Part shown: piece after piece, positions 1-64,000 of the stretch
Position numbering within the stretch: the first letter of the stretch is position 1
Layout: each line of letters begins with the position of its first letter
Assembly (NCBI GenBank): GCA_017303675.1
Contig: JAFLBX010000001.1
Location: 1,685,970 to 1,749,969, forward strand
Direction: 5' to 3'
Origin: Ignavibacteria bacterium
GTDB taxonomy: Bacteria > Bacteroidota > Ignavibacteria > Tepidaquicellales > OLB5
Length of the DNA stretch: 64,000 bases
The notes under the pieces: generated by a model
Told to the model about the DNA's origin: nothing
The model's input: only the letters and a program-made list of their open reading frames with translations
The model's database searches: none
Program-made: the position numbers and the translations under genes

Positions 1-618
1 TATATTCATCACTTCGGCGACGTTTGGTTTTGGCCTGCGTTTATCAATTAAAATAAGCTCAGCGCCAAGGTTTTTGGCGTAGGCGCGTGCGCGTTTAGAG
101 CCTCCAACATCAGGAGCAGCAACCGCAAGGTTGCGAAGCTTTAATCTTTTGAAATATTTGAGAAGCAGAACTGAGCAGTATAAATGGTCAACCGGAATAT
201 CAAAAAATCCCTGTAATTGAGGTGCGTGCAGGTCCATGGTAATAATACGGTCAACTCCAGCCTTTGTCAGCAGGTTTGCTATCAGTTTGGCTGTAATTGA
301 TACACGCGGCATATCTTTTCTATCCTGTCTTGCGTATCCAAAATAAGGGATTACCGCTGTAATTCTTTTCGCAGATGCTCTAACTGCAGCATCTATCATG
401 ATAAGCAGTTCCATCAGGTTATCTGAAGGCGGGTTGGTTGACTGAACAATATATACATCCTTACCGCGGATATTATCGTTATATTTTACCCAGATCTCAC
501 CATCTGAAAAATTAACAATACGGCATTTGCCAAGAGGCAGGTCTAAATAATCACATATATGTTTTACAAGGTAGTTAGAGTTTCTTCCTGAAAAAATCTG
601 TATCTCAGATCTTGCCAT
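1..618 (-). CDS. prs: Ribose-phosphate pyrophosphokinase, 5' part (runs off left edge)
   Basis: PRPP synthetase makes 5-phosphoribosyl-1-pyrophosphate from ribose 5-phosphate and ATP for purine, pyrimidine, His, Trp and NAD synthesis. The reverse strand reads from ATG at 618 through 206 open codons to the window edge, so the C-terminal third is missing here. The N-terminus M-A-R-S-E-I-Q-I-F-S-G-R-N-S-N is typical, followed by F-S-D-G-E-I-W-V, the Y-F-G-Y-A-R-Q-D-R-K motif and T-M-D-L-H-A-P-Q-L-Q-G-F-F-D-I-P-V-D-H-L, all hallmark Prs blocks. The D-H-A-D-K-G-R PRPP loop would lie outside the window. A Bacteroidota-type promoter sits about 40 bases upstream (656-686). Confidence 0.95.
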   Translation of the reverse strand, partial: MARSEIQIFSGRNSNYLVKHICDYLDLPLGKCRIVNFSDGEIWVKYNDNIRGKDVYIVQSTNPPSDNLMELLIMIDAAVRASAKRITAVIPYFGYARQDRKDMPRVSITAKLIANLLTKAGVDRIITMDLHAPQLQGFFDIPVDHLYCSVLLLKYFKRLKLRNLAVAAPDVGGSKRARAYAKNLGAELILIDKRRPKPNVAEVMNI

Positions 619-655
619 TAGGTATTTGTGTTTTCGGATTGTTTTGTGGAATACA

Positions 656-686
656 CAAATTTATTAATTAATATCCGTATAATCAA
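656..686 (-). promoter_or_regulatory. Bacteroidota-type promoter for prs
   Basis: On the minus strand TTG (684-686), 20 bases, then TAAATTTG (656-663). This fits the TTG-N19/20-TAnnTTTG consensus of the Bacteroidota primary sigma factor. It would place the transcription start near 650 and leave a leader of about 30 bases before the prs ATG. The pattern is read from sequence; promoter activity is inference. Confidence 0.55.
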
Positions 687-767
687 TTAGAAAGGAATGC
701 ACAAAAACTGTTTTTTGAAGCTAAATCTGTGGAAATAAAGTTAATTACTTTTGCAGGGAGATGAGAA

Positions 768-1718
768 TTAATTCAGGCAGATCTCTTTTGAACTTATGTA
801 ATATGATGGCTTAGTGTTGAATTTTATAGTTTGGGCATTTTCGGGCATTAATTTTTTATCTAAATAAATAAAATTATTGGAAATTTTGCCGGATTCAACG
901 GTAATTTCATTTATAGAAAGCTTTCCAAAATTTTCACCTAATATTGAACCACCGGCATTTACAAACCTGATATTGTTCCTTGAATATACACTGTTTACAT
1001 GCTGGTGGCCGTGTAAAACCAATTCAATTCCCATTTGCGAAAATTTCCTTATAATTTTTTTCTTTCCGCGAAGCTTCATGGTTTGTTTTTCTATTGCAAG
1101 CCACATTGCTGCAGATGATGGTGAACTATCGGCAAGATCTTTATTAAAGTGGTGGTGGGTTACAGCAATTAATTTTTTATTGCTGAAATTTTTCTGCTCC
1201 AGCTTTTTCAGCACAAAATCCATTTTGTGCTTTGATATTTTTCCGTTTGAAGCAAATGGATTTTTCACAACTGAATACCCGGAAATTGAATTGAATCCGG
1301 TGATAACTATTTCATCAAGCTCTTTAATAAACGGAAATGGATTTCCTTCTGGATTTATGTTCTTTTCAAATGATTCCCTGAAGTAGTATACAAATTCATT
1401 TACCTTGCTGTGGAAATTTGTCTTCCTGCATTTACCCGGAAAATTAATTATATCTTCCGCAAGATGAACGCCGCCGAAAATATCGTGGTTACCAATTACA
1501 ACAGTTAATTTATCTTTTTCAAGTAATCCCGCTTTTTTAAGGATATTTCTTGCAATTTCAAAAGAACCAGGATCTGCATTTTCAGTAATATCACCTGAAA
1601 TTATCACATGATCAAAGCTGTTACTATTAATGTAATCAATTAATAGCAGGGTATTGGAGTAATTTTGCTTATTATAGTTTACATCGAGGTGAAGATCTGA
1701 AATATGTGCGATTTTCAT
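768..1718 (-). CDS. Calcineurin-like metallophosphoesterase
   Basis: A 316-residue cytoplasmic metallophosphoesterase of the Icc/CpdA-like class, probably hydrolysing a phosphodiester; the substrate cannot be told from sequence. All family motifs are present in order: D8-L-H10, G42-D43, G76-N77-H78-D79, a T-H-H-H block ending at 190, and H236-G-H238-Q-H240, together forming the two-metal site. There is no signal peptide. It is a single gene with a short gap to prs downstream and divergent from the HisN-like gene. A TAACTTTG -7-like element lies about 30 bases upstream at 1747-1754, without a clear -33 TTG. Length suits the family. The function beyond phosphoesterase is open. Confidence 0.85.
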   Translation of the reverse strand: MKIAHISDLHLDVNYNKQNYSNTLLLIDYINSNSFDHVIISGDITENADPGSFEIARNILKKAGLLEKDKLTVVIGNHDIFGGVHLAEDIINFPGKCRKTNFHSKVNEFVYYFRESFEKNINPEGNPFPFIKELDEIVITGFNSISGYSVVKNPFASNGKISKHKMDFVLKKLEQKNFSNKKLIAVTHHHFNKDLADSSPSSAAMWLAIEKQTMKLRGKKKIIRKFSQMGIELVLHGHQHVNSVYSRNNIRFVNAGGSILGENFGKLSINEITVESGKISNNFIYLDKKLMPENAQTIKFNTKPSYYISSKEICLN

Positions 1719-1746
1719 TGATGTTTTTTAAGTATGCTTTTTAATT

Positions 1747-1754
1747 CAAAGTTA
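1747..1754 (-). promoter_or_regulatory. -7-like element upstream of the metallophosphoesterase gene
   Basis: The minus strand reads TAACTTTG, an exact match to TAnnTTTG, 29 bases before the ATG. No TTG is found at the expected -33 distance, so this is weaker than the prs and atp promoters. Confidence 0.25.
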
Positions 1755-1887
1755 TGCTATTTTTGTTAGGTAATTGTTAGGCTGATGTATGCTAACTATT
1801 AATATTTACAATGTGATTTTAAACTTAATTAAGATTGAATTCAGATTTAACGTCGATTTAATAATAATGGGTTATTTTTAATAATAT

Positions 1888-2697
1888 ATGGGACTGAAAA
1901 ATAAACAATTAGAACGATTAACAGAATTTGCTGAAAAGACAATTAAAAAAGCAAATTTGATAACTCTTAAGTTTTATTCAAAAAAAATTAAGTACAGGGT
2001 GAAAGAAAATCTGACACCTGTTACTGCAGCGGATATAAAGGCAGAAAATTTTATTCTCAGCAGAATTAAGGAAAAATTCCCTGAGCACAGCATACACGCA
2101 GAAGAGCACGGCAGCTCTGATAAGAGCTCGGATTTTAAATGGATAATTGATCCGATAGATGGCACCAAAAACTTTATGCGGAAATATCCTTTCTGGGGAA
2201 CATTGCTTTCACTGGAATTCCAGGGTGAAGTTGTGCTTGGTGTAATATCAATGCCTGTATTGAAGGAATTCTATATTGCCGCCAAAGGGAAAGGCTGTTA
2301 TATGAACGGTAAAAAGATGAAAGTAAGCAAGGTAAAGAAATTAAGTGATTCATACATGCTGCATGGGGGATTGAATTATATATTCAGTGAACCATACAGG
2401 CAGAATTTTGTAAACCTTGTGCACAATGTTTATTATGACCGCGGGTTTGGTGACTGCCACGGGCATACTTACATCATAAACGGAAAAGCTGAAGTAATGG
2501 TTGATCCGCATGTTGCGCCTTATGATGTTGCTCCGGTAAAAATTTGTGTTGAAGAAGCAGGGGGCAGGTTTACTGATATTAACGGCGACAATACTATATA
2601 TTCAGGCAGCGCAGTTGTGACTAATGGAAGAGTGCATGATGCCGTACTTGAGCTGCTTAATGAGAACCTTGAGAGCAGGGAAATCACCAAGGATTAA
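1888..2697 (+). CDS. hisN: Inositol monophosphatase family phosphatase, HisN-like
   Basis: A 269-residue Mg-dependent sugar-phosphatase of the inositol monophosphatase fold. The metal-binding motifs are E72-E73, D88-P-I-D91-G-T, and the distal Asp at 213 within V-A-P-Y-D-V-A-P-V. The D-P-I-D-G-T-K-N-F-M-R-K-Y-P-F-W-G-T-L block and the F-G-D-C-H-G-H stretch resemble the histidinol-phosphate phosphatases (HisN) of actinobacteria and plants more than SuhB. The assignment to histidine synthesis is inference; no other his gene is nearby. ATG start with no Shine-Dalgarno. A terminator follows at 2736-2772, so this gene is probably transcribed alone. Confidence 0.8.
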   Translation: MGLKNKQLERLTEFAEKTIKKANLITLKFYSKKIKYRVKENLTPVTAADIKAENFILSRIKEKFPEHSIHAEEHGSSDKSSDFKWIIDPIDGTKNFMRKYPFWGTLLSLEFQGEVVLGVISMPVLKEFYIAAKGKGCYMNGKKMKVSKVKKLSDSYMLHGGLNYIFSEPYRQNFVNLVHNVYYDRGFGDCHGHTYIINGKAEVMVDPHVAPYDVAPVKICVEEAGGRFTDINGDNTIYSGSAVVTNGRVHDAVLELLNENLESREITKD

Positions 2698-2735
2698 AAG
2701 AATACATATACTGTTAATATTGATAGAACTTTGAG

Positions 2736-2772
2736 AAAGCCTCTTTGATTGTAATATCAGGGGGGCTTTTTT
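2736..2772 (+). terminator. Rho-independent terminator after the HisN-like gene
   Basis: AAAGCCTC (2736-2743) pairs with GGGGCTTT (2762-2769) with one wobble, followed by a run of T to 2772. The loop is long at 18 bases, which lowers confidence somewhat. Confidence 0.55.
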
Positions 2773-2825
2773 GTTGGTTTTTATATGAACAGAAATAGAT
2801 AAATTGCGGATTAACAGGTAAATTA

Positions 2826-3584
2826 ATGATATATACTCTTTTATACTCGCTGATTGCAGGAATTATTACGGGTTTTATTGTATCAGTGCCTCCGTTGGGT
2901 CCTATAGCCTTTGCGCTTATATCAAAAGGATTTAAAGGTGAAGTAAAAGACGGAATGGCTATTGCCGCAGGTTCTGCTTTTATGGATATGGTATATGCAA
3001 TAATTGCTTTCGGAGGGATATCCCTGTTTATTTCTTTTTTACCTGTAAGCTTTGAGCAGGCTATAAACGGTAATATTAATACTATCCAGATCATTTTAAC
3101 TTATGCAGGATGTGCAGTTGTAATTGTTTACGGAATTAAAATTATGCGCACAAAGCTGGATCTTGAAAAATTTGAAGCCAAAGAATCTGAACATTTAAGC
3201 AAAGCAAAAGGCAGGGCAAAAGAATTTGCGGCAAAATCACATGTGCCCCAGGGAGAATCAAATTTCTTCGGACAATTTTTAATGGGGGTGATGCTTTGCA
3301 TTTCATCAATCACACTTCCGGCATCCTGGGTAATTTTGGTTGGCTATGTAAAAAGCTTTGGAGTTCTTGATAGTTCCGTTCTGGGCGGCTTTCTTTTTGC
3401 TGTCGGCGCATTTTCAGGAACTGTTCTGTGGTTCTGGCTTTTGTTAAAACTTATTACAGGCAATAAGCACAGGATAAATAAAAATACGATCAGTAAGCTG
3501 AATTTTTATGCTGGTATAGTTTTAATTGTTTTAGGAATTTTTTTATTCAGCAAAGCTACAGGTACAATATTCGATATTTTCTAG
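2826..3584 (+). CDS. LysE-family membrane exporter
   Basis: A 252-residue inner-membrane protein with about six hydrophobic segments (roughly 5-27, 40-75, 86-107, 152-174, 183-212, 228-248) and a charged cytoplasmic loop near 108-145. The N-terminal pattern G-x-x-T-G-F-I-V-S-V-P-P-L-G-P-I-A followed by a G-(x)n-G-S-A-F-M-D-M-V-Y block is that of the LysE/RhtB amino-acid exporter superfamily. The substrate is not predictable. ATG start. It is the last gene before the dcw promoter; about 220 bases separate it from mraZ. I see no terminator with a T run between them, so some read-through into dcw is possible. Confidence 0.75.
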   Translation: MIYTLLYSLIAGIITGFIVSVPPLGPIAFALISKGFKGEVKDGMAIAAGSAFMDMVYAIIAFGGISLFISFLPVSFEQAINGNINTIQIILTYAGCAVVIVYGIKIMRTKLDLEKFEAKESEHLSKAKGRAKEFAAKSHVPQGESNFFGQFLMGVMLCISSITLPASWVILVGYVKSFGVLDSSVLGGFLFAVGAFSGTVLWFWLLLKLITGNKHRINKNTISKLNFYAGIVLIVLGIFLFSKATGTIFDIF

Positions 3585-3678
3585 TATATAATAGTAACAC
3601 GAGCCAAATTAGAAATTATTACCCGAATAACCCTTAAAATTAAATTTACAAATTATTGAAAAAATAGCGAAAAAACCC

Positions 3679-3708
3679 TTGACATATGGTTTTTTTTTCG
3701 TATTTTTG
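3679..3708 (+). promoter_or_regulatory. Promoter of the dcw cluster (mraZ)
   Basis: TTGACA begins at 3679, then TATTTTTG at 3701-3708. TTG to TA spacing is 19 bases and the second box is an exact TAnnTTTG, so it fits the Bacteroidota consensus. The start of transcription would fall near 3712-3716, inside the first MraZ repeat, giving a leader of about 90 bases before the TTG start of mraZ. Confidence 0.7.
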
Positions 3709-3710
3709 TA

Positions 3711-3745
3711 GTGGAGGAAAATGGAGGAAAGTGGAGGAATTGGGA
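3711..3745 (+). promoter_or_regulatory. MraZ operator: three 10-bp direct repeats
   Basis: GTGGAGGAAA (3711-3720), ATGGAGGAAA (3721-3730) and GTGGAGGAAT (3731-3740) follow one another with an exact 10-base period, then a degenerate TGGGA at 3741-3745. MraZ is known to bind upstream of its own gene to direct repeats of TGGGN spaced by five bases, i.e. the same one-turn period. The position immediately after the -7 box, over the expected transcription start, suggests autorepression of the whole dcw operon. Binding itself is inferred. Confidence 0.75.
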
Positions 3746-3805
3746 TATCGCCTCACTTTCAGCATTAAACCAATCAAAACAACTCAAAAATACAAAAAAA
3801 ATTAA

Positions 3806-4267
3806 TTGTTTCAAGGGCACGCAAATACAACCGTTGATGAAAAAGGCAGATTAATTATTCCTGCCAAGTTCCGCAAGCATATTTTGCCGGATGCCAATGG
3901 TATTTTGAATGCTACTCTTGGCAGAGATAACTGCATATGGTTATTCCCGTCAAATGAATGGATGAAGGTTCTCGAAACCGTACGATCAACCAATCCATAT
4001 ACAGATGATGAAGTACTTATGAGAAGGCAGATGTTCTATTACGCAGATGAATTGACTATTGATTCACAGCACAGAATTTTGATACCGCAGGAAATGAAGG
4101 AAATTACCGGTATCAAAAAAGATGTGCTGCTGATCGGCCAATTAGAACGTATTGAACTTTGGAATCCCGATAATTACAGCAAATACCTGAAGGGAAGCCC
4201 TGATTCATACGAAGGCGTTATGCAGAAAGTTATGACTAAGCTTTATTCAAACAGGAATTCCGAATAG
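3806..4267 (+). CDS. mraZ: Transcriptional regulator MraZ
   Basis: A 153-residue DNA-binding protein of the AbrB-like double-repeat MraZ family, first gene of the dcw cluster and regulator of it. The two repeats carry the signature D-E-K-G-R-L-I-I-P-A-K-F-R (about 11-23) and D-S-Q-H-R-I-L-I-P (about 85-93); the second has H where many homologues have G. The start is TTG: the family's conserved N-terminus M-F-x-G begins exactly there and no ATG lies in frame before residue 52. There is no Shine-Dalgarno, only an A-rich leader. It is the likely ligand of the repeats at 3711-3740. A gap of 16 bases separates it from rsmH. Confidence 0.95.
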   Translation: MFQGHANTTVDEKGRLIIPAKFRKHILPDANGILNATLGRDNCIWLFPSNEWMKVLETVRSTNPYTDDEVLMRRQMFYYADELTIDSQHRILIPQEMKEITGIKKDVLLIGQLERIELWNPDNYSKYLKGSPDSYEGVMQKVMTKLYSNRNSE

Positions 4268-4283
4268 AAACAGCGGGCAGAAA

Positions 4284-5213
4284 TTGAATGAAGAATTCTA
4301 TCATGAGCCGGTACTTTTAAATGAAACAATTATGTATCTGCTGGGTAATACCGGCGGAAACAAAGATGTAAACAGGGTTTATGTTGACTGCACACTTGGA
4401 GGCGGCGGTTACACCAAAAAAATATTAGAAGCTACATCAGAAGAAACAAAGGTTTTAGCTGTAGATAGAGATGTTTATGCTATTGAGCACACTAAAAATG
4501 TTCTTTCAGAATACGGCAGCCGTGTAATTTATTCCCAAAACAACTTTGGCGATATTAAAAAGATAGTTGCAGAAGCCGGATTGGAAAAAATAGACGGTAT
4601 TGTTATGGACCTGGGGCTTTCATCTTACCAGCTGAATTATGAAGACGGTTTCAGTTACCAGAAAGATACAAAGCTGGATATGAGGGCAGACAAAGACCAG
4701 CAGCTTACAGCCGCTGATGTTCTGAACACATATACTGCAGCAGAGCTGGCAGAAATACTGTATAAATACGGTGAAATGCGTTATAACAGGCAAATAGCGG
4801 CAGAAATAGCAGAAAAGAGAAGTGAAAGTAAGTTTGAAACAACTTTCCAGCTTGTTGAACTTTTGAGGCAAAAGGTGCCGCAGAGATTTTTGAACAGTGA
4901 TCTTTCCAGGATGTTCCAGGCAATAAGGATAGAAGTTAATAATGAGCTGGAAAATCTTGAGCGAGTTTTAAATGATTCAGTTGAACTGTTAAATAACGGA
5001 TCCAGAATTGTAGCTGTATCTTATCACTCACTTGAAGACAGGATTGTTAAAAACGCTTTTCGCGGCAATGAAATGCTGAATGTTCTGACCAAAAAACCTG
5101 TTGAAGCCTCAGAAGAAGAAATTGCTTCTAATATCAGGTCAAGAAGCGCCAAGCTAAGAGCTGCAGAAAAAAGTTCAGGATTTAAGAAAAGCAAAAATAA
5201 ATACAGGTTGTAA
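4284..5213 (+). CDS. rsmH: 16S rRNA (cytosine1402-N4)-methyltransferase RsmH
   Basis: RsmH (MraW) methylates N4 of C1402 of 16S rRNA using S-adenosylmethionine. The 309-residue product has the SAM-binding block V-D-C-T-L-G-G-G-G-Y-T (34-44), V-M-D-L-G-L-S-S-Y-Q, R-M-F-Q-A-I-R-I-E-V-N-N-E-L and V-S-Y-H-S-L-E-D-R-I-V-K, which are diagnostic. The start codon is TTG (reads M-N-E-E-F-Y-H-E-P-V-L-L); the H-x-P-V-L-L block normally sits this close to the N-terminus. It follows mraZ as in most dcw clusters and precedes ftsL by 27 bases. Confidence 0.95.
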   Translation: MNEEFYHEPVLLNETIMYLLGNTGGNKDVNRVYVDCTLGGGGYTKKILEATSEETKVLAVDRDVYAIEHTKNVLSEYGSRVIYSQNNFGDIKKIVAEAGLEKIDGIVMDLGLSSYQLNYEDGFSYQKDTKLDMRADKDQQLTAADVLNTYTAAELAEILYKYGEMRYNRQIAAEIAEKRSESKFETTFQLVELLRQKVPQRFLNSDLSRMFQAIRIEVNNELENLERVLNDSVELLNNGSRIVAVSYHSLEDRIVKNAFRGNEMLNVLTKKPVEASEEEIASNIRSRSAKLRAAEKSSGFKKSKNKYRL

Positions 5214-5240
5214 AATTTCAGAGCGAATAAAAACTATGAA

Positions 5241-5555
5241 ATGAGAAATCCGAAACAAAGAAAAATATCGCTATTTAACCTTATGATAATGCTGTTCATA
5301 ACAGCCGGAATAATTGTCTTCTTTGTAAACAACATTATAGCAGTAAATTCAGTAGTAGTAGATAATAATAATTTAAGGACTGAAATAAACAAAACCGTTA
5401 CTTCCAACAACAATCTTCAGACAGAAATAGAACGGCTAACTAATTTTGATAATATAAAAAGCACTGCAGTAGATAAGCTTGGCCTGCAATATTCAAACAT
5501 TAAACCTAAAAAGATCACAATAGAGAGGTCTCAACTGGAAGATATTACACAGTAG
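5241..5555 (+). CDS. ftsL: FtsL-like cell division protein
   Basis: A 104-residue bitopic protein: a short basic cytoplasmic N-terminus (K-Q-R-K), one transmembrane helix at about 11-36, and a periplasmic coiled coil rich in N, L, E and T at about 43-70. Size, topology and position between rsmH and ftsI identify it as FtsL, which recruits FtsI/FtsW to the division site together with FtsB and FtsQ. Sequence conservation in this family is low, so the name rests mainly on position and architecture. ATG start. Confidence 0.8.
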   Translation: MRNPKQRKISLFNLMIMLFITAGIIVFFVNNIIAVNSVVVDNNNLRTEINKTVTSNNNLQTEIERLTNFDNIKSTAVDKLGLQYSNIKPKKITIERSQLEDITQ

Positions 5556-5604
5556 GCAAATAAATAAAATATAAGAAAAGTGCCGGTAAATAGCCGGAAT
5601 TGTT

Positions 5605-7707
5605 ATGCGGGAAAGAACAAACACAAATATTAAGGCAAACACAGACAGAAGAATAACGATCTTTATGGGTGTGTTTGCCTTATTATTTTTGATAATCCTG
5701 TATAAGCTTTTTAATATCCAGGTGCTTGATGCTTCACGTTACCAGCTTGCGGCAAAAAAACAGTATGAAAGCAAGATCTCGCTTAAATCTTCACGGGGAA
5801 TTATTTTTGACCGCAAAATGAATGCTCTCGTCTCAAATATTATTATGTATTCATTTGCCGCTGATCCTAACATGGTTGATAATAAGGATTCAGTTGCGGC
5901 AGTATTTGCCGGAATATTTAAAAAGGATAAGAACTATTACCTCGATAAGCTGAATACAAAAAATACTTCCTTTGTATGGCTTGAAAGAAGAATTGACCCG
6001 GGATACGAAGCGCAGGTTAAAGATATAAATTTTTCAGGTGTCATAAAGCTTAATGAGCCTAACAGGATATTTAATTATGATAAGCTGACTTCACAGCTGG
6101 TAGGCTATACAAATATAGATAACAACGGTCTGAGCGGTATAGAGCTTGAGCTCAATGAAATGCTCTCCGGAAAAGAAGGTTATGTTGTAATGCAGAAAGA
6201 CGGCCTGGGAAGAAAACGTCCCGCAGTTGAATATCCCCGGCAGGAGCCTGTTGACGGCAATAACGTAATACTAACTATCGATATGAACATTCAGAAGATA
6301 GTGGAAGAAGAGCTTTCAGCAGGTGTTGAGATCAACAATGCCGCAGGCGGTAAAGTTATTGTTATGAATGTCAAGACAGGTGAGCTTCTTGCAATGCATT
6401 CAATAAATCTAGAAGGAGGCAGCCAGGATAAAATAGCAGAAATAACTGATCTGTATGAACCCGGCTCAACTTTCAAAATTATTACCGGCGCAGCTGCGCT
6501 TGAAGAAAGTATACTCAGTAAATATGATGTTATAAACACTTACGGCGGCGAATATATGAACATAAAAGACGCTCATAAATTCGCCAGCTTAACCTTCCAG
6601 CAGGTAATTGAGCAATCAAGCAACGTTGGAACAATACAGGTAGCTAACAGGCTTGGAAAAGAAAAATTTTATAAATATGCCAGGGATTTTGGTTTCGGGA
6701 TCACAACAGGACTTGACCTTCCGGGAGAAATGAAGGGCAGGCTGAAAAAGCCTGTGGAATTTTCACCTGTTACACTGAACTACATGTCAATCGGCTACGA
6801 AGTGCTGGTTACAGCACTGCAGATGGCTAATGCTTATGCATGTGTTGCTAACGGCGGAATGATGATGAAACCTTTTATTATAAAAAAGATCCTGGCTCCG
6901 GACGGTACATTGTTAAAAGAGTATAAGCCTGTTGAAATAAGAAATGTGATCTCGAAGAACACAGCCAAAATGCTTACAGAATTATTTGTCGGCGTTGTTG
7001 AAAGAGGAACTGGCAAGGATGCGTATATTGAAAATATTAAAGTAGCAGGTAAAACCGGTACATCACAGAAAATGGTTGAAGGTAAATATTCTAAAAGTAA
7101 ATACACTTCATCTTTTATCGGCTACTTTCCCGCTGAAAATCCGCAGATAGTAGTTGCGGTAATTATGGACGCTCCGGGTAACGGTGAAATTTACGGCGGA
7201 AAAGTCTCTGCGCCTATCTTCAGAAAAATTTCTGAAAGAATCATCAACTTAACGGGGCTTCATGAATTTTCAGCCCCGGAATATAACGCAGATGTTGTAT
7301 TAACAAGTGATAACAAGGTTGATAAAACCCCGTTAAACCTGGTTAATTTTGATATCAGCGATGCAGTAAAATTCCTGAATGAAAATGAAATGCCTTTCGA
7401 AGTTGAAGGACCTAGAAAGAATGCTATTGTTATATCACAGGAATCAATAACTGACGAAAAAGGGATAAAAAAGATAAAGCTTGTTACTGCAGGGGCAAAT
7501 GATAAATATACAAAAGATAACAGTATTAAGATGCCTGACCTTCACGGAATGAGTGTGAGGAAATGTATAAAGATCATGTCAACATTAGGGGTTGATTATA
7601 AAGTGAACGGTTCAGGCAAAGTTACAGTACAGGTGCCTGAAGCAGGAACGCAGCTTGCGAAGAACCAAACAGTTATTATAAACTGTGATTCACCGGAAAA
7701 ATTCTGA
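5605..7707 (+). CDS. ftsI: Penicillin-binding protein FtsI/PBP2x-type transpeptidase with one PASTA domain
   Basis: Septal peptidoglycan D,D-transpeptidase of 700 residues. A transmembrane helix at about 17-38 is followed by the PBP dimerisation domain (R-G-I-I-F-D-R at 64-70) and the transpeptidase domain with S288-T-F-K291 (active serine), S338-S-N340 and K483-T-G-T486. A C-terminal extension (about 625-695, starting I-K-M-P-D-L-H-G-M) is a PASTA-type domain, which makes it closer to Spo VD/PBP2x than to E. coli FtsI. ATG start. murE begins on the next base after the stop, so the two are probably translationally coupled. It works with FtsW encoded downstream. Confidence 0.95.
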   Translation: MRERTNTNIKANTDRRITIFMGVFALLFLIILYKLFNIQVLDASRYQLAAKKQYESKISLKSSRGIIFDRKMNALVSNIIMYSFAADPNMVDNKDSVAAVFAGIFKKDKNYYLDKLNTKNTSFVWLERRIDPGYEAQVKDINFSGVIKLNEPNRIFNYDKLTSQLVGYTNIDNNGLSGIELELNEMLSGKEGYVVMQKDGLGRKRPAVEYPRQEPVDGNNVILTIDMNIQKIVEEELSAGVEINNAAGGKVIVMNVKTGELLAMHSINLEGGSQDKIAEITDLYEPGSTFKIITGAAALEESILSKYDVINTYGGEYMNIKDAHKFASLTFQQVIEQSSNVGTIQVANRLGKEKFYKYARDFGFGITTGLDLPGEMKGRLKKPVEFSPVTLNYMSIGYEVLVTALQMANAYACVANGGMMMKPFIIKKILAPDGTLLKEYKPVEIRNVISKNTAKMLTELFVGVVERGTGKDAYIENIKVAGKTGTSQKMVEGKYSKSKYTSSFIGYFPAENPQIVVAVIMDAPGNGEIYGGKVSAPIFRKISERIINLTGLHEFSAPEYNADVVLTSDNKVDKTPLNLVNFDISDAVKFLNENEMPFEVEGPRKNAIVISQESITDEKGIKKIKLVTAGANDKYTKDNSIKMPDLHGMSVRKCIKIMSTLGVDYKVNGSGKVTVQVPEAGTQLAKNQTVIINCDSPEKF

Positions 7708-9198
7708 ATGAAGTTCAGCAAAATGATAACACAGACAGAAAATGAAATAATGAATTTAGATGAAAGCTTTGATTTTACTATCAATAAGCTTACAGCGGAT
7801 TCAAAGAATGTTGAGCAGAATGACATTTTCTTTGCTGTGAAAGGATTTGTAACGGACGGAAATAAATTCATACAGGATGCCTTTGAAAAAGGGGCGAAAG
7901 CTGTAATAACAGACGGAGAACCGGATATTATTGACAGCCGCATACATAAAGTGAAGGATGTGCGCAAAGCTATGGCGGTTATGAGCAGCGCATTTTATGG
8001 TAATCCTTCAGGCAAAATGAAAATGATAGGCGTAACCGGAACGAACGGAAAAACTACAGTTACTTCAATAATAAACAGTGTATTGCAGGCAGCAGGAAAA
8101 AAGACAGGGCTTATAGGTACGAACGGAAATTTTATCAATAAAAGATTTATAAGAACAGAACATACTACACCTGATTCAATTGAGCTTAACAGGATCTTAA
8201 GCGAAATGGCTGCTGAGGATGTAGAAACTGTAATCATGGAAGTTTCATCACATGCATTGCAGCTTAAAAGAGTGTTCGGGATAGATTTTGATATAGCTGT
8301 TTTCACTAATCTAACCCCGGAGCACCTGGATTTTCATAAGGATATGGAAAATTACTTTGAATCGAAAAAAATTCTTTTTGATTCATTGCACCGTATAGGG
8401 AAAAAAGGAATAAAGACAGCTGCTATTTATAACTGCAATGATGAGTATGGTTTTAAAATAGTTTCAAATTCAGAAGCTGAGAGAATTGCGTATGGTTTTG
8501 GCTGCGGAACATATACAGCCAGAAATATTGAAATGAACATCAACGGGATGCATTTTGAAGTATTGGTTCCGCGCAACGGAGAAGATATAGAAAAAATAAA
8601 TATATATACGAAGTTAACGGGGCGCTTTAATGTTCATAATATTCTTGCAGCAGTAGCGACATTAAAAACAATGGGTTTAAGTTACAGAGATATTGTAAAA
8701 TATATCGCTGAATTTAATGCAGTTGATGGCAGGTTTAACAGGATCAAACTTAACAACGGCGCTGATGCTATTGTTGATTATTCGCACACACCGGATTCTC
8801 TGCAGAAAGCAATTTCAGCAATAAGGGAAATTCTGGATGAAAGCGGTTCAAAAGGAAAAATTATTACGGTTTTTGGCTGCGGCGGCAACAGGGATAGAAT
8901 CAAACGGCCTGAAATGGGAAAAATTGCAGCCTCGGGCAGCAATGAAGTAATAATTACTTCTGATAATCCGAGAGATGAAGACCCGATGCAGATAATAGAA
9001 GAAATAAAAGCAGGTATATCAAGCGATAATTATTCAGTAGAAAAAGACAGGGAAGCAGCAATAAAAAAAGCAATTGAGATAAGCTCAAAAGGTGATGTGA
9101 TATTAATTGCAGGTAAAGGCCACGAAACATACCAGGAAATAAAAGGGATCAAATATCATTTAAGCGACAGGGAAATAGCGGAAAAATACGGTAAATGA
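7708..9198 (+). CDS. murE: UDP-MurNAc-L-Ala-D-Glu:meso-DAP ligase MurE
   Basis: Cytoplasmic ATP-dependent ligase that adds the third residue of the peptidoglycan stem peptide. 496 residues with the P-loop G-T-N-G-K-T-T (111-117), the carbamylated lysine region Y-F-E-S-K (216-220), and a D-Y-S-H-T-P-D block. The specificity motif D419-N-P-R422 is the one known for meso-diaminopimelate-adding enzymes, so the wall is predicted to be DAP type. ATG immediately abuts the ftsI stop; murF overlaps its stop by 4 bases. Confidence 0.95.
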   Translation: MKFSKMITQTENEIMNLDESFDFTINKLTADSKNVEQNDIFFAVKGFVTDGNKFIQDAFEKGAKAVITDGEPDIIDSRIHKVKDVRKAMAVMSSAFYGNPSGKMKMIGVTGTNGKTTVTSIINSVLQAAGKKTGLIGTNGNFINKRFIRTEHTTPDSIELNRILSEMAAEDVETVIMEVSSHALQLKRVFGIDFDIAVFTNLTPEHLDFHKDMENYFESKKILFDSLHRIGKKGIKTAAIYNCNDEYGFKIVSNSEAERIAYGFGCGTYTARNIEMNINGMHFEVLVPRNGEDIEKINIYTKLTGRFNVHNILAAVATLKTMGLSYRDIVKYIAEFNAVDGRFNRIKLNNGADAIVDYSHTPDSLQKAISAIREILDESGSKGKIITVFGCGGNRDRIKRPEMGKIAASGSNEVIITSDNPRDEDPMQIIEEIKAGISSDNYSVEKDREAAIKKAIEISSKGDVILIAGKGHETYQEIKGIKYHLSDREIAEKYGK

Positions 9199-10592
9199 AA
9201 CTGCAGTTAAGTGATATTGAAGGAATCAGCGGCATTAAAGTAGTAAATTCTGAAGCAGCAGCAAAAAGATTTTCAGGTGTATCAATTGATTCAAGAAAAT
9301 GCGGTAAAAATGATCTGTTCTTTGCTATAAAAGGTGAAAAATTTGACGGCCATGACTTTTTAAATGATGTGTTTACAAGAGGAACCAAATGTGCTGTTGT
9401 AAATGAAAAATGGTACCGGAAAAATTTAAAAAATACAAAACGTTCTTTTAAAAACAAATGTTTTATAGTTGTAAAAGATACTGAAATTGCGCTTGGTGAA
9501 ATTTCAAGGGTTTACAGAAATAAGTTCGTTATACCGGTAATTGCAGTCAGCGGAAGTAACGGAAAAACATCAACCAAGGATTTTATCGCAGAAGTACTTT
9601 CAGCTAAATACAACGTTTTAAAAACTGTAGGAAACCTTAATAACCAGATTGGTGTGCCGCTGACGCTTTTCAGGCTTAGGGAAGAACACGAAATTGCAGT
9701 GATTGAAGTTGGCACGAATCATTTTGGCGAAGTAGATAAGCTGTGCAGGATCTGTGAACCGCAGTTCGGGATCATAACAAATATTGGGAAAGAACACCTT
9801 GAATTCCTTAAAGATATTAAAGGCGCAGCAAAAGCAGAAGGTGAGCTGGTTGAATATTTAAGTGAAGTATACGGAACATTTTTCCTGAATAATGACGACA
9901 GGTATCTAAGGAAATACAGGAAATATAAAAATATCAAGAAATTCAGCTTTGGGTTCACCGGCAGGGCTGATGTAACAGCTAAGGTAAAAGAATTCAAAAA
10001 GTTTTTCCCGGTTATAGAAATAAATTTAAGAGGTAAAAAGATAGCAGCTCAATTAAATAACATAGGTTATCAAAGCAGTAAAGCATCATTATGTGCTGCT
10101 GCACTTGGCAGTTATTTCGAAGTCCCGGTTCAAGACATCAAAAAAAGGATAGCCGGTTACAGAATTGAGTCTAACAGGCGCAACCAGCTTAAAAGCATTA
10201 ACGGGGTTTGGGTCATTGATGATACATATAATTCCAACCCTGATTCCGTTAAAGCTGCGCTTGAAAATCTGATGGCATATAATACAGGAGGAAGCAAATT
10301 TATAGTGCTTGCCGATATGCTTGAGCTTGGCAGCGCAGGAAAAAAGGAACACTTTGCTGCAGGAAAGCTTGTTAAGCAAATGAAATTTGATAACCTTCTG
10401 ACATATGGCAGGGAATCAATTTTAACTTTTAAAGGCGCAAAGGGCATTAAGAATAATTTTTACTTTGATGATAAGCAATCATTGCTTTCATACCTGAATA
10501 TCACGCTCAAAAAAGGTGATATTGTTCTTGTTAAAGGTTCACGCTCCATGAAAATGGAAGACATTGCTGAAAATATTTCAATTATAAATTAG
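9195..10592 (+). CDS. murF: UDP-MurNAc-tripeptide D-Ala-D-Ala ligase MurF
   Basis: Adds the D-Ala-D-Ala dipeptide to UDP-MurNAc-tripeptide in the cytoplasm. 465 residues, N-terminal substrate domain with S-I-D-S-R-K (30-35), P-loop G-S-N-G-K-T-S (120-126), central N-N-Q-I-G-V-P-L-T, and D-D-T-Y-N-S-N-P-D-S in the C-terminal part, all MurF features. The ATG overlaps the murE stop (ATGA), indicating translational coupling. No ddl gene is present in this cluster, so D-Ala-D-Ala must be made elsewhere. Confidence 0.95.
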   Translation: MKLQLSDIEGISGIKVVNSEAAAKRFSGVSIDSRKCGKNDLFFAIKGEKFDGHDFLNDVFTRGTKCAVVNEKWYRKNLKNTKRSFKNKCFIVVKDTEIALGEISRVYRNKFVIPVIAVSGSNGKTSTKDFIAEVLSAKYNVLKTVGNLNNQIGVPLTLFRLREEHEIAVIEVGTNHFGEVDKLCRICEPQFGIITNIGKEHLEFLKDIKGAAKAEGELVEYLSEVYGTFFLNNDDRYLRKYRKYKNIKKFSFGFTGRADVTAKVKEFKKFFPVIEINLRGKKIAAQLNNIGYQSSKASLCAAALGSYFEVPVQDIKKRIAGYRIESNRRNQLKSINGVWVIDDTYNSNPDSVKAALENLMAYNTGGSKFIVLADMLELGSAGKKEHFAAGKLVKQMKFDNLLTYGRESILTFKGAKGIKNNFYFDDKQSLLSYLNITLKKGDIVLVKGSRSMKMEDIAENISIIN

Positions 10593-10607
10593 CTGAAAAT
10601 TATTTGA

Positions 10608-11717
10608 ATGTTATACTATTTAGCTGAATATATAAATAAAACTTTTAATCCCCCGGGATTTGATGTATTCAGGTTCTTAACCTGGCGCTCGGCGCTTTCA
10701 GCAATAACAGCAATGATTATCTGCTTCTGGATAGGTCCTAAAATTTTAAAGATTTTAAAGAAGAAGCATGTTGGCGAAGAAATCAGGCATGACGGACCAC
10801 AGACACATTTTTCAAAAGCGGGCACGCCAACAATGGGAGGTGTTATAGTACTTCTCGCTATTCTGGTACCTGTGATCTTATGGGCTGATCTGAAAAATAC
10901 ATATATTCTGCTGATACTTTTGGCAACTATCTGGATGGGGCTTGTTGGATTCATTGATGATTACCTGAAGGTTTTCAAAAAAATGAAAAAGGGACTGGTT
11001 GCAAGGTATAAGCTTATGAACCAGATAGGTCTTGGAATAGTTGTAGCCTGTTTGATCTATTTTTTACCTGAATTTGATAAAATCAATTCAGTTACAACAA
11101 TACCGTTCATTAAACAAATTGAATTTGATTTCTCATACTTCTACATACCGCTGATGGTATTCATTATAACCGCAACATCCAATGCTGTGAATTTAACTGA
11201 CGGTTTGGACGGGCTTGCGATCGGTACAGTAGGTATTGCGGGACTCGCTATCGGGTTGATAGCATATTTATCTGGTAATGAGATCTTCAGCAGGTATCTT
11301 GATATAATCTACCTGCCCGGCAACGGTGAGCTTGCTGTTTATTGCGCAGCGCTTGTGGGTGCATCACTCGGATTTTTATGGTTCAACTCTTATCCTGCGC
11401 AGGTTTTTATGGGTGATACGGGTTCGCTTGCACTCGGCGGAGCAATTGGAACACTTTCAATCCTGATAAAAAAAGAATTTCTGCTTCCTATACTTGGCGG
11501 AATATTTTTTGCGGAGTCGCTTTCAGTAATTTTACAAAGGTATTACTTTAAATACACGAAGAAGAAATACGGTGAAGGGAAGAGAATATTTAAAATGTCG
11601 CCGCTGCATCATCATTTTGAACTAAGCGGAATACCTGAGCCGAAAATAGTAACGAGGTTCTATATAGTAGCTGTCATCCTTGCTATATTGACTTTTGCAA
11701 CATTTAAGATAAGATAA
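10608..11717 (+). CDS. mraY: Phospho-MurNAc-pentapeptide transferase MraY
   Basis: Integral membrane enzyme that transfers phospho-MurNAc-pentapeptide from UDP to undecaprenyl phosphate, giving lipid I. 369 residues with about ten hydrophobic helices. Catalytic and family motifs: D117-D118-Y-L-K (aspartate-rich), N-L-T-D-G-L-D-G-L (195-203), F-M-G-D-T-G-S-L-A-L-G, and H334-H-H336-F-E. ATG start, 15 bases after murF. It is followed by an outer-membrane protein gene rather than directly by murD. Confidence 0.95.
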   Translation: MLYYLAEYINKTFNPPGFDVFRFLTWRSALSAITAMIICFWIGPKILKILKKKHVGEEIRHDGPQTHFSKAGTPTMGGVIVLLAILVPVILWADLKNTYILLILLATIWMGLVGFIDDYLKVFKKMKKGLVARYKLMNQIGLGIVVACLIYFLPEFDKINSVTTIPFIKQIEFDFSYFYIPLMVFIITATSNAVNLTDGLDGLAIGTVGIAGLAIGLIAYLSGNEIFSRYLDIIYLPGNGELAVYCAALVGASLGFLWFNSYPAQVFMGDTGSLALGGAIGTLSILIKKEFLLPILGGIFFAESLSVILQRYYFKYTKKKYGEGKRIFKMSPLHHHFELSGIPEPKIVTRFYIVAVILAILTFATFKIR

Positions 11718-11741
11718 ATTTTAATTACAAAGGATAAAATT

Positions 11742-12395
11742 ATGAAAAAAACAAATTTCACAAAAGCCCTGGTAGTATTATTCCTGTTCACGGGAATTAC
11801 ATTTTCACAACTTTCAATTGGTGAGCTTAAATTGAAGTCATCTGATAATTCAGGTTTGAATTTAAGTTCACTGGATAAAAATTCAGCAGGCGGTAAAACA
11901 AAACTGATGCAGAAACCCACCAAGAAGATATATTTTGTTCCCGGCGGTAAGATAGGGATGTTCTTTTTGCAGGGGGATTTCAACGGAAACCAGCTTATAT
12001 CACTTGAAGCATTCGGTAAATATGTGGGTGATGGCTTCTGGGCTGAAATAAGTATACCGTTCAGGTTCAAAACAAGTCCGGCTTTTACGGATATCGGGCT
12101 TGATGTAAATGTTATGTATCCGTTCCTCGGTTCATCTAACAAATCAGAAGTTGACCCGTTTGTAGGGGGCGGGCTCGGACTTCACTTTATCGGCAGAGAC
12201 AGGGACGATCCGAATAAAACAAGTGTAGCCGCTCGCGGCGGTTTGGGATTAAACCTGATAGCAGGCGCCGTATTTTTCAGGAATTATGATTTTAATATTG
12301 TATTAGAGCTGAAATACTTCAATTACTTAAGGGAGTTTGATGACTTAAGGTACCAGGGTATTGGCTTAAATGTTGGTGTAACTTTCCCGAGGTAA
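11742..12395 (+). CDS. Secreted beta-barrel-like outer membrane protein inside the dcw cluster
   Basis: A 217-residue exported protein of unknown role. A signal peptide (about 1-23, K-K then L-V-V-L-F-L-F-T, ending near F-S-Q) is followed by a Ser/Lys/Leu-rich linker (25-60) and then alternating hydrophobic strands with many Gly and aromatic residues: G-G-K-I-G-M-F-F-L, D-P-F-V-G-G-G-L-G-L-H-F, A-A-R-G-G-L-G-L-N. It ends in G-V-T-F-P-R. This resembles small OmpA/OmpW-like barrels. It lies co-directionally between mraY and murD with gaps of 24 and 3 bases, so it is presumably co-transcribed with wall synthesis genes. No enzyme motif is visible. Confidence 0.7.
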   Translation: MKKTNFTKALVVLFLFTGITFSQLSIGELKLKSSDNSGLNLSSLDKNSAGGKTKLMQKPTKKIYFVPGGKIGMFFLQGDFNGNQLISLEAFGKYVGDGFWAEISIPFRFKTSPAFTDIGLDVNVMYPFLGSSNKSEVDPFVGGGLGLHFIGRDRDDPNKTSVAARGGLGLNLIAGAVFFRNYDFNIVLELKYFNYLREFDDLRYQGIGLNVGVTFPR

Positions 12396-12398
12396 AAA

Positions 12399-13769
12399 TT
12401 GGTAGATATTCTGGAAAAAGCAAAAAAAGTAACTATTGTTGGGGCAGCCAGAAGCGGTATTGCAGCAGCAAAGCTGCTTAAGAAAAAAGGCTTTGAGGTT
12501 TTCTTAAGCGATGCCGGTGACATTTCCGGGATAGATCATGAGATCCTAGAAAATATCAGGAATTACGGAATTGAACATGAGTTCGGAGCTCATTCCGATA
12601 AAGTATATGATGCAGATGTAGTTGTTGTAAGCCCGGGAGTTCCGCAGAACTCAAAAGTAATACAGAACTCACTTGAAAAGGGAATTGAAGTAGTAAGTGA
12701 AATTGAAGCCGCATCATGGTATTGTAAAGGTAAGGTAATTGCCATAACCGGAACCAACGGCAAAACTACTACTACAACACTGATAGGTGAAATATTCAAA
12801 GATGCGGGTTATAAAACCTTTGTATGCGGAAACATCGGGATTGCGTTTTCTGATATTGTAGAGCAGACAGATGAAAGCTCAATAGTAGTGCTTGAAACAA
12901 GCAGCTTTCAGCTAGATAATATCAGGAAATTCAAGCCGTTCATAGCAATAATGCTTAACGTAACACCTGATCATTTAGACAGATATGAATCTTTTGAAAA
13001 ATACCTGGAATCAAAAATGAGAATAGCAGAAAACCAGAACGAAAGCGATTATTTTGTTTTTAATTATGATGATGAGCTGGTCCGTAATTCTTCAAAGAGC
13101 GTACACTCCAACAGAACTGCATTCAGCTTAACTGATGCGGTTAAAAAAGAAACACAGGAAGGCGCTTATCTGAACAATCTGGACCTGGTTTATTATTATT
13201 ATATGGGCGAAGAAAATGTGATAGATACTCAGAAGCTTATTATAAAGGGCGAGCATAATGTTTATAATGCAATGGCTTCGGTTATATCAGCAAAAATTTT
13301 CGGTATAGAAAAAGAATACATAAAAAAAACGCTCGAGAACTTTAAAGGTGTTGAGCACAGGCTTGAATACGTAAAAGAGCTTGATGGCGTAAAATATTAT
13401 AATGATTCAAAAGCAACAAACGTAAATTCTGTCTGGTATGCATTAAAAGGATTCAATGAGCCTCTTGTACTTATACTCGGAGGTAAGGATAAAGGAAACG
13501 ATTACAGCCAGATAGAAAAAGAAGTAAAACAGCATGTAAAGCATATTATTGCAATTGGAGATTCAAAACAGAAAGTTTACGATTATTTCAAAGATATACT
13601 GCCGGTAACTATGGCTGCTGATATGGAAGATGCTGTAATAAAAGCCCGGCAAAATGCAATTTCCAATGACGTAGTGCTGCTTTCCCCGGCATGTGCAAGC
13701 TTCGATATGTTCGATAATTACGAACACAGGGGCAGGGTTTTTAAAGATATTGTAAATTCATTAAAGTAA
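12399..13769 (+). CDS. murD: UDP-MurNAc-L-Ala:D-Glu ligase MurD
   Basis: Adds D-glutamate to UDP-MurNAc-L-Ala. 456 residues with a Rossmann-like N-terminal domain (V-T-I-V-G-A-A-R-S-G, 11-20), P-loop G-T-N-G-K-T-T (118-124), L-N-V-T-P-D-H-L-D-R, N-D-S-K-A-T-N and L-I-L-G-G-K-D-K-G, the standard MurD series. The start is TTG three bases after the preceding gene; no in-frame ATG occurs before the conserved Rossmann motif. ftsW begins on the base following its stop. Confidence 0.95.
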   Translation: MVDILEKAKKVTIVGAARSGIAAAKLLKKKGFEVFLSDAGDISGIDHEILENIRNYGIEHEFGAHSDKVYDADVVVVSPGVPQNSKVIQNSLEKGIEVVSEIEAASWYCKGKVIAITGTNGKTTTTTLIGEIFKDAGYKTFVCGNIGIAFSDIVEQTDESSIVVLETSSFQLDNIRKFKPFIAIMLNVTPDHLDRYESFEKYLESKMRIAENQNESDYFVFNYDDELVRNSSKSVHSNRTAFSLTDAVKKETQEGAYLNNLDLVYYYYMGEENVIDTQKLIIKGEHNVYNAMASVISAKIFGIEKEYIKKTLENFKGVEHRLEYVKELDGVKYYNDSKATNVNSVWYALKGFNEPLVLILGGKDKGNDYSQIEKEVKQHVKHIIAIGDSKQKVYDYFKDILPVTMAADMEDAVIKARQNAISNDVVLLSPACASFDMFDNYEHRGRVFKDIVNSLK

Positions 13770-14921
13770 TTGGAACACAGAATAAATAAAATAGACCTGT
13801 GGATACTCATCCCGATACTGGCGCTGATAACTTTCAGCCTCGGGGTGGTATACAGCGCTTCATCAAGCTGGTCAGCTAAAATGAGCGGGGGAGACAGCGC
13901 CATGCTTTTCCGCAATCATTTAATGAGAGCCGGAATTGGTATATTTTTAATTTTCATGGTTTCAAGGATTAGCTATCTGAACCTGATCAAATTCAGGAAA
14001 TATTTAATGGGTGCAGCAGTAATTCTGCTTCTGTACCTGCTTTTTGCAGGTGTTGAAACTACTAAAGGTGCAGCCAGGTGGATATATATTGGCGGCTTCA
14101 GCTTCCAGCCTGCTGATTTTGTTAAGTATGCTCTTTTAATAAATATTTCATACCTTCTTGCAAAGAAAAAAGATTATATAAACAATCTTTATTACGGTTA
14201 TCTTCCGGTGCTGGGGTATGTACTGCTTGTTGTTGCGTTGATAGCCTTGCAGCCGAATTTTTCAACAGCCAGCGTGATATTCATTTCAAGCTTAATGCTT
14301 TTCTGGGTAGGCAAGGTTAAAATGAAACATATGGCTATTACGGTACTTTCAATGCTGCCTGCTGCAATATTATTTATTTTATCCAAGCCGTATATACTTA
14401 ACAGAATATTTTCTTACCAGGAACATACAACTGGCGGCAATACAAGCTACCAGCTTTCACAGGCAATTATTGGTTTCGGTAACGGCGGGTTCCTTGGCGT
14501 TGGACCCGGTAATTCAACACAGCGGGATCTTTTCCTTCCGCAATCTTACGATGATTTTGTATTTTCTATAGTAGGCGAAGAGTATGGTTTCTGGGGAGTT
14601 TCGATAGTAATAATCCTGTTTGCGATATTTGTTTTCAGGGGCTTAAAGCTTTCAAAATCTTTGCCCGATGATTTCGGAAGATACCTGGCATTCGGAATTA
14701 CAATTATAATTGGTATGAATGCCGTAATAAATATGATGGTAGCTACAGGAATAATTCCCACGACAGGACAAACTCTGCCATTTATAAGTTACGGCGGTAC
14801 TTCAATAATTTTTAATTCAATAGCGGTGGGAATACTGCTGAATATTTCAACTTACCGCACACAGCCCAAGGGGGCTTTGCTGCGTGAAACGCTGGCAATG
14901 GCAGGAAATAATAATGATTAA
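13770..14921 (+). CDS. ftsW: SEDS-family peptidoglycan glycosyltransferase FtsW
   Basis: Polytopic septal peptidoglycan polymerase partnering with FtsI. 383 residues with about ten membrane segments. The SEDS motifs include L-P-Q-S-Y-D-D-F-V-F-S-I-V-G-E-E (containing the conserved Asp of the extracytoplasmic loop) and P-T-T-G-Q-T-L-P-F-I-S-Y-G-G-T-S near the C-terminus. TTG start directly after the murD stop. Its last bases overlap the start of murG by 8 bases. Confidence 0.95.
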   Translation: MEHRINKIDLWILIPILALITFSLGVVYSASSSWSAKMSGGDSAMLFRNHLMRAGIGIFLIFMVSRISYLNLIKFRKYLMGAAVILLLYLLFAGVETTKGAARWIYIGGFSFQPADFVKYALLINISYLLAKKKDYINNLYYGYLPVLGYVLLVVALIALQPNFSTASVIFISSLMLFWVGKVKMKHMAITVLSMLPAAILFILSKPYILNRIFSYQEHTTGGNTSYQLSQAIIGFGNGGFLGVGPGNSTQRDLFLPQSYDDFVFSIVGEEYGFWGVSIVIILFAIFVFRGLKLSKSLPDDFGRYLAFGITIIIGMNAVINMMVATGIIPTTGQTLPFISYGGTSIIFNSIAVGILLNISTYRTQPKGALLRETLAMAGNNND

Positions 14922-16014
14922 CAGGATTGTTTTTGCTGCCGGCGGTACCGGGGGCCACATTTACCCGGCAATTGCAATTGCTGATGAGCTTGTGAAGATG
15001 AACAGCAAGGTTGAAATAAAGTTCATTGGCGCAAAAGGCAGGATAGAAGAAAGAATAATACCTGCAAACGGCTACAAACTTGAAACAATAGAAGTATCGG
15101 GTTTTAAAAGAAGTTTAAATTATAAAAATATATCAGCGACATTTAAAATATTCAAAGCACTGAAAGATTCCAAAAAAATACTGAAAGATTTCGCTCCTGA
15201 GCTTGTTTACGGCACAGGCGGTTTTGTATCAGGCCCGGTTTTAAAGGCAGCCCAGGCTTTAAATATTAAAAATGTAATAGAAGAAGGTAACTTTCATCCC
15301 GGTGTAACGGTAAAGCTAGTTGCCCCGAAGGCTGATAAGGTCATTTTGAATTTTGAAGGTACAAAAAAGCTTCTTAAAAGAATTGATAATACAGTTGTAA
15401 TGTCATACCCGGTCAGAGAAAATATGAAAAGAATGCCGAAAAATGATGCTGCATCATTTTTCGGGCTTGATGGAAACAGGAAAATTCTTTTTGTATTCGG
15501 CGGAAGCCAGGGAGCGCATTCAATAAATTCTGCGCTGATGAAATGTTTCAAAAATCTAACCGGCAGCGGCCTGCAAATTATCTGGCAAACCGGAAATACT
15601 GATTATGACACAGTTAATTCAGCAGTTTCATCAAATAAAGATGTAAAGGTCCTGAAATACATCGATAACATGGCAGCAGCATATTCAGCCGGTGACCTGG
15701 CTTTATGCCGCTCGGGAATTTCAACAATAATGGAGCTTGCATGCTTTGGGCTGCCGGCAATATTTGTGCCGTATCCGCAGGCATCTGAAAATCACCAGGA
15801 AAAAAATGCCAGGGCGGTTTCAGAAAAAAATGCCGCGGAAATTATTCTGGATAAAGATCTTAATCAAAAGCTTGAAAGCAGTGTACTTCGGCTGTTAAGC
15901 GATGATAATAAGCTTAAATATATGGGCATGAACATCAGCGGCATGGCAGATACAAAAGCAGCTTCAAAAATTGCCGAGATGCTTACCGAAATGGTAAATA
16001 ACAGTAAAAATTGA
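14914..16014 (+). CDS. murG: UDP-GlcNAc:lipid I N-acetylglucosaminyltransferase MurG
   Basis: Peripheral membrane glycosyltransferase converting lipid I to lipid II. I place the start at the ATG at 14914 (M-I-N-R-I-V-F-A-A-G-G-T-G-G-H-I-Y-P-A), giving 366 residues, because MurG proteins begin only a few residues before the G-G-T-G-G-H loop; the open frame extends 30 bases further upstream to a GTG at 14884 that lies deeper in ftsW. Other motifs are G-T-G-G-F-V-S-G-P, F-G-G-S-Q-G-A-H-S-I-N and the UDP-GlcNAc site C-R-S-G-I-S-T-I-M-E-L. The start overlaps the ftsW stop by 8 bases. Confidence 0.95.
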   Translation: MINRIVFAAGGTGGHIYPAIAIADELVKMNSKVEIKFIGAKGRIEERIIPANGYKLETIEVSGFKRSLNYKNISATFKIFKALKDSKKILKDFAPELVYGTGGFVSGPVLKAAQALNIKNVIEEGNFHPGVTVKLVAPKADKVILNFEGTKKLLKRIDNTVVMSYPVRENMKRMPKNDAASFFGLDGNRKILFVFGGSQGAHSINSALMKCFKNLTGSGLQIIWQTGNTDYDTVNSAVSSNKDVKVLKYIDNMAAAYSAGDLALCRSGISTIMELACFGLPAIFVPYPQASENHQEKNARAVSEKNAAEIILDKDLNQKLESSVLRLLSDDNKLKYMGMNISGMADTKAASKIAEMLTEMVNNSKN

Positions 16015-16032
16015 TTTATTAACAGCAAAATT

Positions 16033-16497
16033 ATGCAGGAAAAAATTCATAAACACAGAATGGACTTTTATTACCAGTCACTGGTAATATACCTGCTGTT
16101 TTTTGCGGCATACGTACTCATTAAGGGAACAGTGGGCGAAAGCTTTAAGGCTTTGTATAATGACCCGATATTTTACATACTGATATTATTTATAGTAATA
16201 TTTTTATTCATTGTAATAATTAACATAGTCCGCGCACCCACAATTATTCTTAAAAATGACAGGATAATTTTTAAAAACAGGTTTGGTGAAAGGGAAGTAC
16301 TCTTCAGTGATATAGTGAATGTAAAAATAGGCAGAAGAAGAAAGCGCGAAGAAGAAATGACATACAGGATAATAAAATTAAAATTAAAGAACAGAAGAAA
16401 GCAGTTAAGAATAAGGGCCAACGATTTTGAGCGCGGCGGAGAATTAATAAACGAATTTTTAAAAATTAAACAGCAGCCTCAAAACCAGCAGGCATAA
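16033..16497 (+). CDS. Two-helix membrane protein with PH-like cytoplasmic domain
   Basis: A 154-residue protein I cannot name. It has two hydrophobic helices (about 14-32 and 45-67) followed by a strand-rich, very basic domain: P-T-I-I-L-K-N-D-R-I-I-F-K-N-R-F-G, then G-R-R-R-K-R-E-E-E and a final helix. That layout resembles bacterial PH-like (bPH/DUF304-type) membrane proteins. It lies between murG and murC with gaps of 18 and 5 bases, so it should be part of the dcw transcript. No catalytic motif is visible; a scaffold or envelope role is only a guess from position. Confidence 0.6.
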   Translation: MQEKIHKHRMDFYYQSLVIYLLFFAAYVLIKGTVGESFKALYNDPIFYILILFIVIFLFIVIINIVRAPTIILKNDRIIFKNRFGEREVLFSDIVNVKIGRRRKREEEMTYRIIKLKLKNRRKQLRIRANDFERGGELINEFLKIKQQPQNQQA

Positions 16498-16502
16498 TTA
16501 TT

Positions 16503-17885
16503 TTGATAAGAAAAGAACATATATATTTTATCGGTATTGGCGGAATAGGAATGAGCGGCCTGGCTGAGTATTACCTGCGCAACGGCTATGATGTATCAGG
16601 CAGTGATATGACTGAAACTCATATTACTACCAGGCTTATTGGCATGGGAGCCAAAATCTATTACGGGCATAATGCTGTAAATATAACTGATGGTATCGAT
16701 ACTATTGTGTATACTTCTGCTGTTAAAAACGATAATCCTGAAATGATCAAAGCCGAAGAGCTTGGCCTTCGCAGGGTAAGGCGTGCAGAAATGCTTGGTG
16801 AAATAGTAAATGAAAAATACCTGATTGCAGTTTCAGGAACACACGGAAAGACCACAACTACTGCAATGATAGGAAAGCTTCTTGTTGATGCAGGGCTTGA
16901 CCCGCTGATATTTGTCGGCGGCAATGTTCAGTTATTTGATGGCGGCGCTTCACGGTTCGGTTCAGGCAAATACGCAGTTGTTGAAGCTGATGAATATGAC
17001 AGGTCATTCCTTGCATTAAGGCCTGATATAGCAATTGTAACCAATATTGATGCAGACCACCTGGATATTTATAAAGACCTGGAAGATATTAAAGATACAT
17101 TCAGGCAGTTTTGCGACCGCTCTAAATACGGAGCATATATGATCTATTGCGGTGATGATGAAAATATAAAAAGCTTTATGAATTCCATAAACCGCGAAAA
17201 AATATCGTACGGTTATGATGACAAAAATTATCTAAAGATAAGGGATTATAAAGCTGAAAATAATGTGCTTAATTTCAATATCCTTAACTCAACTGTTTCA
17301 TATGATGATGTTAAGCTAAATATGATAGGAAGCCACAATGCGCTTAATTCAACAGCATGTTTTGCGGTTTCAAAGGTACTTGAAATACCGTTTGATACAT
17401 TCAAAACCAGCATAAAGGATTTCAGAACTGTTGACAGAAGGCTTCAGTTGAAATATGACAGCAACCGGATAATGGTATATGATGATTATTCCCATCATCC
17501 GGTCGAAGTATCAGCAAGCCTTAAAGGATTAAAAGAAATGAACCCGGGCAGGCTGATAACTGTATTTCAGCCGCACCTGTTCACACGTACACGGGATTTT
17601 TACAGGGAATTCGCAAAATCATTGGCAATATCAGATGAAGTTATTTTGATGGATATTTATCCGGCCCGTGAAAAACCAATTGAAGGTATCACTAGTGAGC
17701 TGATACTGAATGAGGCTTTAAAGCGCAACAGCAATATGAAGTTAATAAAAGATAGAAATGATATTCTGTCATTGCTGCTGCACGATATAAGACCAGGCGA
17801 TAAGATAGTTTTCCAGGGAGCCGGTGATGTTACAAATCTGTGCAGTGAATTTGTTAATATTTTACAATCACACAACAAAAATTGA
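16503..17885 (+). CDS. murC: UDP-MurNAc:L-alanine ligase MurC
   Basis: Attaches L-alanine to UDP-MurNAc, the first stem-peptide step. 460 residues with N-terminal F-I-G-I-G-G-I-G-M-S-G (9-19), P-loop S-G-T-H-G-K-T-T (111-118), E-A-D-E-Y-D-R-S-F, and D-D-Y-S-H-H-P-V-E in the C-terminal third. G-T-H-G-K-T is specific to MurC among Mur ligases. The TTG start is right before the glycine-rich loop, with no alternative ATG. It overlaps murB by 4 bases. Confidence 0.95.
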   Translation: MIRKEHIYFIGIGGIGMSGLAEYYLRNGYDVSGSDMTETHITTRLIGMGAKIYYGHNAVNITDGIDTIVYTSAVKNDNPEMIKAEELGLRRVRRAEMLGEIVNEKYLIAVSGTHGKTTTTAMIGKLLVDAGLDPLIFVGGNVQLFDGGASRFGSGKYAVVEADEYDRSFLALRPDIAIVTNIDADHLDIYKDLEDIKDTFRQFCDRSKYGAYMIYCGDDENIKSFMNSINREKISYGYDDKNYLKIRDYKAENNVLNFNILNSTVSYDDVKLNMIGSHNALNSTACFAVSKVLEIPFDTFKTSIKDFRTVDRRLQLKYDSNRIMVYDDYSHHPVEVSASLKGLKEMNPGRLITVFQPHLFTRTRDFYREFAKSLAISDEVILMDIYPAREKPIEGITSELILNEALKRNSNMKLIKDRNDILSLLLHDIRPGDKIVFQGAGDVTNLCSEFVNILQSHNKN

Positions 17886-18787
17886 TATCAATTTCTGAAA
17901 TACAGAAAGTTTTTAAGGGGAAGATAACTCTGAATGAGCCGCTGGCTCAGTATACTACTTTCCGTATTGGCGGTGAAGCAGACTATTTTGTTGAGCCATT
18001 GGATGTTGATGACGTTATAAATATTATTAAGTATGCTGATGAGCATGAAATCCCGTATTATGTTATGGGTAACGGCAGCAATATACTTATCAGTGATGAA
18101 GGTATCAGGGGAATTGTAATTAATCTTGAAACCGCATTCAATTACCTGAAGCATGAGAACAATTTGATAATTAGCGGAGCCGGGGTAAAGATAGCAAGGT
18201 TCGTGGATTTCTGCATTCAGAACGATTATGCCGGTGTTGAAATGCTTGCAGGAATTCCGGCTACTGTTGGCGGAGCCCTGGTTATGAATGCCGGTGCTTA
18301 CGGCGGTGAAACAGCAGATAATGTTAATGAGGTGAAGGTTATTAAGAACGGGAAGGTAAAAGTTCTTTCAAAAGAAGAATGCGGATTCAGGTACAGGAAC
18401 TCAGCTCTTAAAAATACCGTGGTACTTGAAGCTTCCTTCAGGCTTAAGCCGGGGAACAAAGAAGAGATATCCGCAAAAAGAAAAGAGCTTATCATTCACC
18501 GTAACCAGGCGCAGCCTGTTGAAATACCGAATGCAGGATGTGTTTTTAAAAACCCGAAGGATAATAAAGCAGCGATGCTGATAGATCAATGTGGATTAAA
18601 GGGCACAAAATCAGGCGGCGCAATGGTATCAACCAAACATGCTAATTTTATAGTGAACTACGATAAAGCTACAGCACATGACGTAATTGAGCTTGTCAAA
18701 ATTATCAGGCAAACAGTCCGCGAAAAAACCGGTATAGAGCTTGAAATGGAAGTAAAGCTAATTGGTTTTGAGGAGGTTACCATATGA
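17882..18787 (+). CDS. murB: UDP-N-acetylenolpyruvoylglucosamine reductase MurB
   Basis: FAD-dependent reductase producing UDP-MurNAc. 301 residues; FAD-binding motifs T-T-F-R-I-G-G-E-A (25-33), G-N-G-S-N-I-L-I (63-70), G-I-P-A-T-V-G-G (124-131) and N-A-G-A-Y-G-G-E. The general-acid position (Ser229 in E. coli, within G-S-x-F-K-N-P) is Cys220 here: N-A-G-C-V-F-K-N-P. The product lacks the extra loop region of E. coli type I enzymes and is near type II length. TTG start overlaps the murC stop (TTGA), and the stop overlaps the ftsQ ATG. Confidence 0.93.
   Translation: MISISEIQKVFKGKITLNEPLAQYTTFRIGGEADYFVEPLDVDDVINIIKYADEHEIPYYVMGNGSNILISDEGIRGIVINLETAFNYLKHENNLIISGAGVKIARFVDFCIQNDYAGVEMLAGIPATVGGALVMNAGAYGGETADNVNEVKVIKNGKVKVLSKEECGFRYRNSALKNTVVLEASFRLKPGNKEEISAKRKELIIHRNQAQPVEIPNAGCVFKNPKDNKAAMLIDQCGLKGTKSGGAMVSTKHANFIVNYDKATAHDVIELVKIIRQTVREKTGIELEMEVKLIGFEEVTI
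18771..18776 (+). promoter_or_regulatory. Perfect Shine-Dalgarno for ftsQ
   Basis: AGGAGG followed by 7 bases and the ftsQ ATG at 18784, all inside the last codons of murB. It stands out because most genes in the window lack such a site. Confidence 0.6.
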
Positions 18788-19611
18788 AGAACTGGAAAAT
18801 TACTATTTTATTTACCATCGTAATTTTATTCACATTCACAAGCATAGTACTTTCAGGGTTATGGAAAGATAAATCAACAATAAGATCAGTCGAGCTTAAG
18901 GGTAATATAACTCTTTCCAAAGAAGAGCTGTTCGAGTTTGCCCGGATGAATGATTCAATGATATGTTCAAATTCCTTAACGCTTGAAATGATAGAATCAA
19001 GGATATCCAAACATCCGAATATCAAAAAAGCAGTAGTTTCAAAGGAAGGTGCAACGGTACAGATTGAAATATCTGAAAAGAACCCGTTTGCTGCTGCTAC
19101 AAACGGTAAGGACCTTTTCCTGATAGATGAACAGCTTTCTGTTTATTCAATAAAAAAGGAGCATGCAAATATCGATCTTCCGGTAATTAGCGGACTTTCA
19201 GATAAGATTTCGCCGGGAACATACGGAAACGATGATATAAATCTTCTTAAAATTGCTCAATATATAATCAGCCAGTCAATAAAGCTGAATAAAAGCCTGT
19301 TCAATTATATTTCAGAAATAAATTTTTCTGAAAGCGGAATTACACTTGTAACAAGTGATGATGCGACACCTGTTTATTTTATAGATTTTTCAACATCGCT
19401 CAGCAGGGAAAGTAACACGGCAAAGGATATCAATATGACAAGGGATATTAATAATACCGGACTCAGAAGGGCAATTGACAGGAAGCTGGTTCAGCTGAAC
19501 GGATTTTTAAAACAGGTAAGAGTTTACAGAACCATGAATTCATTTAAATATATTGACCTGCGCTTTAGTGACCTGGTGATAGTAAAAAATAATAATACAC
19601 CGGCGGAATGA
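18784..19611 (+). CDS. ftsQ: Cell division protein FtsQ (POTRA domain)
   Basis: Bitopic divisome protein linking FtsL/FtsB to FtsA and FtsW/FtsI. 275 residues: short basic cytoplasmic tail (M-K-N-W-K), one membrane helix at about 6-27, then a POTRA domain (about 32-100: I-R-S-V-E-L-K-G-N through I-E-I-S-E-K-N-P-F-A) and the FtsQ beta domain. Identification rests on the POTRA pattern and position between murB and ftsA. ATG start overlaps the murB stop (ATGA) behind a perfect AGGAGG. Confidence 0.9.
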   Translation: MKNWKITILFTIVILFTFTSIVLSGLWKDKSTIRSVELKGNITLSKEELFEFARMNDSMICSNSLTLEMIESRISKHPNIKKAVVSKEGATVQIEISEKNPFAAATNGKDLFLIDEQLSVYSIKKEHANIDLPVISGLSDKISPGTYGNDDINLLKIAQYIISQSIKLNKSLFNYISEINFSESGITLVTSDDATPVYFIDFSTSLSRESNTAKDINMTRDINNTGLRRAIDRKLVQLNGFLKQVRVYRTMNSFKYIDLRFSDLVIVKNNNTPAE

Positions 19612-19665
19612 TAAGGTTTTAATATAGTTAAAAGGGGAAAAATTAGAGAAAAATTAACCAATAAA

Positions 19666-20925
19666 ATGGCGAAGAAAAAATCTGAAGAAAATATAATAGT
19701 TGGTTTGGATGTTGGCACAACAAAGATCTGTACAATAGTTGCGCAGGTTAGAGATGACGGCAGGCTTAATATCCTTGGTGTAGGTAAAGCGCCTTCAACC
19801 GGGCTTTCAAGGGGTATGGTGGTAAACCCGGGTAAAACACTGGAATCAATAAAAGCATCAGTTCGCGAAGCAGAAGAGCGCTCAGGTTACGATATAAAAT
19901 CAGTAACAGTTGGTATTGCAGGCCCGCATATACGCTGCATTCAGTCAGAAGGAATTGTTGCTATTTCACATCCTGACAGGATAATTACTGAAGATGATAT
20001 CGAAAGGCTGTATGAATCTGCCAAAAGCCTGAAGCTGAGTAAAGATGAAAAGATCATTGATGTAATCCCGCAGGAATTCATTATCGACAGCAAAGACGGA
20101 ATTTTCGACCTGCCGATAGGCATGTTTGGCCTGAGGATGGAAGCAAAGGTCAATATATTGACAGGGCTGGTATCGCAGATAGATGATCTTTCAAACTGCG
20201 TTCAGAGCTGCGGTGTGGATATTGATGATATTGTCCTCGAGCCGCTTGCATCATCTTACGCTGTGCTAAATGAATCTGAAAAAAAAGTTGGTGTTGCAAT
20301 GATAGATATCGGCGGCGGAACCACCGATATAGCAGTATTTAAAAAAGGGGTTATTAAACATACTGCAGGTATTGGTATAGCCGGAAGCCAGGTTACAAAT
20401 GATATCAGCGAAACTCTCGGAATAGATGAAAAGGAAGCAGAGCGCATAAAGAAAGAATTCGGTTATGCTATGGTAAGCGAAATTATCAATGATGATATAG
20501 TAACTATCCAGGGAATAAAAGGCAGAAAACCTTTAAGGATAGAAAAAAGTATCATCTCAAGGATTATCCAGGCAAGGATGGAAGAGCTTTTTGTGCTTGC
20601 AGGACAGGAAATAAAACGCTCGGGTATCGAAAGCTACCTGCCGGCAGGACTTGTCATTACCGGCGGCGGCTCACTGCTTAGGGGAACAAGAGAGCTGGCT
20701 ATTCAGGTGCTGGGCACTGAAGTAAACCTGGGTGTGCCTATGGATATCGGCGGGGGACTGATAAAGGAAGTTGAAAGCCCGATCTATGCAACAGGAATCG
20801 GACTTATCCTTCACAGGATGAAATATATCAGCCAGAAGAAAAGCGCCCGTTCATTAAAAGGCAAAAAACATCCGGGGCTGAAGAACATGTTCGAAAGAAT
20901 AAAACACTGGTTCGATGAATTGTAA
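19666..20925 (+). CDS. ftsA: Cell division protein FtsA
   Basis: Actin-like ATPase that tethers FtsZ to the membrane. 419 residues with phosphate-1 motif I-V-G-L-D-V-G-T-T-K-I-C (11-22), phosphate-2 D-I-G-G-G-T-T-D (214-221), and the adenosine motif region L-V-I-T-G-G-G-S-L-L-R-G. The C-terminus M-F-E-R-I-K-H-W-F-D-E-L is the amphipathic membrane-targeting helix. ATG start; 54 bases after ftsQ and 93 before ftsZ. Confidence 0.95.
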   Translation: MAKKKSEENIIVGLDVGTTKICTIVAQVRDDGRLNILGVGKAPSTGLSRGMVVNPGKTLESIKASVREAEERSGYDIKSVTVGIAGPHIRCIQSEGIVAISHPDRIITEDDIERLYESAKSLKLSKDEKIIDVIPQEFIIDSKDGIFDLPIGMFGLRMEAKVNILTGLVSQIDDLSNCVQSCGVDIDDIVLEPLASSYAVLNESEKKVGVAMIDIGGGTTDIAVFKKGVIKHTAGIGIAGSQVTNDISETLGIDEKEAERIKKEFGYAMVSEIINDDIVTIQGIKGRKPLRIEKSIISRIIQARMEELFVLAGQEIKRSGIESYLPAGLVITGGGSLLRGTRELAIQVLGTEVNLGVPMDIGGGLIKEVESPIYATGIGLILHRMKYISQKKSARSLKGKKHPGLKNMFERIKHWFDEL

Positions 20926-21018
20926 TTCATTCTAAGTTTTATAAATAAGAAGAAAATAATATTAATAAATAATTAAACTTAATTCCTTTCTAGGGGAAAG
21001 AGAAGGAGAAAAACTAAA

Positions 21019-22269
21019 ATGGCAATTTCACTTGTTACTGATGCAACTTACGGAGCAAAGATCAAGGTTATTGGTGTGGGCGGCGCAGGCGGCAATGCTA
21101 TCAACAACATGATAGAAAAAGGGCTGGACAGCGTTGATTTTATTGCATTGAATACTGATATACAGGATCTTGAACGCAGCAAAGCTGATATAAAGATCCA
21201 GATAGGCAGGAACACAACATTGGGTCTTGGAGCTGGTATGGATGAGACCAAGGGAGCCAAAGCGGTTGAAGAAAGCCGTGAAGAAATTGAGCAGGTTGTA
21301 AGAGGCTGCGATATGGTGTTCATAACAGCAGGTATGGGCGGCGGTACAGGTACCGGCGGCGGACCCGCTGTTGCAAGAATTGCAAAAGCTACCGGCGCGC
21401 TTGTAGTTGGTATAGTTACCAAACCTTTTGATTTTGAAGGTGATGACAGGCTCAGAATTGCAGAAGAAGGATTAAAAAGATTCAAGCAGGAAGTTGATTC
21501 CTGCATTGTTATTCCCAACGAAAGACTGCTCACAGTTTTCGGAGAAGAAGTTACACTTGAAAACAGCTTTAAAAAAGTTGATGATGTGCTCTATAATGCT
21601 ACAAGGGGCATAAGTGATATTATCACCAAAAAAGGTAAAGTTAATGTTGATTTTGCTGATGTAAAGACAATAATGCGTGATATGGGTGATGCGCTTATGG
21701 GTATTGGCTATGCAAAAGGCGAAAATAAAGCGCTTCGCGCAACACAGGAAGCGATCGATAACCCGCTGCTTGAAGGTGTATCAATAGCAGGTTCAAGATC
21801 AATTCTGCTTAATATCATTGCTGATCCCAACTTCAAGATATCTGATCTTAAGAGCATGACCGAGCTTATTAAACAGGCTGCAGGCTGCAATTACGGTAAG
21901 CTTATCTGGGGTGTTGTTTCTGATGAAAGGCTTGAAGATGAAGTTATTGTGACAATAATTGCAACCGGCTTTACCGTGGCTCAGGCAAAACAATCAAACA
22001 CATACCCTGAAAAAGAGGAAGTAAAAACAAAGAACCTTCTGCTTAACACATCAGAAGATAATGTTGTAAAAATACCTAGCACTCAGCAGGAACTGCAGGG
22101 ACTGGATATTCCAACTATCCGCCGCAAAGACCTGTTAAGCGCTGAAGACCTTAAAAAGATCCGTACAAGGAATGAAGAAATGGATATCGAAGATTTCGAT
22201 TTCAATTCCGATGATTTCAAAATTTCAAATGACGATAAACCTGCTTTTTTAAGAAGGCAGATGGATTAA
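21019..22269 (+). CDS. ftsZ: Cell division protein FtsZ
   Basis: Tubulin-like GTPase forming the Z ring. 416 residues; tubulin signature G-G-G-T-G-T-G-G-G-P (107-116), N-terminal G-V-G-G-A-G-G-N-A (19-27), and the T7-loop region N-V-D-F-A-D-V. The linker is short and acidic, and the extreme C-terminus K-P-A-F-L-R-R-Q-M-D (407-416) matches the conserved peptide bound by FtsA. A second, similar segment L-D-I-P-T-I-R-R-K (362-370) lies upstream of it. ATG preceded by AAGGAG (21003-21008) at 10 bases, a usable Shine-Dalgarno. It ends the dcw cluster; a candidate structured RNA follows. Confidence 0.97.
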   Translation: MAISLVTDATYGAKIKVIGVGGAGGNAINNMIEKGLDSVDFIALNTDIQDLERSKADIKIQIGRNTTLGLGAGMDETKGAKAVEESREEIEQVVRGCDMVFITAGMGGGTGTGGGPAVARIAKATGALVVGIVTKPFDFEGDDRLRIAEEGLKRFKQEVDSCIVIPNERLLTVFGEEVTLENSFKKVDDVLYNATRGISDIITKKGKVNVDFADVKTIMRDMGDALMGIGYAKGENKALRATQEAIDNPLLEGVSIAGSRSILLNIIADPNFKISDLKSMTELIKQAAGCNYGKLIWGVVSDERLEDEVIVTIIATGFTVAQAKQSNTYPEKEEVKTKNLLLNTSEDNVVKIPSTQQELQGLDIPTIRRKDLLSAEDLKKIRTRNEEMDIEDFDFNSDDFKISNDDKPAFLRRQMD

Positions 22270-22296
22270 GATTTTATTATAATAAATAATTAAAAA

Positions 22297-22440
22297 GTAC
22301 TGTCCCGCTATGGATAAATGTGGTAAACGCTTAGTATAAGGGTTGACGTCACGAGGCTGACCTCGAGAGGAAGGTATCTTAGTTGTGCTCTGCCTTCAAT
22401 ACGGTTGCGGTCTGCTTCGTACCTGTGTATGCCGGGACCT
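22297..22440 (+). ncRNA. Candidate structured RNA after ftsZ, 6S-like fold, unassigned
   Basis: The 270 bases between ftsZ and the convergent WD40 gene fold into one long interrupted hairpin. Closing stem GTCCCG (22302-22307) with CGGGAC (22433-22438); next GGTA (22322-22325) with TACC (22420-22423); then a large asymmetric internal loop; inner stem GTATAAGG (22334-22341) with CCTT-CA-ATAC (22393-22402, two-base bulge); and an apical CGAGG-CTGA-CCTCG hairpin (22352-22365). Closing stem, central bubble and terminal loop resemble 6S RNA architecture, but I cannot confirm family membership from primary sequence, and the 5' and 3' ends are estimates. It lacks SRP and RNase P core motifs. A strong terminator follows at 22506. 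It may be processed from the ftsZ transcript, as no TAnnTTTG promoter is seen. Confidence 0.45.
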
Positions 22441-22505
22441 TCATACTGTTTATTACAAGATTTCTACCTCATCTTTTCCCCGAAAAAAGCCTCCTCCATT
22501 AACCC

Positions 22506-22541
22506 GAAGGGTCCTGACCAAACAGGACCCTTCATTTTTTT
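22506..22541 (+). terminator. Rho-independent terminator of the dcw/structured RNA transcript
   Basis: GAAGGGTCCTG (22506-22516) and CAGGACCCTTC (22523-22533) form a perfect 11-bp stem with a 6-base loop, followed by A and a T run from 22535. The T run overlaps the last codon of the convergent WD40 gene. There is no T run on the other strand, so it serves the plus strand. Confidence 0.85.
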
Positions 22542-23589
22542 AGGGAAGAATAGATGTTGTTTCCCACAAAAGAATTTTTTCACCGGAGCCGCCTGCTGCG
22601 AGATATTTGCCGTCAGGCGAAAATTTTACGGTGATAATTTCACTGCCGGGAAGTGTTAAAGTTTTCAGCAGCGCAGATGTTTTTACATCCCAAATCCTAA
22701 TGGTCTCATCATTGCTTGCCGTTGCCAGGTATTTGCTCTCAGGTGAAAATGCTGCTGAATTTACATTTCCGCTGTGGCCTTTCAGTGTAACAATTGAGCC
22801 GCCTGAGCTTACATTCCACAACTTCGCGGTTTCATCCTTGCTTGTACTTGCAAGGTAATTACCGTCGGGTGAAAATGTTACAAACATAACCCTTGAAGAA
22901 TGTCCCTTATATGAAGGCGCGAACTGTTTGTTATCGAAGCTGTAAATGGCGATATTCTTCCCCATGCTGCCTGCTGCAATGTAAGCTGAATTGCTGCTGA
23001 ATGAACAATTGAAGGAGTTGTACCTGTATGTTTCAAATAAATTACTGCCAAAAAGCTCGCCATCAGGATCGTTTGGAATGCTGAGCCTTAGGGTTTTTGT
23101 CTTTTCAAATTTTCCTGTCTCGTGAATATCAACTATAAAGTTCAGCCTGATGCCTTTATCCTGTTCCTTTTCGGTCGGTTCCCTGGTATATGCTATTGCA
23201 AGCATTTTACCATCCGGTGAAAATTCCGCATAATATACATTATCTTTCTTGCTGAAGGTCTTTAAGATCTCTTTTGAAGACGCGCGCAATACTGTAACAT
23301 CACCATCATACGAAGTAAATACAGCCATATCAAGTGATGCAGGGGAATAATTTATTGATGTCACATTGCTTCCGGTTTCGAGTGTATGTGTTTTCTGCCC
23401 GGAAGAGATATCCCAGAAGAACAGATTGCCTTTTTCATCTGAGCCGGCCAATGTTTTTGAATCAGGCGAAAACGCTGCGGAATTAACATTCCCTTTAAAC
23501 CCTGTAAATTCAACCGGGTTCTGCGCAAAAACAGAGATCTGTATTAACAGTAATAAAATTAAAAATCTCATATTTAAATTAAATTTCAT
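22540..23589 (-). CDS. Secreted WD40-repeat protein
   Basis: A 349-residue exported protein with a signal peptide (about 1-22; hydrophobic L-I-L-L-L-L-I-Q ending F-A-Q) and a beta-propeller of WD40 repeats. Repeats are recognisable by F-S-P-D/E-x-K-x-L-A followed by x-x-W-D/N: for example near 38-60, 125-135, 235-265, 275-305 and 318-345. One blade near 130-200 carries an insertion (I-A-Y-T-R-E-P-T-E-K-E-Q-D-K). Such propellers are protein interaction platforms; no partner is evident. A second possible start is Met7. It converges on the dcw cluster. No operon partner on its strand. Confidence 0.8.
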   Translation of the reverse strand: MKFNLNMRFLILLLLIQISVFAQNPVEFTGFKGNVNSAAFSPDSKTLAGSDEKGNLFFWDISSGQKTHTLETGSNVTSINYSPASLDMAVFTSYDGDVTVLRASSKEILKTFSKKDNVYYAEFSPDGKMLAIAYTREPTEKEQDKGIRLNFIVDIHETGKFEKTKTLRLSIPNDPDGELFGSNLFETYRYNSFNCSFSSNSAYIAAGSMGKNIAIYSFDNKQFAPSYKGHSSRVMFVTFSPDGNYLASTSKDETAKLWNVSSGGSIVTLKGHSGNVNSAAFSPESKYLATASNDETIRIWDVKTSALLKTLTLPGSEIITVKFSPDGKYLAAGGSGEKILLWETTSILP

Positions 23590-23658
23590 GGTTTATACTA
23601 TATAAATTAACATAAATCGGCTGAAAATAGTTTTAATTATAGGGGATTGTTTATACAT

Positions 23659-23687
23659 AAAAAAAAAAGGGCTTACAATGTAAGCCC
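23659..23687 (-). terminator. Rho-independent terminator of the 23757-24500 gene
   Basis: On the minus strand GGGCTTAC, loop ATT, GTAAGCCC (plus 23669-23687) is followed by ten T residues (plus A run 23659-23668). A perfect 8-bp stem with T tract, located 70 bases after the stop of the upstream gene. Confidence 0.85.
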
Positions 23688-23756
23688 CGGTTCATCTGCT
23701 AATTAGTAGGGAATACTATCAGCTTTTGCTGGTATAGCAGAAAAATTTTAGTTCAA

Positions 23757-24500
23757 TTACTTTTGATACATATATGTGTATGTTGTAACGTAATGGTCTT
23801 TACCTACATAACAATCAACAATCAGCTGGCACATATTAGTTGCATCAAATAACATATTTGGCGCGTAGAAAAAACCTTTTTTAACTTCGTTGGCATATTG
23901 CTTATTATCTTTGTTAAGCTTCAATATTTCTACTGAATTTGCTTCAGGTGTTTTATAATCACTGCCAACTCTTCCAAAGAACATTTTAATACCTGTGTTA
24001 ATATTTGCTGTGGTGCTGTAATCTACATTCGTATAAACCGCTTCGAGATTCAGGTATGCCCCCGGCTGCATATTTTTAGGGGGGTCCTGCCATTTAAACC
24101 CTGATTCCACCGTATGAATAATATCCAGCATATCCTTCCATGAGCTTGTTCCTAATACCTGCTGATCGTTCGCTTTCCACTTGGTAATGTTAATCCCGTT
24201 AAAAGATTTTGCTTCTACTCCTGTTAAAACCCAGTTACCGCCTTCAAGCTCTTCCTGTATGAATTTTACAGGTTCTTCAATTTCTGTTGTCTTTTTTTCT
24301 TCACCCTGTTTTTTATCTTTGCTGCCTTCAACAGGCTGAGTTTCTTCAAGGATAATTACATTCGTTCCGTTATCTTCTGATGTACTTATCGTTTCATTAT
24401 TCACCGATACATTTTGCGCATTCAGCTGCATCGTTAAAACAAAAGTCATAACTAAAAGTAAAGGGATTTTCAGAAATATATTTTTATTCGACTTTTTCAT
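23757..24500 (-). CDS. Secreted protein of unknown function
   Basis: A 247-residue protein with a clear signal peptide (K-K-S-N-K-N then a hydrophobic core about 9-25, cleavage near L-N-A-Q). After it comes an acidic, Glu/Lys/Thr-rich linker (about 30-80) and then a globular part with several W and F residues (W-V-L-T-G-V-E-A, W-K-D-M-L-D-I-I-H, G-F-K-W-Q-D-P-P). I do not recognise a domain. There is no lipobox and no T9SS tail. It is transcribed alone, with its own terminator, divergently from the Ig-like lipoprotein gene. Confidence 0.65.
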   Translation of the reverse strand: MKKSNKNIFLKIPLLLVMTFVLTMQLNAQNVSVNNETISTSEDNGTNVIILEETQPVEGSKDKKQGEEKKTTEIEEPVKFIQEELEGGNWVLTGVEAKSFNGINITKWKANDQQVLGTSSWKDMLDIIHTVESGFKWQDPPKNMQPGAYLNLEAVYTNVDYSTTANINTGIKMFFGRVGSDYKTPEANSVEILKLNKDNKQYANEVKKGFFYAPNMLFDATNMCQLIVDCYVGKDHYVTTYTYMYQK

Positions 24501-24670
24501 ATAACCAAAAATGTATAACGTAAAAACGGTAGCATTACTAATGATATTTTATCCGTATATCGCTTTCATTGCTACTACAAATATGGTATCTTGATTAGGG
24601 ATATCCAATACACTCTATACGTGATATTCCGCGAATGAGATTGTATTTACTATTAATTTTAAATTTTTGC

Positions 24671-24678
24671 TATATTTG
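24671..24678 (+). promoter_or_regulatory. -7-like element just before the 24683 gene
   Basis: TATATTTG matches TAnnTTTG exactly and ends 4 bases before the TTG start codon at 24683. If used, transcription would start at or next to the start codon, i.e. a near-leaderless mRNA. No TTG lies at the usual -33 distance, so support is weak. Confidence 0.3.
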
Positions 24679-24682
24679 TTAA

Positions 24683-26122
24683 TTGAAAGCAATTAAACAA
24701 ATAAAATGGCTGAAAATTACCTTATTAAATTCTGTAATTTTGGCTGTTTCATATTTTCAGCTTTCATGCGCAAACCAGCAGCCGCCGGGCGGCGGCGAGG
24801 AAGATAAAACCCCGCCCAAAGTAACCATAGTAAGCCCTAAGCCAAATTCTACCAATTTCCGCGGCAATACATTGATATTTGAATTCAATGAATATATTGA
24901 CCGCCGCAGCTTCCAGGATGCGTTCCGTACTTCGCCCCAGGTTAAAGGTGATATTGAATTTTCATGGGGGCTTAAGGATGTAGAAGTAAGATTCCCTAAG
25001 GACCTTGAAAAAATCGATGCCAATAAAACATTTGTGGTAAATATCAGCACAACATTAAAAGATATCCGAGGCAACCAGATCTCAGAAGCTATTAATTTCG
25101 CTTTTTCAACGGGCAGCAAAATTGATATGGGTGGTATCAGCGGCAGGGTATATAATACTTCCAAAAAATCCGCATCAGTGTATGCGTATGATCTGGCAAA
25201 AAGTTATGACCCCACCAAAGATATCCCTGATTACTTTACTGAATCATCAGCCGAAGGCAGTTACAGCTTAACTAATCTTGCGCCCGGCAGATACAGGCTT
25301 ATAACCATAATTGATGAAGACCGCAACCTGCTTTTTACCAGTGAGCGTGAGAGCTTTGGAGTTCTGCCGTACGATATTGACGTGAAGGACAGTGTTGTTA
25401 CAGGTAATGCTGATATTTACATGAAACTGCTTACATCAACTCAGCAGGTAGCGCCTGAGCTTGATGCATCTAAATATTTCAGGGATTCACTTGGAATTGT
25501 ATTCACTTCAATTGAATACAATTCTTCTGTTGTTCTGCCTGAGCAAAGCATATTCATTTTTTTCAGCAGGTTCAAACCAACCCGCGAAGAATTCACCCGT
25601 AACTTAGTTGTAACCGATGAGAACGGAACAACCGATAGAGTTGTGTTTAACTGGAAGAATGATTCACTGGTAGAAATATTTTCTGCAAACCGCTTCGCCG
25701 CAAACAGGAAGTACAGGATATCGTTTCCATTAAAAACCACAGGCGATACAGTGTATAACTTCTCGCTGCCCTTCAGAACGGTGAGCGTAAATTCATTTGG
25801 TGAGCTAAAAGGCAGGGTATCAAGCGCTTACACGGATTTTATAATAACGGATCAGATAGTAAAAATAGAACTTGAAGCTGATAAACTGGTACCCATACTT
25901 AAATACAGCTTTGATTCCAGGGATACGGTCTTTAGTTTTAAAAACATACTCGAAGCAAATTATACACTATTTAGTTACATTGATAAAGATAACAGCTCAA
26001 GCTATAATTACGGTTACCCCTTCCCGTTTGAATACTCAGAACCGTTCTACATTTACCCGGGCACAATAAATATCAAAGGCGGCTGGGTGGTTGAAAATGT
26101 GAACATAAATTTTGTGAGGTAA
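24683..26122 (+). CDS. Ig-like (Big_5-type) domain lipoprotein
   Basis: A 479-residue surface or periplasmic lipoprotein. N-terminal hydrophobic signal with Cys29 as the lipidation site (F-Q-L-S-C), then the characteristic Gly/Pro-rich stretch P-P-G-G-G-E-E-D-K-T-P-P-K-V and an Ig-like fold (about 45-150: S-P-x-P-N-S-T-N-F, F-x-E-Y-I-D, L-K-D-x-x-G-N) found in a widely conserved Bacteroidota lipoprotein family. The middle has a G-x-I-S-G-R-V segment typical of carboxypeptidase-regulatory-like repeats, and G-E-L-K-G-R-V occurs again near 375. TTG start; no ATG in frame near the signal sequence. Function unknown. Confidence 0.75.
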   Translation: MKAIKQIKWLKITLLNSVILAVSYFQLSCANQQPPGGGEEDKTPPKVTIVSPKPNSTNFRGNTLIFEFNEYIDRRSFQDAFRTSPQVKGDIEFSWGLKDVEVRFPKDLEKIDANKTFVVNISTTLKDIRGNQISEAINFAFSTGSKIDMGGISGRVYNTSKKSASVYAYDLAKSYDPTKDIPDYFTESSAEGSYSLTNLAPGRYRLITIIDEDRNLLFTSERESFGVLPYDIDVKDSVVTGNADIYMKLLTSTQQVAPELDASKYFRDSLGIVFTSIEYNSSVVLPEQSIFIFFSRFKPTREEFTRNLVVTDENGTTDRVVFNWKNDSLVEIFSANRFAANRKYRISFPLKTTGDTVYNFSLPFRTVSVNSFGELKGRVSSAYTDFIITDQIVKIELEADKLVPILKYSFDSRDTVFSFKNILEANYTLFSYIDKDNSSSYNYGYPFPFEYSEPFYIYPGTINIKGGWVVENVNINFVR

Positions 26123-26215
26123 GATTAACTAAAATGATGCTAATAGTATACAATTTATCTTGAAAAACCCTTAAAAATATATTACTTTCATGTAACAAAC
26201 TATAACCATACCGCC

Positions 26216-27496
26216 ATGAAAAGACTTATACTTTTCGAGTTCATCATCATATTTTTAGCCACTACGTTTGAGAGTGACACACCGCCGGGCTGGTATCAGC
26301 AGACGCTGCCTGTGAATAAAATAATAAATGATATCTTCTTTATTGATACTTCCAACGGCTGGGCTGTAACTACAGGTGGAACCAATTTTACAGATACAGC
26401 ATACATTTTTTATACCACCAATGGCGGAAATAACTGGCTGATACAGAAAACAGGTATCGAAAAATTAGATGCAATACAATTTCTTGATAATAACAACGGC
26501 TATGCAGTTGGCAAATTATTCACTACAACAAATTTGAGCATATATAAAACGACGAACGGCGGAGTAAATTGGCAGGGGCTTAACAATATAACGGGAGTAG
26601 GACCTACAGATTTATTTTTTGTAAATAAAGATACTGGTTGGATTTGCGATAACGAAGGAACGTTTGGGGCAGGCTTGCAGAAAACCACAAATGGTGGTCT
26701 AAGCTGGTTTCAGCAATTAGACAGAACATTTAAGCCAACAAAGCTTTTTTTCCTGAATAAAGATACAGGCTGGGTTGGAACAAACGAGCCAAACGGCAGG
26801 CTTTTCAGAACAACTAATAGTGGTGTGAATTGGGATTTGCAGTATACGATTAGTACTGCTTTTATATCTATTTTTTTTATTAACGGAAAAAATGGATGGA
26901 TACGTGCTGGTGGAACAAACGGTGTGCAATATACAACAGACGGAGGGTTTATATGGAGCAACGCACAAGGTACTTTAGCGGGTTATGATATAAAATTTGA
27001 AAATGATTCAGTTGGAATTTCGGGAAGTGTGCCAAACATTGCCAAATCAACGGATGGCGGTAAAACGTGGGGTAATCAGATTACACCGCCAAATACATAT
27101 TTATCTGTTTTTGCATTGAAGGGCGATACACTAAATGGCTGGGCAGGTACATATAATTTTATAAAGACAACAGATGGGGGTGGGACAATAAATTATTTAG
27201 GTATTCAGCAAACGAGTAGCGAAATACCAACTAATTATAAGTTGCACCAAAATTATCCAAATCCGTTTAATCCGGTTACGAATATTATTTATGAGTTGAA
27301 AGTTAAAAAGTTTGTAAAGTTGGAAGTCTTTGATATTACAGGCAGAGAGATAATAGACTTGGTAAACCTGGAACAACAGGCGGGTACATATAAAGTTGAC
27401 TGGAATGCAGGTAGTTTACCAAGTGGTGTATATTTCTATTCATTAATAATAGATGGAATAACTGTTGATACTAAAAAGATGGTATTGATAAAGTAA
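26216..27496 (+). CDS. Ycf48/BNR-repeat protein with type IX secretion sorting domain
   Basis: A 426-residue secreted protein. Signal peptide at about 1-18, then seven-bladed-propeller-type repeats seen as T-N-G-G-x-x-W / T-D-G-G-x-T-W (near 76, 118, 161, 203, 243, 284 and 319) alternating with G-W or G-Y-A-V motifs, as in Ycf48-like and sialidase BNR repeats. The C-terminal 80 residues are a T9SS type A sorting domain: N-Y-P-N-P-F-N-P-V-T, F-D-I-T-G-R-E, S-G-V-Y-F-Y-S-L and terminal K-K-M-V-L-I-K. It is therefore expected on the cell surface or released. ATG start. Related in design to the gene at 42433. Not obviously in an operon. Confidence 0.85.
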   Translation: MKRLILFEFIIIFLATTFESDTPPGWYQQTLPVNKIINDIFFIDTSNGWAVTTGGTNFTDTAYIFYTTNGGNNWLIQKTGIEKLDAIQFLDNNNGYAVGKLFTTTNLSIYKTTNGGVNWQGLNNITGVGPTDLFFVNKDTGWICDNEGTFGAGLQKTTNGGLSWFQQLDRTFKPTKLFFLNKDTGWVGTNEPNGRLFRTTNSGVNWDLQYTISTAFISIFFINGKNGWIRAGGTNGVQYTTDGGFIWSNAQGTLAGYDIKFENDSVGISGSVPNIAKSTDGGKTWGNQITPPNTYLSVFALKGDTLNGWAGTYNFIKTTDGGGTINYLGIQQTSSEIPTNYKLHQNYPNPFNPVTNIIYELKVKKFVKLEVFDITGREIIDLVNLEQQAGTYKVDWNAGSLPSGVYFYSLIIDGITVDTKKMVLIK

Positions 27497-27497
27497 A

Positions 27498-27582
27498 CTG
27501 CTAGTCAGTCAGGCGAAGTTACTTTAGAAACCTTGTTTCTAAGGTTGATTAAATAGCAAATATCAACTGCTGGAGCAGTCAG
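27498..27582. repeat. Intergenic stretch with three short palindromes
   Basis: The 196-base gap after the Ycf48-like gene holds ACTG-CTAGT-CAGT (27497-27509), TTAGAAA-CCTTG-TTTCTAA (27524-27542) and ACTGCT-GG-AGCAGT (27566-27579). The first and last are each followed by CAGG, giving a partial direct repeat ACTGCT...CAGTCAGG at both ends of the stretch. No T run follows, so terminator function is unlikely. It looks like a small repeat element; I see no second copy in the window. Confidence 0.35.
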
Positions 27583-27692
27583 GAATAATAAATATCTAAA
27601 AAGAGAAGTAAAAAGTATTAAATATTGATAAAATGATCATAAAAATGCTTTATATAATTAACTGAAATTTTAAACCCTAAAAATTAAAAGTT

Positions 27693-30600
27693 ATGAAAAC
27701 TTTACTCAAGATCACAGTTACACTTGCATTACCGGTTATATACTTTATCATTGCTTCGGCATTTAAGCCCACTGAACCTTTAAAGGTAACAGATGCCTCA
27801 AAAGTGAACTTAATACAACCACCAACAGCCCAAATACCTAAGGACTTTACACATTTTATACTTAACTATGGTATTCAGGATGGAGATAACGAGTGGGATA
27901 ATTTTACAGCGTTCTGGCCATATTATAAAGATACCCTGCATTATAACGGAATACAGTTATATGATTACGGGGCGGATACTACTGGACAGTTTGGAGTACC
28001 ATTAAGAACAGACCAGATAGCTACTGTAAACTCGCTAATAACCGGAACGCAGAACCGTGGATTAAGAAGTAATTTTCAGCGTATAAATATATCCAAGCTT
28101 TGCCAGGATGGTCAAAGAATGGTATTTGAATCAGAAGGCGGCAATGAAGGATACTCATACAGTTCCAGAATGTCCGGCTCAGGGCCGGTTTCCGATAGCG
28201 GACGAAGTGTGATAAAGGGTTGCGCATCGTGTCCGCCAAGTATGCCGGCAGGTATGCTTTGCGAAAGTATTACGGAAAACCTGCAGTTTGCGCTATCATA
28301 TACATATGACTGGGCGCCGCAGCAGGACTGGCACCTTAAGCCGGTTATGAGAATTGATTCGAGTATAGTAGATAATTCACCAACGGCACCTGTAATAGCC
28401 ATAGTAACAAGAAATTTTAGCGGAACTGTTATCGATTCTACAGTAATTAAAGCAAGAAATTTTGCTTCTTTCTTAGGAGGAAACTATATCTATAATGGTC
28501 AATATATTAGCACTTTCGATTTCATTCAGGACCCGAACACAGATTTAGATATCCTTGGCAGGAAAGATACAGTTACCGGCTTAATGTATGGCTATACACG
28601 CGAGAACGTTAACGCCAGCCAGATTGATTTTAAGATATACTGGTTCGGGCAGGTTGATGTGTGGTTTGATAAACTGGTGGTGGATAATGATATTGCAGAT
28701 AGGCTATTTTCTGAAAATAATAACTTTAATCCTTTTATTTACGATGAAGTAAATAACTTTGGAAATAGCCTTGACATGTTTTTTGTGGATGAATGTGTAA
28801 CAACAAACCTGCCATGCATTAAATACGTAAATGATTATATCAAAAATTCGGGTTTACCATCGCCGCCCTTAAGCTATGCCGTTTCATATAATATGAATTT
28901 CCACTACACAAGAAATGACGCAAATACTTTCAAACTGTATCTTGATACAGTAAAACCGGATATAATCCAGGTAGACGCTCACGCATTGCAGTTTCATGAT
29001 CAGGGTGAACCGGGCTGCATACCTATTAATTCATTTAACCCATTACTGGTGGATCCTAAAGTACCCGCAGACTGGAAGGTAAATAATCAAACTTATAATA
29101 CATATCTGCAGGAGTGTTTAGGTCAAAAAGATAGCTATGTATGGCCTATGGAAGGATCATTTATTTACCAGATTCATAAGACCCGGATAAATATTACATC
29201 AGCTTCCAATAATACCCGTATATCAATTCAGCCGCAGATACAGGGCTGGCTGATACACAACAACATTACAGGTAAATACAGATACGGTGTACGTGAGCCT
29301 ATTAATGAAGAAATAAGCGCCCAGGCATGGATAGCGCTTTCATACGGCGCAGATTACCTGAGCTGGTTCTGGCTGCCTACTATGACGCCGCTTACAGCGG
29401 AATTATCACAGCGGAATGGACCGCCGGATATGAGCCTTGATCCAGGTGACGAGACATACACATTTGGCGTGTTTAATACACCATCTCAACCCAGAAGACA
29501 AAACCAGTATGGACAGAATAAATTTGATTATCTCTGTGAAATGAACTCGAAGATCCTGAATTTAAAACCAACCCTAGACGCAATTTCGTGGAACTCAGCA
29601 TACAGTGTGCACAGTGAGGGTGCGAATCATGGATACATACAGGATATAATGAGCATATTGCCCGGTATAAACGGGCAAAACCCTTGTGTTGAAGATAATC
29701 CTAACGGCCCGTATATGGATTGCAGAGAAGAGCGATTTTGGGAAATGGGATTCTATAACGATGTTGGTTCAGCAAAATATTTTATTATGGTAAATCGCAG
29801 ATGTATACCTGCAGGAGGCAGTTATACTGGTGATAACAGGGTATTAAGAGTAAAATTCAATTTAACCGGACCTATTAATTGGCAAATAAGTGAAGTTGGA
29901 AGTTCTGTAAGACCCAAAGTTTTTGACAGAACTAAATATGCGTCATTTGGTGAAAATCCAGGTGAAATGGGCTGGTTTGAACCGGGAGAAGGCAAGTTAT
30001 TTAAAATTGAGCCTGCAATTAATTCGGGCGGTGAGCTTGTTGAAGACGAAATAATAAACGGCGGTGAATTTACCTGCGAAGCGCCAGTTTACAACAACGG
30101 TTTTAATATAACAATCGGCGCAAACACAACCATACACTTTAATGATAGTTCTAAGTTCGTTATGGATGGCGGTATGTTTACAGTGGGCGACCAGAACACA
30201 TCAGCTCCGCAGAATATTACAAGTGACGCAGTATCAGGAAGTTCATGGAGCGGTCACAGCTTCACAAACTGCGAAGTCAAGATATACGGCGCAACGTTTA
30301 CGGGTTTAGCTAACGATACAACTTACGCAGTTAATATCATCGATTGCCCTGTTGTTGATATCAGAAATTGTACATTTAACACAAACAGCTCACTTAAAGG
30401 CAGTATCAATGCTGTTTTCTTTAGTGATCCTAACAATGAATTAAGCTTAAGCAATATTTATATTGGAGCAAATACTTTTAATTCATCAAGTTCAACTATA
30501 CCTACAGTTAATATTTCATCTTATGCAGGTGAAACAACTCCGCTAATTATAGAAAACAATATATTCAATGAAGGCAATACGGCAATCTTCTTAAGCGGTT

Positions 30601-31355
30601 TAACAGGCGGTGCAATTAAGGGTAATGCAATAACTGATAATTTTATCGGAATTAACGCTTTAACATCAGCAATTGATATAAAATCCAATACAATATCATC
30701 AACTGTAAACAACGCAATTGGCATATTTGCCGCAGGAGGTAGTGAGCTTAAAATGAACAATGCCGGGAGTAAATCACTCGGTGGTTTGAATGATATCTCG
30801 AATTCCGGCACAGCGGCTAACAACATTGTTGTTGATGGTTCTGTATTTTTGCTTGATGGCGGACAGAATATATTCAACATAACCGATGACCAATCCTCAA
30901 AGCATTTATACGGCTATTTCCCGCAGTTCACACAGGGTCCTTTTGATGAAACAAATAACTGCTTCAAGCTTAACTCAACACCGGTTGACCCGCCGTATAA
31001 CATGGTAACATCAGGTTTCCAGGGTTCACAGATAACCTTTAACTTCGTACCATATCTTACAGGATGTGATCCAAATCAAAACGGTGATGGTTTGGCTATA
31101 AACCTAGGAGATGGCATTTACGATACTATCTACAATGAAGGCTCCGGAAGCGGAGGCAGTATGAAAGAAGCTCTCCCCCTTAGCAAGGGGAGTACTCCCG
31201 AGAACTCGGGAGGGAGGGGGTCTATTACACATTACCCACTGCTAAACAACGATACGATTCCATCAGCGTACTCATGCGTTACCGTAACTACACACAGGCA
31301 AAAACAAAATGTCTTGACCTTATCAACACATATCCTGACAGCATTCAAAGCCTGA
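27693..31355 (+). CDS. Very large secreted protein with beta-helix region; frame broken near its 3' end
   Basis: 1220 residues in this frame. Signal peptide about 1-24, then a long domain (about 50-720) with Trp/Tyr-rich blocks such as I-S-A-Q-A-W-I-A-L-S-Y-G-A-D and Y-L-S-W-F-W-L that suggests a glycosidase-like barrel, though no family is assigned. Residues about 790-1080 are a parallel beta-helix of Asn-rich turns (I-R-N-C-T-F, I-E-N-N-I-F-N-E-G, I-K-G-N-A-I-T-D-N, I-K-S-N-T-I-S). After about residue 1158 the frame runs through a palindromic repeat (31171-31221), and the sequence beyond it is meaningful only in another frame, which carries TPR-like residues and the T9SS tail. The last 65 or so residues here are therefore probably out-of-frame. 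The intact protein would end at 32323. Confidence 0.7.
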   Translation: MKTLLKITVTLALPVIYFIIASAFKPTEPLKVTDASKVNLIQPPTAQIPKDFTHFILNYGIQDGDNEWDNFTAFWPYYKDTLHYNGIQLYDYGADTTGQFGVPLRTDQIATVNSLITGTQNRGLRSNFQRINISKLCQDGQRMVFESEGGNEGYSYSSRMSGSGPVSDSGRSVIKGCASCPPSMPAGMLCESITENLQFALSYTYDWAPQQDWHLKPVMRIDSSIVDNSPTAPVIAIVTRNFSGTVIDSTVIKARNFASFLGGNYIYNGQYISTFDFIQDPNTDLDILGRKDTVTGLMYGYTRENVNASQIDFKIYWFGQVDVWFDKLVVDNDIADRLFSENNNFNPFIYDEVNNFGNSLDMFFVDECVTTNLPCIKYVNDYIKNSGLPSPPLSYAVSYNMNFHYTRNDANTFKLYLDTVKPDIIQVDAHALQFHDQGEPGCIPINSFNPLLVDPKVPADWKVNNQTYNTYLQECLGQKDSYVWPMEGSFIYQIHKTRINITSASNNTRISIQPQIQGWLIHNNITGKYRYGVREPINEEISAQAWIALSYGADYLSWFWLPTMTPLTAELSQRNGPPDMSLDPGDETYTFGVFNTPSQPRRQNQYGQNKFDYLCEMNSKILNLKPTLDAISWNSAYSVHSEGANHGYIQDIMSILPGINGQNPCVEDNPNGPYMDCREERFWEMGFYNDVGSAKYFIMVNRRCIPAGGSYTGDNRVLRVKFNLTGPINWQISEVGSSVRPKVFDRTKYASFGENPGEMGWFEPGEGKLFKIEPAINSGGELVEDEIINGGEFTCEAPVYNNGFNITIGANTTIHFNDSSKFVMDGGMFTVGDQNTSAPQNITSDAVSGSSWSGHSFTNCEVKIYGATFTGLANDTTYAVNIIDCPVVDIRNCTFNTNSSLKGSINAVFFSDPNNELSLSNIYIGANTFNSSSSTIPTVNISSYAGETTPLIIENNIFNEGNTAIFLSGLTGGAIKGNAITDNFIGINALTSAIDIKSNTISSTVNNAIGIFAAGGSELKMNNAGSKSLGGLNDISNSGTAANNIVVDGSVFLLDGGQNIFNITDDQSSKHLYGYFPQFTQGPFDETNNCFKLNSTPVDPPYNMVTSGFQGSQITFNFVPYLTGCDPNQNGDGLAINLGDGIYDTIYNEGSGSGGSMKEALPLSKGSTPENSGGRGSITHYPLLNNDTIPSAYSCVTVTTHRQKQNVLTLSTHILTAFKA
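31171..31221. repeat. REP-like double palindrome at the frame break
   Basis: Two adjacent hairpins: CTCCCCCTT-AGC-AAGGGGAG (31173-31192, one C bulged) and CTCCCGAG-AA-CTCGGGAG (31195-31212), followed by GGAGGGGGT. GC-rich palindromes of this kind (C-rich arm, TTAGCAAGG turn) are typical small dispersed repeats in genomes of this group. In the surrounding AT-rich gene it is a foreign-looking island. The reading frame switches across it. Confidence 0.7.
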
Positions 31356-32323
31356 ATGCAATTTCTAAATTATTCTTATCAACCGTTGCAAGTGATACAT
31401 CATATAATGCGGTAAATGAACTGAAGATATATTACGAAGATCTTATTCTTAATCACGGATATAATACTTCACTTGTAAAGCGCGCAAATAATTATATTCT
31501 GAAGTGTAAAGTAAGGATGCGTGAATATTCACAGGCTCTAGTCGGATTCCAGCAGATAATTAACCAGAATCCCTACAGCTACGAAGGATTAATAGCAAGG
31601 TGGGATTATATGGCAACTTCATTGCTGATTCAGGGACAAAGCGGAGGGTTCCCTACGCTAAAGCTTCGGGAACTTCATTCGCTTGAGCTTCGTGAGGTTG
31701 AGTCCTATGATCCAGATGACCTGTCCGACGAAGCTTCAGCGCAGTCGGATAGATCACCGTTTACAAAGGAACAACGGCAGGATATCAGGAAATCCATTAA
31801 TACTGCTATTGAAATATCAAAAAATGAAGATGACAGGAAAATAAAAACACTGGAAGTAAAGTCAGAGCAGGGTGATGTAAATGCTTCTAAAGTGCTGGAG
31901 CAGATCAGATCATTAAAACAGGTAGTTAAGACTGAAAAGCCAATAAGCATAGTTGAGCATGTACGGATAGTATCAGAAGATATAAGGAAAGTATTTGGCT
32001 CAAATACCAGTGGTAAAGGCAATGAGCCGAAGAATATCCCAATGGTATTCAGGCTGTCACAGAACTATCCTAATCCGTTTAATCCCGTAACAAAGATAAA
32101 TTACGACCTGCCGAAAGATTCAAAGGTAAAGATAGTAATTTATGATATACTCGGGCGGGAAATAAAACGGCTTGTGAACAACGAGCTAAAAACCGCTGGT
32201 TTTTACATCGTGGATTTCAACGCTTCAAACTATGCCAGCGGAGTTTACTTCTACCGCATAGAAGCCGAAGAGCCTAACGGCAATAAATTTGTGGATAGTA
32301 AAAAAATGGTGCTGTTGAAGTAA
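31184..32323 (+). CDS. 3' part of the broken secreted protein: TPR-like region and T9SS sorting domain
   Basis: Open in a different frame from the preceding gene. The first ATG is at 31274, but the sense frame extends upstream to the repeat (reads Y-Y-T-L-P-T-A-K-Q-R-Y-D-S-I-S-V-L before that Met), so it is best seen as the C-terminal part of the 27693 gene rather than a gene of its own. It contains helical, TPR-like sequence (Y-x-x-A-x-x-x-C-L-D-L-I-N-T-Y-P-D-S), a segment coded by three small palindromes, a basic/acidic helical stretch, and a full T9SS type A sorting domain (N-Y-P-N-P-F-N-P-V-T, Y-D-I-L-G-R-E, S-G-V-Y-F-Y-R, K-K-M-V-L-L-K). Alone it has no signal peptide, so it could not be exported unless the frames are joined. 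Confidence 0.7.
   Translation, partial: QGEYSRELGREGVYYTLPTAKQRYDSISVLMRYRNYTQAKTKCLDLINTYPDSIQSLNAISKLFLSTVASDTSYNAVNELKIYYEDLILNHGYNTSLVKRANNYILKCKVRMREYSQALVGFQQIINQNPYSYEGLIARWDYMATSLLIQGQSGGFPTLKLRELHSLELREVESYDPDDLSDEASAQSDRSPFTKEQRQDIRKSINTAIEISKNEDDRKIKTLEVKSEQGDVNASKVLEQIRSLKQVVKTEKPISIVEHVRIVSEDIRKVFGSNTSGKGNEPKNIPMVFRLSQNYPNPFNPVTKINYDLPKDSKVKIVIYDILGREIKRLVNNELKTAGFYIVDFNASNYASGVYFYRIEAEEPNGNKFVDSKKMVLLK
31648..31673 (+). repeat. Palindromic element, unit A
   Basis: Arms GTTCCC (31648-31653) and GGGAAC (31668-31673) around the core TACGCTAAAGCTTC. In frame within coding sequence. Shares its core with units B and C. Confidence 0.6.
31671..31699 (+). repeat. Palindromic element, unit B
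   Basis: Arms AACTTCA (31671-31677) and TGAGGTT (31693-31699; one G-T wobble) around TTCGCTTGAGCTTCG. Its left arm shares three bases with the right arm of unit A. Core matches unit A at 11 of 14 positions. Confidence 0.55.
31724..31749 (-). repeat. Palindromic element, unit C (inverted)
   Basis: Arms TCCGAC (31724-31729) and GTCGGA (31744-31749). The reverse complement of the core is TGCGCTGAAGCTTC, matching unit A at 12 of 14 positions. The arms differ in sequence from units A and B but remain complementary. Confidence 0.65.
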
Positions 32324-32347
32324 TTATTATTCAAACAATTTCATCAT

Positions 32348-32355
32348 TATATTTG
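32348..32355 (+). promoter_or_regulatory. -7-like element upstream of xseA
   Basis: TATATTTG matches TAnnTTTG 40 bases before the xseA ATG, but there is no TTG at the -33 distance. If active, the transcript would begin with the hairpin and T tract described next. Confidence 0.25.
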
Positions 32356-32387
32356 AAGGGAACGAAATAAATTTCGTTCCCTTTTTA
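32356..32387 (+). terminator. Rho-independent terminator between the T9SS protein and xseA
   Basis: AAGGGAACGAA and TTCGTTCCCTT form an 11-bp stem around ATAAAT (32356-32383), followed by a T run to 32386. It ends only 8 bases before the xseA ATG at 32395. Confidence 0.8.
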
Positions 32388-32394
32388 ATTTTCT

Positions 32395-33642
32395 ATGCAA
32401 ACAAATCTGCCTGAAATATTAACGGTATCTGAGCTTAATTCCTATATTAAGGTTTTAATTGAGGAGAATTTTAAATTCGTCCACTTGATTGGTGAAATAT
32501 CAAATTTTAAAATTCATACACAATCGGGTCACTATTATTTCACAATTAAGGATGAAAGCTCACAGATAAATGCGGTGATGTGGAAGACCCGTAATCAAGC
32601 GCTGCTTTTTACTCCCGAAGACGGCATGCAGGTTGTTGTAAAGGGAAGAGTAACGGTCTACCCCGCACGCGGTAATTACCAGGTTGAAGTATGGGAGATA
32701 AAACCGCAGGGAGCAGGTGAGCTTCAGTACAGGTTCGAGCAGCTTAAACAAAAACTGTTTGAAGAGGGCCTGTTTGACGAGGAACATAAAAAACCTTTAC
32801 CCAAATATCCCCAAAATGTTGTGATGATAACCTCCAAAACGGGAGCCGTGCTGCAGGATTTTATCAACATTACAAAACGAAGGTATCCGCTGCTGAATAT
32901 ATATCTGTACCCGGTGAGCGTACAGGGTGTGAATGCGGCTTCATCAGTCATTGAAGCCCTGGAAGAGATTCCCGTACTTATCAAAAATAAAAAGCTTCCG
33001 CCGGTTGATATTATAGTAATAGCCCGCGGCGGGGGATCAATTGAGGACTTATGGCCGTTTAATGATGAAAGGCTTGCCAGGGCGGTTTTTGCGTGCGAAA
33101 TACCTGTTGTGAGCGCTGTGGGACACGAAGTTGACTTCACAATTTGCGATTTTGCGTCGGATTTAAGGGCTCCCACCCCTTCGGCTGCCGCTGAGTTAAT
33201 AACTCCGGATATCAGAGAGTTAATTGAAAATCTTGACAAATTTTCGTATTTTTGTAGAAGTTTTGTCCAAGCAAAGCTTGATGGTTACAAAAATTCAATA
33301 AGGGAAATTGAGGGAAGTTATTATTTTAACCGTCCCAAAGATATAATTTACAATTTTTACCAGAAACTTGATGATTTTTCAAAAGGTATAACCAATATTA
33401 CCAATAACAGGGTTAACAAACTGAAAAATGAAATAAAATTCTGTAAAAAAACATTGCATCATGTATCACCTGAAAATAACTTAAAAAAAGGCTACGCCAT
33501 AATAAAGAAAAGAGTGGATATTGATGAGATGCGGCTTCAGTTTGAATTTAATAAAATTGTAACACGCGCGTCGAATCTAAAAAAAGATGAAGAAGTTGAG
33601 ATCAAATTCTATGATAACAAAAAGAATGCAAGGATAATTTGA
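32395..33642 (+). CDS. xseA: Exodeoxyribonuclease VII large subunit
   Basis: Catalytic subunit of exonuclease VII, which degrades single-stranded DNA into oligonucleotides. 415 residues: N-terminal OB-fold (about 10-100, with G-E-I-S-N-F-K, S-G-H-Y-Y-F-T-I-K-D), the catalytic domain with I-A-R-G-G-G-S-I-E-D-L-W-P-F-N (209-223), V-G-H-E-V-D-F-T-I and D-L-R-A-P-T-P-S-A-A-A-E, then a coiled-coil stalk and C-terminal segment K-G-Y-A-I-I. ATG start. It lies with xseB but the two are separated by 66 bases that contain a small repeat insertion with a duplicated xseA end. Confidence 0.95.
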   Translation: MQTNLPEILTVSELNSYIKVLIEENFKFVHLIGEISNFKIHTQSGHYYFTIKDESSQINAVMWKTRNQALLFTPEDGMQVVVKGRVTVYPARGNYQVEVWEIKPQGAGELQYRFEQLKQKLFEEGLFDEEHKKPLPKYPQNVVMITSKTGAVLQDFINITKRRYPLLNIYLYPVSVQGVNAASSVIEALEEIPVLIKNKKLPPVDIIVIARGGGSIEDLWPFNDERLARAVFACEIPVVSAVGHEVDFTICDFASDLRAPTPSAAAELITPDIRELIENLDKFSYFCRSFVQAKLDGYKNSIREIEGSYYFNRPKDIIYNFYQKLDDFSKGITNITNNRVNKLKNEIKFCKKTLHHVSPENNLKKGYAIIKKRVDIDEMRLQFEFNKIVTRASNLKKDEEVEIKFYDNKKNARII

Positions 33643-33706
33643 TTATGATGAATCACAAAATAGATCCTTCACTTCGTTCAGGATTAGAAGCAAGGATAAT
33701 CTGATT
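33628..33706. repeat. 62-bp insertion between xseA and xseB flanked by a 17-bp duplication
   Basis: GCAAGGATAATTTGATT at 33628-33644, covering the xseA stop, recurs as GCAAGGATAATCTGATT at 33690-33706 (16 of 17 identical), directly before the xseB ATG. Between them lies ATCCT...AGGAT (33664-33684), a palindrome with a TTCACTTCGTTC centre. This is the footprint of a small palindromic element with a flanking duplication. Confidence 0.55.
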
Positions 33707-33708
33707 TA

Positions 33709-33945
33709 ATGGCACAGAAAAAAATAAAAAATACAGAACCATCGTTTGAAGATTCATTTTCAAGGCTTGAAAAAATACTTGAACAGCTTGAAAGCGATGA
33801 ATGCACGCTTGAAGAAACTATAAAGCTATATGAAGAAGGACTGAATCTTACAAAAATATGTTATGATAAGCTTAATAATGCTGAGCTGCGTATAAAGGAA
33901 ATAAACAAAACTGCGAAAGCATCTGAAATAAAAGATTATAAATAA
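33709..33945 (+). CDS. xseB: Exodeoxyribonuclease VII small subunit
   Basis: Small subunit of exonuclease VII. 78 residues with the family pattern S-F-E-D-S-F-S-R-L-E-K-I-L-E-Q-L-E (12-28) and L-E-E-T-I-K-L-Y-E-E-G-L (37-48), ending in a basic helical tail. ATG start. It follows xseA and precedes dxs by 24 bases, an order common in bacteria. Confidence 0.93.
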   Translation: MAQKKIKNTEPSFEDSFSRLEKILEQLESDECTLEETIKLYEEGLNLTKICYDKLNNAELRIKEINKTAKASEIKDYK

Positions 33946-33969
33946 TATTTTTCAATTAAATATAATAAT

Positions 33970-35877
33970 TTGGAAACTGAATATAAGTATCTCAATTCGG
34001 TAAATACACCCCAGGACCTTAAGAAGCTGAATTTAACTGAGCTCAAAGTCCTGGTAGATGAGATCAGGGAATTCCTGGTTGATACTATCTCAAAGATCGG
34101 CGGCCACCTGGGAGCATCACTTGGTGTTGCTGAGCTAACTGTGGCGCTGCATTATGTGTTTAATACACCCGATGACAAGCTGATCTGGGATGTGGGGCAC
34201 CAGGGATATATACATAAAATATTAACCGGCAGAAAAGACCAGCTTAAAACTATTCGCCAGTATGGCGGGATCAGCGGATTTTTAAAGCGTTCTGAAAGCG
34301 AATACGATGTATTCGGCGCCGGGCATGCAAGCACATCACTCAGCGCAGCGCTTGGGGTTGCTACAGCCCGTGACTTCCTGAAAAAGAAGAACAAAGTAGT
34401 AGGCATAATTGGCGATGGCTCAATGACTGGCGGTATGGCATATGAGGCTATGAACAATATCGGTCTTTTAAAGAAAGATATAATTGTTGTGCTGAACGAT
34501 AATAAAATGTCAATTGCCCCTAATGTATGGAGCCTGCACAATTATTTCAACGAGTTCCTTTCAAACCCTTCGTATAATAAATTCAGAAATTATGTATGGG
34601 ATGCAACCGGCAAGCTTGATCCTAAAATAGGCGACAGGCTGCGTAACTTCGCAGCGAAGGTTGAAGGCGGCTTAAAAGGCGTTGTTACCCCAGGTATGTT
34701 ATTTGAAGCTCTTGGCTTCAGGTATTTTGGCCCTATCAACGGTCATAACATTGTGAATGTTGTAAAGATATTTGAAGAGATAAAAGATTTTTCGGGTCCG
34801 ATACTTGTACACGTAGTAACAGAAAAAGGGCATGGTTACAAACCTGCAAAGAATCATTACCAGAAATTCCATGCATCAACTCCGTGGGATAAAGATACAG
34901 GACTTGCAATAAAAAAAGCAGGCGGCTCACCAGCATATACAAAAATCTTTGGTGAAGCGCTGGTAGAAATTTGCAAAGAAAATGAAAAGGTTGTAGGTAT
35001 CACCGCCGCAATGCCTGACGGCACCGGACTTGATATCCTGCAGAAGGAAATGCCTGAGAGGTATTTTGATGTAGGTATTGCAGAACAGCACGCTGTTACT
35101 TTTGCAGCCGGTATGGCTACAGAAGGCTTCACTCCTGTTTGCGCGATCTATTCATCATTTATACAGCGTGCATTTGACCAGATAATTCATGACTGCGCTA
35201 TACAGAAGCTGCCTGTTATTTTCGCGATGGATAGAGCAGGAATTGTCGGCGCTGATGGCCCAACTCACCACGGCGCGCTTGACCTGAGCTTTTTCAGGGC
35301 TATTCAGGGCGTTGTGTTAATGGCGCCTAAGGATGAGCAGGAACTGCGTGATATGTTATATACAGCGACACTTTACAGAAAAGGTCCGATAGCGCTGAGA
35401 TACCCGCGCGGTAATGCGCTTGGTGTGGAAATTAAGCCTTTTTCACAGATACCGATCGGTAAAGGTGAAATAATTGAAAAAGGAACTGATGCAGCAATTA
35501 TTGCAATTGGTGATATGGTTGATGTAGGTATGAAAACCAGGGCAATGCTTGCCAAAGAAAATATTGATGTTGAAGTTATAAATGCAAGATTCATAAAACC
35601 GCTTGACGGCGAATTGCTGAAGGATGTTTTTGCACGGCATAAAAAAGTAATTACATTAGAAGATAATGTGATTACCGGCGGGTTCGGCTCAGCGGTACTG
35701 GAATTTATGAACCAGAACAATATTAAGGATGTTGATATACTGGTTCACGGTCTGCCGGATAAATATGTAGAGCACGGCACACCGGATGAGCTGTTCCGCG
35801 ACCTGAAGCTTGATGCAGCAGGTGTAACTGAAGTGATCAAAGATCATTTGCTTTCAAAGGAAAAGATCACGGTTTAA
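33970..35877 (+). CDS. dxs: 1-deoxy-D-xylulose-5-phosphate synthase
   Basis: Thiamine-diphosphate enzyme condensing pyruvate and glyceraldehyde 3-phosphate, first step of the MEP isoprenoid pathway that supplies undecaprenyl phosphate and quinones. 635 residues: G-H-Q-G-Y (76-80), G-A-G-H-A-S-T-S, thiamine motif G-D-G-S-M-T-G-G (148-155) with N-D-N-K-M-S-I, the transketolase-type Y-S-S-F-I-Q-R-A-F-D-Q and D-R-A-G-I-V-G-A-D-G-P-T-H-H-G. TTG start; no ATG in frame before the conserved region. The next gene begins on the base after its stop. Confidence 0.96.
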   Translation: METEYKYLNSVNTPQDLKKLNLTELKVLVDEIREFLVDTISKIGGHLGASLGVAELTVALHYVFNTPDDKLIWDVGHQGYIHKILTGRKDQLKTIRQYGGISGFLKRSESEYDVFGAGHASTSLSAALGVATARDFLKKKNKVVGIIGDGSMTGGMAYEAMNNIGLLKKDIIVVLNDNKMSIAPNVWSLHNYFNEFLSNPSYNKFRNYVWDATGKLDPKIGDRLRNFAAKVEGGLKGVVTPGMLFEALGFRYFGPINGHNIVNVVKIFEEIKDFSGPILVHVVTEKGHGYKPAKNHYQKFHASTPWDKDTGLAIKKAGGSPAYTKIFGEALVEICKENEKVVGITAAMPDGTGLDILQKEMPERYFDVGIAEQHAVTFAAGMATEGFTPVCAIYSSFIQRAFDQIIHDCAIQKLPVIFAMDRAGIVGADGPTHHGALDLSFFRAIQGVVLMAPKDEQELRDMLYTATLYRKGPIALRYPRGNALGVEIKPFSQIPIGKGEIIEKGTDAAIIAIGDMVDVGMKTRAMLAKENIDVEVINARFIKPLDGELLKDVFARHKKVITLEDNVITGGFGSAVLEFMNQNNIKDVDILVHGLPDKYVEHGTPDELFRDLKLDAAGVTEVIKDHLLSKEKITV

Positions 35878-36351
35878 TTGAAGAATATTCAAAATATAAA
35901 TTACTTTATATTAGTGTTACTGTTTGCAGTAATTTTTCATTCATGCGGAAGCGATACAGCAGTAAATACTCTGAATGAAACATTGCTCTACCAGGAATCC
36001 GGATTGGTAGACAGTGCAGCCGTAACCGGATGTTATGCATATACCAGGAGCCATTTCCTGAGAGATACTTTTAACTTCAGTCCATATAACAGGATCAAAA
36101 TTGAGTTTGATGGTTTCACAACCAGTGACTATTCCACTATTTCCGTATTAAGCAACAATTCTGCAGTTACCAACGAAGTTCTGTACAGAAGGGATAATGA
36201 CAGTGTGAGCAGCTTTCACAGTTTTGAAATGCCATCGCCCGGAGATTCTGTTTGGCTTGAGCTAAGGTTATATATGAATCCGCAGGTTTGCGGCACAAAT
36301 GAATTTAAATTTATAAGAGCGCGTGATCTTAAGATCACAGGAATTAAATAA
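35878..36351 (+). CDS. Small lipoprotein of unknown function
   Basis: 157 residues with a lipoprotein signal (hydrophobic 10-20, F-H-S-C with Cys23 as lipidation site) and a beta-rich remainder containing two further cysteines (Cys52 and one near 138) that could pair after export. TTG start directly abutting the dxs stop. Sits in the xseA-to-lptE run of genes, so it is likely co-transcribed. I recognise no family. Confidence 0.6.
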   Translation: MKNIQNINYFILVLLFAVIFHSCGSDTAVNTLNETLLYQESGLVDSAAVTGCYAYTRSHFLRDTFNFSPYNRIKIEFDGFTTSDYSTISVLSNNSAVTNEVLYRRDNDSVSSFHSFEMPSPGDSVWLELRLYMNPQVCGTNEFKFIRARDLKITGIK

Positions 36352-36372
36352 ATACCCCGAAAAAAAATATAA

Positions 36373-37758
36373 TTGGATAGATCAGTTTTAGAAAAATACA
36401 TTCCCATAGAAACATTTACAGGTGAGGAAAATTCAGACAATGTTTCAGGTAAAAAGCTGTATGTTGAAACATACGGCTGCCAGATGAACTTTGCAGATAC
36501 TGAAATTGTGAACGGTATTATGGGCAAAAACGGGTATGATATTACTGAAAATATTGATGACTCTGCAATAATACTCATTAACACCTGCAGCATCCGTGAA
36601 ATGGCTGAAGCAAGAGTCCTGCAGCGGCTTACGGAAATTAAAAAATACAAGAAGAAAAATCCGAAGCTTATTGTAGGCATCATTGGCTGTATGGCTGAAA
36701 GACTGAAGCGTGACCTTGTAACAAAAAAGGGCGTGGTCGATCTTGTACTCGGACCCGATGAATACAGAAAGCTGCCTTCACTGATCGATAATCTGATTGA
36801 TACCGGAGAAAAAGGAATAGCGGTAAAGCTTTCACGGGTTGAAACTTACGATGATATTCTGCCTATCCGCAAAGAAGGCATAAGCGCATGGCTATCCATT
36901 ATGCGCGGCTGCGATAAGTTCTGCAGCTTCTGTGTAGTGCCTTATACCCGCGGCAGGGAAAGAAGCCGCCCGCTTGAGGGTGTTATCCGTGAGGTAAAAC
37001 AGCTTCGCGATGAAGGATTTAAAGATATAACCCTGCTGGGACAAAATGTAAATTCATACATAAGCGAAAATTTTGATTTTTCTGACCTGCTGGCAGCCTG
37101 CGCAAAAGCAGTGCCTGATATCAGGATCAGGTTTACTACATCACATCCGCAGGATCTTTCATTGAAGCTCATTGAAACCATTGCTGAACATGATAATATC
37201 TGCAACTACATCCATTTGCCAGTGCAATCAGGCAGTGACAGGGTTCTTGAGCTGATGCAGAGAAGCTATACAATTGATCATTACATGAAAATTATGGATA
37301 ATATCAAAAGGCTGATACCTGATGTATCACTTTCAACTGATATTATTACAGGGTTCTGCACGGAAACCGAAGAAGATCATAAAATGACACTGGATGTAAT
37401 GAAGGAAGTTCGGTATGACGGAGCTTATATGTTCAAGTACTCACCCCGTGAAAAGACCAAGGCATGGAAAATGGATGACGATGTTGATGAAGAAACAAAA
37501 ACAAGAAGACTTGTTGAAATTGTTGAGCTGCAAAGAGATATCTCAGAGGAAATAAACCTGAAAACTGTTGGCAAGCAGTTTGAAGTCATAATAGAAGGTA
37601 TCAGTAAAAAATCTGATAAGATGTTATTTGGCAGAACCGACGGGAATAAAACAGTAATAATACCTATAAACGGTGCAAAACCCGGCGATAAAGTACTGGT
37701 AAAGGTAAACAAGGCTAATTCAGCAACATTATTCGGAGAAGCTGTATTATTAAATTAA
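36373..37758 (+). CDS. miaB: tRNA-2-methylthio-N6-dimethylallyladenosine synthase MiaB
   Basis: Radical SAM methylthiotransferase modifying i6A37 of tRNAs reading UNN codons. 461 residues. The N-terminal UPF0004 domain carries the auxiliary cluster cysteines Cys36, Cys72 and Cys106; the radical SAM motif is C180-x3-C184-x2-C187 (R-G-C-D-K-F-C-S-F-C-V-V-P-Y-T-R-G-R-E). A TRAM domain occupies about 395-458. The N-x-C-S-I-R-E (70-76) block favours MiaB over RimO. TTG start, 21 bases after the lipoprotein gene. Confidence 0.95.
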   Translation: MDRSVLEKYIPIETFTGEENSDNVSGKKLYVETYGCQMNFADTEIVNGIMGKNGYDITENIDDSAIILINTCSIREMAEARVLQRLTEIKKYKKKNPKLIVGIIGCMAERLKRDLVTKKGVVDLVLGPDEYRKLPSLIDNLIDTGEKGIAVKLSRVETYDDILPIRKEGISAWLSIMRGCDKFCSFCVVPYTRGRERSRPLEGVIREVKQLRDEGFKDITLLGQNVNSYISENFDFSDLLAACAKAVPDIRIRFTTSHPQDLSLKLIETIAEHDNICNYIHLPVQSGSDRVLELMQRSYTIDHYMKIMDNIKRLIPDVSLSTDIITGFCTETEEDHKMTLDVMKEVRYDGAYMFKYSPREKTKAWKMDDDVDEETKTRRLVEIVELQRDISEEINLKTVGKQFEVIIEGISKKSDKMLFGRTDGNKTVIIPINGAKPGDKVLVKVNKANSATLFGEAVLLN

Positions 37759-37806
37759 TTTATCCCTTAAAACTATACAAAGTAACCGGAACGTCATTTC
37801 AATAAA

Positions 37807-38931
37807 GTGAGTAACGAAATATATCAAAGCGGATTGCTTGGGGAATCAATCCCGATAGTAGAGCTGAGGGAGATCATTAAACAGGTCGCCCCTACAGATG
37901 TTACTGTGCTAATTACCGGCGAAAGCGGCTCTGGTAAGGAAGTTGTTGCCAATGAAATTCACAAGCTTAGCAAACGAAGCGATAAACCGTTTATCACGGT
38001 GAACTGCGGGGCAATTCCCGAGGGAATAATCGAAAGTGAGCTGTTCGGTCACGTTAAAGGCTCTTTCACAGGTGCAACTGAAACACGCAAAGGTTATTTT
38101 GAAGCTGCCAACGGCGGCACTATTTTTCTTGATGAAATTGGTGAGCTTCCGCTGCAGACTCAGGTGAAGTTCCTTCGGGTTATCGAAAATGGCGAGTATA
38201 TGAAAGTGGGCGGCAATAAAACCGAAAAAGTTGATGTAAGGATAATTGCCGCAACAAATAAAAATCTCGAGCAGCTTATCCAGAATAATTCATTCAGGGA
38301 AGACCTATACTACAGGCTGCGCTCAATTAACATTGTAATTCCGCCGTTACGCGAAAGAAAAAGTGATATAAAGCTATTGTTTGATAAATTTGTAAATGAT
38401 TTCACCGGACGCAATAAGATACAGTTCAACGGAATAACTCCTGAGGCAATAGAATTCATTACTAATTACAACTGGCCGGGCAATGTAAGACAATTAAAGA
38501 ATTTCACTGAAAGCTTAATTACACTTAATTCAGATAAGATAATTGAGCTTGATGATGTTATGCGCCAGCTAAGCATTCCCAAATCAGAGCTTATGCCTGC
38601 AACTATAAACGGGTACAATAAACAGGATGAACGCCAGTTGCTTTTTGGAGCTTTATTTGAGCTTAAAAAAGATATAATGGATATTAAACATCAGCTTACT
38701 CATATAGAAGATGTAAAATCTGCTGCCGTGCCGGAAAGCGGTTTCTATTTAAGCGATGATAAGATAGATAAAATAACTTTTGATGAGTTTGAACAGGAAC
38801 TGTTAACATATTATTACAACAAGTATAATGGCAACATAAACCGGATAGCTGATAAGCTTAAAATAAGCAACAGGACTTTATACCGGAAGTTCAAACAATA
38901 TGGTTTGAAAAACGGGAAGTATACTTTATGA
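37807..38931 (+). CDS. Sigma-54-dependent transcriptional activator without a receiver domain
   Basis: 374 residues consisting almost only of an AAA+ sigma-54 interaction domain and a Fis-type helix-turn-helix. Walker A G-E-S-G-S-G-K-E (38-45), sigma-54 contact loop G-S-F-T-G-A (85-90, a variant of G-A-F-T-G-A), Walker B F-L-D-E (107-110), arginine region R-E-D-L-Y-Y-R-L, W-P-G-N-V-R-Q-L, and the C-terminal HTH N-R-I-A-D-K-L-K-I-S-N-R-T-L-Y-R-K. There is no N-terminal sensor, so activity may be set by level or by a partner. GTG start. Its stop overlaps the lptE ATG. Position between miaB and lptE suggests a role in envelope gene control, which is inference. Confidence 0.85.
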   Translation: MSNEIYQSGLLGESIPIVELREIIKQVAPTDVTVLITGESGSGKEVVANEIHKLSKRSDKPFITVNCGAIPEGIIESELFGHVKGSFTGATETRKGYFEAANGGTIFLDEIGELPLQTQVKFLRVIENGEYMKVGGNKTEKVDVRIIAATNKNLEQLIQNNSFREDLYYRLRSINIVIPPLRERKSDIKLLFDKFVNDFTGRNKIQFNGITPEAIEFITNYNWPGNVRQLKNFTESLITLNSDKIIELDDVMRQLSIPKSELMPATINGYNKQDERQLLFGALFELKKDIMDIKHQLTHIEDVKSAAVPESGFYLSDDKIDKITFDEFEQELLTYYYNKYNGNINRIADKLKISNRTLYRKFKQYGLKNGKYTL

Positions 38932-39446
38932 TATTGCAAACAAAAAGAATAATATTATTCCTGTTTGCTGTAATTTTATTATATAGCCTAACTTCCTGTA
39001 ATTACAGCTTTAAAGGCGCTTCGCCGCCGGAAGGCATAAAAACCATTTATATTCCCTCAATCAGGGATGAAAGCGGATTCGGCCTGCCTAACCTGGGTGA
39101 AGAAATTACAACTCTGCTTAAGAGCAAGTTCATTAATGATAACACACTGGAATATGCTGAAAAAACCCAGGCAGACGGAATGCTTGATTGCGTAATACGC
39201 TCAGTAACCGATGAAGCATTAGTAGTAACGGGCAATGAACAGGTATCAAGAAGAAAGGTCACAATAACGGTATCTGTTGAGTTCACTAATTTGAAAAAAC
39301 AAAAAAGTATCTGGAAAAAGGATTTTTCAAATTGGGGTGAGTATGACAGTTCCACCGGCGGATTCAGTAAAAGGGATGAAGGCGTTAAATCGGCTGAAGA
39401 TAAAATTACAGATGATATTCTGCTGGAAGTAATTTCGAACTGGTAA
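38928..39446 (+). CDS. lptE: LPS-assembly lipoprotein LptE
   Basis: 172-residue outer-membrane lipoprotein. Signal with L-T-S-C, Cys24 lipidated, followed by N-Y-S-F-K-G-A-S-P-P-E-G-I-K-T-I-Y-I-P, the usual start of LptE-like proteins, which plug LptD and help insert LPS. The remainder is mixed alpha/beta with a final amphipathic helix. ATG overlaps the stop of the sigma-54 activator gene (ATGA). The family diverges strongly, so the name rests on the N-terminal pattern, length and gene context. Confidence 0.75.
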   Translation: MILQTKRIILFLFAVILLYSLTSCNYSFKGASPPEGIKTIYIPSIRDESGFGLPNLGEEITTLLKSKFINDNTLEYAEKTQADGMLDCVIRSVTDEALVVTGNEQVSRRKVTITVSVEFTNLKKQKSIWKKDFSNWGEYDSSTGGFSKRDEGVKSAEDKITDDILLEVISNW

Positions 39447-39552
39447 TTTTACCGGTTTTAAAATGTGAATTTACAATAACGGTTTTACATATACAAAAAA
39501 GGTTACATTAATTATATTAATATATTAGTTTTTTGAAGGATAAAAATATAAA

Positions 39553-41031
39553 TTGGAAGAGATAATACTGTTTACTTATATAGGGTCATTACTGATCTTA
39601 TTTACATTTGGTTCACACGGCTTCATTATGATCTATTATTACCTTAAACACAGGCATAAAAGGGATGACTTCACAAAGGAGCTTGAAAGCTATCCCGTTG
39701 TAACACTGCAGCTGCCTATTTACAATGAAATGTATGTTATAGAAAGGCTGATAAAAACAGTCTGCGAAATGGACTATCCGATAGATAAGCTTGAGATACA
39801 GGTATTGGATGACTCTACTGATGAAACAGTGGAAATTGTAGCAAATATTGTAAAAGAATACCAGCTTCGCGGATTTGACATTCACCATATTCACAGAACA
39901 GACCGTACAGGTTACAAAGCCGGCGCTTTGAAAGAAGGGTTAAAAGTAGCAAAAGGTGAATTTGTTGGAATATTTGATGCAGATTTTATCCCCAGGAAGA
40001 ATTTCCTGAAAATTGTGCTGCCATTTTTCAAAGATCCTAAAATTGGCATGGTACAAACCCGCTGGGAACATTTAAACCGCGCGTATTCACTTGTCACACA
40101 GATCCAGGCGCTTGCGCTTGACGGACATTTTGTACTTGAGCAGCAGGTAAGGAATAAAGCCGGTTACTTCATCAATTTTAACGGTACAAGCGGAGTATGG
40201 CGCAAGGAATGTATTTTTGATGCAGGTAATTGGGAAGCTGACACGCTTACTGAGGACCTTGATCTTTCATACCGCGCACAGCTAAAAGGATGGAAGTTCA
40301 AATATCTCACTGATTTTACCACTCCTTCAGAAGTGCCTTCAGAGATCAATTCATTGAAATCTCAGCAGTTCAGATGGACAAAAGGTGCAATTGAAACAGC
40401 AAGAAAAATGCTATTCAGGGTTTGGGCTGCAAAGCTTCCGCTTAAAACAAAGATAATGTGTACTTTCCATTTAACGAATAACATCGTATTCCCTTTTATT
40501 CTGGTAGCGTGTTTGCTGAACATGCCTATTGTACTTATCAAAAATACTGGTCTTTATGATACATACTTTATATTTATGTCTGTATTTGTACTTGCATTTA
40601 TAGCATCGTTTTTGTTTTATTTGTATTCGCAAAAGGATGTTTACGAAGACTGGCGTTCAAGGATACTGCTGTTCCCGGTATTTATGGCAGGCAGTATGGG
40701 TTTTGCCATAAATAATACTAAGGCAGTATTTGAAGCTTTGATCAATAAAAAATCAGAGTTCGTACGGACTCCGAAATACGGCATTGAAGGCGATAAAGAT
40801 AAATGGCAGGATAAAAAATATGTACATAAAAAATTTGTTAAGTTTTCTGTTGTGCTGGAACTTATCATTGCCTTATACAGTCTTGCCTGTGTGGTAGTTT
40901 CAGCGGTAACTTTGCAGATATCAGCAATACCGTTCCAGCTGATGTATACTTTTGGGTTCGGACTTGTAGCATATCTTTCAATTAAACACGTAATAGATAC
41001 TAATAAAAAAATAGCAGAAAACCAGGCTTAA
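39553..41031 (+). CDS. Membrane family 2 glycosyltransferase, cellulose synthase-like
   Basis: Processive-type GT2 enzyme of 492 residues. One N-terminal membrane helix (4-30), a cytoplasmic catalytic domain with D86-D87-S-T-D, D142-A-D144, T-E-D235 and the Q271-Q-F-R-W275 motif, and four or more C-terminal helices (about 300-500). Q-x-x-R-W is the hallmark of polymerising beta-glycosyltransferases such as cellulose synthase and CslA glucomannan synthases; the sugar and acceptor are unknown. There is no PilZ domain. TTG start. Followed 13 bases later by a TPR protein. Confidence 0.85.
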   Translation: MEEIILFTYIGSLLILFTFGSHGFIMIYYYLKHRHKRDDFTKELESYPVVTLQLPIYNEMYVIERLIKTVCEMDYPIDKLEIQVLDDSTDETVEIVANIVKEYQLRGFDIHHIHRTDRTGYKAGALKEGLKVAKGEFVGIFDADFIPRKNFLKIVLPFFKDPKIGMVQTRWEHLNRAYSLVTQIQALALDGHFVLEQQVRNKAGYFINFNGTSGVWRKECIFDAGNWEADTLTEDLDLSYRAQLKGWKFKYLTDFTTPSEVPSEINSLKSQQFRWTKGAIETARKMLFRVWAAKLPLKTKIMCTFHLTNNIVFPFILVACLLNMPIVLIKNTGLYDTYFIFMSVFVLAFIASFLFYLYSQKDVYEDWRSRILLFPVFMAGSMGFAINNTKAVFEALINKKSEFVRTPKYGIEGDKDKWQDKKYVHKKFVKFSVVLELIIALYSLACVVVSAVTLQISAIPFQLMYTFGFGLVAYLSIKHVIDTNKKIAENQA

Positions 41032-41044
41032 TATAAATACATAA

Positions 41045-41800
41045 GTGGTAGATACAGATATAATAAAATACCTGATACAAAAGCTTGAAGATAAAATAAG
41101 GACAAATCCTTTAACTCCCGAATTTGTTAAGCTTGCCAATTATTACCTGATAAACGGGAATGTATCAGAAGCTATCGAGCTTCTGCAGGCAGGGCTGAAG
41201 TTCTACCCCGGGTATGTTACTGCAAAACTTCTGCTTGGCAAGGCTTACTTAAGCAACAGGTACTTTCTGGATGCTAAGAAGCTGTTTGAAAAGCTGCTAA
41301 GTGAGCATCCTGAAATGGCAATAGCACAAAAGTACCTGGATATTGCCAATGATCTGACCAAAACAGAAGTATCAAGAAGGCATGAAGATGACATTATCCC
41401 CAAGCTTGAATTTAAAGCGCCGGTATATAATGATTATGACTATAATTACAATCTTTTCCCTACTTATGAGATAGAAGATTTCACTGCGGAAAAAATTGAC
41501 CTGGAAGAAATTGAAGAATCTAATGAATATGCTGAGTTCAGGAAAATATTTGAATCACCTCACTTTTTCCGCAAAGAAGGCTCAAAGCCTTCGTTTGAAA
41601 AGAAAAGGCTAAAAAATAAATTTGAGGTGAAAATAATAACTGAAACTCTTGCGGATATTTTTGCGAAGCAGGGGAATTATTTTGATGCAATGGAAGCTTA
41701 TACTTACCTTTTAAAAATTAAGCCTGAACGTACAGAAGTGATTGAACGAAAGATCGGCGAAGTCGAAGTACAGATAAATAAACTTATAAATGATTTTTGA
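41045..41800 (+). CDS. TPR-repeat protein
   Basis: 251 residues with at least three tetratricopeptide-like helical hairpins: about 20-50 (A-N-Y-Y-L-I-N-G-N-V-S-E-A-I-E), 54-90 (A-K-L-L-L-G-K-A-Y-L-S) and 205-240 (I-F-A-K-Q-G-N-Y-F-D-A-M-E-A-Y). A long acidic, Tyr-rich linker (about 120-180) separates them. No signal peptide. GTG start, 13 bases after the glycosyltransferase, so probably a partner or accessory of it; this is inferred from position only. Confidence 0.7.
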   Translation: MVDTDIIKYLIQKLEDKIRTNPLTPEFVKLANYYLINGNVSEAIELLQAGLKFYPGYVTAKLLLGKAYLSNRYFLDAKKLFEKLLSEHPEMAIAQKYLDIANDLTKTEVSRRHEDDIIPKLEFKAPVYNDYDYNYNLFPTYEIEDFTAEKIDLEEIEESNEYAEFRKIFESPHFFRKEGSKPSFEKKRLKNKFEVKIITETLADIFAKQGNYFDAMEAYTYLLKIKPERTEVIERKIGEVEVQINKLINDF

Positions 41801-41814
41801 TAAATATTGCTAAG

Positions 41815-41887
41815 TTTGCAAGGAACAAAGTGACGAAGCAATCTCAAAAATCAATGAGATTGCTTCGTCGTTTACACTCCTCGCAAA
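41815..41887. repeat. Large palindromic repeat between convergent genes
   Basis: Inner arms GACGAAGCAATCTC (41832-41845) and GAGATTGCTTCGTC (41856-41869) are perfectly complementary over 14 bp; outer bases TTTGCAAGGA and TCCTCGCAAA extend the palindrome with mismatches. The AGGAACAAAGTGACGAAGC style is that of a small dispersed palindromic repeat seen in many bacteria. No T run follows on either strand, so a terminator role is less likely. Confidence 0.65.
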
Positions 41888-41896
41888 TGTGTGTTC

Positions 41897-42283
41897 CTAA
41901 CCCGGTACTTGCGGCTGCACTTTAACTACCTTTTCGCCTTTTATTACAACACTGCCTGATTTAGCGCCTTTATATTTTGATACATTTTTTCCTTCTGTAT
42001 ATGCTACCGGTACTGATTTGGCATTCTTGGCTTTACTGTAAAATGCGCAGATCTCAGCAGCTATTTTAATATAATCCTTAGGTATAATTCCGTCAAAATC
42101 TTCCGGCAGCTTTAAAATTGTATGTGAACCGCTTGTTCCCCTAACGTGGAACCACAGGTCATTTTGTTTTGTGTATTTGAATGAGAGAAGGTCATTTGCT
42201 TCGGAGTGTTTGCCTACCCATACTTCAAAACCATCACCCAAGGGGAAAATGCGGAAGTATTTTAAGTTATTGTCTGATTCCAT
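41897..42283 (-). CDS. Standalone NFACT-R (DUF814) domain protein
   Basis: 128 residues that correspond to just the C-terminal RNA-binding NFACT-R domain of RqcH/FbpA-type proteins: G-F-E-V-W-V-G-K, N-D-L-L-S-F-K, N-D-L-W-F-H-V-R-G-T-S-G-S-H-T-I-L, and the I-A-A-E-I-C-A-F-Y-S-K-A block. Full-length RqcH senses stalled 50S-peptidyl-tRNA and adds alanine tails; standalone NFACT-R proteins exist but are poorly studied. ATG start preceded by AAGGAAAC. It is not part of an operon and converges with the TPR gene. Confidence 0.8.
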   Translation of the reverse strand: MESDNNLKYFRIFPLGDGFEVWVGKHSEANDLLSFKYTKQNDLWFHVRGTSGSHTILKLPEDFDGIIPKDYIKIAAEICAFYSKAKNAKSVPVAYTEGKNVSKYKGAKSGSVVIKGEKVVKVQPQVPG

Positions 42284-42432
42284 GTTTCCTTTTGTACTAA
42301 TTAATGTGTTAATGACTGAAAAATAGATATCAGAATCATTCTTTTTTTAGTATTTTATTACATTGGTACGATTATAATTTAATAAATACAATTATAAACT
42401 CATTATCTTACAAATATACTAAATCTAATCTT

Positions 42433-43653
42433 ATGAAATATTTAATTATTATAATTATTTGCACAAATGTTTATGCTCAAACAGGGTGGAACTTAGTAGG
42501 TTTACCTGTAAACACGAATTTAAATTCTATGTGTTTTGTTGGAAATGATACTGGGTTTATTGCTACAACAAATGGCAATATTCTTAAGACTACTAACTCA
42601 GGACAAAATTGGATTGTTATAAACATTGGGATTGAATTTAATTCAATTTCATTTGTTAACAGTCATACAGGATTTGCAGTGGGAGGATCTTTATTTAAAT
42701 CTACGAATGGGGGAGTAAATTGGGTGCAGCAACAAGGTGATTTTTTTATAACACAATCTGTTAAATTTATTAATGAACAAATTGGATATATTATATCATC
42801 TCTTGGGCAACCTACTTTTCCTATCTATTGCCATAGAACAATTAATGGTGGTTTAAATTGGACTTACACCAGTGTTTCTTTCGGTACACCAAATTTTAAT
42901 CCGCCTAGCTTCCCGGATACAACAAATGGTTTTTATGCCAATAATAATCGTTTCTACAAAAGTTCAAATTCGGGCAGTAATTGGAATTCAAGTTTGACTG
43001 GTTATAATTTTAACAGAATGTTTAATTTTATAAATGCGAACACTGGCTTCATTTCCTCAGAAAATCCCCCAAACAGATATATTCTCAAAACGACGAATTC
43101 TGGAAATAATTGGTCGGTAATATATCAAAATGATCAGTATTATTTTACAGGGGGTTATTTTTTAAATGAAAATATTGGCTATATAGTTGCCCCTAATGGA
43201 CCAATTTTGCATACGTCAAATAGTGGTTTAAATTGGGAAACCCAATACTCAACCCAACCATTAAATACTATACATCGCATTCTTTTTATCAATCAACAGA
43301 CCGGTTTTGCATATGGAACGAATGGACTTTTATTGAGAACAACTAATGGCGGGATTCCACTGGGAGTTCATACAGGTTCAAATGAAATTCCGGAAAAATT
43401 TCAATTATTTCAAAATTATCCCAATCCATTTAATCCGAATACTTTAATTGTTTATGATATCCCTAAAAGCACTTTCATTTCCTTGATAGTGTTTGACATT
43501 CTTGGTAAAGAATTATACACGATAAATGAATTCAAAGCACCTGGCAGATATAATTTGAATATTAATGTATCTGAACTTGCATCGGGGATCTATTTTTATT
43601 CGTTGAAAGCTGATAGATTTAAAGATATAAAGAAAATGGTTTTAATTAAGTAA
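42433..43653 (+). CDS. Second Ycf48/BNR-repeat protein with T9SS sorting domain
   Basis: 406-residue secreted protein with a short signal peptide (about 1-15, C-T-N-V-Y-A-Q), propeller repeats marked by T-N-S-G/T-N-G-G-x-x-W (near 56, 96, 139, 176, 222, 267 and 305) and a C-terminal T9SS type A sorting domain: N-Y-P-N-P-F-N-P-N-T, F-D-I-L-G-K-E, S-G-I-Y-F-Y-S-L and K-K-M-V-L-I-K. Design and length parallel the gene at 26216, though the sequences differ enough that they look like old paralogues. Noticeably AT-rich codon use compared with the atp genes next to it. Confidence 0.85.
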   Translation: MKYLIIIIICTNVYAQTGWNLVGLPVNTNLNSMCFVGNDTGFIATTNGNILKTTNSGQNWIVINIGIEFNSISFVNSHTGFAVGGSLFKSTNGGVNWVQQQGDFFITQSVKFINEQIGYIISSLGQPTFPIYCHRTINGGLNWTYTSVSFGTPNFNPPSFPDTTNGFYANNNRFYKSSNSGSNWNSSLTGYNFNRMFNFINANTGFISSENPPNRYILKTTNSGNNWSVIYQNDQYYFTGGYFLNENIGYIVAPNGPILHTSNSGLNWETQYSTQPLNTIHRILFINQQTGFAYGTNGLLLRTTNGGIPLGVHTGSNEIPEKFQLFQNYPNPFNPNTLIVYDIPKSTFISLIVFDILGKELYTINEFKAPGRYNLNINVSELASGIYFYSLKADRFKDIKKMVLIK

Positions 43654-43716
43654 TAATGCTCAAATTATCTAGTTGATAATTCTTTAGATAATCTACAGGT
43701 TCAAATTCTATAATAA

Positions 43717-43747
43717 ATAAAAAAAAAGACGTCCCATCGGGACGTCT
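43717..43747 (-). terminator. Rho-independent terminator of the atp operon
   Basis: Minus-strand AGACGTCCC, loop GAT, GGGACGTCT (plus 43727-43747; 9-bp perfect stem) followed by a long T tract (plus A run 43719-43727). It lies 27 bases after the atpG stop. Confidence 0.9.
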
Positions 43748-43773
43748 CTACAAGTTCTGTTTTAAAATATTTA

Positions 43774-44658
43774 TTATCCTTTTGAAAGTGCTTCTGCGCC
43801 GCCAACGATCTCGAGTATTTCTGTTGTGATCTTAGCCTGGCGTGCCCTGTTGTATGTAAGGTTAAGCGACTGAAGCAGGTCGTTTGCATTTGTAGTAGCT
43901 GAATCCATCGCTGTCATACGTGCTGCCTGTTCTGATGCGAATGATTCCAGCAATATGCGCCATACCTGTGTGTTCAGATGCCTGGGCAGAAGATTGGTTA
44001 CTATATCAACGCTTGAAGGCTCAAATATATAATTTGATATCTTCGATTTTTCTCCTTCTGCCTTTTCAAAGGGGGGAATAGGGAGGAACTGCTCTTCAAC
44101 GGTTTTTGACTGTATCACGGATTTGAATTCATTGTAAATTATCACAACTTTATCAAATCTTTTTTCAGTGTAACCTTTAATTATCTCTTTTACGATATTC
44201 TGCGCATCAGCAAAGGTAAGACGGTCAAAAATATTAACTGACCTTGCATACAGGTCATAATTCCTTTTTGAAAAATAATCATATGCTTTTTTACCTATCG
44301 GGAAAACTGTCAGATCATGGTTTCTTAAATATTCGCCATATTTATCATTGATTACTGAAGTAGCTGTTTTTAAAAGATTGGTATTAAAAGACCCGCAAAG
44401 GCCCCTATCTGCAGCAACCACAACAACACAGATCTTTTTTATTTCTCTCTGCTTCAGTAACTCGTTATCAAAGCTTTCAATTGTCGGGATAAGATTCCTT
44501 AAAATATCACTGATCTTCCTTGAGTAAGGCCTTGCAGCTACAACATTTTGCTGAGCCTTACGGAATTTCACCGAAGCTATCATTTTCATAGCTTTGGTAA
44601 TTTTCTCAGTATTTTTAATACTGCCTATCCTGTCGCGTATTTCTCTTAAAGTTGCCAT
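43774..44658 (-). CDS. atpG: ATP synthase F1 subunit gamma
   Basis: Central rotor shaft of F1. 294 residues; the N-terminus M-A-T-L-R-E-I-R-D-R-I-G-S-I-K-N-T-E-K-I-T-[stop of motif] with K-A-M-K-M-I-A-S-V-K and the C-terminal S-L-N-L-T-Y-N-R-A-R-Q-A-K-I-T-T-E-I are the two conserved coiled-coil ends of the family; D-R-G-L-C-G-S-F-N-T-N lies in between. Last gene of the operon in this window and directly followed by a terminator, so atpD and atpC are not downstream. Confidence 0.96.
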   Translation of the reverse strand: MATLREIRDRIGSIKNTEKITKAMKMIASVKFRKAQQNVVAARPYSRKISDILRNLIPTIESFDNELLKQREIKKICVVVVAADRGLCGSFNTNLLKTATSVINDKYGEYLRNHDLTVFPIGKKAYDYFSKRNYDLYARSVNIFDRLTFADAQNIVKEIIKGYTEKRFDKVVIIYNEFKSVIQSKTVEEQFLPIPPFEKAEGEKSKISNYIFEPSSVDIVTNLLPRHLNTQVWRILLESFASEQAARMTAMDSATTNANDLLQSLNLTYNRARQAKITTEILEIVGGAEALSKG

Positions 44659-44688
44659 TTATTGTTTTACAGCGAAATTATTTTTAAA

Positions 44689-46209
44689 TTATTTTACTGA
44701 AACTTTGAAGTTCTTTGTAAATTCATCAAGAATCTGTTTCAGTTTTGCAATTGTATCGTTGTTCAGGTCACCGGTTGAAGCAATTGTATCCAGGATATCC
44801 TTATGTTTAAGCTCCATCATTTCAAGATACTCAGATTCAAACCTTCTTACTTCACTAAGCGGAATTTCATCAAGATATCCGTTAGTACCTGCGAAAATTA
44901 TTGCAACCTGTTTTTCCACAGGATAAGGTGTATATTGGCCCTGTTTAAGAACTTCTACAAGCCTTGAACCGCGTGTTAACTGCTGCAAAGTAGCTTTATC
45001 AAGGTCACTTCCGAACTTTGTAAAAGCTTCAAGTGCCCTGTACTGAGCGAGGTCAAGCCTTAATGAACCTGCTACTTTTTTCATAGCTTTGATCTGTGCT
45101 GAGCTTCCTACACGGGATACTGAAATACCTACGTTAATAGCGGGTCTTACACCGGAGTTGAAGAGGTTAGGCTCAAGATATATCTGTCCGTCTGTAATTG
45201 AAATTACGTTTGTCGGAATATATGCAGATACGTCACCTGCCTGAGTTTCGATGATCGGCAAAGCTGTTAAGCTGCCGCCGCCGAGATCATCAGAGAGTTT
45301 TGAAGCTCTTTCGAGTAATCTTGAATGCAGGTAAAATACGTCACCGGGGTATGCTTCACGTCCCGGTGGCCTTCTGAGAAGAAGTGATACTTCACGGTAA
45401 GCAGCTGCCTGTTTTGATAAGTCATCGTAGATACAAAGAGCATGCCTGCCTGAGTCACGGAAGAACTCACCGAGTGCTGCGCCTGAATAAGGCGCTAAGA
45501 ACTGCATTGGAGCCGGATCAGAAGCCGCAGCTGTAATAACTGTAGTAAATTCCATAGCGCCGGCTTCCTGAAGCTTTGTTACCACCTGTGCTACTGTTGA
45601 TTGTTTCTGGCCAATAGCAACATATATACAAAAAACGCCTTTTCCTTTTTGGTTAATAATTGTATCAACAGCAACAGCGGTTTTACCGGTTTGCCTGTCG
45701 CCAATAATAAGCTCTCTTTGTCCTCTTCCGATTGGGATCATAGAGTCAATAGCTTTAATACCTGTCTGTAATGGCTCAACAACAGGCTGCCTTGCAATAA
45801 CGCCTAATGCTTTTCTTTCAATAGGTGAAAATTTATCTGTTGTTATCGGGCCTTTGCCGTCAACAGGCTGACCTAATGGATTAATAACCCTTCCTATCAT
45901 AGCTTCGCCAACAGGCATTGATGCAACTCTGCCGGTACGCCTTACTTCATCACCTTCTCTAACCTGTGTGTAGTCGCCAAAAAGGATACATCCTACGTTA
46001 TCTTCTTCGAGGTTAAGAGCCATACCAAATACACCATGCGGGAACTCGATAAGCTCACTTGCCATACATTTTGTAAGTCCGTATACACGGGCAACACCGT
46101 CACCTATCTGAACAACTGTTCCGACTTCATAAACATCTATCTCTTTTTCAAATCCTGATAATTGTTTTCGAAGTATCGCCGATACTTCATCTGGTTTTAC
46201 TTCAGCCAT
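44689..46209 (-). CDS. atpA: ATP synthase F1 subunit alpha
   Basis: Non-catalytic nucleotide-binding subunit, 506 residues. P-loop G-D-R-Q-T-G-K-T (170-177), [15 protein letters not shown], and the arginine-finger segment [11 protein letters not shown]-terminal R-P-like region with [10 protein letters not shown]-type motif (I-G-D-G-V-A-R). ATG start, 40 bases after atpH. Confidence 0.97.
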
Positions 46210-46249
46210 CTTATTATATATTTATATTAATTTTAATTTTTTATGTAGA

Positions 46250-46801
46250 TTAATTGTTAAAGCTTCCCATTGTAAATCTTTCTTTAAGAAGCTCCAGCTG
46301 CCTTATAATGCTTGCATCTATTATTCTGTCATCAACACTTGCAATAAAACCGCCTTTAATTGAGGGGTCAACTGAAAATGCTGCCTGTATATCTTTCCCG
46401 GTATAAAGTTTAAGCTTTTCTATAAGAGCTTTCTTTTCTGCTTCTGTAATTTCAACCGCTGTTTTTATCTTTGCAGGAACTATACCCTGTTTTTCATTTA
46501 CAAGCGTCATGAAATCGTCTGCTATATCATAAAGCAGATTAATTCTGTTCTTTTCGCAAAGATAAACAAGGAACTTAATTGTAAGTTCATTTACTTTTCC
46601 CTGAAACATAGCCTTAAATACTTCAGTTTTCTTTTCAGCTGAAATAACAGGTGTCAAAATAAAGTTCGAAAGTTCTTTTGAGGAATCGATCGATCTTTTA
46701 ATATCTTCCAGGTCCTGTTTTACTTTGTTTGTTGAATTTGTTTCTTCAGCAGTAAAATATAGAGCTAAATTATACTTTCTTGCTACTTTTCTGTTGGTCA
46801 T
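46250..46801 (-). CDS. atpH: ATP synthase F1 subunit delta
   Basis: Peripheral stalk subunit (OSCP type), 183 residues. N-terminal helical bundle beginning V-A-R-K-Y-N-L-A-L-Y and C-terminal part with K-L-x-x-Y-T-G-K-D-I-Q-A-A-F-S-V-D-P-S-I-K-G-G-F as in the family. Sits in the usual place between atpF and atpA. Confidence 0.92.
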   Translation of the reverse strand: MTNRKVARKYNLALYFTAEETNSTNKVKQDLEDIKRSIDSSKELSNFILTPVISAEKKTEVFKAMFQGKVNELTIKFLVYLCEKNRINLLYDIADDFMTLVNEKQGIVPAKIKTAVEITEAEKKALIEKLKLYTGKDIQAAFSVDPSIKGGFIASVDDRIIDASIIRQLELLKERFTMGSFNN

Positions 46802-46852
46802 TTATTGAATTTTTTACACACCTGATAAATTAAATAATCTGCTGTTAGGTGA

Positions 46853-47422
46853 TCAGTTTTGCGGGATCTTTCCGATAAAACCGTCAATTATCTTTTTCTG
46901 CTTTGCAGCGTCAAGATTCTCATCTATGATCTTTCCTGCAGCCTGTACAGCGAGATTTGCAATTTCATCCTTTAATGAATTCATTGCTGCAACTTTTTCT
47001 CTTTCAATTTCGCTCTTAGCCTGGCTAATCATTCTGGCCGTATCATCATTGGTCTTGCTGATAAGATCATTACGGAGCTTTTCTGCAAGCTCTTTGCCTT
47101 CTGAAATAACTTTTCTTGCATCTTCATCTGCTTTTGCAAGCAAAGCCTTGTTCTGTGCCAGTATCTTTTCCGCTTCCTGCTTCAGGTATTCGGCTTTTTC
47201 AACAGAATCCTTAATGCTCTGTTCCCTGTCATTGAGTGATTTCAATAACGGACCCCATGCAAACTTCTTTAAAATAAGCAACAGGAGGAAAAAGATGATA
47301 ATTGTCCAAATAAGCAGACCAGGTTCCACTGAAAGAAGTGTATCCTTCTTTTCATGGGGATCGCTTGAGATGAACATAATTACATTGTAAAACTTTGCTA
47401 AAAATATATAAGCTAAAGACAT
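46853..47422 (-). CDS. atpF: ATP synthase F0 subunit b
   Basis: Peripheral stalk b subunit, 189 residues: a short N-terminal region, one membrane helix (about 32-52, L-I-W-T-I-I-I-F-F-L-L-L-L-I-L), then a long charged coiled coil rich in Ala, Glu and Lys (S-L-N-D-R-E-Q-S-I, A-E-K-I-L-A-Q-N-K). It may start at a later Met (Met17), since the first 17 residues (M-S-L-A-Y-I-F-L-A-K-F) are an unusual hydrophobic extension. Confidence 0.93.
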   Translation of the reverse strand: MSLAYIFLAKFYNVIMFISSDPHEKKDTLLSVEPGLLIWTIIIFFLLLLILKKFAWGPLLKSLNDREQSIKDSVEKAEYLKQEAEKILAQNKALLAKADEDARKVISEGKELAEKLRNDLISKTNDDTARMISQAKSEIEREKVAAMNSLKDEIANLAVQAAGKIIDENLDAAKQKKIIDGFIGKIPQN

Positions 47423-47510
47423 AACTATCCTTTGTTATAAAAATTGTTTTTTGTTGTAAACCGATGTTAACCGCTCCTGCAGAAATTACAGGGGCGGTTA
47501 ACCAATTAAT

Positions 47511-47729
47511 TTACTTTCCAGCTAAAATAAAGCAGATAACGAGCGCGAAGAGTGCAACACCTTCTACCAGAGCTGCTGCGATGATCATTGTTGTTCTTAC
47601 ATCGCCAGTTGCTTCAGGCTGTCTGCCAATAGCTTCCATTGCTGATGCTGCGAGTCTACCGATTCCAAGTCCTGCGCCGATAACTGCGAGTCCTGCACCG
47701 ATTCCAGCTGCTAATGCTGCTAAGCTCAT
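47511..47729 (-). CDS. atpE: ATP synthase F0 subunit c
   Basis: Proteolipid of the c ring, 72 residues forming two helices with a polar loop R-Q-P-E (36-39). Helix 1 is glycine-rich (G-x-G-x-G-L-G-I-G). The ion-binding carboxylate is Glu56 in L-V-E-G-V-A-L-F-A-L-V; the neighbouring residues do not show the Gln...Glu-Ser/Thr signature of sodium-type rings, so proton coupling is likely. Confidence 0.96.
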   Translation of the reverse strand: MSLAALAAGIGAGLAVIGAGLGIGRLAASAMEAIGRQPEATGDVRTTMIIAAALVEGVALFALVICFILAGK

Positions 47730-47819
47730 TTGTTTTGTATCCTTTCTTAAAAGATTTTGAAGTTAATTTGTATATTGTTTAGTTGTTATTATTGTTATAA
47801 ACCTGGTATTACCTGAAAA

Positions 47820-48650
47820 TTAATGTTCCTGGTGAATTGCCATACCGATAAACAGCGCTGAGAGCATTGTGAATATATAAGCCTGTAGCACTGCTACCAG
47901 GATCTCGAGTACATATATGAACAGTGAAAATCCTATTGAAACCGGTATAACTGCGTAACCGAGCATGAATATCAATCCGATCAAAGCATAAATAACTATA
48001 TGACCTGCAGTCATGTTGGCAAACAAACGAATTGCCAATGCGAAAGGCTTTGTAAGCAGTCCCAAAAATTCAATTATCACCATAATAGGCAGAACAAAAA
48101 CCGGAACACCCGGAGGTATAAGGCCTTTAAAATACCCTATGAATCCGTTGTTCTTTATGCCGTGTATTTGTGTCATAATAAATGTGATAAGGGCAAGACC
48201 TGCTGTTACGCTGATGCTGCTTGTTCCGGTTGACATACCGGGGAAAAGACTGATAATATTAACGAACAGAATAAAAAAGAACATTGTAAAAAAGAAGGGG
48301 AGATATTTTTCAGATCCATGGCCCATTGAAGGCTTGACGACATCATCACGGACAAAGACCATAAGCATTTCAAGAAAGTTACCAAGTCCGGTGGGATGTT
48401 TTCTTTTACTGTTTGATGCTGCTGCATAACCGAATAATATTACCATTAAAATTGCCGCAACAATCAGCATAAGTATCTTCATGGATATTGACATATCCAG
48501 TGTAAAGCCGCCGATATGAATTGGCGGAATAGAAAGTACGGGTTTATCAGATATGTGATGCATGATCCAGTTTCCGTCTTCCTGAACCTTTTGTACCAAA
48601 GTTGAATCTGCCGGTGCGTGTTCCTGTATAAAAGCAGTAAGTAATGTCAT
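47820..48650 (-). CDS. atpB: ATP synthase F0 subunit a
   Basis: Stator channel subunit, 276 residues with five or six membrane helices. The essential arginine is Arg208 in F-A-L-A-I-R-L-F-A-N-M-T-A-G-H, with P-x-x-x-x-I-E-x-x-G in the preceding helix. The N-terminal ~45 residues are a periplasmic extension with H-x-x-D and H-H pairs, common in this group. ATG start. Confidence 0.96.
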   Translation of the reverse strand: MTLLTAFIQEHAPADSTLVQKVQEDGNWIMHHISDKPVLSIPPIHIGGFTLDMSISMKILMLIVAAILMVILFGYAAASNSKRKHPTGLGNFLEMLMVFVRDDVVKPSMGHGSEKYLPFFFTMFFFILFVNIISLFPGMSTGTSSISVTAGLALITFIMTQIHGIKNNGFIGYFKGLIPPGVPVFVLPIMVIIEFLGLLTKPFALAIRLFANMTAGHIVIYALIGLIFMLGYAVIPVSIGFSLFIYVLEILVAVLQAYIFTMLSALFIGMAIHQEH

Positions 48651-48671
48651 TATATTATTTCAGTGTTGATC

Positions 48672-49106
48672 TTATTTTGATTGATCCGCCGGAGCGGTTT
48701 CAAGATTATGTTTTTTTGCCTGCAATTGAATTTTATGCAGGAAATAAATTTCGATTGATATAAATAAAGTATAAAAGAAAAATACCGAGCCTACCAGGCT
48801 TAATGAATCAAGAGAAGTAAACTGTAAAAGTATAACCAAAAACAAAAGAACTACTATCAGCCTGATTCCCATTCCGCCAAATACCAGGACCATAAAGCTT
48901 TTTGTCGGCTTACTGAAAGCCATAGTATTAAGCTTGTAACCTATAACTGCATTCACTAAACTGATTATGTAACCAAAAACTATGGAATTTATCTGGTTAA
49001 CTGTAAAATATTTCCATAAAGGGTACCAGCCAAGAGCTATTACGATTAAACTGGAAATTACTATGTATTTGAAAAATCCCGGTTTATTAATCTTATTATC
49101 CTTCAT
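48672..49106 (-). CDS. AtpI-like four-helix membrane protein of the atp operon
   Basis: 144 residues with four hydrophobic segments (about 12-28, 40-58, 70-92, 100-125) and a basic C-terminus. Small membrane proteins of this type (AtpI-like) precede atpB in many atp operons and are proposed to help c-ring assembly or ion supply. The sequence itself gives no clear family signature, so the name rests on topology and position. Its ATG overlaps the stop of the upstream atpZ-like gene by 4 bases. Confidence 0.65.
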   Translation of the reverse strand: MKDNKINKPGFFKYIVISSLIVIALGWYPLWKYFTVNQINSIVFGYIISLVNAVIGYKLNTMAFSKPTKSFMVLVFGGMGIRLIVVLLFLVILLQFTSLDSLSLVGSVFFFYTLFISIEIYFLHKIQLQAKKHNLETAPADQSK

Positions 49107-49381
49107 TTTCCGGAATCTTTCTTTTTATATGTTAATGCCCTCATTAAATTAACAAATCCAGCCACAGAACCGAATAATACCCCGATTATGAGGAAAATAT
49201 TGCCGGTTTCGAGCCAATTATCAAGCCAATAGCCGCCTAAAGTACAAAGAACAATTGATGCTCCATATTGAAATGCATATTCGGCATATCGCCAGCCTGA
49301 TGTGTAAGAATTGGCAACTTTCCTTAATTCTGACGGTTTTTCAGCATCTTTTTTATCGAAAATGCCTTTATTTTCCGCCAT
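49103..49381 (-). CDS. atpZ: AtpZ/ATPase gene1-like small membrane protein
   Basis: 92 residues, two membrane helices (about 37-55 and 60-80) joined by a short turn: the pattern Y-A-x-x-x-G-A-S-I-V-L-C-T-L-G-G-Y-W-L-D followed by G-x-x-x-G-x-x-A-G-F-V-N-L is that of the AtpZ/ATPase_gene1 family, the first gene of many atp operons and linked to magnesium or assembly functions. First gene behind the operon promoter at 49409-49439. Confidence 0.8.
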   Translation of the reverse strand: MAENKGIFDKKDAEKPSELRKVANSYTSGWRYAEYAFQYGASIVLCTLGGYWLDNWLETGNIFLIIGVLFGSVAGFVNLMRALTYKKKDSGK

Positions 49382-49408
49382 TTTGTGCCAAATTTTTCAG
49401 TGAATTTA

Positions 49409-49439
49409 CAAAAATAACTAAAATTTAAACTAAAATCAA
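49409..49439 (-). promoter_or_regulatory. Bacteroidota-type promoter of the atp operon
   Basis: Minus strand TTG (plus 49437-49439), 20 bases, TATTTTTG (plus 49409-49416): exact TAnnTTTG with near-consensus spacing. The start of transcription would be near 49403, about 22 bases before the first ATG. The -7 box is identical to the one at the dcw promoter. Confidence 0.7.
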
Positions 49440-49567
49440 TTTAGGAATCTAGTGTGTTAGGGTATAAAAATGCAGTTATATGATATTACGCTGCGGAATG
49501 AAAAAGATTTTTTTAGGATTAATAAAATTGGTTTGAATTCTGGTTACAGAGAAAGAAAGACTCGTTC

Positions 49568-50743
49568 TCAAAACCGCAGCCACTCCCTTGGGTTCAGCGG
49601 AGAAGAATTCAACCATAACTCAAAATGCATGGTTTGACCCTCAAGAGTTTCGCCGGTTTTTCCAATAACCTGGTTCAGCTTGATAATATCACCGGCTTTT
49701 ACGTTAACTTCGCTTAATGAAGCATATACTGAACGGAAACCGTTGCTGTGTGTGATAATGATTATCTTCCCGTAAAATGGAATTTCACCGACTATACTTA
49801 CTGTTCCCTGGGCAATTGAATATACTTTTGAATTTTTAGCGATAGAAAAATCAACTCCGTTGTTTAAAGATATTGCCATTGTTTTATTATCAGAGATATT
49901 ACCGAAATTTGTTGAAATAAGACCAAGATCTATTGGTAAATTAATATTTCCTTTAACCTGGTTCAGGTCTCCGGAATCATAATTGATCCTGTTATATTTA
50001 TTATCTTTGAAAGATTCTTTATTCTCTTCAAAATTTGAAATAAAATTCCTGATATTATTCAGCTGAGATTCATAACGGGAAATACTCCCGGCCAGCAGGC
50101 TCGCTTCAGAATCGATAGCGCTTTTTAATGATTTTAATTCCTTTAATCTTGTTTCAAGTACTGCTCTTTCATTTCTTTTTGATTCAACATAAAATCTTTG
50201 TGAAGAAGTGGAAAGTGTCAGCATTTTTTTCTTTTCTTCGAGAATGAACTTCTTTGCTTTAAGGTCTCTCAGCTCTTTTTTCCTGTTCTGGGAAAATTTC
50301 TGCAGGTATTGGTTCCTTCTCAGGTATTCATTCGGGGTTTTTGAGCTTAAAAGGAGCTCAAGCTCATAGTTTTCGCCGTGTTTATACAAACTGATAACCT
50401 TGTTCTTAAAGCTTTCCTGTATCCTTTCAACTTCTTCGGCAAGGTAGATTATCATGTTGGTTTCAATTGCTATCTGGTCAGGGGTCATATACGATTCATT
50501 TTCGTAATTCTTCAGAAAGCTGTTAATGGAATTAACAGCGGCTTCAACACTGTCTATCTGCTGGTTTATTAATGCTGATCTTGATGTGATTTTTGTAATA
50601 CCGTTTTTGCTTTCAATTATTGCGCTTTCAGTATTTTCAGCCTGTTTTTTCTTATCCTGAAGTATTTCCTCATAGGTTGCGCCGCAAAAAATTAATATTG
50701 CGCTCAGGAAAAAAATATATTTCGTAATAAAACTCAGTCCCAT
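49568..50743 (-). CDS. envC: EnvC-like murein hydrolase activator (degenerate LytM/M23 domain)
   Basis: 391 residues: signal/anchor helix (about 4-22), a long coiled coil (about 25-245) and a C-terminal LytM fold (270-391). The fold is clear (G-V-D-F-S-I-A-K-N-S-K-V, G-K-I-I-I-I-T-H, G-Q-V-I-G-K-T-G) but the zinc site is incomplete: the first ligand of H-x-x-x-D is Asn294 (before Asp298) and the H-x-H pair is H373-F-E375. Such degenerate LytM proteins act by activating amidases rather than cutting peptidoglycan. ATG overlaps the stop of the DUF4292-type gene by 10 bases. Last gene of the lpx-linked operon. Confidence 0.85.
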   Translation of the reverse strand: MGLSFITKYIFFLSAILIFCGATYEEILQDKKKQAENTESAIIESKNGITKITSRSALINQQIDSVEAAVNSINSFLKNYENESYMTPDQIAIETNMIIYLAEEVERIQESFKNKVISLYKHGENYELELLLSSKTPNEYLRRNQYLQKFSQNRKKELRDLKAKKFILEEKKKMLTLSTSSQRFYVESKRNERAVLETRLKELKSLKSAIDSEASLLAGSISRYESQLNNIRNFISNFEENKESFKDNKYNRINYDSGDLNQVKGNINLPIDLGLISTNFGNISDNKTMAISLNNGVDFSIAKNSKVYSIAQGTVSIVGEIPFYGKIIIITHSNGFRSVYASLSEVNVKAGDIIKLNQVIGKTGETLEGQTMHFELWLNSSPLNPREWLRF

Positions 50744-51522
50744 TTTGTGACTTTTGCAGATTTTGGTATTTTTATCGAGAATTTAAGATCAGGTTTATTG
50801 AAGGTTTTATTAATATAATCAACATACACTGACTGTTTCTTTTCAGGGTTTCTTATCTTGATACTTGACGGAAAATATACCGTATTACCTGATGCATTTT
50901 CTTCAAAGTAATTATTGTAATCAACTTCAACTACAGTTTTTTTATCTTCATCAAAAGAATTATATTTATTTACGGTGTATATTGAAGGATCAATAAAATA
51001 CTTTTTGCTGCCGGGGGGTGAATTAGTTGTAATAGTATAAAGACCTTTTTCGCTTCCTGCATTGGCTGAATCAAGTTCAGATGTTTCAAAAATAAATCCT
51101 CCGCTGAATCCGTTAATCAGCTCGTCAAATGAAACCTTAATTCTTAAGACAGCTCCTATGTTAATATCATTTGTCGGACCAAGTATTGCCCTGTTTTCCT
51201 GGACATTGTAATAAATGAAATCATACCTTGTAATAAGCGCCTGTGCAATTGAAATTCCAAACGGTCCGTCAATCCGGACAAAAACTGAATCAGGTTTTTT
51301 GATCCTAACTTCTATCCATCCCTGGCCGGACTGCTCGGGGGAATCAAAAGCAATATTCCCGGAAGCTTCCATGGTTTCAATAAGCTTTGAATTACGGTTT
51401 ACCTTTTCTTTGATATCCTTTAAAACAGCCGGATCCGGGTCATTACCTGATGAACCTGAACATGCGCTGAATATTAACGCAGAAAATATTGCAATTGAAA
51501 CGAGAGCTTTGAACTTACTGAT
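50734..51522 (-). CDS. DUF4292-type lipoprotein; no canonical start codon
   Basis: An envelope lipoprotein of about 262 residues. The first ATG in frame is at 51372, but the frame is open upstream and encodes a clear lipoprotein signal: K-F-K-A-L-V-S-I-A-I-F-S-A-L-I-F-S-A-C, with Cys at 51460-51462, then S-G-S-S-G-N. Between the upstream stop (51588) and this signal there is no ATG, GTG or TTG; the best candidate is ATC at 51520-51522, which overlaps the end of the amidotransferase gene by 8 bases. The remainder (G-N-I-A-F, V-F-V-R-I-D-G-P-F-G, I-T-T-N) resembles the LolA/LolB-like DUF4292 family, whose usual neighbour is an EnvC-like gene, as here. Confidence 0.7.
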   Translation of the reverse strand: MSKFKALVSIAIFSALIFSACSGSSGNDPDPAVLKDIKEKVNRNSKLIETMEASGNIAFDSPEQSGQGWIEVRIKKPDSVFVRIDGPFGISIAQALITRYDFIYYNVQENRAILGPTNDINIGAVLRIKVSFDELINGFSGGFIFETSELDSANAGSEKGLYTITTNSPPGSKKYFIDPSIYTVNKYNSFDEDKKTVVEVDYNNYFEENASGNTVYFPSSIKIRNPEKKQSVYVDYINKTFNKPDLKFSIKIPKSAKVTKWD

Positions 51523-52216
51523 CTTTGTATATTTCCTCTCTAAATTTATCCAGTATATTTTTGCTGAATACGCTGTTTTTATCTGTCATTCTTTCCGGAT
51601 GCCATTGTACAGCAAGCATAAATGGCTTTCCATCTTTACTGTCCCATTCAACAGCTTCTATAATACCGTCATCAGCCCTTGCTGAAATTATTAATCCTTC
51701 TCCAAGCCTGTCAATTGCCTGGTGATGTGAACTGTTGACAGTTCCTATTTCACTTTTAACAGTATCATATAAAAGGGTGCTTTTTTTAATATTAATATTG
51801 TGTGTACGGTCCTGGGATGAAGAAATTTTCCGGTGATTTGTATTTCTGATAGTTTCTATATCATTTATTAAACTTCCGTTCAGTTTACAGTTAATTACCT
51901 GTAAACCGCGGCATATTCCGAGTACCGGGAAATTATTCTGAAAAGCGTATTCAAGCAGCTTGAATTCAAATCCATCCCTTGCGGGTATATACTCTTCGCG
52001 GTTTTTGCCATCTTCCCAGTCATTATAGAACTCCGGGAAAATATCAACACCCCCGGTTAAAAGCAGGGCAGAGCATTTTTTGATATCTTCGAAGTTATTC
52101 TTTTCCCAGTCCAGTATGATATAAGGAAGTTCATTTTCTTCAAGCCATTTATAATACTTTTCAAAATTGCTGTTGCTGCGTGTTAAACCAATATATTTAA
52201 TATTGTTACCTGTCAT
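51515..52216 (-). CDS. Class I glutamine amidotransferase, peptidase C26/PuuD-like
   Basis: 233 residues with the class I amidotransferase triad: Cys102 in L-G-I-C-R-G-L-Q (nucleophile elbow), His206 and Glu208 in Q-W-H-P-E. The L-L-L-T-G-G-V-D-I-F-P-E-F-Y block and A-R-D-G-F-E are typical of gamma-glutamyl-GABA hydrolase-like (PuuD) enzymes of the C26 family. The true substrate is unknown, and the company of envelope genes may point to something other than putrescine metabolism. ATG overlaps the lpxK stop by 4 bases. Confidence 0.8.
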   Translation of the reverse strand: MTGNNIKYIGLTRSNSNFEKYYKWLEENELPYIILDWEKNNFEDIKKCSALLLTGGVDIFPEFYNDWEDGKNREEYIPARDGFEFKLLEYAFQNNFPVLGICRGLQVINCKLNGSLINDIETIRNTNHRKISSSQDRTHNINIKKSTLLYDTVKSEIGTVNSSHHQAIDRLGEGLIISARADDGIIEAVEWDSKDGKPFMLAVQWHPERMTDKNSVFSKNILDKFREEIYKDQ

Positions 52217-53274
52217 TCAGTATCGAGTAAATTATCTATTTCTTTGTATAAATATTCAGAATTTTGGTCAATTTGCATCTTTATTTTTGCAAAATAAAGT
52301 GGAAAGTTATAGAGCAGGTTCTTATATGTATTTTCACTTTTTGCTTTTAAAACCAGCTCAGAATTTTTTATCCTGACAAAATCTTTTTGAGTTGTTATAA
52401 TATGTGATGACATATTGGTTTTGAATGTGCTCATGATCTTTTCCAGATCTTCGTTACTGAAATAATGATGGTCAGGGAAAATTAAAAACTCATCAATTTT
52501 AATTTTTTGTTCATTTATCAGAAGCTTAAAAGAGTCAGGCTTGCCAATACCGCAAAAAACTACTGCTGATTTTATATTTCCTGCATCGGCTTGAGCGCCT
52601 GAAATATTTTTGAAGCCTTCAAATTTATAGCTGCAGATAACCTGCGGCATATTTTTCCTGTTTTCATTAACAGGAAATTTATCAAATTTATTGTTTATCA
52701 CAAGAATATCAGCTCGCCTGAAGTTTTTAAGAGGTTCCCTTAAGTTTCCTGCAGGTATCAAATGTTTATCACTGTCCGGATTCAGTATAACAATATCAAG
52801 ATCCCTGTATAATTTCCTGTGCTGGAATCCGTCATCTACTATAATAATTTCAGGCTTAAATTTAGTTGCGGCAAACTTTGCAGCTTTTGTTTTATCATCA
52901 CCCACAACTAGCAATCCGCCCCCAAGCCCTTCTTCTGAAAGATTTTCAAGCAGCATCAATGCTTCATCACCCAGGTTTTCTGTGTTCAGCTCATGTTTTT
53001 CATTCTTGAACCCGGTTTCAACAACTTTTATATCATCAAACTCTCTTTTATATCCTTTGCTTACAATTACTGCAAATTTATTTTTCTTAAGCAGGTATTC
53101 AGTTATTAGCTCAACAAAAGGTGTTTTCCCGGTTCCGCCGGCTGCTATATTACCTACAGAAATTATTTTAGGGTCAAGAACCTTTGGTTTTATAATTCCT
53201 GAATTATAAAGGAAGTTCCTTAAAAAGACCAGTACCCTGAAAATATAACTGAGCGGAATTGTAATAATTTTCAT
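52213..53274 (-). CDS. lpxK: Tetraacyldisaccharide 4'-kinase LpxK
   Basis: Membrane-associated kinase that phosphorylates the 4' position of the lipid A precursor. 353 residues: N-terminal membrane-binding helix, Walker A-type loop G-G-T-G-K-T (46-51) after S-V-G-N-I-A-A, and D-D-G-F-Q-H-R-K-L-Y-R-D-L-D-I-V-I-L, the LpxK signature. The ATG overlaps the lpxB stop by 4 bases and the stop overlaps the next ATG by 4, so three genes are translationally linked. Confidence 0.94.
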   Translation of the reverse strand: MKIITIPLSYIFRVLVFLRNFLYNSGIIKPKVLDPKIISVGNIAAGGTGKTPFVELITEYLLKKNKFAVIVSKGYKREFDDIKVVETGFKNEKHELNTENLGDEALMLLENLSEEGLGGGLLVVGDDKTKAAKFAATKFKPEIIIVDDGFQHRKLYRDLDIVILNPDSDKHLIPAGNLREPLKNFRRADILVINNKFDKFPVNENRKNMPQVICSYKFEGFKNISGAQADAGNIKSAVVFCGIGKPDSFKLLINEQKIKIDEFLIFPDHHYFSNEDLEKIMSTFKTNMSSHIITTQKDFVRIKNSELVLKAKSENTYKNLLYNFPLYFAKIKMQIDQNSEYLYKEIDNLLDTE

Positions 53275-54413
53275 AAACCTGCCGAATTAATAATAAGAGC
53301 AGCTGCTTCAGTAGATGCATCTTTGCTGCCCAGAATCCTTTTAACCTTTTGGAAATTTTCTTTCATTTCATTCCTGTAATCAGTATCCTCAAGCAGCTTC
53401 ATAGCTTCGCTGTGTAATTTTCCCGGGGTGAAATCATTCTGAATGAATTCTTTGATCACATTGCCTTCCAGCAGGATATTAACGATACCTAGCTTATCGA
53501 TCTTTACTACGGGTTTCAGCAGGTAATAGTTCAAAGGGAAGGTTTTGTAAAATATCAGGTAAGGCGTACCGAGCAGTGCACATTCCATTGTTGAAGTACC
53601 GGCTTTTGCTAAAACGAGGTCGCTGTTCAGAATAAGGTCATATGTTTTTTCACCGGTTAAATTAAATTCCTTAAGCTCATTGCGGAATTCATCAAATGAT
53701 CCTTCCAGCCCGGGGGCTATGCTGATATTTATATCAGCATCAATATCTTTTTTTATCAGTTTGATAGTTTGTATAAGTACGGGCATATGATTTTTAATTT
53801 CATCCTTGCGGCTGCCCGGTAAAATTGTAATGGTTTTTTTATTCCGGGGTTTTACCGGGTGAGAAGAAATATATTCATCAATTCTTTTTACAAGGGGATG
53901 ACCTGTGAATATAGCTTTAACATCAAAGCGGGAATAAAAATCTACTTCAAACGGAAAAACTACCAGCATTAGATCCACGTATTTTTTGATCTTGAATACA
54001 CGTTTTTCATGCCAGGCCCATAATTGAGGTGAAATATAATATATTATCTTTTTTTTGTAAAAGTTTCTTATTTCTTCAGCAAGCCGTAAGTTAAAGCCGG
54101 GGTAATCCACTAAAATAACTGTGTCTGGTGAATTCAAGCGGATGAAATCTGAAGCATCGCGGATAGCTTTTTTGAAAAAGGAATATTTTTTTATTACATC
54201 AACAAAGCCAACAGTTGCAAGATCTTTTACATGATACATGGCATTTAAGCCTTCAGCCTGCATTAAGTCTCCGCCAAGTCCACTGAAAGTGAGCTTCCTG
54301 TGAGATAATCGGTTAAGCTCCTTCATCAAAGATGAGGCATGCATATCGCCCGATTGCTCACCCGCTGAAATGAAAACAGACCCGGCATTATTTGAACCGG
54401 CTTCAGTACTCAT
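53271..54413 (-). CDS. lpxB: Lipid A disaccharide synthase LpxB
   Basis: Glycosyltransferase that joins UDP-2,3-diacylglucosamine and lipid X. 380 residues with the N-terminal S-A-G-E-Q-S-G-D-M-H-A-S (16-27), S-G-L-G-G-D-L-M-Q-A-E-G, Y-Y-I-S-P-Q-L-W-A-W, L-P-G-S-R-K-D-E-I and A-K-A-G-T-S-T-M-E, all LpxB blocks. ATG start. Adjacent and coupled to lpxK. Confidence 0.95.
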   Translation of the reverse strand: MSTEAGSNNAGSVFISAGEQSGDMHASSLMKELNRLSHRKLTFSGLGGDLMQAEGLNAMYHVKDLATVGFVDVIKKYSFFKKAIRDASDFIRLNSPDTVILVDYPGFNLRLAEEIRNFYKKKIIYYISPQLWAWHEKRVFKIKKYVDLMLVVFPFEVDFYSRFDVKAIFTGHPLVKRIDEYISSHPVKPRNKKTITILPGSRKDEIKNHMPVLIQTIKLIKKDIDADINISIAPGLEGSFDEFRNELKEFNLTGEKTYDLILNSDLVLAKAGTSTMECALLGTPYLIFYKTFPLNYYLLKPVVKIDKLGIVNILLEGNVIKEFIQNDFTPGKLHSEAMKLLEDTDYRNEMKENFQKVKRILGSKDASTEAAALIINSAGL

Positions 54414-54437
54414 TAAATCTTTATGATTGTGAAAAAT

Positions 54438-55022
54438 TTATTGGTTAATGAGAAAATAAATTACAACTATCATCAATATGCTGATAAATGCCGCCTGGAA
54501 GGTTCTTTTTTCTGAAACATAAGCTGCCTTGATATCCTGGCCCAGCTTTGATCTTTTGGATTCATCGTAAGCAGTGAACTTTGGCAGAAACCTGTTCACA
54601 TTTTTGTAATAATGGTCATATTTATCCTTGAACTTTTCCCTCAGGAAGCCTTCTTCTTCAAGTATTATATAATAATACTGGAAAGAAAAATACACAATGC
54701 TTAATATCTGGAGAAAAGGTACCAGTGAATTAGCCATTATACTTATACCGAAATACATCAGTATATTCCCGAGGTAAAGCGGGTTACGTACATATGCAAA
54801 AGGTCCCTGTGTGACCAGGCTGGATGCACCTACATTGCCGGTAGTCCTTGTTTCACTGCCTGCATATGAAACACCCCAAAAGCGAAATGACTCTCCGATT
54901 AATACGAAAATCCCCCCGATTATCATTGTAGTAACTGTAGGGCGTGCAAATAATAGCATGGGGATAATGAACGGAAGGGGAGTGTAAGACCTGTACTGAA
55001 AGAAAAATTTACCTAATGTCAT
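54438..55022 (-). CDS. ICMT/PEMT-like membrane methyltransferase
   Basis: 194-residue integral membrane protein with four to five hydrophobic segments and the conserved motif G-P-F-A-Y-V-R-N-P-L-Y-L-G-N (73-86) plus E-E-E-G-F-L-R-E-K-F, which define the isoprenylcysteine carboxyl methyltransferase and phospholipid methyltransferase superfamily. SAM-dependent methylation of a lipid or membrane-bound substrate is expected; the substrate is unknown. A last helix (about 172-192) follows an extra basic segment. It lies 24 bases upstream of lpxB and so could act on an envelope lipid. Confidence 0.75.
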   Translation of the reverse strand: MTLGKFFFQYRSYTPLPFIIPMLLFARPTVTTMIIGGIFVLIGESFRFWGVSYAGSETRTTGNVGASSLVTQGPFAYVRNPLYLGNILMYFGISIMANSLVPFLQILSIVYFSFQYYYIILEEEGFLREKFKDKYDHYYKNVNRFLPKFTAYDESKRSKLGQDIKAAYVSEKRTFQAAFISILMIVVIYFLINQ

Positions 55023-55060
55023 TTAATATTTATTACTTTGTTAATAATCTGGTTTATTTG

Positions 55061-55789
55061 TTAACCACGCATAAAAACTTCGCGGCGTTTGCGTTTTGCT
55101 GAGTCTCTGTGTTTAAGCTTTTTCTGCTGTAAAAACTTTTCAAGCTTTTTTATAATATCACCGAATGTTTGATACTCATGATATGTAATGTTGTTCTTCC
55201 AGCAGTATGAAGCAAGTGATTTTTTCGCAAAAACAATATCAGCGTAGTTCACTACGCATGCATCTGAAAACCCATCACCAATAAACACAGAAATTTCATC
55301 ATCAGCGGTGCTGTTCATCAGGATGTTGCGTTTACTGGTGCCGCACTTCATGCAGTCTGAATCAGAATTCGGGAATTCCAGCCATATCGATTTATTATCT
55401 TCTGAAAAAACTATTTTATTTGCAAAATATGGAATATTAAGTCCGTAATTATTTAATATTCTCTGAATATAATAATCCATTCCTTCACTTAGAATAACAA
55501 GCGGGATATTTCTTACATTGCAAAATTCGGTAAACCTAATGAACATCGGGTCAAGCCGCTGGGAATCAATAATCCTGTTGAATTCCTGAATATCAAAATC
55601 TTCTATCAGCGAACATTCCTTTAAAAAACACTCTCTAGCTCCAATTTTTTGCTCCTCGAAATCCTTTATGATTTCTGCCCATTTATCCTTCTTTTTGATG
55701 AAGAATTCACCCATTTCAATCCATGTATCATAAAGGGTGATAGTGCCGTCAAAATCACTGAATATTTTTAACTTAGGTTCGATTTGCAT
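55061..55789 (-). CDS. HAD-superfamily phosphatase, MtnX/SerB-like
   Basis: 242 residues with HAD motif I F-S-D-F-D-G-T-I-T (10-18; nucleophile Asp12, acid Asp14), motif II S-E-G region (L-S-E-G-M-D at 99-104), and motif IV G-D-G-F-S-D (near 171-176). The H-A-D cap arrangement and length resemble MtnX-type phosphatases of the methionine salvage pathway. It also has a Cys pair (C-M-K-C, near 145-148) and a very basic C-terminal tail (K-H-R-D-S-A-K-R-K-R-R-E). No mtn genes are nearby, so the substrate is uncertain. First gene of the lpx-linked operon. Confidence 0.75.
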   Translation of the reverse strand: MQIEPKLKIFSDFDGTITLYDTWIEMGEFFIKKKDKWAEIIKDFEEQKIGARECFLKECSLIEDFDIQEFNRIIDSQRLDPMFIRFTEFCNVRNIPLVILSEGMDYYIQRILNNYGLNIPYFANKIVFSEDNKSIWLEFPNSDSDCMKCGTSKRNILMNSTADDEISVFIGDGFSDACVVNYADIVFAKKSLASYCWKNNITYHEYQTFGDIIKKLEKFLQQKKLKHRDSAKRKRREVFMRG

Positions 55790-55804
55790 TTATAGCCTGA
55801 ATAT

Positions 55805-55835
55805 TAAAAATAATTTTAAATCATAGCTAATTCAA
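55805..55835 (-). promoter_or_regulatory. Probable promoter of the MtnX-lpxB-lpxK-envC operon
   Basis: Minus strand TTG (plus 55833-55835), 20 bases, TATTTTTA (plus 55805-55812), one mismatch to TAnnTTTG at its last base. It would give a short leader of about 10 bases before the first ATG. Confidence 0.4.
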
Positions 55836-55890
55836 GGTAACAATGAATAATAAATTGTCCAAAATTTAGTGAATTAGTGCTAAATAATGC

Positions 55891-55920
55891 AAAAAGGAAT
55901 AAATTGCTTTATTCCTTTTT
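55891..55920. terminator. Bidirectional terminator-like hairpin in the 55790-56256 gap
   Basis: AAAAAGGAATAAA and TTTATTCCTTTTT pair over 13 bp around TTGC, with T residues following on both strands. The only candidate gene it could serve is the small minus-strand frame at 56004-56120; otherwise it insulates the divergent genes. Confidence 0.6.
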
Positions 55921-56003
55921 TAAATTGTCAAGCGGAGGTAATCACTTAACATTTGTTAATGAGGTAATACAAAACTTATTTCAATTTTATTGTTTAATTC
56001 CGG

Positions 56004-56120
56004 TCAGAATTTAAGATAATAGTTATAACACAATACAGCTAATACTGTTAAATTTAATATTATCATGCTTGTCGTAATTTTTTCAACTGTTTTGATCTTT
56101 AATTGATTTAAAATGTTCAT
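56004..56120 (-). CDS. Possible small membrane protein, 38 residues
   Basis: In the 467-base gap between the MtnX-like and VOC genes, the minus strand reads M-N-I-L-N-Q-L-K-I-K-T-V-E-K then a hydrophobic stretch M-I-I-L-N-L-T-V-L-A-V-L-C and ends N-Y-Y-L-K-F. That is a basic amphipathic N-terminus plus one membrane helix. The ATG at 56120 is preceded by AAAGGAAT, 7 bases upstream, a plausible ribosome site, and a terminator-like hairpin lies 84 bases past the stop. No clear TAnnTTTG promoter is visible. The frame may be chance; no family is known to me. The rest of the gap holds nothing else I can support. Confidence 0.35.
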   Translation of the reverse strand: MNILNQLKIKTVEKITTSMIILNLTVLAVLCYNYYLKF

Positions 56121-56256
56121 TTTTTTATTCCTTTCATACTATTAAGACGCCGGGTATAATGAAAAGGTTGCATTTATTTTATTTTGAATGTATTTTGCAT
56201 TTCCGTCCTCAATAAATCTCATTTTTAATAATTTTTTTTAAAAGAAAGGATTTTCC

Positions 56257-56619
56257 ATGCCCAGAGTTATTCATTTTGAAATTGTATCAACTGATACAGA
56301 AAAATCAAAAAAATTTTATGAAAATGTATTTGACTGGAAATTCAATCAATTTGGGGAAGAGCAATACTGGTTGATTTCTACCGGAGACCCGAATGCTAGG
56401 GGAATTGACGGCGGATTGGCAAAAAGCAAAGGCGAAGCAGTTATTACAAATATTATAGATGTTCCTGACCTTGAGTTATATATAGATAAAGTGGAAAAAA
56501 ATGGCGGGAATATAGTAGTGCCCAAAAACGGCATTCCCGGGGTTGGCTGGCTGTGTTATTTTAAGGATAATACAGGAAACCTGTTCGGGTTGATGCAGCA
56601 TGACCCAAATGCTAAATAA
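56257..56619 (+). CDS. VOC-superfamily (glyoxalase-like) protein
   Basis: 120 residues forming the paired beta-alpha-beta-beta-beta fold of vicinal oxygen chelate proteins: H-F-E-I-V-S-T-D-T-E-K-S-K-K-F-Y-E-N-V-F-D-W-K (6-28) and the second half with V-G-W-L-C-Y-F-K-D-N-T-G-N-L-F-G-L-M (about 96-113). Possible metal ligands are His6 and a C-terminal residue, but Glu at the last ligand position is not present (G-L-M-Q), so a binding rather than glyoxalase role is possible. ATG start; single gene with a bidirectional terminator after it. Confidence 0.8.
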   Translation: MPRVIHFEIVSTDTEKSKKFYENVFDWKFNQFGEEQYWLISTGDPNARGIDGGLAKSKGEAVITNIIDVPDLELYIDKVEKNGGNIVVPKNGIPGVGWLCYFKDNTGNLFGLMQHDPNAK

Positions 56620-56640
56620 AACTATAAATCAGATAAATAA

Positions 56641-56674
56641 AAAACCCCGGCTAAAAACATGCCGGGGTTTTTTT
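56641..56674. terminator. Bidirectional terminator between VOC and FKBP genes
   Basis: AAAACCCCGGC (56641-56651) and GCCGGGGTTTT (56661-56671) form an 11-bp stem with a 9-base loop, flanked by an A run and a T run, so it can end transcription from both converging genes. Confidence 0.85.
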
Positions 56675-56679
56675 ATATA

Positions 56680-57027
56680 TTATTTTATACTGATAAGCTC
56701 TACATCAAATAAAAGTGTAGCGTTCGGTGGAATAACTCCGCCTGCGCCTCTTGAACCGTAACCAAGTTCTGCCGGAATTGTAAGTTTCCTTTTGCCGCCG
56801 ACTTTCATTGTTGCAACGCCTTCATCCCATCCTTTAATTACCTGCCCGATTCCGATCGTAAAAGAAAACGGCTGGTTGCGGTCTCTTGAGCTGTCAAATT
56901 TTTTGCCGTCTGTAAGCGTACCTGTATAATGTACTGTTACAGTTTGTCCGCGCTGCGGTGATGCCCCTGTGCCTTCAATTTCATCTGTATATTTTAAACC
57001 TGAAGGTGTTGTTTGTTCTGCTGCCAT
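56680..57027 (-). CDS. FKBP-type peptidyl-prolyl isomerase
   Basis: 115-residue single-domain FKBP, cytoplasmic (no signal peptide). Conserved active-site features: [47 protein letters not shown] and [13 protein letters not shown]. Assists protein folding. ATG start. It lies 43 bases after the M42 peptidase gene on the same strand and may be co-transcribed. Confidence 0.95.
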
Positions 57028-57070
57028 TATTTTTTTTCCTGAAAATATTAATTAATGATTATATAATTAT

Positions 57071-58120
57071 TTAAAATTCGAGTTTAGATTTAGCAATAAA
57101 TTCCGCCAAAAGGTCAACTGTCATACCTATATCTTTTAGGCTTAATGTTTCAACTGATGAATGCAGGTACCTGGTAGCTACAGAAACAACTCCAATTGCA
57201 ATTCCCCCGCGTGACTGAGATATCGGGTCAGCATCAGTCCATGTATGGCCATAATCAACATCTATCTGGTGTTTCATTTTGGTTCGTTTGGCTGTGTTTA
57301 TCAGCTCATCAGCTAGCTTATTATTGCTTCTTACGCCCCTGGTAATTACAGGCCCAAGCCCGAGTTTTGTAACCCCGAATCTTTCCTTGGGGATCTCAGG
57401 CTGGTCTGATGAAGGAATAACATCAATTGCAATTGCTGCATCCGGTTTAAAGTTGTAAGCAGGATTTCCTGCTCCCCATACACCGGTTTCTTCCTGAACG
57501 GAAGAAACACCGAATACGGTATTTTTCAGGTTTTTAACTTTTGAAAGCTTTCTGAGAGTTTCAGCTACTATATAAACACCTATCCTGTTATCCCAGCAGC
57601 GTGAAGTTGCGGTACCGTTTGTCATTTCGCAGAAATCTCCGCCAAATACAACAGGGTCGCCAATTGAAACATATTTCTCAGCGTCTTTTCTGTTCTTAGC
57701 TCCTATATCAAGCCATATATCGTGCATTTCAAGCTTTTTATCTCTTTGAGCGTTAGTTAATAAATGAAGCGAAGTTCTGCCTATAACTGCATCAACAGCG
57801 CCTTTTTTTGAAAGGATCCTTGCCCGGTGAGATGCCAGTATTGTGGGATCAACACCGCCGATTGGCCTTACATATATAAAGCCATCATCATTTATGTAAT
57901 TTATTATCAGACCAATTTCATCAGAGTGACCGACTATCATTATTGATCTTTGTTTCCCGGGATTTAATGTTGCTGTAAGATTGCCATGAATATCTTTTTT
58001 AATATCCGGACAGAATTTGCTTACTTCATCTTTCCAGATCTGCTGTACAGGTTCTTCGAAGCCTGAAGGGGCTGGTGTGTTAACAAGGTTAACAAGAAAT
58101 TGTTTTTGTTCGTTTGTCAT
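57071..58120 (-). CDS. M42-family metallo-aminopeptidase
   Basis: 349 residues of the M42 (glutamyl aminopeptidase/TET) family, zinc-dependent cytosolic enzymes forming large complexes that degrade peptides. Metal and catalytic residues: His65 and Asp67 in V-G-H-S-D-E-I-G, Asp177 in C-W-D-N-R-I-G, Glu210-Glu211 in Q-E-E-T-G, Asp233 in A-I-D-V, and a late His in R-Y-L-H-S-S-V-E. Also A-P-S-G-F-E near the N-terminus. ATG start. Transcribed in the same direction as smc, 82 bases downstream of it. Confidence 0.9.
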   Translation of the reverse strand: MTNEQKQFLVNLVNTPAPSGFEEPVQQIWKDEVSKFCPDIKKDIHGNLTATLNPGKQRSIMIVGHSDEIGLIINYINDDGFIYVRPIGGVDPTILASHRARILSKKGAVDAVIGRTSLHLLTNAQRDKKLEMHDIWLDIGAKNRKDAEKYVSIGDPVVFGGDFCEMTNGTATSRCWDNRIGVYIVAETLRKLSKVKNLKNTVFGVSSVQEETGVWGAGNPAYNFKPDAAIAIDVIPSSDQPEIPKERFGVTKLGLGPVITRGVRSNNKLADELINTAKRTKMKHQIDVDYGHTWTDADPISQSRGGIAIGVVSVATRYLHSSVETLSLKDIGMTVDLLAEFIAKSKLEF

Positions 58121-58202
58121 GGAATAATTTTTTTGATATGATGCCGTTAAATTAATTAAATTTAATTAAGAGGGCATTGCTGTAAATTTGAATATGTTAA
58201 AA

Positions 58203-61200
58203 TTATGAAGCTATTTTCTGGTCGTTAAATTTTACGTTTACAATGGTTGAAATACCCTGTTCAGCCATTGTTACACCGTACATTGAATCTGCCGCTTCCA
58301 TTGTTCTTTTATTGTGAGTTACAATAATGAACTGGGTATCTTCGGCAAACTTTCGGATGATCTTGATGAACCTGTCAATATTAGCGTCATCAAGCGGTGC
58401 ATCAACCTCATCAAGTATGCAGAATGGTGAAGGTTTAACCTGGTATATAGCAAACAGCAGCGCAATAGCGGTAAGCGTTTTTTCACCGCCAGAAAGCAGG
58501 TCAATAAGCTGCGGTCTTTTACCTCTTGGCTTTGCTATGATATCTATCTTTGCGTCCAGCGGATCCGGGTTATCCGGATCAATTACAAGCCTCAGGTCTG
58601 ATTCATCACCTTCAAGGAACAATTCCCTGAAAATGGACATGAAATTCTGCCTGATCTGCTCAAATGTTTCTGTGAACTTGTTCTGGGCTGTTTTATTTAT
58701 TTCATCTATCAGGTTAATCAGGTCCTGCTCAGCTTTCACGAGGTCATTTCTTTCTTCTGAAAGCTTTTCAAGCTCCTGCTTTTCCTGTTCGTACAGGTTC
58801 AGCTCTAATTGTCCTGAGCCGCCAAGAGTTCTCAGCTTGTTCTTTAGCCTGTCAACTTCCGCTTTGGCTTTTACAAGATCAAAGATCTCTGAATCTTCGA
58901 AAACAGTATATTCAATATCAATTTCGTATTCTTCTTTAACCCTGTCCTTATGTTCTTTTATCTCAAGCCTGTCTTTGGTAAGCTTCATTTCATTTTTATG
59001 AATGAAGTCAATAATATTATCTCTATCATTACGCAGTGATCTCTGCTCTGCATCCACTTTATCCACCAAAGAACGCTTTACTTCGTATTCGCTTCTAATA
59101 AGGCTGAAATCTGATTCAACCCCGGCTTTTTCAAGCTCAAGCAATTTCAGCTTTGGTTTTAAGCCGTTTACTGTATTATCCGGATTGTATGATTCAATTT
59201 CCGAAGTAAGCTTTTTTATCTCTGTTTCATACTCATTGCACTCCAGTGCGCGGGCCTCTATATTGTTCCTTCTTGAATTGATGCTTTCATCAGTTCTTGA
59301 GTGTTCATTATCAAGATTAGAAAGCTCAGCTTTGAGCTTTGTGATCTCAATATTAAATGAGTTATATTCTTCCCTTTGTGAAGTCAGCTTATCAGCCAGA
59401 TTTTCGAGCTCTGTGGTAAAATGCTCAAGCTCTTTTTCGCGCTGGTATTTTACATTCTCAGCGGATTCAATTTCCGTGATGAGAGTATCCATTTTATCCG
59501 ATAGCTCTTTATTGGAAGAATTCAGCTCGTCATTTTCCTGTTTATAATGCGCAATTAGCTTGTTGGTTTCGCTTTTCTGGTACTGTATCTGCTGAAGCCT
59601 GTTTTCTGCGGTCAATATCTCTGACCTTTTTTCCTGCAGCTTATTTTGCCTTATATTTATATCAATGCCGGCATAGCTGTTTTTTATTTCAGCCAGCTTA
59701 ATATTTTCTTCAGCAATTGAGCTTTCAATTGCCGTTATTTGAGACTGAAGCTCTGCAATCAGCTTTTCTCTGCCGATCTTAAGAGTTTCTACATTTGTTT
59801 TGCTGCCGGCCCTTAAAAAGCTGTTTGTAATTATATCGCCGTCAAGGGTAATGAATTTGATAAAATTATCTTTTGAAAGCCTGCGTGCTATATCCGCATT
59901 TTCAACAATGATGAATTCATCCAGCAGATATTTATAAAGCAGCAAATACTCATCCGGACACTTTATATACCTGTCTGCCCAGCCGTAAACACCTTCGTGG
60001 TTCAGTATCTCCGGAAATTCTTCCTGGAAAATGTTCATTGTTGTGTTGTATAGCTGGTCTTTTATGATGAAGGTTACTTTGCCTTTTTGATCGTTGGTAA
60101 GTATCTTTATGAAATTTTCAGCAGCATCCAGGTCGTTAACTATCAGGTAGTTTGAAATTTCTCCCAATGCTGTTTCGATGGCAATTTTGAACTTATCTTC
60201 AACCTCAAGCTTATCAATTACAACAGATGCGCCTTTTTCATTTTTTTCTTTAACAAGGTATTTTATACCTTCTGAATAATCATCAAAATTCTCAAGCAGG
60301 TTCGTCTGGAACTCTATTTTGTTCTTTAGCTTGTCTGCTTCATGCTTTTTAAAGATTATTTCCTTTTCAAGCCTTAAAAGCTCCTGTGAATACCCGTCTT
60401 TCAGCTTTTTCTGCTCTTCAAATTCTGAATTCATCTTTGTGTGCTCATCTTTAAGCGAGTTCAAAGATGTTTCTGCTTCCCTCAGCTTAGAATCAAACTC
60501 AGCAACTTTATTAATATTAACAATATTTTCATCCGCAAGCTTGCTGCATCTGGAGATCTGGTCTTCAAGCCTGTTCTTAATTATCTCATATTCGCTGCGC
60601 TTTTCCTGAAGGGTTTTTGCTGAAGCTGCATGTTTAACTGTTAGGTCTTTTAATTCTTCTTTGCTGGTTTTTACGCTGATCTCAGTTTCATCAAGAGCTG
60701 ATTTTTTAGTTACCCTTGAATCTTCCATCAGCTCGATGGTATTTTTCAGAATAACTATCTTATCTTCAATTTCGGTTTTTCTTTTGCTTAATCTTTCAAT
60801 CTCTGATTCTATCTCTATCTTCTCACGTTTAAAGCGGTCTATGTTCTCTTCAAGATACTTTATTCTCTGCTCAGCAATAGATACTGAGGTCTGGATCTCG
60901 TTGATCTGAAGATTTATGTTATTCAGCTTATCCCTTGATTCATTAAGCCTGCCTTCAGTTGCTGAAAGCTCTGTTTTGTACTTATCAATTATATTTTCAT
61001 TTTCATTAAGGCTGTGCTGAAGCTTTTCGCGCTCTGTTTCCCTGTTCTTTAATTCTTCTTCAATGCTTTTAGTCTCATCTATAAGCCTGGAAAAAGCGCG
61101 GGTATGATATTCAATTTCAATCTCTTTAAGCCTGGTGCTAACTTCTTTGGCTTCCTGCTGTTTCTGCGCAATACGCTCATACGCATTTACAGTACGCTGC

Positions 61201-61793
61201 CTGTTACGGATCTCAATGTTCGCTTCATTGATATTTTCCCTTGCGACTTCAAGCTTATATAGCGCTTCGCGCCTGCGCTCTTTATATTTTGTTATTCCTG
61301 ATGCTTCTTCAAAAAGCTTTCTTCTGTCCTGTGTTCGGTGTGAAAGTATCTCGTTCACCATTTTAAGCTCTATCACTGAGTAAGCGTCTGAACCCATTCC
61401 AGTATCCATAAAAAGGGAAGTGATATCTTTAAGACGGCAATTCACCCCGTTTAGCATGTAATTGCTTGCGCCATCCCTGAAACAGCGGCGGGTAATTTTT
61501 ATCTCAGTATATTCGCTTGGTAAAATTCCTTTGGTATTTTGTATTGTAAGGGATACTTCTGCGTAGCCTAAAGGCTTGCGGTCTTTTGTTCCGTTGAAGA
61601 TGACATTTTCCATTGTTGAGCTGCGAAGTACGCTCGCTTTCTGCTCGCCTATAGCCCAGCGAACCGCATCAACAATATTGGTTTTGCCGCAACCGTTCGG
61701 ACCCACAATAGCGGTCATGCCGGCATCAAAATCAACATTAATCCTGTCTGCGAAAGATTTGAAGCCGAATATTTCTAATTTACTTAAATACAA
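58203..61793 (-). CDS. smc: Chromosome segregation protein SMC
   Basis: 1196-residue structural maintenance of chromosomes ATPase. Walker A G-P-N-G-C-G-K-T (31-38) in the N-terminal head, two very long charged coiled coils (about 170-500 and 680-1000), a hinge at about 510-670, and a C-terminal head with L-L-S-G-G-E-K-T-L-T-A-I-A-L-L signature and F-C-I-L-D-E-V-D-A-P-L-D-D-A-N Walker B/D-loop. The N-terminus M-Y-L-S-K-L-E-I-F-G-F-K-S-F-A-D is the family norm and begins at a TTG, so the start is secure. ScpA and ScpB are not in the window. Confidence 0.96.
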   Translation of the reverse strand: MYLSKLEIFGFKSFADRINVDFDAGMTAIVGPNGCGKTNIVDAVRWAIGEQKASVLRSSTMENVIFNGTKDRKPLGYAEVSLTIQNTKGILPSEYTEIKITRRCFRDGASNYMLNGVNCRLKDITSLFMDTGMGSDAYSVIELKMVNEILSHRTQDRRKLFEEASGITKYKERRREALYKLEVARENINEANIEIRNRQRTVNAYERIAQKQQEAKEVSTRLKEIEIEYHTRAFSRLIDETKSIEEELKNRETEREKLQHSLNENENIIDKYKTELSATEGRLNESRDKLNNINLQINEIQTSVSIAEQRIKYLEENIDRFKREKIEIESEIERLSKRKTEIEDKIVILKNTIELMEDSRVTKKSALDETEISVKTSKEELKDLTVKHAASAKTLQEKRSEYEIIKNRLEDQISRCSKLADENIVNINKVAEFDSKLREAETSLNSLKDEHTKMNSEFEEQKKLKDGYSQELLRLEKEIIFKKHEADKLKNKIEFQTNLLENFDDYSEGIKYLVKEKNEKGASVVIDKLEVEDKFKIAIETALGEISNYLIVNDLDAAENFIKILTNDQKGKVTFIIKDQLYNTTMNIFQEEFPEILNHEGVYGWADRYIKCPDEYLLLYKYLLDEFIIVENADIARRLSKDNFIKFITLDGDIITNSFLRAGSKTNVETLKIGREKLIAELQSQITAIESSIAEENIKLAEIKNSYAGIDINIRQNKLQEKRSEILTAENRLQQIQYQKSETNKLIAHYKQENDELNSSNKELSDKMDTLITEIESAENVKYQREKELEHFTTELENLADKLTSQREEYNSFNIEITKLKAELSNLDNEHSRTDESINSRRNNIEARALECNEYETEIKKLTSEIESYNPDNTVNGLKPKLKLLELEKAGVESDFSLIRSEYEVKRSLVDKVDAEQRSLRNDRDNIIDFIHKNEMKLTKDRLEIKEHKDRVKEEYEIDIEYTVFEDSEIFDLVKAKAEVDRLKNKLRTLGGSGQLELNLYEQEKQELEKLSEERNDLVKAEQDLINLIDEINKTAQNKFTETFEQIRQNFMSIFRELFLEGDESDLRLVIDPDNPDPLDAKIDIIAKPRGKRPQLIDLLSGGEKTLTAIALLFAIYQVKPSPFCILDEVDAPLDDANIDRFIKIIRKFAEDTQFIIVTHNKRTMEAADSMYGVTMAEQGISTIVNVKFNDQKIAS

Positions 61794-61958
61794 CCGGTTT
61801 TAAATTGACTTTGAAAAAATTTAACAGCTGAAAAATATATTGTAAATATATGTTTTTTGTATTTAAGAAGACAGGAAGTAACCGTAGCTCCTTAACACAA
61901 AGTTAATGATTTTTTATTTAAAAAACTGAAATGTTCTGAAATTATAAATATGCTGTAA

Positions 61959-64000
61959 TTACATTTTTATAAATGTCATTACCAGCCTGAAATAATCAAA
62001 AACAAATCGAGTGGTATTAAGATAAAATAAAATACCGCCGCTTATTAAAACTACTGATAAAATTCCATAAGCGTAAACTTTAAGAAAGAAGGTATCGAAC
62101 AGTATATAAGTGCCTTTAAGTATCCTGTAAATTGAAACCAGGTATAAAAAGCCGGCAGTTAAGAGTCCAATTATAACGAAATCTGTATTTGCCTGTACAA
62201 TCCTCAGGTAAAATGTGCCGAATACCAGCAGTAAGATCACAGGCATTAAGCCCCAAACAGTAATTGTATAAATATTATTGAATCTGACCCTGTATTTTAG
62301 GGTTAAAGAAAATAACCAGATGAATACAGATATAAAGAAAATTTTAATGAATGATATTGCAGAAAGCAATCCTATCAGCTTAACCGGATTTGCAAAGAAT
62401 TCATCAGCGTATATTTTTACAGTATCGTTTGAAATCACAACTGAAAGCATTATATCAAGCAGCTGAGTATCTTTCCAGAAGTAAAATAGATTTGCGAAAA
62501 ATAATCCGCTGCCAAGTGAAATAATTATCGCCAAAAGAACATTATGAAATGTGGGTATCAGGTTCTGCTCACGAACATCTGAATAAAATATGAACGGCCT
62601 GAAAAGCGCTCTCCATACATTTTCACGGAACCTTCTTACGCTGTTGGCAAGGTATATGAACAATATAAATGTAATCAGCCCGGTAAATACAAATGCCAAA
62701 GGCGCTTCTTTTGAAAAAGTACCGATATTAAGGTTGGGAATATCCTCATCAAGGAATTCCTTCCTTAAAATTATTGCCGGCGGCCTTTGTTCACGGTAAA
62801 GTGTGTACAGACCGCTTGTCCGCATATACTGGTTTGTTTTATCAGGAAACTTTAAATTCGGTATATCTGAATTCCAGTCTGTAAATGACTGGAAAAATCC
62901 GCCCATCAGCGCGCTTGATTTGCTTATTTTGATAAAATCAACTATATACTTGGATTGTGCTTCCAGTGAAGAAGGATCGCTGTAACCGGAAGTATTTGAA
63001 GGATTGATTATCTTTCCGTAATTAGAAATGAAAACTTTTTCCTTTTTCATTTTCATTTCTGCTGTAATACCCTTTAAAATATTCAGGTCATTGTCGTAGA
63101 AATTCAAGCCAACAAGATCAACAAGGTCACGGCATTTATCTTCGGAGTAATTGCGGGTTGAATAAAAAATAAGCCTGTTGTCAAGTCCCCTGGCTGCAGC
63201 TACCATTTGTTTAACGTAATTCTGTCCTGCTGCGCCGGTTACATCAAAATCATTTCCTAAACCGAATGCGAATATGCACGGATTGTTTTTATGGGCAAGG
63301 ATCATCTCGTTAAGCTGGTTCTCAGCAAGCTGTAAAAAATTTTCAGATTCAAGTATTGAAGAAGGAACTGTATATACTGGGATCTCTTCCATTATCAGCA
63401 GCCCTTGTTTATTACAGATATCTATAAGGTAGCTGCTTGCAGGCCTGCCGTAAACTTTTATAATGTTGCAGCCAAGCGATTTGATAAGCTTTACATCACG
63501 CTCAATATCACTGTAAGAACCGCAAATGCCTGTTTGTCCGAATTCTTCCACGTAATTTATACCCTTGAACTTGAACTCGCTGTTGTTGAGCATAAGCAAA
63601 CCCTGTTTGCGGACAAGCTCGTATATTCCGTAATCAGAGCTGTAAACATCCAGTACTTCTTCGCCAAGCATAATGGTTACCCGCATCTTATAAAGGTAAG
63701 GATACTCGGGAGACCAGTAAACCGGCCCGTTCAGTTCAAACTTGTTTACTGCCTGTATTGTGGAGTTGGATGTAATTGTAAATCCAACAGCATCACTTGA
63801 AGCCTTTACAGTACCGGAGCTGTCGAGCAGCTCAGTTTTGACGGTAAACTTTTTATCGCTTCCTAAGTACCTGTCAACTTCAGTTGCGCTGATAGTAATT
63901 GTATTTTTTATATCTGCGTTGAAATTAATATCAATTTCAGACTGCAGGTTTGAGCTTTTGATATAAACCTTGGGTACAGCAATAATATATATATCCCTGT
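61959..64000 (-). CDS. Membrane-anchored GH2-like protein, C-terminal part (runs off right edge)
   Basis: The frame is open from the window edge; the first Met (63686) is internal, since the sequence before it reads G-P-V-Y-W-S-P-E-Y-P-Y-L-Y-K, the end of a GH2 immunoglobulin-like domain. Then comes a GH2-type barrel (F-K-F-K-G-I-N-Y, G-C-N-I-I-K-V-Y-G, I-M-E-E-I-P-V-Y). Both expected catalytic glutamates are changed: the acid/base motif G-N-E reads G144-N-D146 and the nucleophile motif reads F-I-S-N222-Y-G (numbered from that Met). After a linker the last ~250 residues carry about six membrane helices. It is therefore likely a non-hydrolytic, membrane-bound carbohydrate-binding or signalling protein; this is inference. 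Start lies outside the window. Confidence 0.75.
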   Translation of the reverse strand, partial: RDIYIIAVPKVYIKSSNLQSEIDINFNADIKNTITISATEVDRYLGSDKKFTVKTELLDSSGTVKASSDAVGFTITSNSTIQAVNKFELNGPVYWSPEYPYLYKMRVTIMLGEEVLDVYSSDYGIYELVRKQGLLMLNNSEFKFKGINYVEEFGQTGICGSYSDIERDVKLIKSLGCNIIKVYGRPASSYLIDICNKQGLLIMEEIPVYTVPSSILESENFLQLAENQLNEMILAHKNNPCIFAFGLGNDFDVTGAAGQNYVKQMVAAARGLDNRLIFYSTRNYSEDKCRDLVDLVGLNFYDNDLNILKGITAEMKMKKEKVFISNYGKIINPSNTSGYSDPSSLEAQSKYIVDFIKISKSSALMGGFFQSFTDWNSDIPNLKFPDKTNQYMRTSGLYTLYREQRPPAIILRKEFLDEDIPNLNIGTFSKEAPLAFVFTGLITFILFIYLANSVRRFRENVWRALFRPFIFYSDVREQNLIPTFHNVLLAIIISLGSGLFFANLFYFWKDTQLLDIMLSVVISNDTVKIYADEFFANPVKLIGLLSAISFIKIFFISVFIWLFSLTLKYRVRFNNIYTITVWGLMPVILLLVFGTFYLRIVQANTDFVIIGLLTAGFLYLVSIYRILKGTYILFDTFFLKVYAYGILSVVLISGGILFYLNTTRFVFDYFRLVMTFIKM

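Follow-up and report, generated by a model that had tools for sequence, protein, structure and literature searches.

In the 64-kb stretch of DNA analyzed here (the window), three direct 10-bp repeats lie directly upstream of mraZ, which opens a dcw cluster, and very probably represent the usual landing site of MraZ and thus an ordinary operator. We consider it highly probable that these repeats form an MraZ operator over the predicted start of the cluster, in which MraZ would contact (A)GTGG along a single face of the DNA and, when bound, would limit its own cluster; in this model, MraZ binding and a ring-shaped complex are predicted, as are repression and the position of the start. This assignment would extend to an Ignavibacteria-like lineage an operator characterized chiefly in a few model bacteria, and in the compared regions the common core reads (A)GTGG, repeated every 10 bp, and not TGGGN.

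Promoter, repeats and dcw genes

The locus is organized as follows:

2826-3584: LysE-type gene, upstream neighbor of the promoter and array stretch
3679..3708, + strand: predicted Bacteroidota-type promoter, TTG (-33 region), N19, TATTTTTG (-7 box), by direct reading
3711..3720, + strand: putative MraZ box 1, GTGGAGGAAA, with the predicted transcription start in or just before it
3721..3730, + strand: putative MraZ box 2, ATGGAGGAAA, carrying ATGG, not GTGG
3731..3740, + strand: putative MraZ box 3, GTGGAGGAAT, carrying GTGG
3806..4267, + strand: mraZ, encoding the presumed binder, TTG start (PF02381, TIGR00242)
4284..5213, + strand: rsmH (mraW), second gene of the dcw cluster (PF01795, TIGR00006)
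5241..5555, + strand: FtsL/DivIC-like septum protein, weak matches under the cut-offs
5605..7707, + strand: FtsI-type penicillin-binding protein, the 25 matches listed to PBP/transpeptidase models all under the cut-offs
7708..9198, + strand: murE (NF001126, 557.8 bits, cut-off 373)

Direct reading confirms what the initial annotation had described, a TTG-N19-TATTTTTG promoter followed after 2 bases by three repeats of perfect 10-bp period. TTG occupies positions 3679-3681 and is followed by 19 bases, TATTTTTG at 3701-3708 and then TA; the array (3711-3740) begins 2 bases past the predicted -7 box, and 65 bases separate it from mraZ. A repeat search returns the three copies in direct orientation with spacings of 10 and 10, boxes 1 and 3 harboring GTGG and box 2 ATGG. 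The range first assigned to these elements, 3679-3745, holds for the promoter and the boxes and not for its end, since the third box stops at 3740. The TTGGGA at 3740-3745, which is found after box 3 in 6 of the 14 members of the window family, was rejected as a fourth box, being out of register by one base (TGG spacing of 9).

The promoter conforms to the pattern of the Bacteroidota primary sigma factor (-33 TTTG or TTG, -7 TAnnTTTG), with CTTG, not TTTG, in the -33 region; B. thetaiotaomicron promoters are described with a -7 TAnnTTTG and -33 boxes (PMC7366714, excerpt). An exact search of the genome for the TTG-N19-TATTTTTG string gives 15 matches, of which 2 lie at this locus (one sense, one antisense), against 9 in a backward-read control, so that the string on its own proves little. 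Its conservation says more: a sense match with N18-21 is present upstream of mraZ in 14/14 members of the window family and in 23/28 members of the sister family. The antisense match, on the minus strand at 3814-3785, faces the mraZ promoter across the operator. With N19 or N21, this antisense string recurs in 7/14 members of the window family (0.04 in shuffled leaders), in 1/28 members of the sister family and in 0/13 other members of the class. Against a function as a promoter, A-rich start regions favor CAAAAATA (4 of the 59 ORFs in the window), its TTG derives from a CAA Gln codon of MraZ, the members that carry the string are closely related, and the genome control itself has the nine matches given above.

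The array is exceptional in its genome. Over the 200 bases upstream of mraZ, a content-blind period score is equalled by 0 of 2000 dinucleotide shuffles, and a search of the 3.65-Mb genome for the two-box pattern with at most two mismatches returns this array alone (2 overlapping places; control 0). Three in-register RTGG sequences occur at three places genome-wide (control: 1 match); the other two consist of ATGG only and are taken as chance, and no second three-box array containing GTGG was found in the whole genome.

The mraZ product scores 92.5 bits against PF02381 (cut-off 23) and 103 bits against TIGR00242 (cut-off 98.35) and falls below the cut-offs of the narrower NF0014xx MraZ models. 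The MraZ profile A1 matches the MraZ chains 9qlr, 9qlg, 9sx6 and 1n0e in the PDB, and K13 and R15 are invariant across its 27 sequences. Within the collection searched, the nearest two named relatives of the protein come from records titled Ignavibacteria bacterium (78% identity) and Chlorobiota bacterium (71%). The mraZ start codon is TTG in 13 and GTG in 1 of the 14 window-family members, and rsmH in the window (4284) likewise has an apparent TTG start.

Conservation of the array and its core

A search of 59 genomes of relatives, including the genome of the window itself, found MraZ in 56, whose regions upstream of mraZ we examined. In agreement with the initial annotation, which had pointed to related genomes as the check on its proposal, in-register boxes are present upstream of mraZ in 55 of these 56 genomes (own genome included), the exception being locus L055. 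In another family of the same class, f14, an MraZ match was found in 0 of the 9 genomes in one listing (8 in another). A wider set comprised 131 regions from several phyla, among them, as judged by record titles, Omnitrophota, Zixibacteria, Bacillota and Actinomycetota, after 5 of 136 had been dropped (4 known duplicates and 1 region with fewer than 120 bases). The 4 duplicates were also left out of the tables of the base following TGG and of CCCA in the named set described below; some further overlap between named and unnamed loci is possible. At least two RTGG sequences at 10-bp spacing occur in 128/131 of these regions, compared with 2.55 in shuffles, and three occur in 97/131, compared with 0; at the remaining periods between 7 and 13, two RTGG are seen in 2 to 15 regions and three in none. 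The scan required TGG, which is why every tabulated box has it; the period test is independent of TGG, and when periods are scored blind to content, 10 comes out best in 103/131 regions versus 30/655 shuffles. Furthermore, when 10 of the 14 family leaders are aligned, 19 of 27 invariant columns fall within the first 27 of 103 columns, that is, in the boxes. With position and spacing conserved upstream of mraZ, the annotated MraZ operator over the predicted start is very probably correct.

Some loci count against the operator assignment in that they lack two in-register RTGG boxes; beyond L055, these comprise 17 of 90 loci in a sample of the phylum (30 automatic and 60 fetched, from 147 MraZ-bearing genomes), in which the remaining 73 have at least two RTGG boxes, and 11 of 76 loci in a hold-out set. 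The hold-out set consists of 76 genomes (69, then 7), 65 of them with RTGG arrays, from which the already-seen genome G118 was excluded; an array could not have been seen in one of its genomes, G286, whose contig breaks off within the gene. Of the 17 misses in the phylum sample, 11 belong to family f10 and 5 to f23, where RTGT boxes are seen, and many of the loci without two RTGG boxes have RTGT boxes instead. When the box is relaxed to RTG[GT] and one or more GTGG are required per array, an array so defined is present in 210/213 genomes; this looser definition was chosen after the data for family f10 had been seen. In families f10, f12 and f44 (for example, loci L214, L223, L268, L312 and L316), one GTGG box is followed at 10 bp by GTGT or ATGT.

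MraZ is associated with TGGGN repeats at 10-bp spacing, and the TGGAG of the window had been annotated as a lineage-specific variant of this consensus. This part of the annotation does not survive the comparison. The base following TGG is A in 41 and G in 1 of the 42 boxes of the window family. In the sister family, which belongs to the same order, it is A in 34, G in 29, T in 17 and C in 4 of 84 boxes, with different bases mixed within the array in 23 of 28 cases, and in other phyla it is T in 75, A in 65, G in 47 and C in 6 of 193 boxes, with 54 of 64 arrays mixed. The remaining families of the class (G 25, A 3, T 3 of 31) and a named Bacteroidota set (G 23, T 2, A 1 of 26) mostly have G. 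The near fixation of A in the window family against this preference for G speaks for a shift in MraZ specificity, with matching changes in the protein; however, a single MraZ protein must tolerate all of the bases that occur together within one array, and the 14 family members are closely related, so that the fixation of A may be inheritance. We regard such a shift as very improbable. The common core, as read from these sequences, appears to be (A)GTGG followed by a free base, and the A after TGG is nearly fixed in the window family, nothing more. More unusual than TGGAG is the change in box 2, where the 12 genus members have A (11) or T (1) in place of the first G of GTGG. This is the sole systematic break of the GTGG core, the family's other two genera lack it and have GTGG in box 2, and its presence in 12/12 genus members is a point against the operator assignment.

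The position of the array relative to the promoter bears on how MraZ might act. The first GTGG begins 2 bases after TATTTTTG in 14/14 members of the window family, whereas in the sister family this gap is 2, 3, 5, 7 or 8 bases in 26 of 28 arrays and 15 in one, and in the one other of the 28 no -7 box was found. Such a variable gap fits simple blocking and not a phased contact with the polymerase; judged from these spacings, the array would cover the predicted start at no single helical phase. Most likely, adjacent MraZ subunits would contact (A)GTGG from the same side of the DNA, with one contact for each turn of the helix, and these contacts would lie over the predicted start of transcription for the mraZ-rsmH-ftsL-ftsI-murE cluster. 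Once bound, MraZ would then exclude RNA polymerase and so limit its own cluster. Steric autorepression, as the initial annotation had suggested, is the likely mode of action by analogy.

The repeats might instead function as RNA or as G-rich single-stranded DNA, in the form of a leader hairpin, a Shine-Dalgarno-like GGAGG or a G-quadruplex. Each box does contain GGAGG, box 3 pairs with CCUCACUUUC in the predicted fold, and a G-quadruplex in the S. aureus mraZ promoter has been published (PMC11796246, excerpt). The predicted fold of the leader (3711-3830), however, is no better than that of shuffled sequences (z = 0.16; 114 of 200 at least as good), and structure of the leader RNA thus gives no signal. 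The G4Hunter score of 0.9-1.04, although reached by just 146 of 63,975 25-base windows in the 64-kb window, is also weak against the usual cut-off of 1.2, and the G-quadruplex was rejected as a candidate. A function of this kind, which offers no reason for a strict 10-bp period common to several phyla, seems to us very improbable.

Alternatively, the ATG in box 2, with the GGAGG of box 1 as ribosome site, might open a leader frame encoding a short peptide that tunes mraZ translation. The box 2 ATG is retained in 11 of 12 genus members, with TTG in the remaining one, but the frame runs for anything from 9 to 38 codons in these 12 members with a variable stop position, and GTG occupies this place in the remaining two genera of the family, followed in one of them by a stop after 2 codons. 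Because its end is not conserved we rejected this frame, whose function as a leader we consider very improbable, and a frame from GTG 3711 was discarded likewise for its unconserved length. The frames from box 2 (3721), after the box 1 GGAGG, mostly begin MEESGG or MEGSGG.

Inverted CCCA in related operators

Returning to the operator and its counterparts in relatives, many Bacteroidota MraZ operators may end in an inverted half-site, (T)CCCA, placed exactly 12 bp past the first base of the last direct box and following two or three direct boxes, a proposal to which we give somewhat less than an even chance. In 125 Bacteroidota genomes from 37 families, CCCA is found at offset 12 from the last RTGG box in 25 genomes of 9 families, and at each of the other offsets from 4 to 35 in 0 or 1 genome. 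It reads TCCCA in 22 of the 25 and follows two-box arrays in 13 genomes and three-box arrays in 12. The named Bacteroidota set has CCCA at this offset in 5 of 12 cases and the other phyla in 0 of 64, with 2 at offset 13. With the relaxed box RTG[GT], counted in 213 genomes without the 7 genomes added to the hold-out set, offset-12 CCCA is present in 40/210 Bacteroidota genomes and 13/42 families; the next-best offsets are 21 by genomes (8) and 23 by families (3), and shuffling of the downstream stretches yields on average 0.43, and at most 3, in 61 rounds. Eight of 13 relaxed arrays in family f10 carry it, and it occurs in 0 of 13 members of the window family with a relaxed array. Individual examples include L030, L051, L070, L164-L166, L218 and L221.

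For the hold-out set, the prediction was fixed beforehand. Offset-12 CCCA is found there in 5 genomes of families f12, f17 and f43; f17 and f43 are new, and the expectation of at least two new families was thus borne out. The expectation that offset 12 would stand far above every other failed by genome count, since CCCA occurs at offset 21 in 8 genomes and at offset 11 in 5, all of family f8, and at offset 22 in 2 genomes of 2 families; counted by families, the comparison is 3 versus 2. The hold-out set supports offset-12 CCCA only in part. In family f8, 4 of 11 genomes have CCCA at both offsets 11 and 21, that is, two inverted copies 10 bp apart.

An RNA hairpin as the general cause of offset-12 CCCA was rejected, as L189 and L221 keep CCCA without any TGGG box. 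This persistence, together with the place of CCCA being kept after either two or three boxes, would point to an inverted MraZ half-site and not to an RNA stem. If so, one contact of the MraZ complex would be reversed or closing and would fix the size and the end of the complex, a structural prediction simple enough to be checked with a single protein and a pair of DNA fragments. We found no description of an inverted CCCA half-site in the open-licence literature among the matches listed; the capped form in relatives is possibly new and merits a specialist's look.

Comparison with known mraZ operators

In Mollicutes, the mraZ promoter harbors AAAGTG[T/G] direct repeats (Fisunov 2016, as cited in PMC8475190, excerpt). 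The window likewise has direct repeats in its mraZ promoter, and box 3 with the two bases upstream of it reads AAAGTGG, whereas box 1 corresponds to GTAGTGG and box 2 to AAAATGG; the operators of families f10, f12 and f44, in which GTGG is followed by GTGT or ATGT, also resemble the form reported for Mollicutes. A repressor role is described for M. genitalium MraZ, and ftsZ is up in a mutant table whose first column we take to be the mraZ mutant; on the other hand, overexpression of M. gallisepticum MraZ was accompanied by more FtsZ, which counts against the negative sign of regulation proposed here (PMC8475190, excerpt).

The Burkholderia cenocepacia promoter PmraBc is similar in its 7-nt direct repeats, which are separated by 3-nt spacers and located past a putative -10 and over the start site. 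It differs in having four repeats; B. cenocepacia MraZ shifts a fragment that carries these four repeats overlapping the start site, the gel shift showing binding and the repeats having been found by inspection (PMC7761207, excerpt). Finally, the mraZ upstream region of E. coli K-12 (NC_000913.3, L177) carries three GTGG boxes spaced by 10 bp, directly following a TAAACT hexamer that we read as the -10. The E. coli boxes are GTGGGA, GTGGGG and GTGGGA, the promoter is of another type, and mraZ has an ATG start. Since E. coli shares the layout and the published Burkholderia repeats lie over the start, the array in the window belongs to a known kind.

Follow-up and report, generated by a model that had tools for sequence, protein, structure and literature searches.

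A candidate structured RNA was found directly downstream of the cell division gene ftsZ in the analyzed window, a 64,000-nucleotide stretch of an Ignavibacteria genome (G000). Judged by comparison with related genomes, it is a new RNA family with strong covariation, lying outside Rfam. Most probably it is a trans-acting base-pairing RNA, derived from the tail of the division operon and independent of Hfq, which controls the cell-shape operon for an M23 peptidase and a bactofilin, most likely by lowering its expression. From the complementarity described below, we strongly infer base pairing between a C-rich arm of this RNA and the leader of the M23-bactofilin mRNA.

The host gene ftsZ (21019-22269, plus strand; an open reading frame with Pfam domains Tubulin and FtsZ_C) is the last in the order murB-ftsQ-ftsA-ftsZ. 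The first-pass annotation of this DNA had proposed that the 270 bases after ftsZ are non-coding, and no convincing gene was found between 22270 and 22541. The whole RNA, comprising a 5' leader, a structured domain, a C-rich arm, and a terminator, was placed at 22291-22541 (plus strand), as the block from AAAAAGUACUGUCCC to the terminator is conserved in relatives; its 5' end is approximate. Near this end lies an unpaired element, CUGUCCCRCUAU (22300-22311, plus strand), which is nearly invariant among 14 sequences. Several relatives disrupt the GUCCC/GGGAC pairing that it could form with 22433-22438. A short open reading frame after 22311 (MDKCGKRLV, then stop) was rejected, as it is kept in five close relatives only, with start and frame lost in others.

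The RNA ends in an intrinsic terminator (22506-22541, plus strand), with the stem 22506-22516/22523-22533 followed by seven T. Its stem carries compensatory changes in relatives and its loop, ACCAAA, is conserved. The earlier description of a very strong terminator was borne out. The same applies to the claim of a structured region: the segment 22297-22541 had a folding energy of -73.3, compared with a mean of -60.1 in dinucleotide shuffles (z -3.3, 0 of 200 shuffles), and is conserved in relatives.

Two further observations concern the terminator. A WD40-repeat gene (window 22540-23589, minus strand) is convergent with the RNA and stops at the RNA's terminator; transcription running through from this gene would give an RNA antisense to the arm. 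In genome G008, the terminator hairpin alone (C154:54963-55021) was found with 30/30 bases identical, apparently 3' of an unrelated gene, as if terminators had been copied between loci.

Each of the 12 further genomes from the genus keeps the stretch, with 72-92% identity over most of its length, and it is also conserved in one genome of another genus. In G014, which represents a third genus of the family, the RNA is kept with a different terminator stem; this copy was found with a model of the 3' half and read by eye. A covariance model of the 5' domain, searched against 391 genomes of the class, recovered 14 family genomes and one marginal match (E 0.036), with strict filters used over 40 genomes, where divergent copies could be missed. 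No Rfam family fits, either in the window at gathering score or at the locus at E<=10. The only match, BjrC68 (16.9 bits), falls on the terminator and was regarded as chance. In the literature searched, which left out most subscription journals, neither an earlier report of this RNA nor any sRNA study for this bacterial group was found.

The consensus fold was obtained from a strand-corrected alignment of 14 sequences using RNAalifold, followed by refinement by hand. The structured domain (22320-22456, plus strand) consists of five helices. P1 (22320-22328/22448-22456) and P2 (22333-22344/22436-22447) form the closing stem, P3 (22351-22362/22409-22420) forms a long arm with P5 (22370-22374/22393-22397) at its apex, and P4 (22422-22425/22432-22435) is a small side hairpin. 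Between P2 and P3 lies the bubble UUGACGUCA (22343-22351). Its UGACGUC (window 22345-22350) is invariant in the 14 aligned sequences although the flanking stems have been rewritten, and UUGACGUCA is also kept in G014; this part may be a protein or ligand contact.

Two-sided changes were observed in 27 of the 44 pairs of this fold, against 11.3 in shuffled alignments and 8-14 when the partners were slid. Standard pairs occupied 89.1% of cells, compared with 81.4% after shuffling and 35-48% after sliding, and 0 of 500 shuffles reached either score. The minimum-energy fold of most single sequences shows the same architecture, as does that of G014 (z -3.5), which shares almost no stem-sequence identity. 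In G000 taken alone, the energy of the 5' domain was unremarkable (z -1.3), although the centroid retains P1, P2, P3, and P5; comparison across relatives was therefore needed, since the single sequence is not decisive.

The helices first drawn for this region (22302-22307/22433-22438, 22334-22341/22393-22402, and a 5-bp tetraloop hairpin) did not survive this comparison. They gave 71% standard pairs, against a shuffled mean of 71.4%, and three pairs changed on both sides across 14 relatives where 2.8 were expected. The broader proposal, that the division operon is linked to an ncRNA not described before, is supported on the corrected fold, in view of the strong covariation, the strict linkage to ftsZ, and the lack of an Rfam match.

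The first-pass annotation had also noted a likeness to 6S RNA and suggested a check against Rfam. 6S RNA binds the housekeeping RNA polymerase and templates product RNAs, and its bubble is longer than about 6 nt. A divergent 6S RNA, that is, a rod that binds RNA polymerase and carries a bubble mimicking an open promoter, was considered very improbable here. The closing stem, the bubble, and a side hairpin on the 3' side do recall 6S, and the slot is open, since the relatives yielded no genuine 6S RNA. However, neither the 6S (RF00013) nor the 6S-Flavo (RF01685) model matched the locus even at E<=10, or the window at gathering score. Instead of a rod with a large single-stranded central bubble, the consensus has a 5' bubble of only about 6 nt and a branch carrying P3/P5 and P4. 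A 6S identity would also leave the conserved, unpaired C-rich arm and its matching leader element unexplained. By every feature tested on the sequence, the RNA is not a 6S member; the likeness to RF00013 and RF01685 is loose and confined to the closing stem and bubble.

Searches with 6S and 6S-Flavo in the relatives gave nothing credible except one match in G008 (C76:574-678), a 6S-Flavo-like RNA with 50.7 bits, below the cut-off of 85, upstream of an apparent RNase Y gene. As it is absent from all sister genomes searched, its contig is probably contaminating Bacteroidota.

The main functional clue, which the first-pass annotation lacked, is the C-rich arm ACCUCAUCUUUUCCCCGAAAAAAGCCUCCUCCAUUAACCC (22466-22505, plus strand) together with its complement in the M23-bactofilin leader. 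From CCUCAUCUUUUCCCC to AAAAAGCCUCCUCCAUUAACCC, the arm separates the fold from the terminator and is nearly invariant and unpaired in the consensus; from ACCUCAUCUUUUCCCC to AAAAAGCCUCCUCCAUUAACCC it is nearly free of G. In the minimum-energy fold of the whole G000 RNA, part of the arm is paired internally, and the arm can form a hairpin, CUUUU-CCCC-AAAAG. A model of the 3' half returned second loci antisense on the M23-bactofilin leader, at the same place in several genomes. Other weak matches of this model showed no recurrence between genomes. A general anti-Shine-Dalgarno role of CCUCCUCC was rejected, as the complement is far longer than a Shine-Dalgarno sequence and recurs only in the M23 leader.

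With genes assigned by Pfam domains, the order at the partner locus is polA-PEMT/ICMT-[promoter]-M23-bactofilin, where PEMT/ICMT stands for a gene of a methyltransferase like these two. The operon products are a membrane-anchored M23 peptidase (a peptidoglycan hydrolase) and its cytoskeletal partner, a bactofilin, a pair known as a morphogenetic module (PMC10945521). In G000, the leader starts after the TATATTTG box (C2:407238-407245), carries the element at C2:407268-407308, with which the arm is predicted to pair, and reaches the start codon at 407390. The leader can form the hairpin CCUUUU-GGGG-AAAAGG. A long hairpin lies downstream of the pairing site (G000:C2:407307-407351), and similar hairpins occur in most family leaders.

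The element was present in 11/11 family leaders recovered, four family genomes having given no leader because it was missing or at a contig edge. It was present in 0/9 leaders read from the sister family, which is without the RNA. The 14-mer core CTTTTGGGGAAAAG has exactly one exact copy in the 3.65-Mb G000 genome, in the M23-bactofilin leader. In a profile search of 15 genomes, no second recurrent complement of the arm was found; five leaders had been built into the profile, and the matches to these five are thus not independent. One genome only showed a further site of possible complementarity, GGAAGGCUUUUUUGGGAAAGGAUGAGG, where a gene for a probable secreted protein begins (G007:C133:44132-44157).

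Predicted duplexes between arm and leader spanned about 16-36 bp (25-36 in 10 of 11 species), with energies from -23 to -51 kcal/mol. In G000, the duplex had 34 pairs and reached -47.9 kcal/mol. For comparison, segments of 144 nt (about 1,770) were taken from both strands of the 64-kb window with the arm's own complement left aside; their best value was -29.5 and their mean -13.9 kcal/mol. This difference, together with the element in every recovered leader, excludes in practice that the leader match is due to chance. A structured 3' untranslated region that only stabilizes or terminates the ftsZ mRNA would suit a position directly after ftsZ and a strong terminator; since it requires such a chance match, it was judged very unlikely.

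The first ten RNA-leader pairs were also compared with dinucleotide-shuffled leaders. Six gave z values from -5.9 to -8.2, and G009 gave -5.7. Pairing was weaker in G013 (z -3.6) and in G014 (z -2.5, on a shortened leader). A value of 0.6 for G004 came from misplaced leader limits; with the correct limits, its duplex reached -51.1 kcal/mol. Cognate pairs averaged -42.5 kcal/mol, compared with -39.8 for mismatched pairs (permutation p 0.0003, ancestry uncorrected).

The clearest case of co-change was G014, with CCCCAAAACC in the arm and GGUUUUGGG in the leader; of the 11 arms, its own gave the best pairing with that leader. Another candidate, a U-A to C-G change, came from G009 (arm ACUUCCCC, leader GGGGAAGAGG), but this case is weak because, taken as a whole, the G009 leader forms better duplexes with some foreign arms than with its own. 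On these computed values, the arm resembles the seed of trans-acting base-pairing sRNAs: it is conserved and accessible, and its complement lies in a target that is itself conserved.

Alternatively, a transcription factor might recognize the shared element as double-stranded DNA, through the palindrome CCTTTTGGGGAAAAGG present at both loci, with the RNA fold serving a separate role. The core of the M23 leader is indeed palindromic in most species, and a protein site would likewise be complementary between strands. G014, however, loses the palindrome and keeps the complementarity, which in G003 and G004 runs beyond the palindrome (CGGGUUAAUGGAG/CUCCAUUAACCCG). Moreover, the strands never switch roles: at ftsZ the RNA invariably carries the C-rich sequence, and at M23 the mRNA invariably carries the G-rich one. 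At one of the loci, the site would also lie at the extreme 3' end of a transcription unit, an odd place for an operator. A DNA site was therefore considered improbable, and pairing between the two RNAs remains the preferred reading.

In the proposed mechanism, the tail of the division-operon transcript would give rise to a regulatory RNA of about 250 nt, and its arm would pair in trans with the 5' untranslated leader of the M23-bactofilin mRNA. Contact probably begins as a loop-loop kiss, CCCC against GGGG, of the mirror-image hairpins, and would then zip outward. The predicted duplex lies near the 5' end of the mRNA and leaves about 43-103 nt between itself and the start codon, which makes direct blocking of the start codon unlikely. 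The long duplex would most likely lower expression through RNase III-type cleavage or through loss of a ribosome standby site or of leader structure. Another candidate mode is control of the hairpin downstream of the element. If regulation is repressive, strong ftsZ expression would restrain the shape operon.

The repressive sign is little better than a guess. It is quite conceivable, if less probable than repression, that the pairing is real and acts in the opposite sense, with the RNA activating the M23-bactofilin mRNA (by 5'-end protection or by refolding of the hairpin) or with the leader acting as a sponge for the ftsZ RNA. The position of the duplex, at the 5' end of the mRNA and closely followed in most leaders by a long hairpin, would suit this, and there is a precedent in FtsO, a sponge from E. 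coli ftsI (PMC7815308). Attenuation control would fit the terminator-like U-runs that follow the hairpin in G003 and G014; as these runs are confined to the two genomes and not conserved, attenuation is not general. Nothing in the sequence fixes the sign in either direction.

With regard to biogenesis, no conserved promoter was recognized in the AT-rich gap of about 30 nt that separates the RNA from ftsZ. Synonymous conservation does not rise in the 3' codons of ftsZ either, as it might with a conserved promoter inside the gene. It is therefore simpler to suppose that the RNA is processed from the ftsZ transcript, and an RNA made in this way would report on division-operon expression. Hfq (PF17209) was found in 0/21 genomes searched, with control genomes positive, which departs from an Hfq-dependent sRNA and fits long, self-sufficient pairing rather than short pairing. 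A bolder variant, which we regard as rather unlikely, is that the tail of the ftsZ message, perhaps uncut, serves as an Hfq-free riboregulator: the 5' domain with UUGACGUCA would sense a protein or ligand and gate the arm, and mRNA-to-mRNA pairing would pass division status to the shape operon.

Among known systems, sRNAs from mRNA 3' ends (CpxQ, SdhX, DinR; PMC9438474) share with the proposed RNA a position after a coding gene, the use of that gene's terminator, an unpaired seed, and pairing in trans. Here the RNA lies directly after ftsZ in 15/15 genomes of the family (uncultured Ignavibacteria), with one terminator at 22506-22541, as in 3'-end-derived sRNAs. Those sRNAs are mostly short and Hfq-bound with short seeds (PMC9438474), whereas the ftsZ RNA has a branched domain of about 140 nt, no Hfq gene found in the genomes searched, and predicted pairing of about 30 bp.

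FtsO of E. coli likewise comes from a division-gene transcript and pairs with another RNA; it lies inside the ftsI coding region, associates with Hfq, and sponges the sRNAs RybB and CpxQ (PMC7815308). The present RNA, in contrast, follows ftsZ and has its complement in the leader of an mRNA. Two sRNAs also connected with ftsZ, DicF and Klebsiella DinR (PMC9438474, PMC10907235), repress that gene, whereas here the ftsZ transcript is the proposed source and the shape operon the predicted target.

The predicted kissing contact also has a counterpart outside the chromosome. Plasmid antisense RNAs (RNAI/RNAII and the pT181 type) act through kissing hairpins and are encoded opposite their targets. 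Kissing of complementary hairpins followed by a long duplex with a target leader is the shared feature; unlike these RNAs, the ftsZ RNA is encoded at a chromosomal locus unlinked to its predicted target.

The predicted target operon is of the lmdC-bacA kind; M23 peptidase-bactofilin operons of this type are widespread and shape cells through local wall hydrolysis (PMC10945521). The literature searched contained no description of such operons being controlled by RNA, and coordination between division and cell shape has been studied largely at the protein level. In this family, a conserved RNA after ftsZ with one clear complement genome-wide offers a concrete, testable wire between the two processes and suggests a link, through RNA pairing, from cell division to the genes for cell shape.
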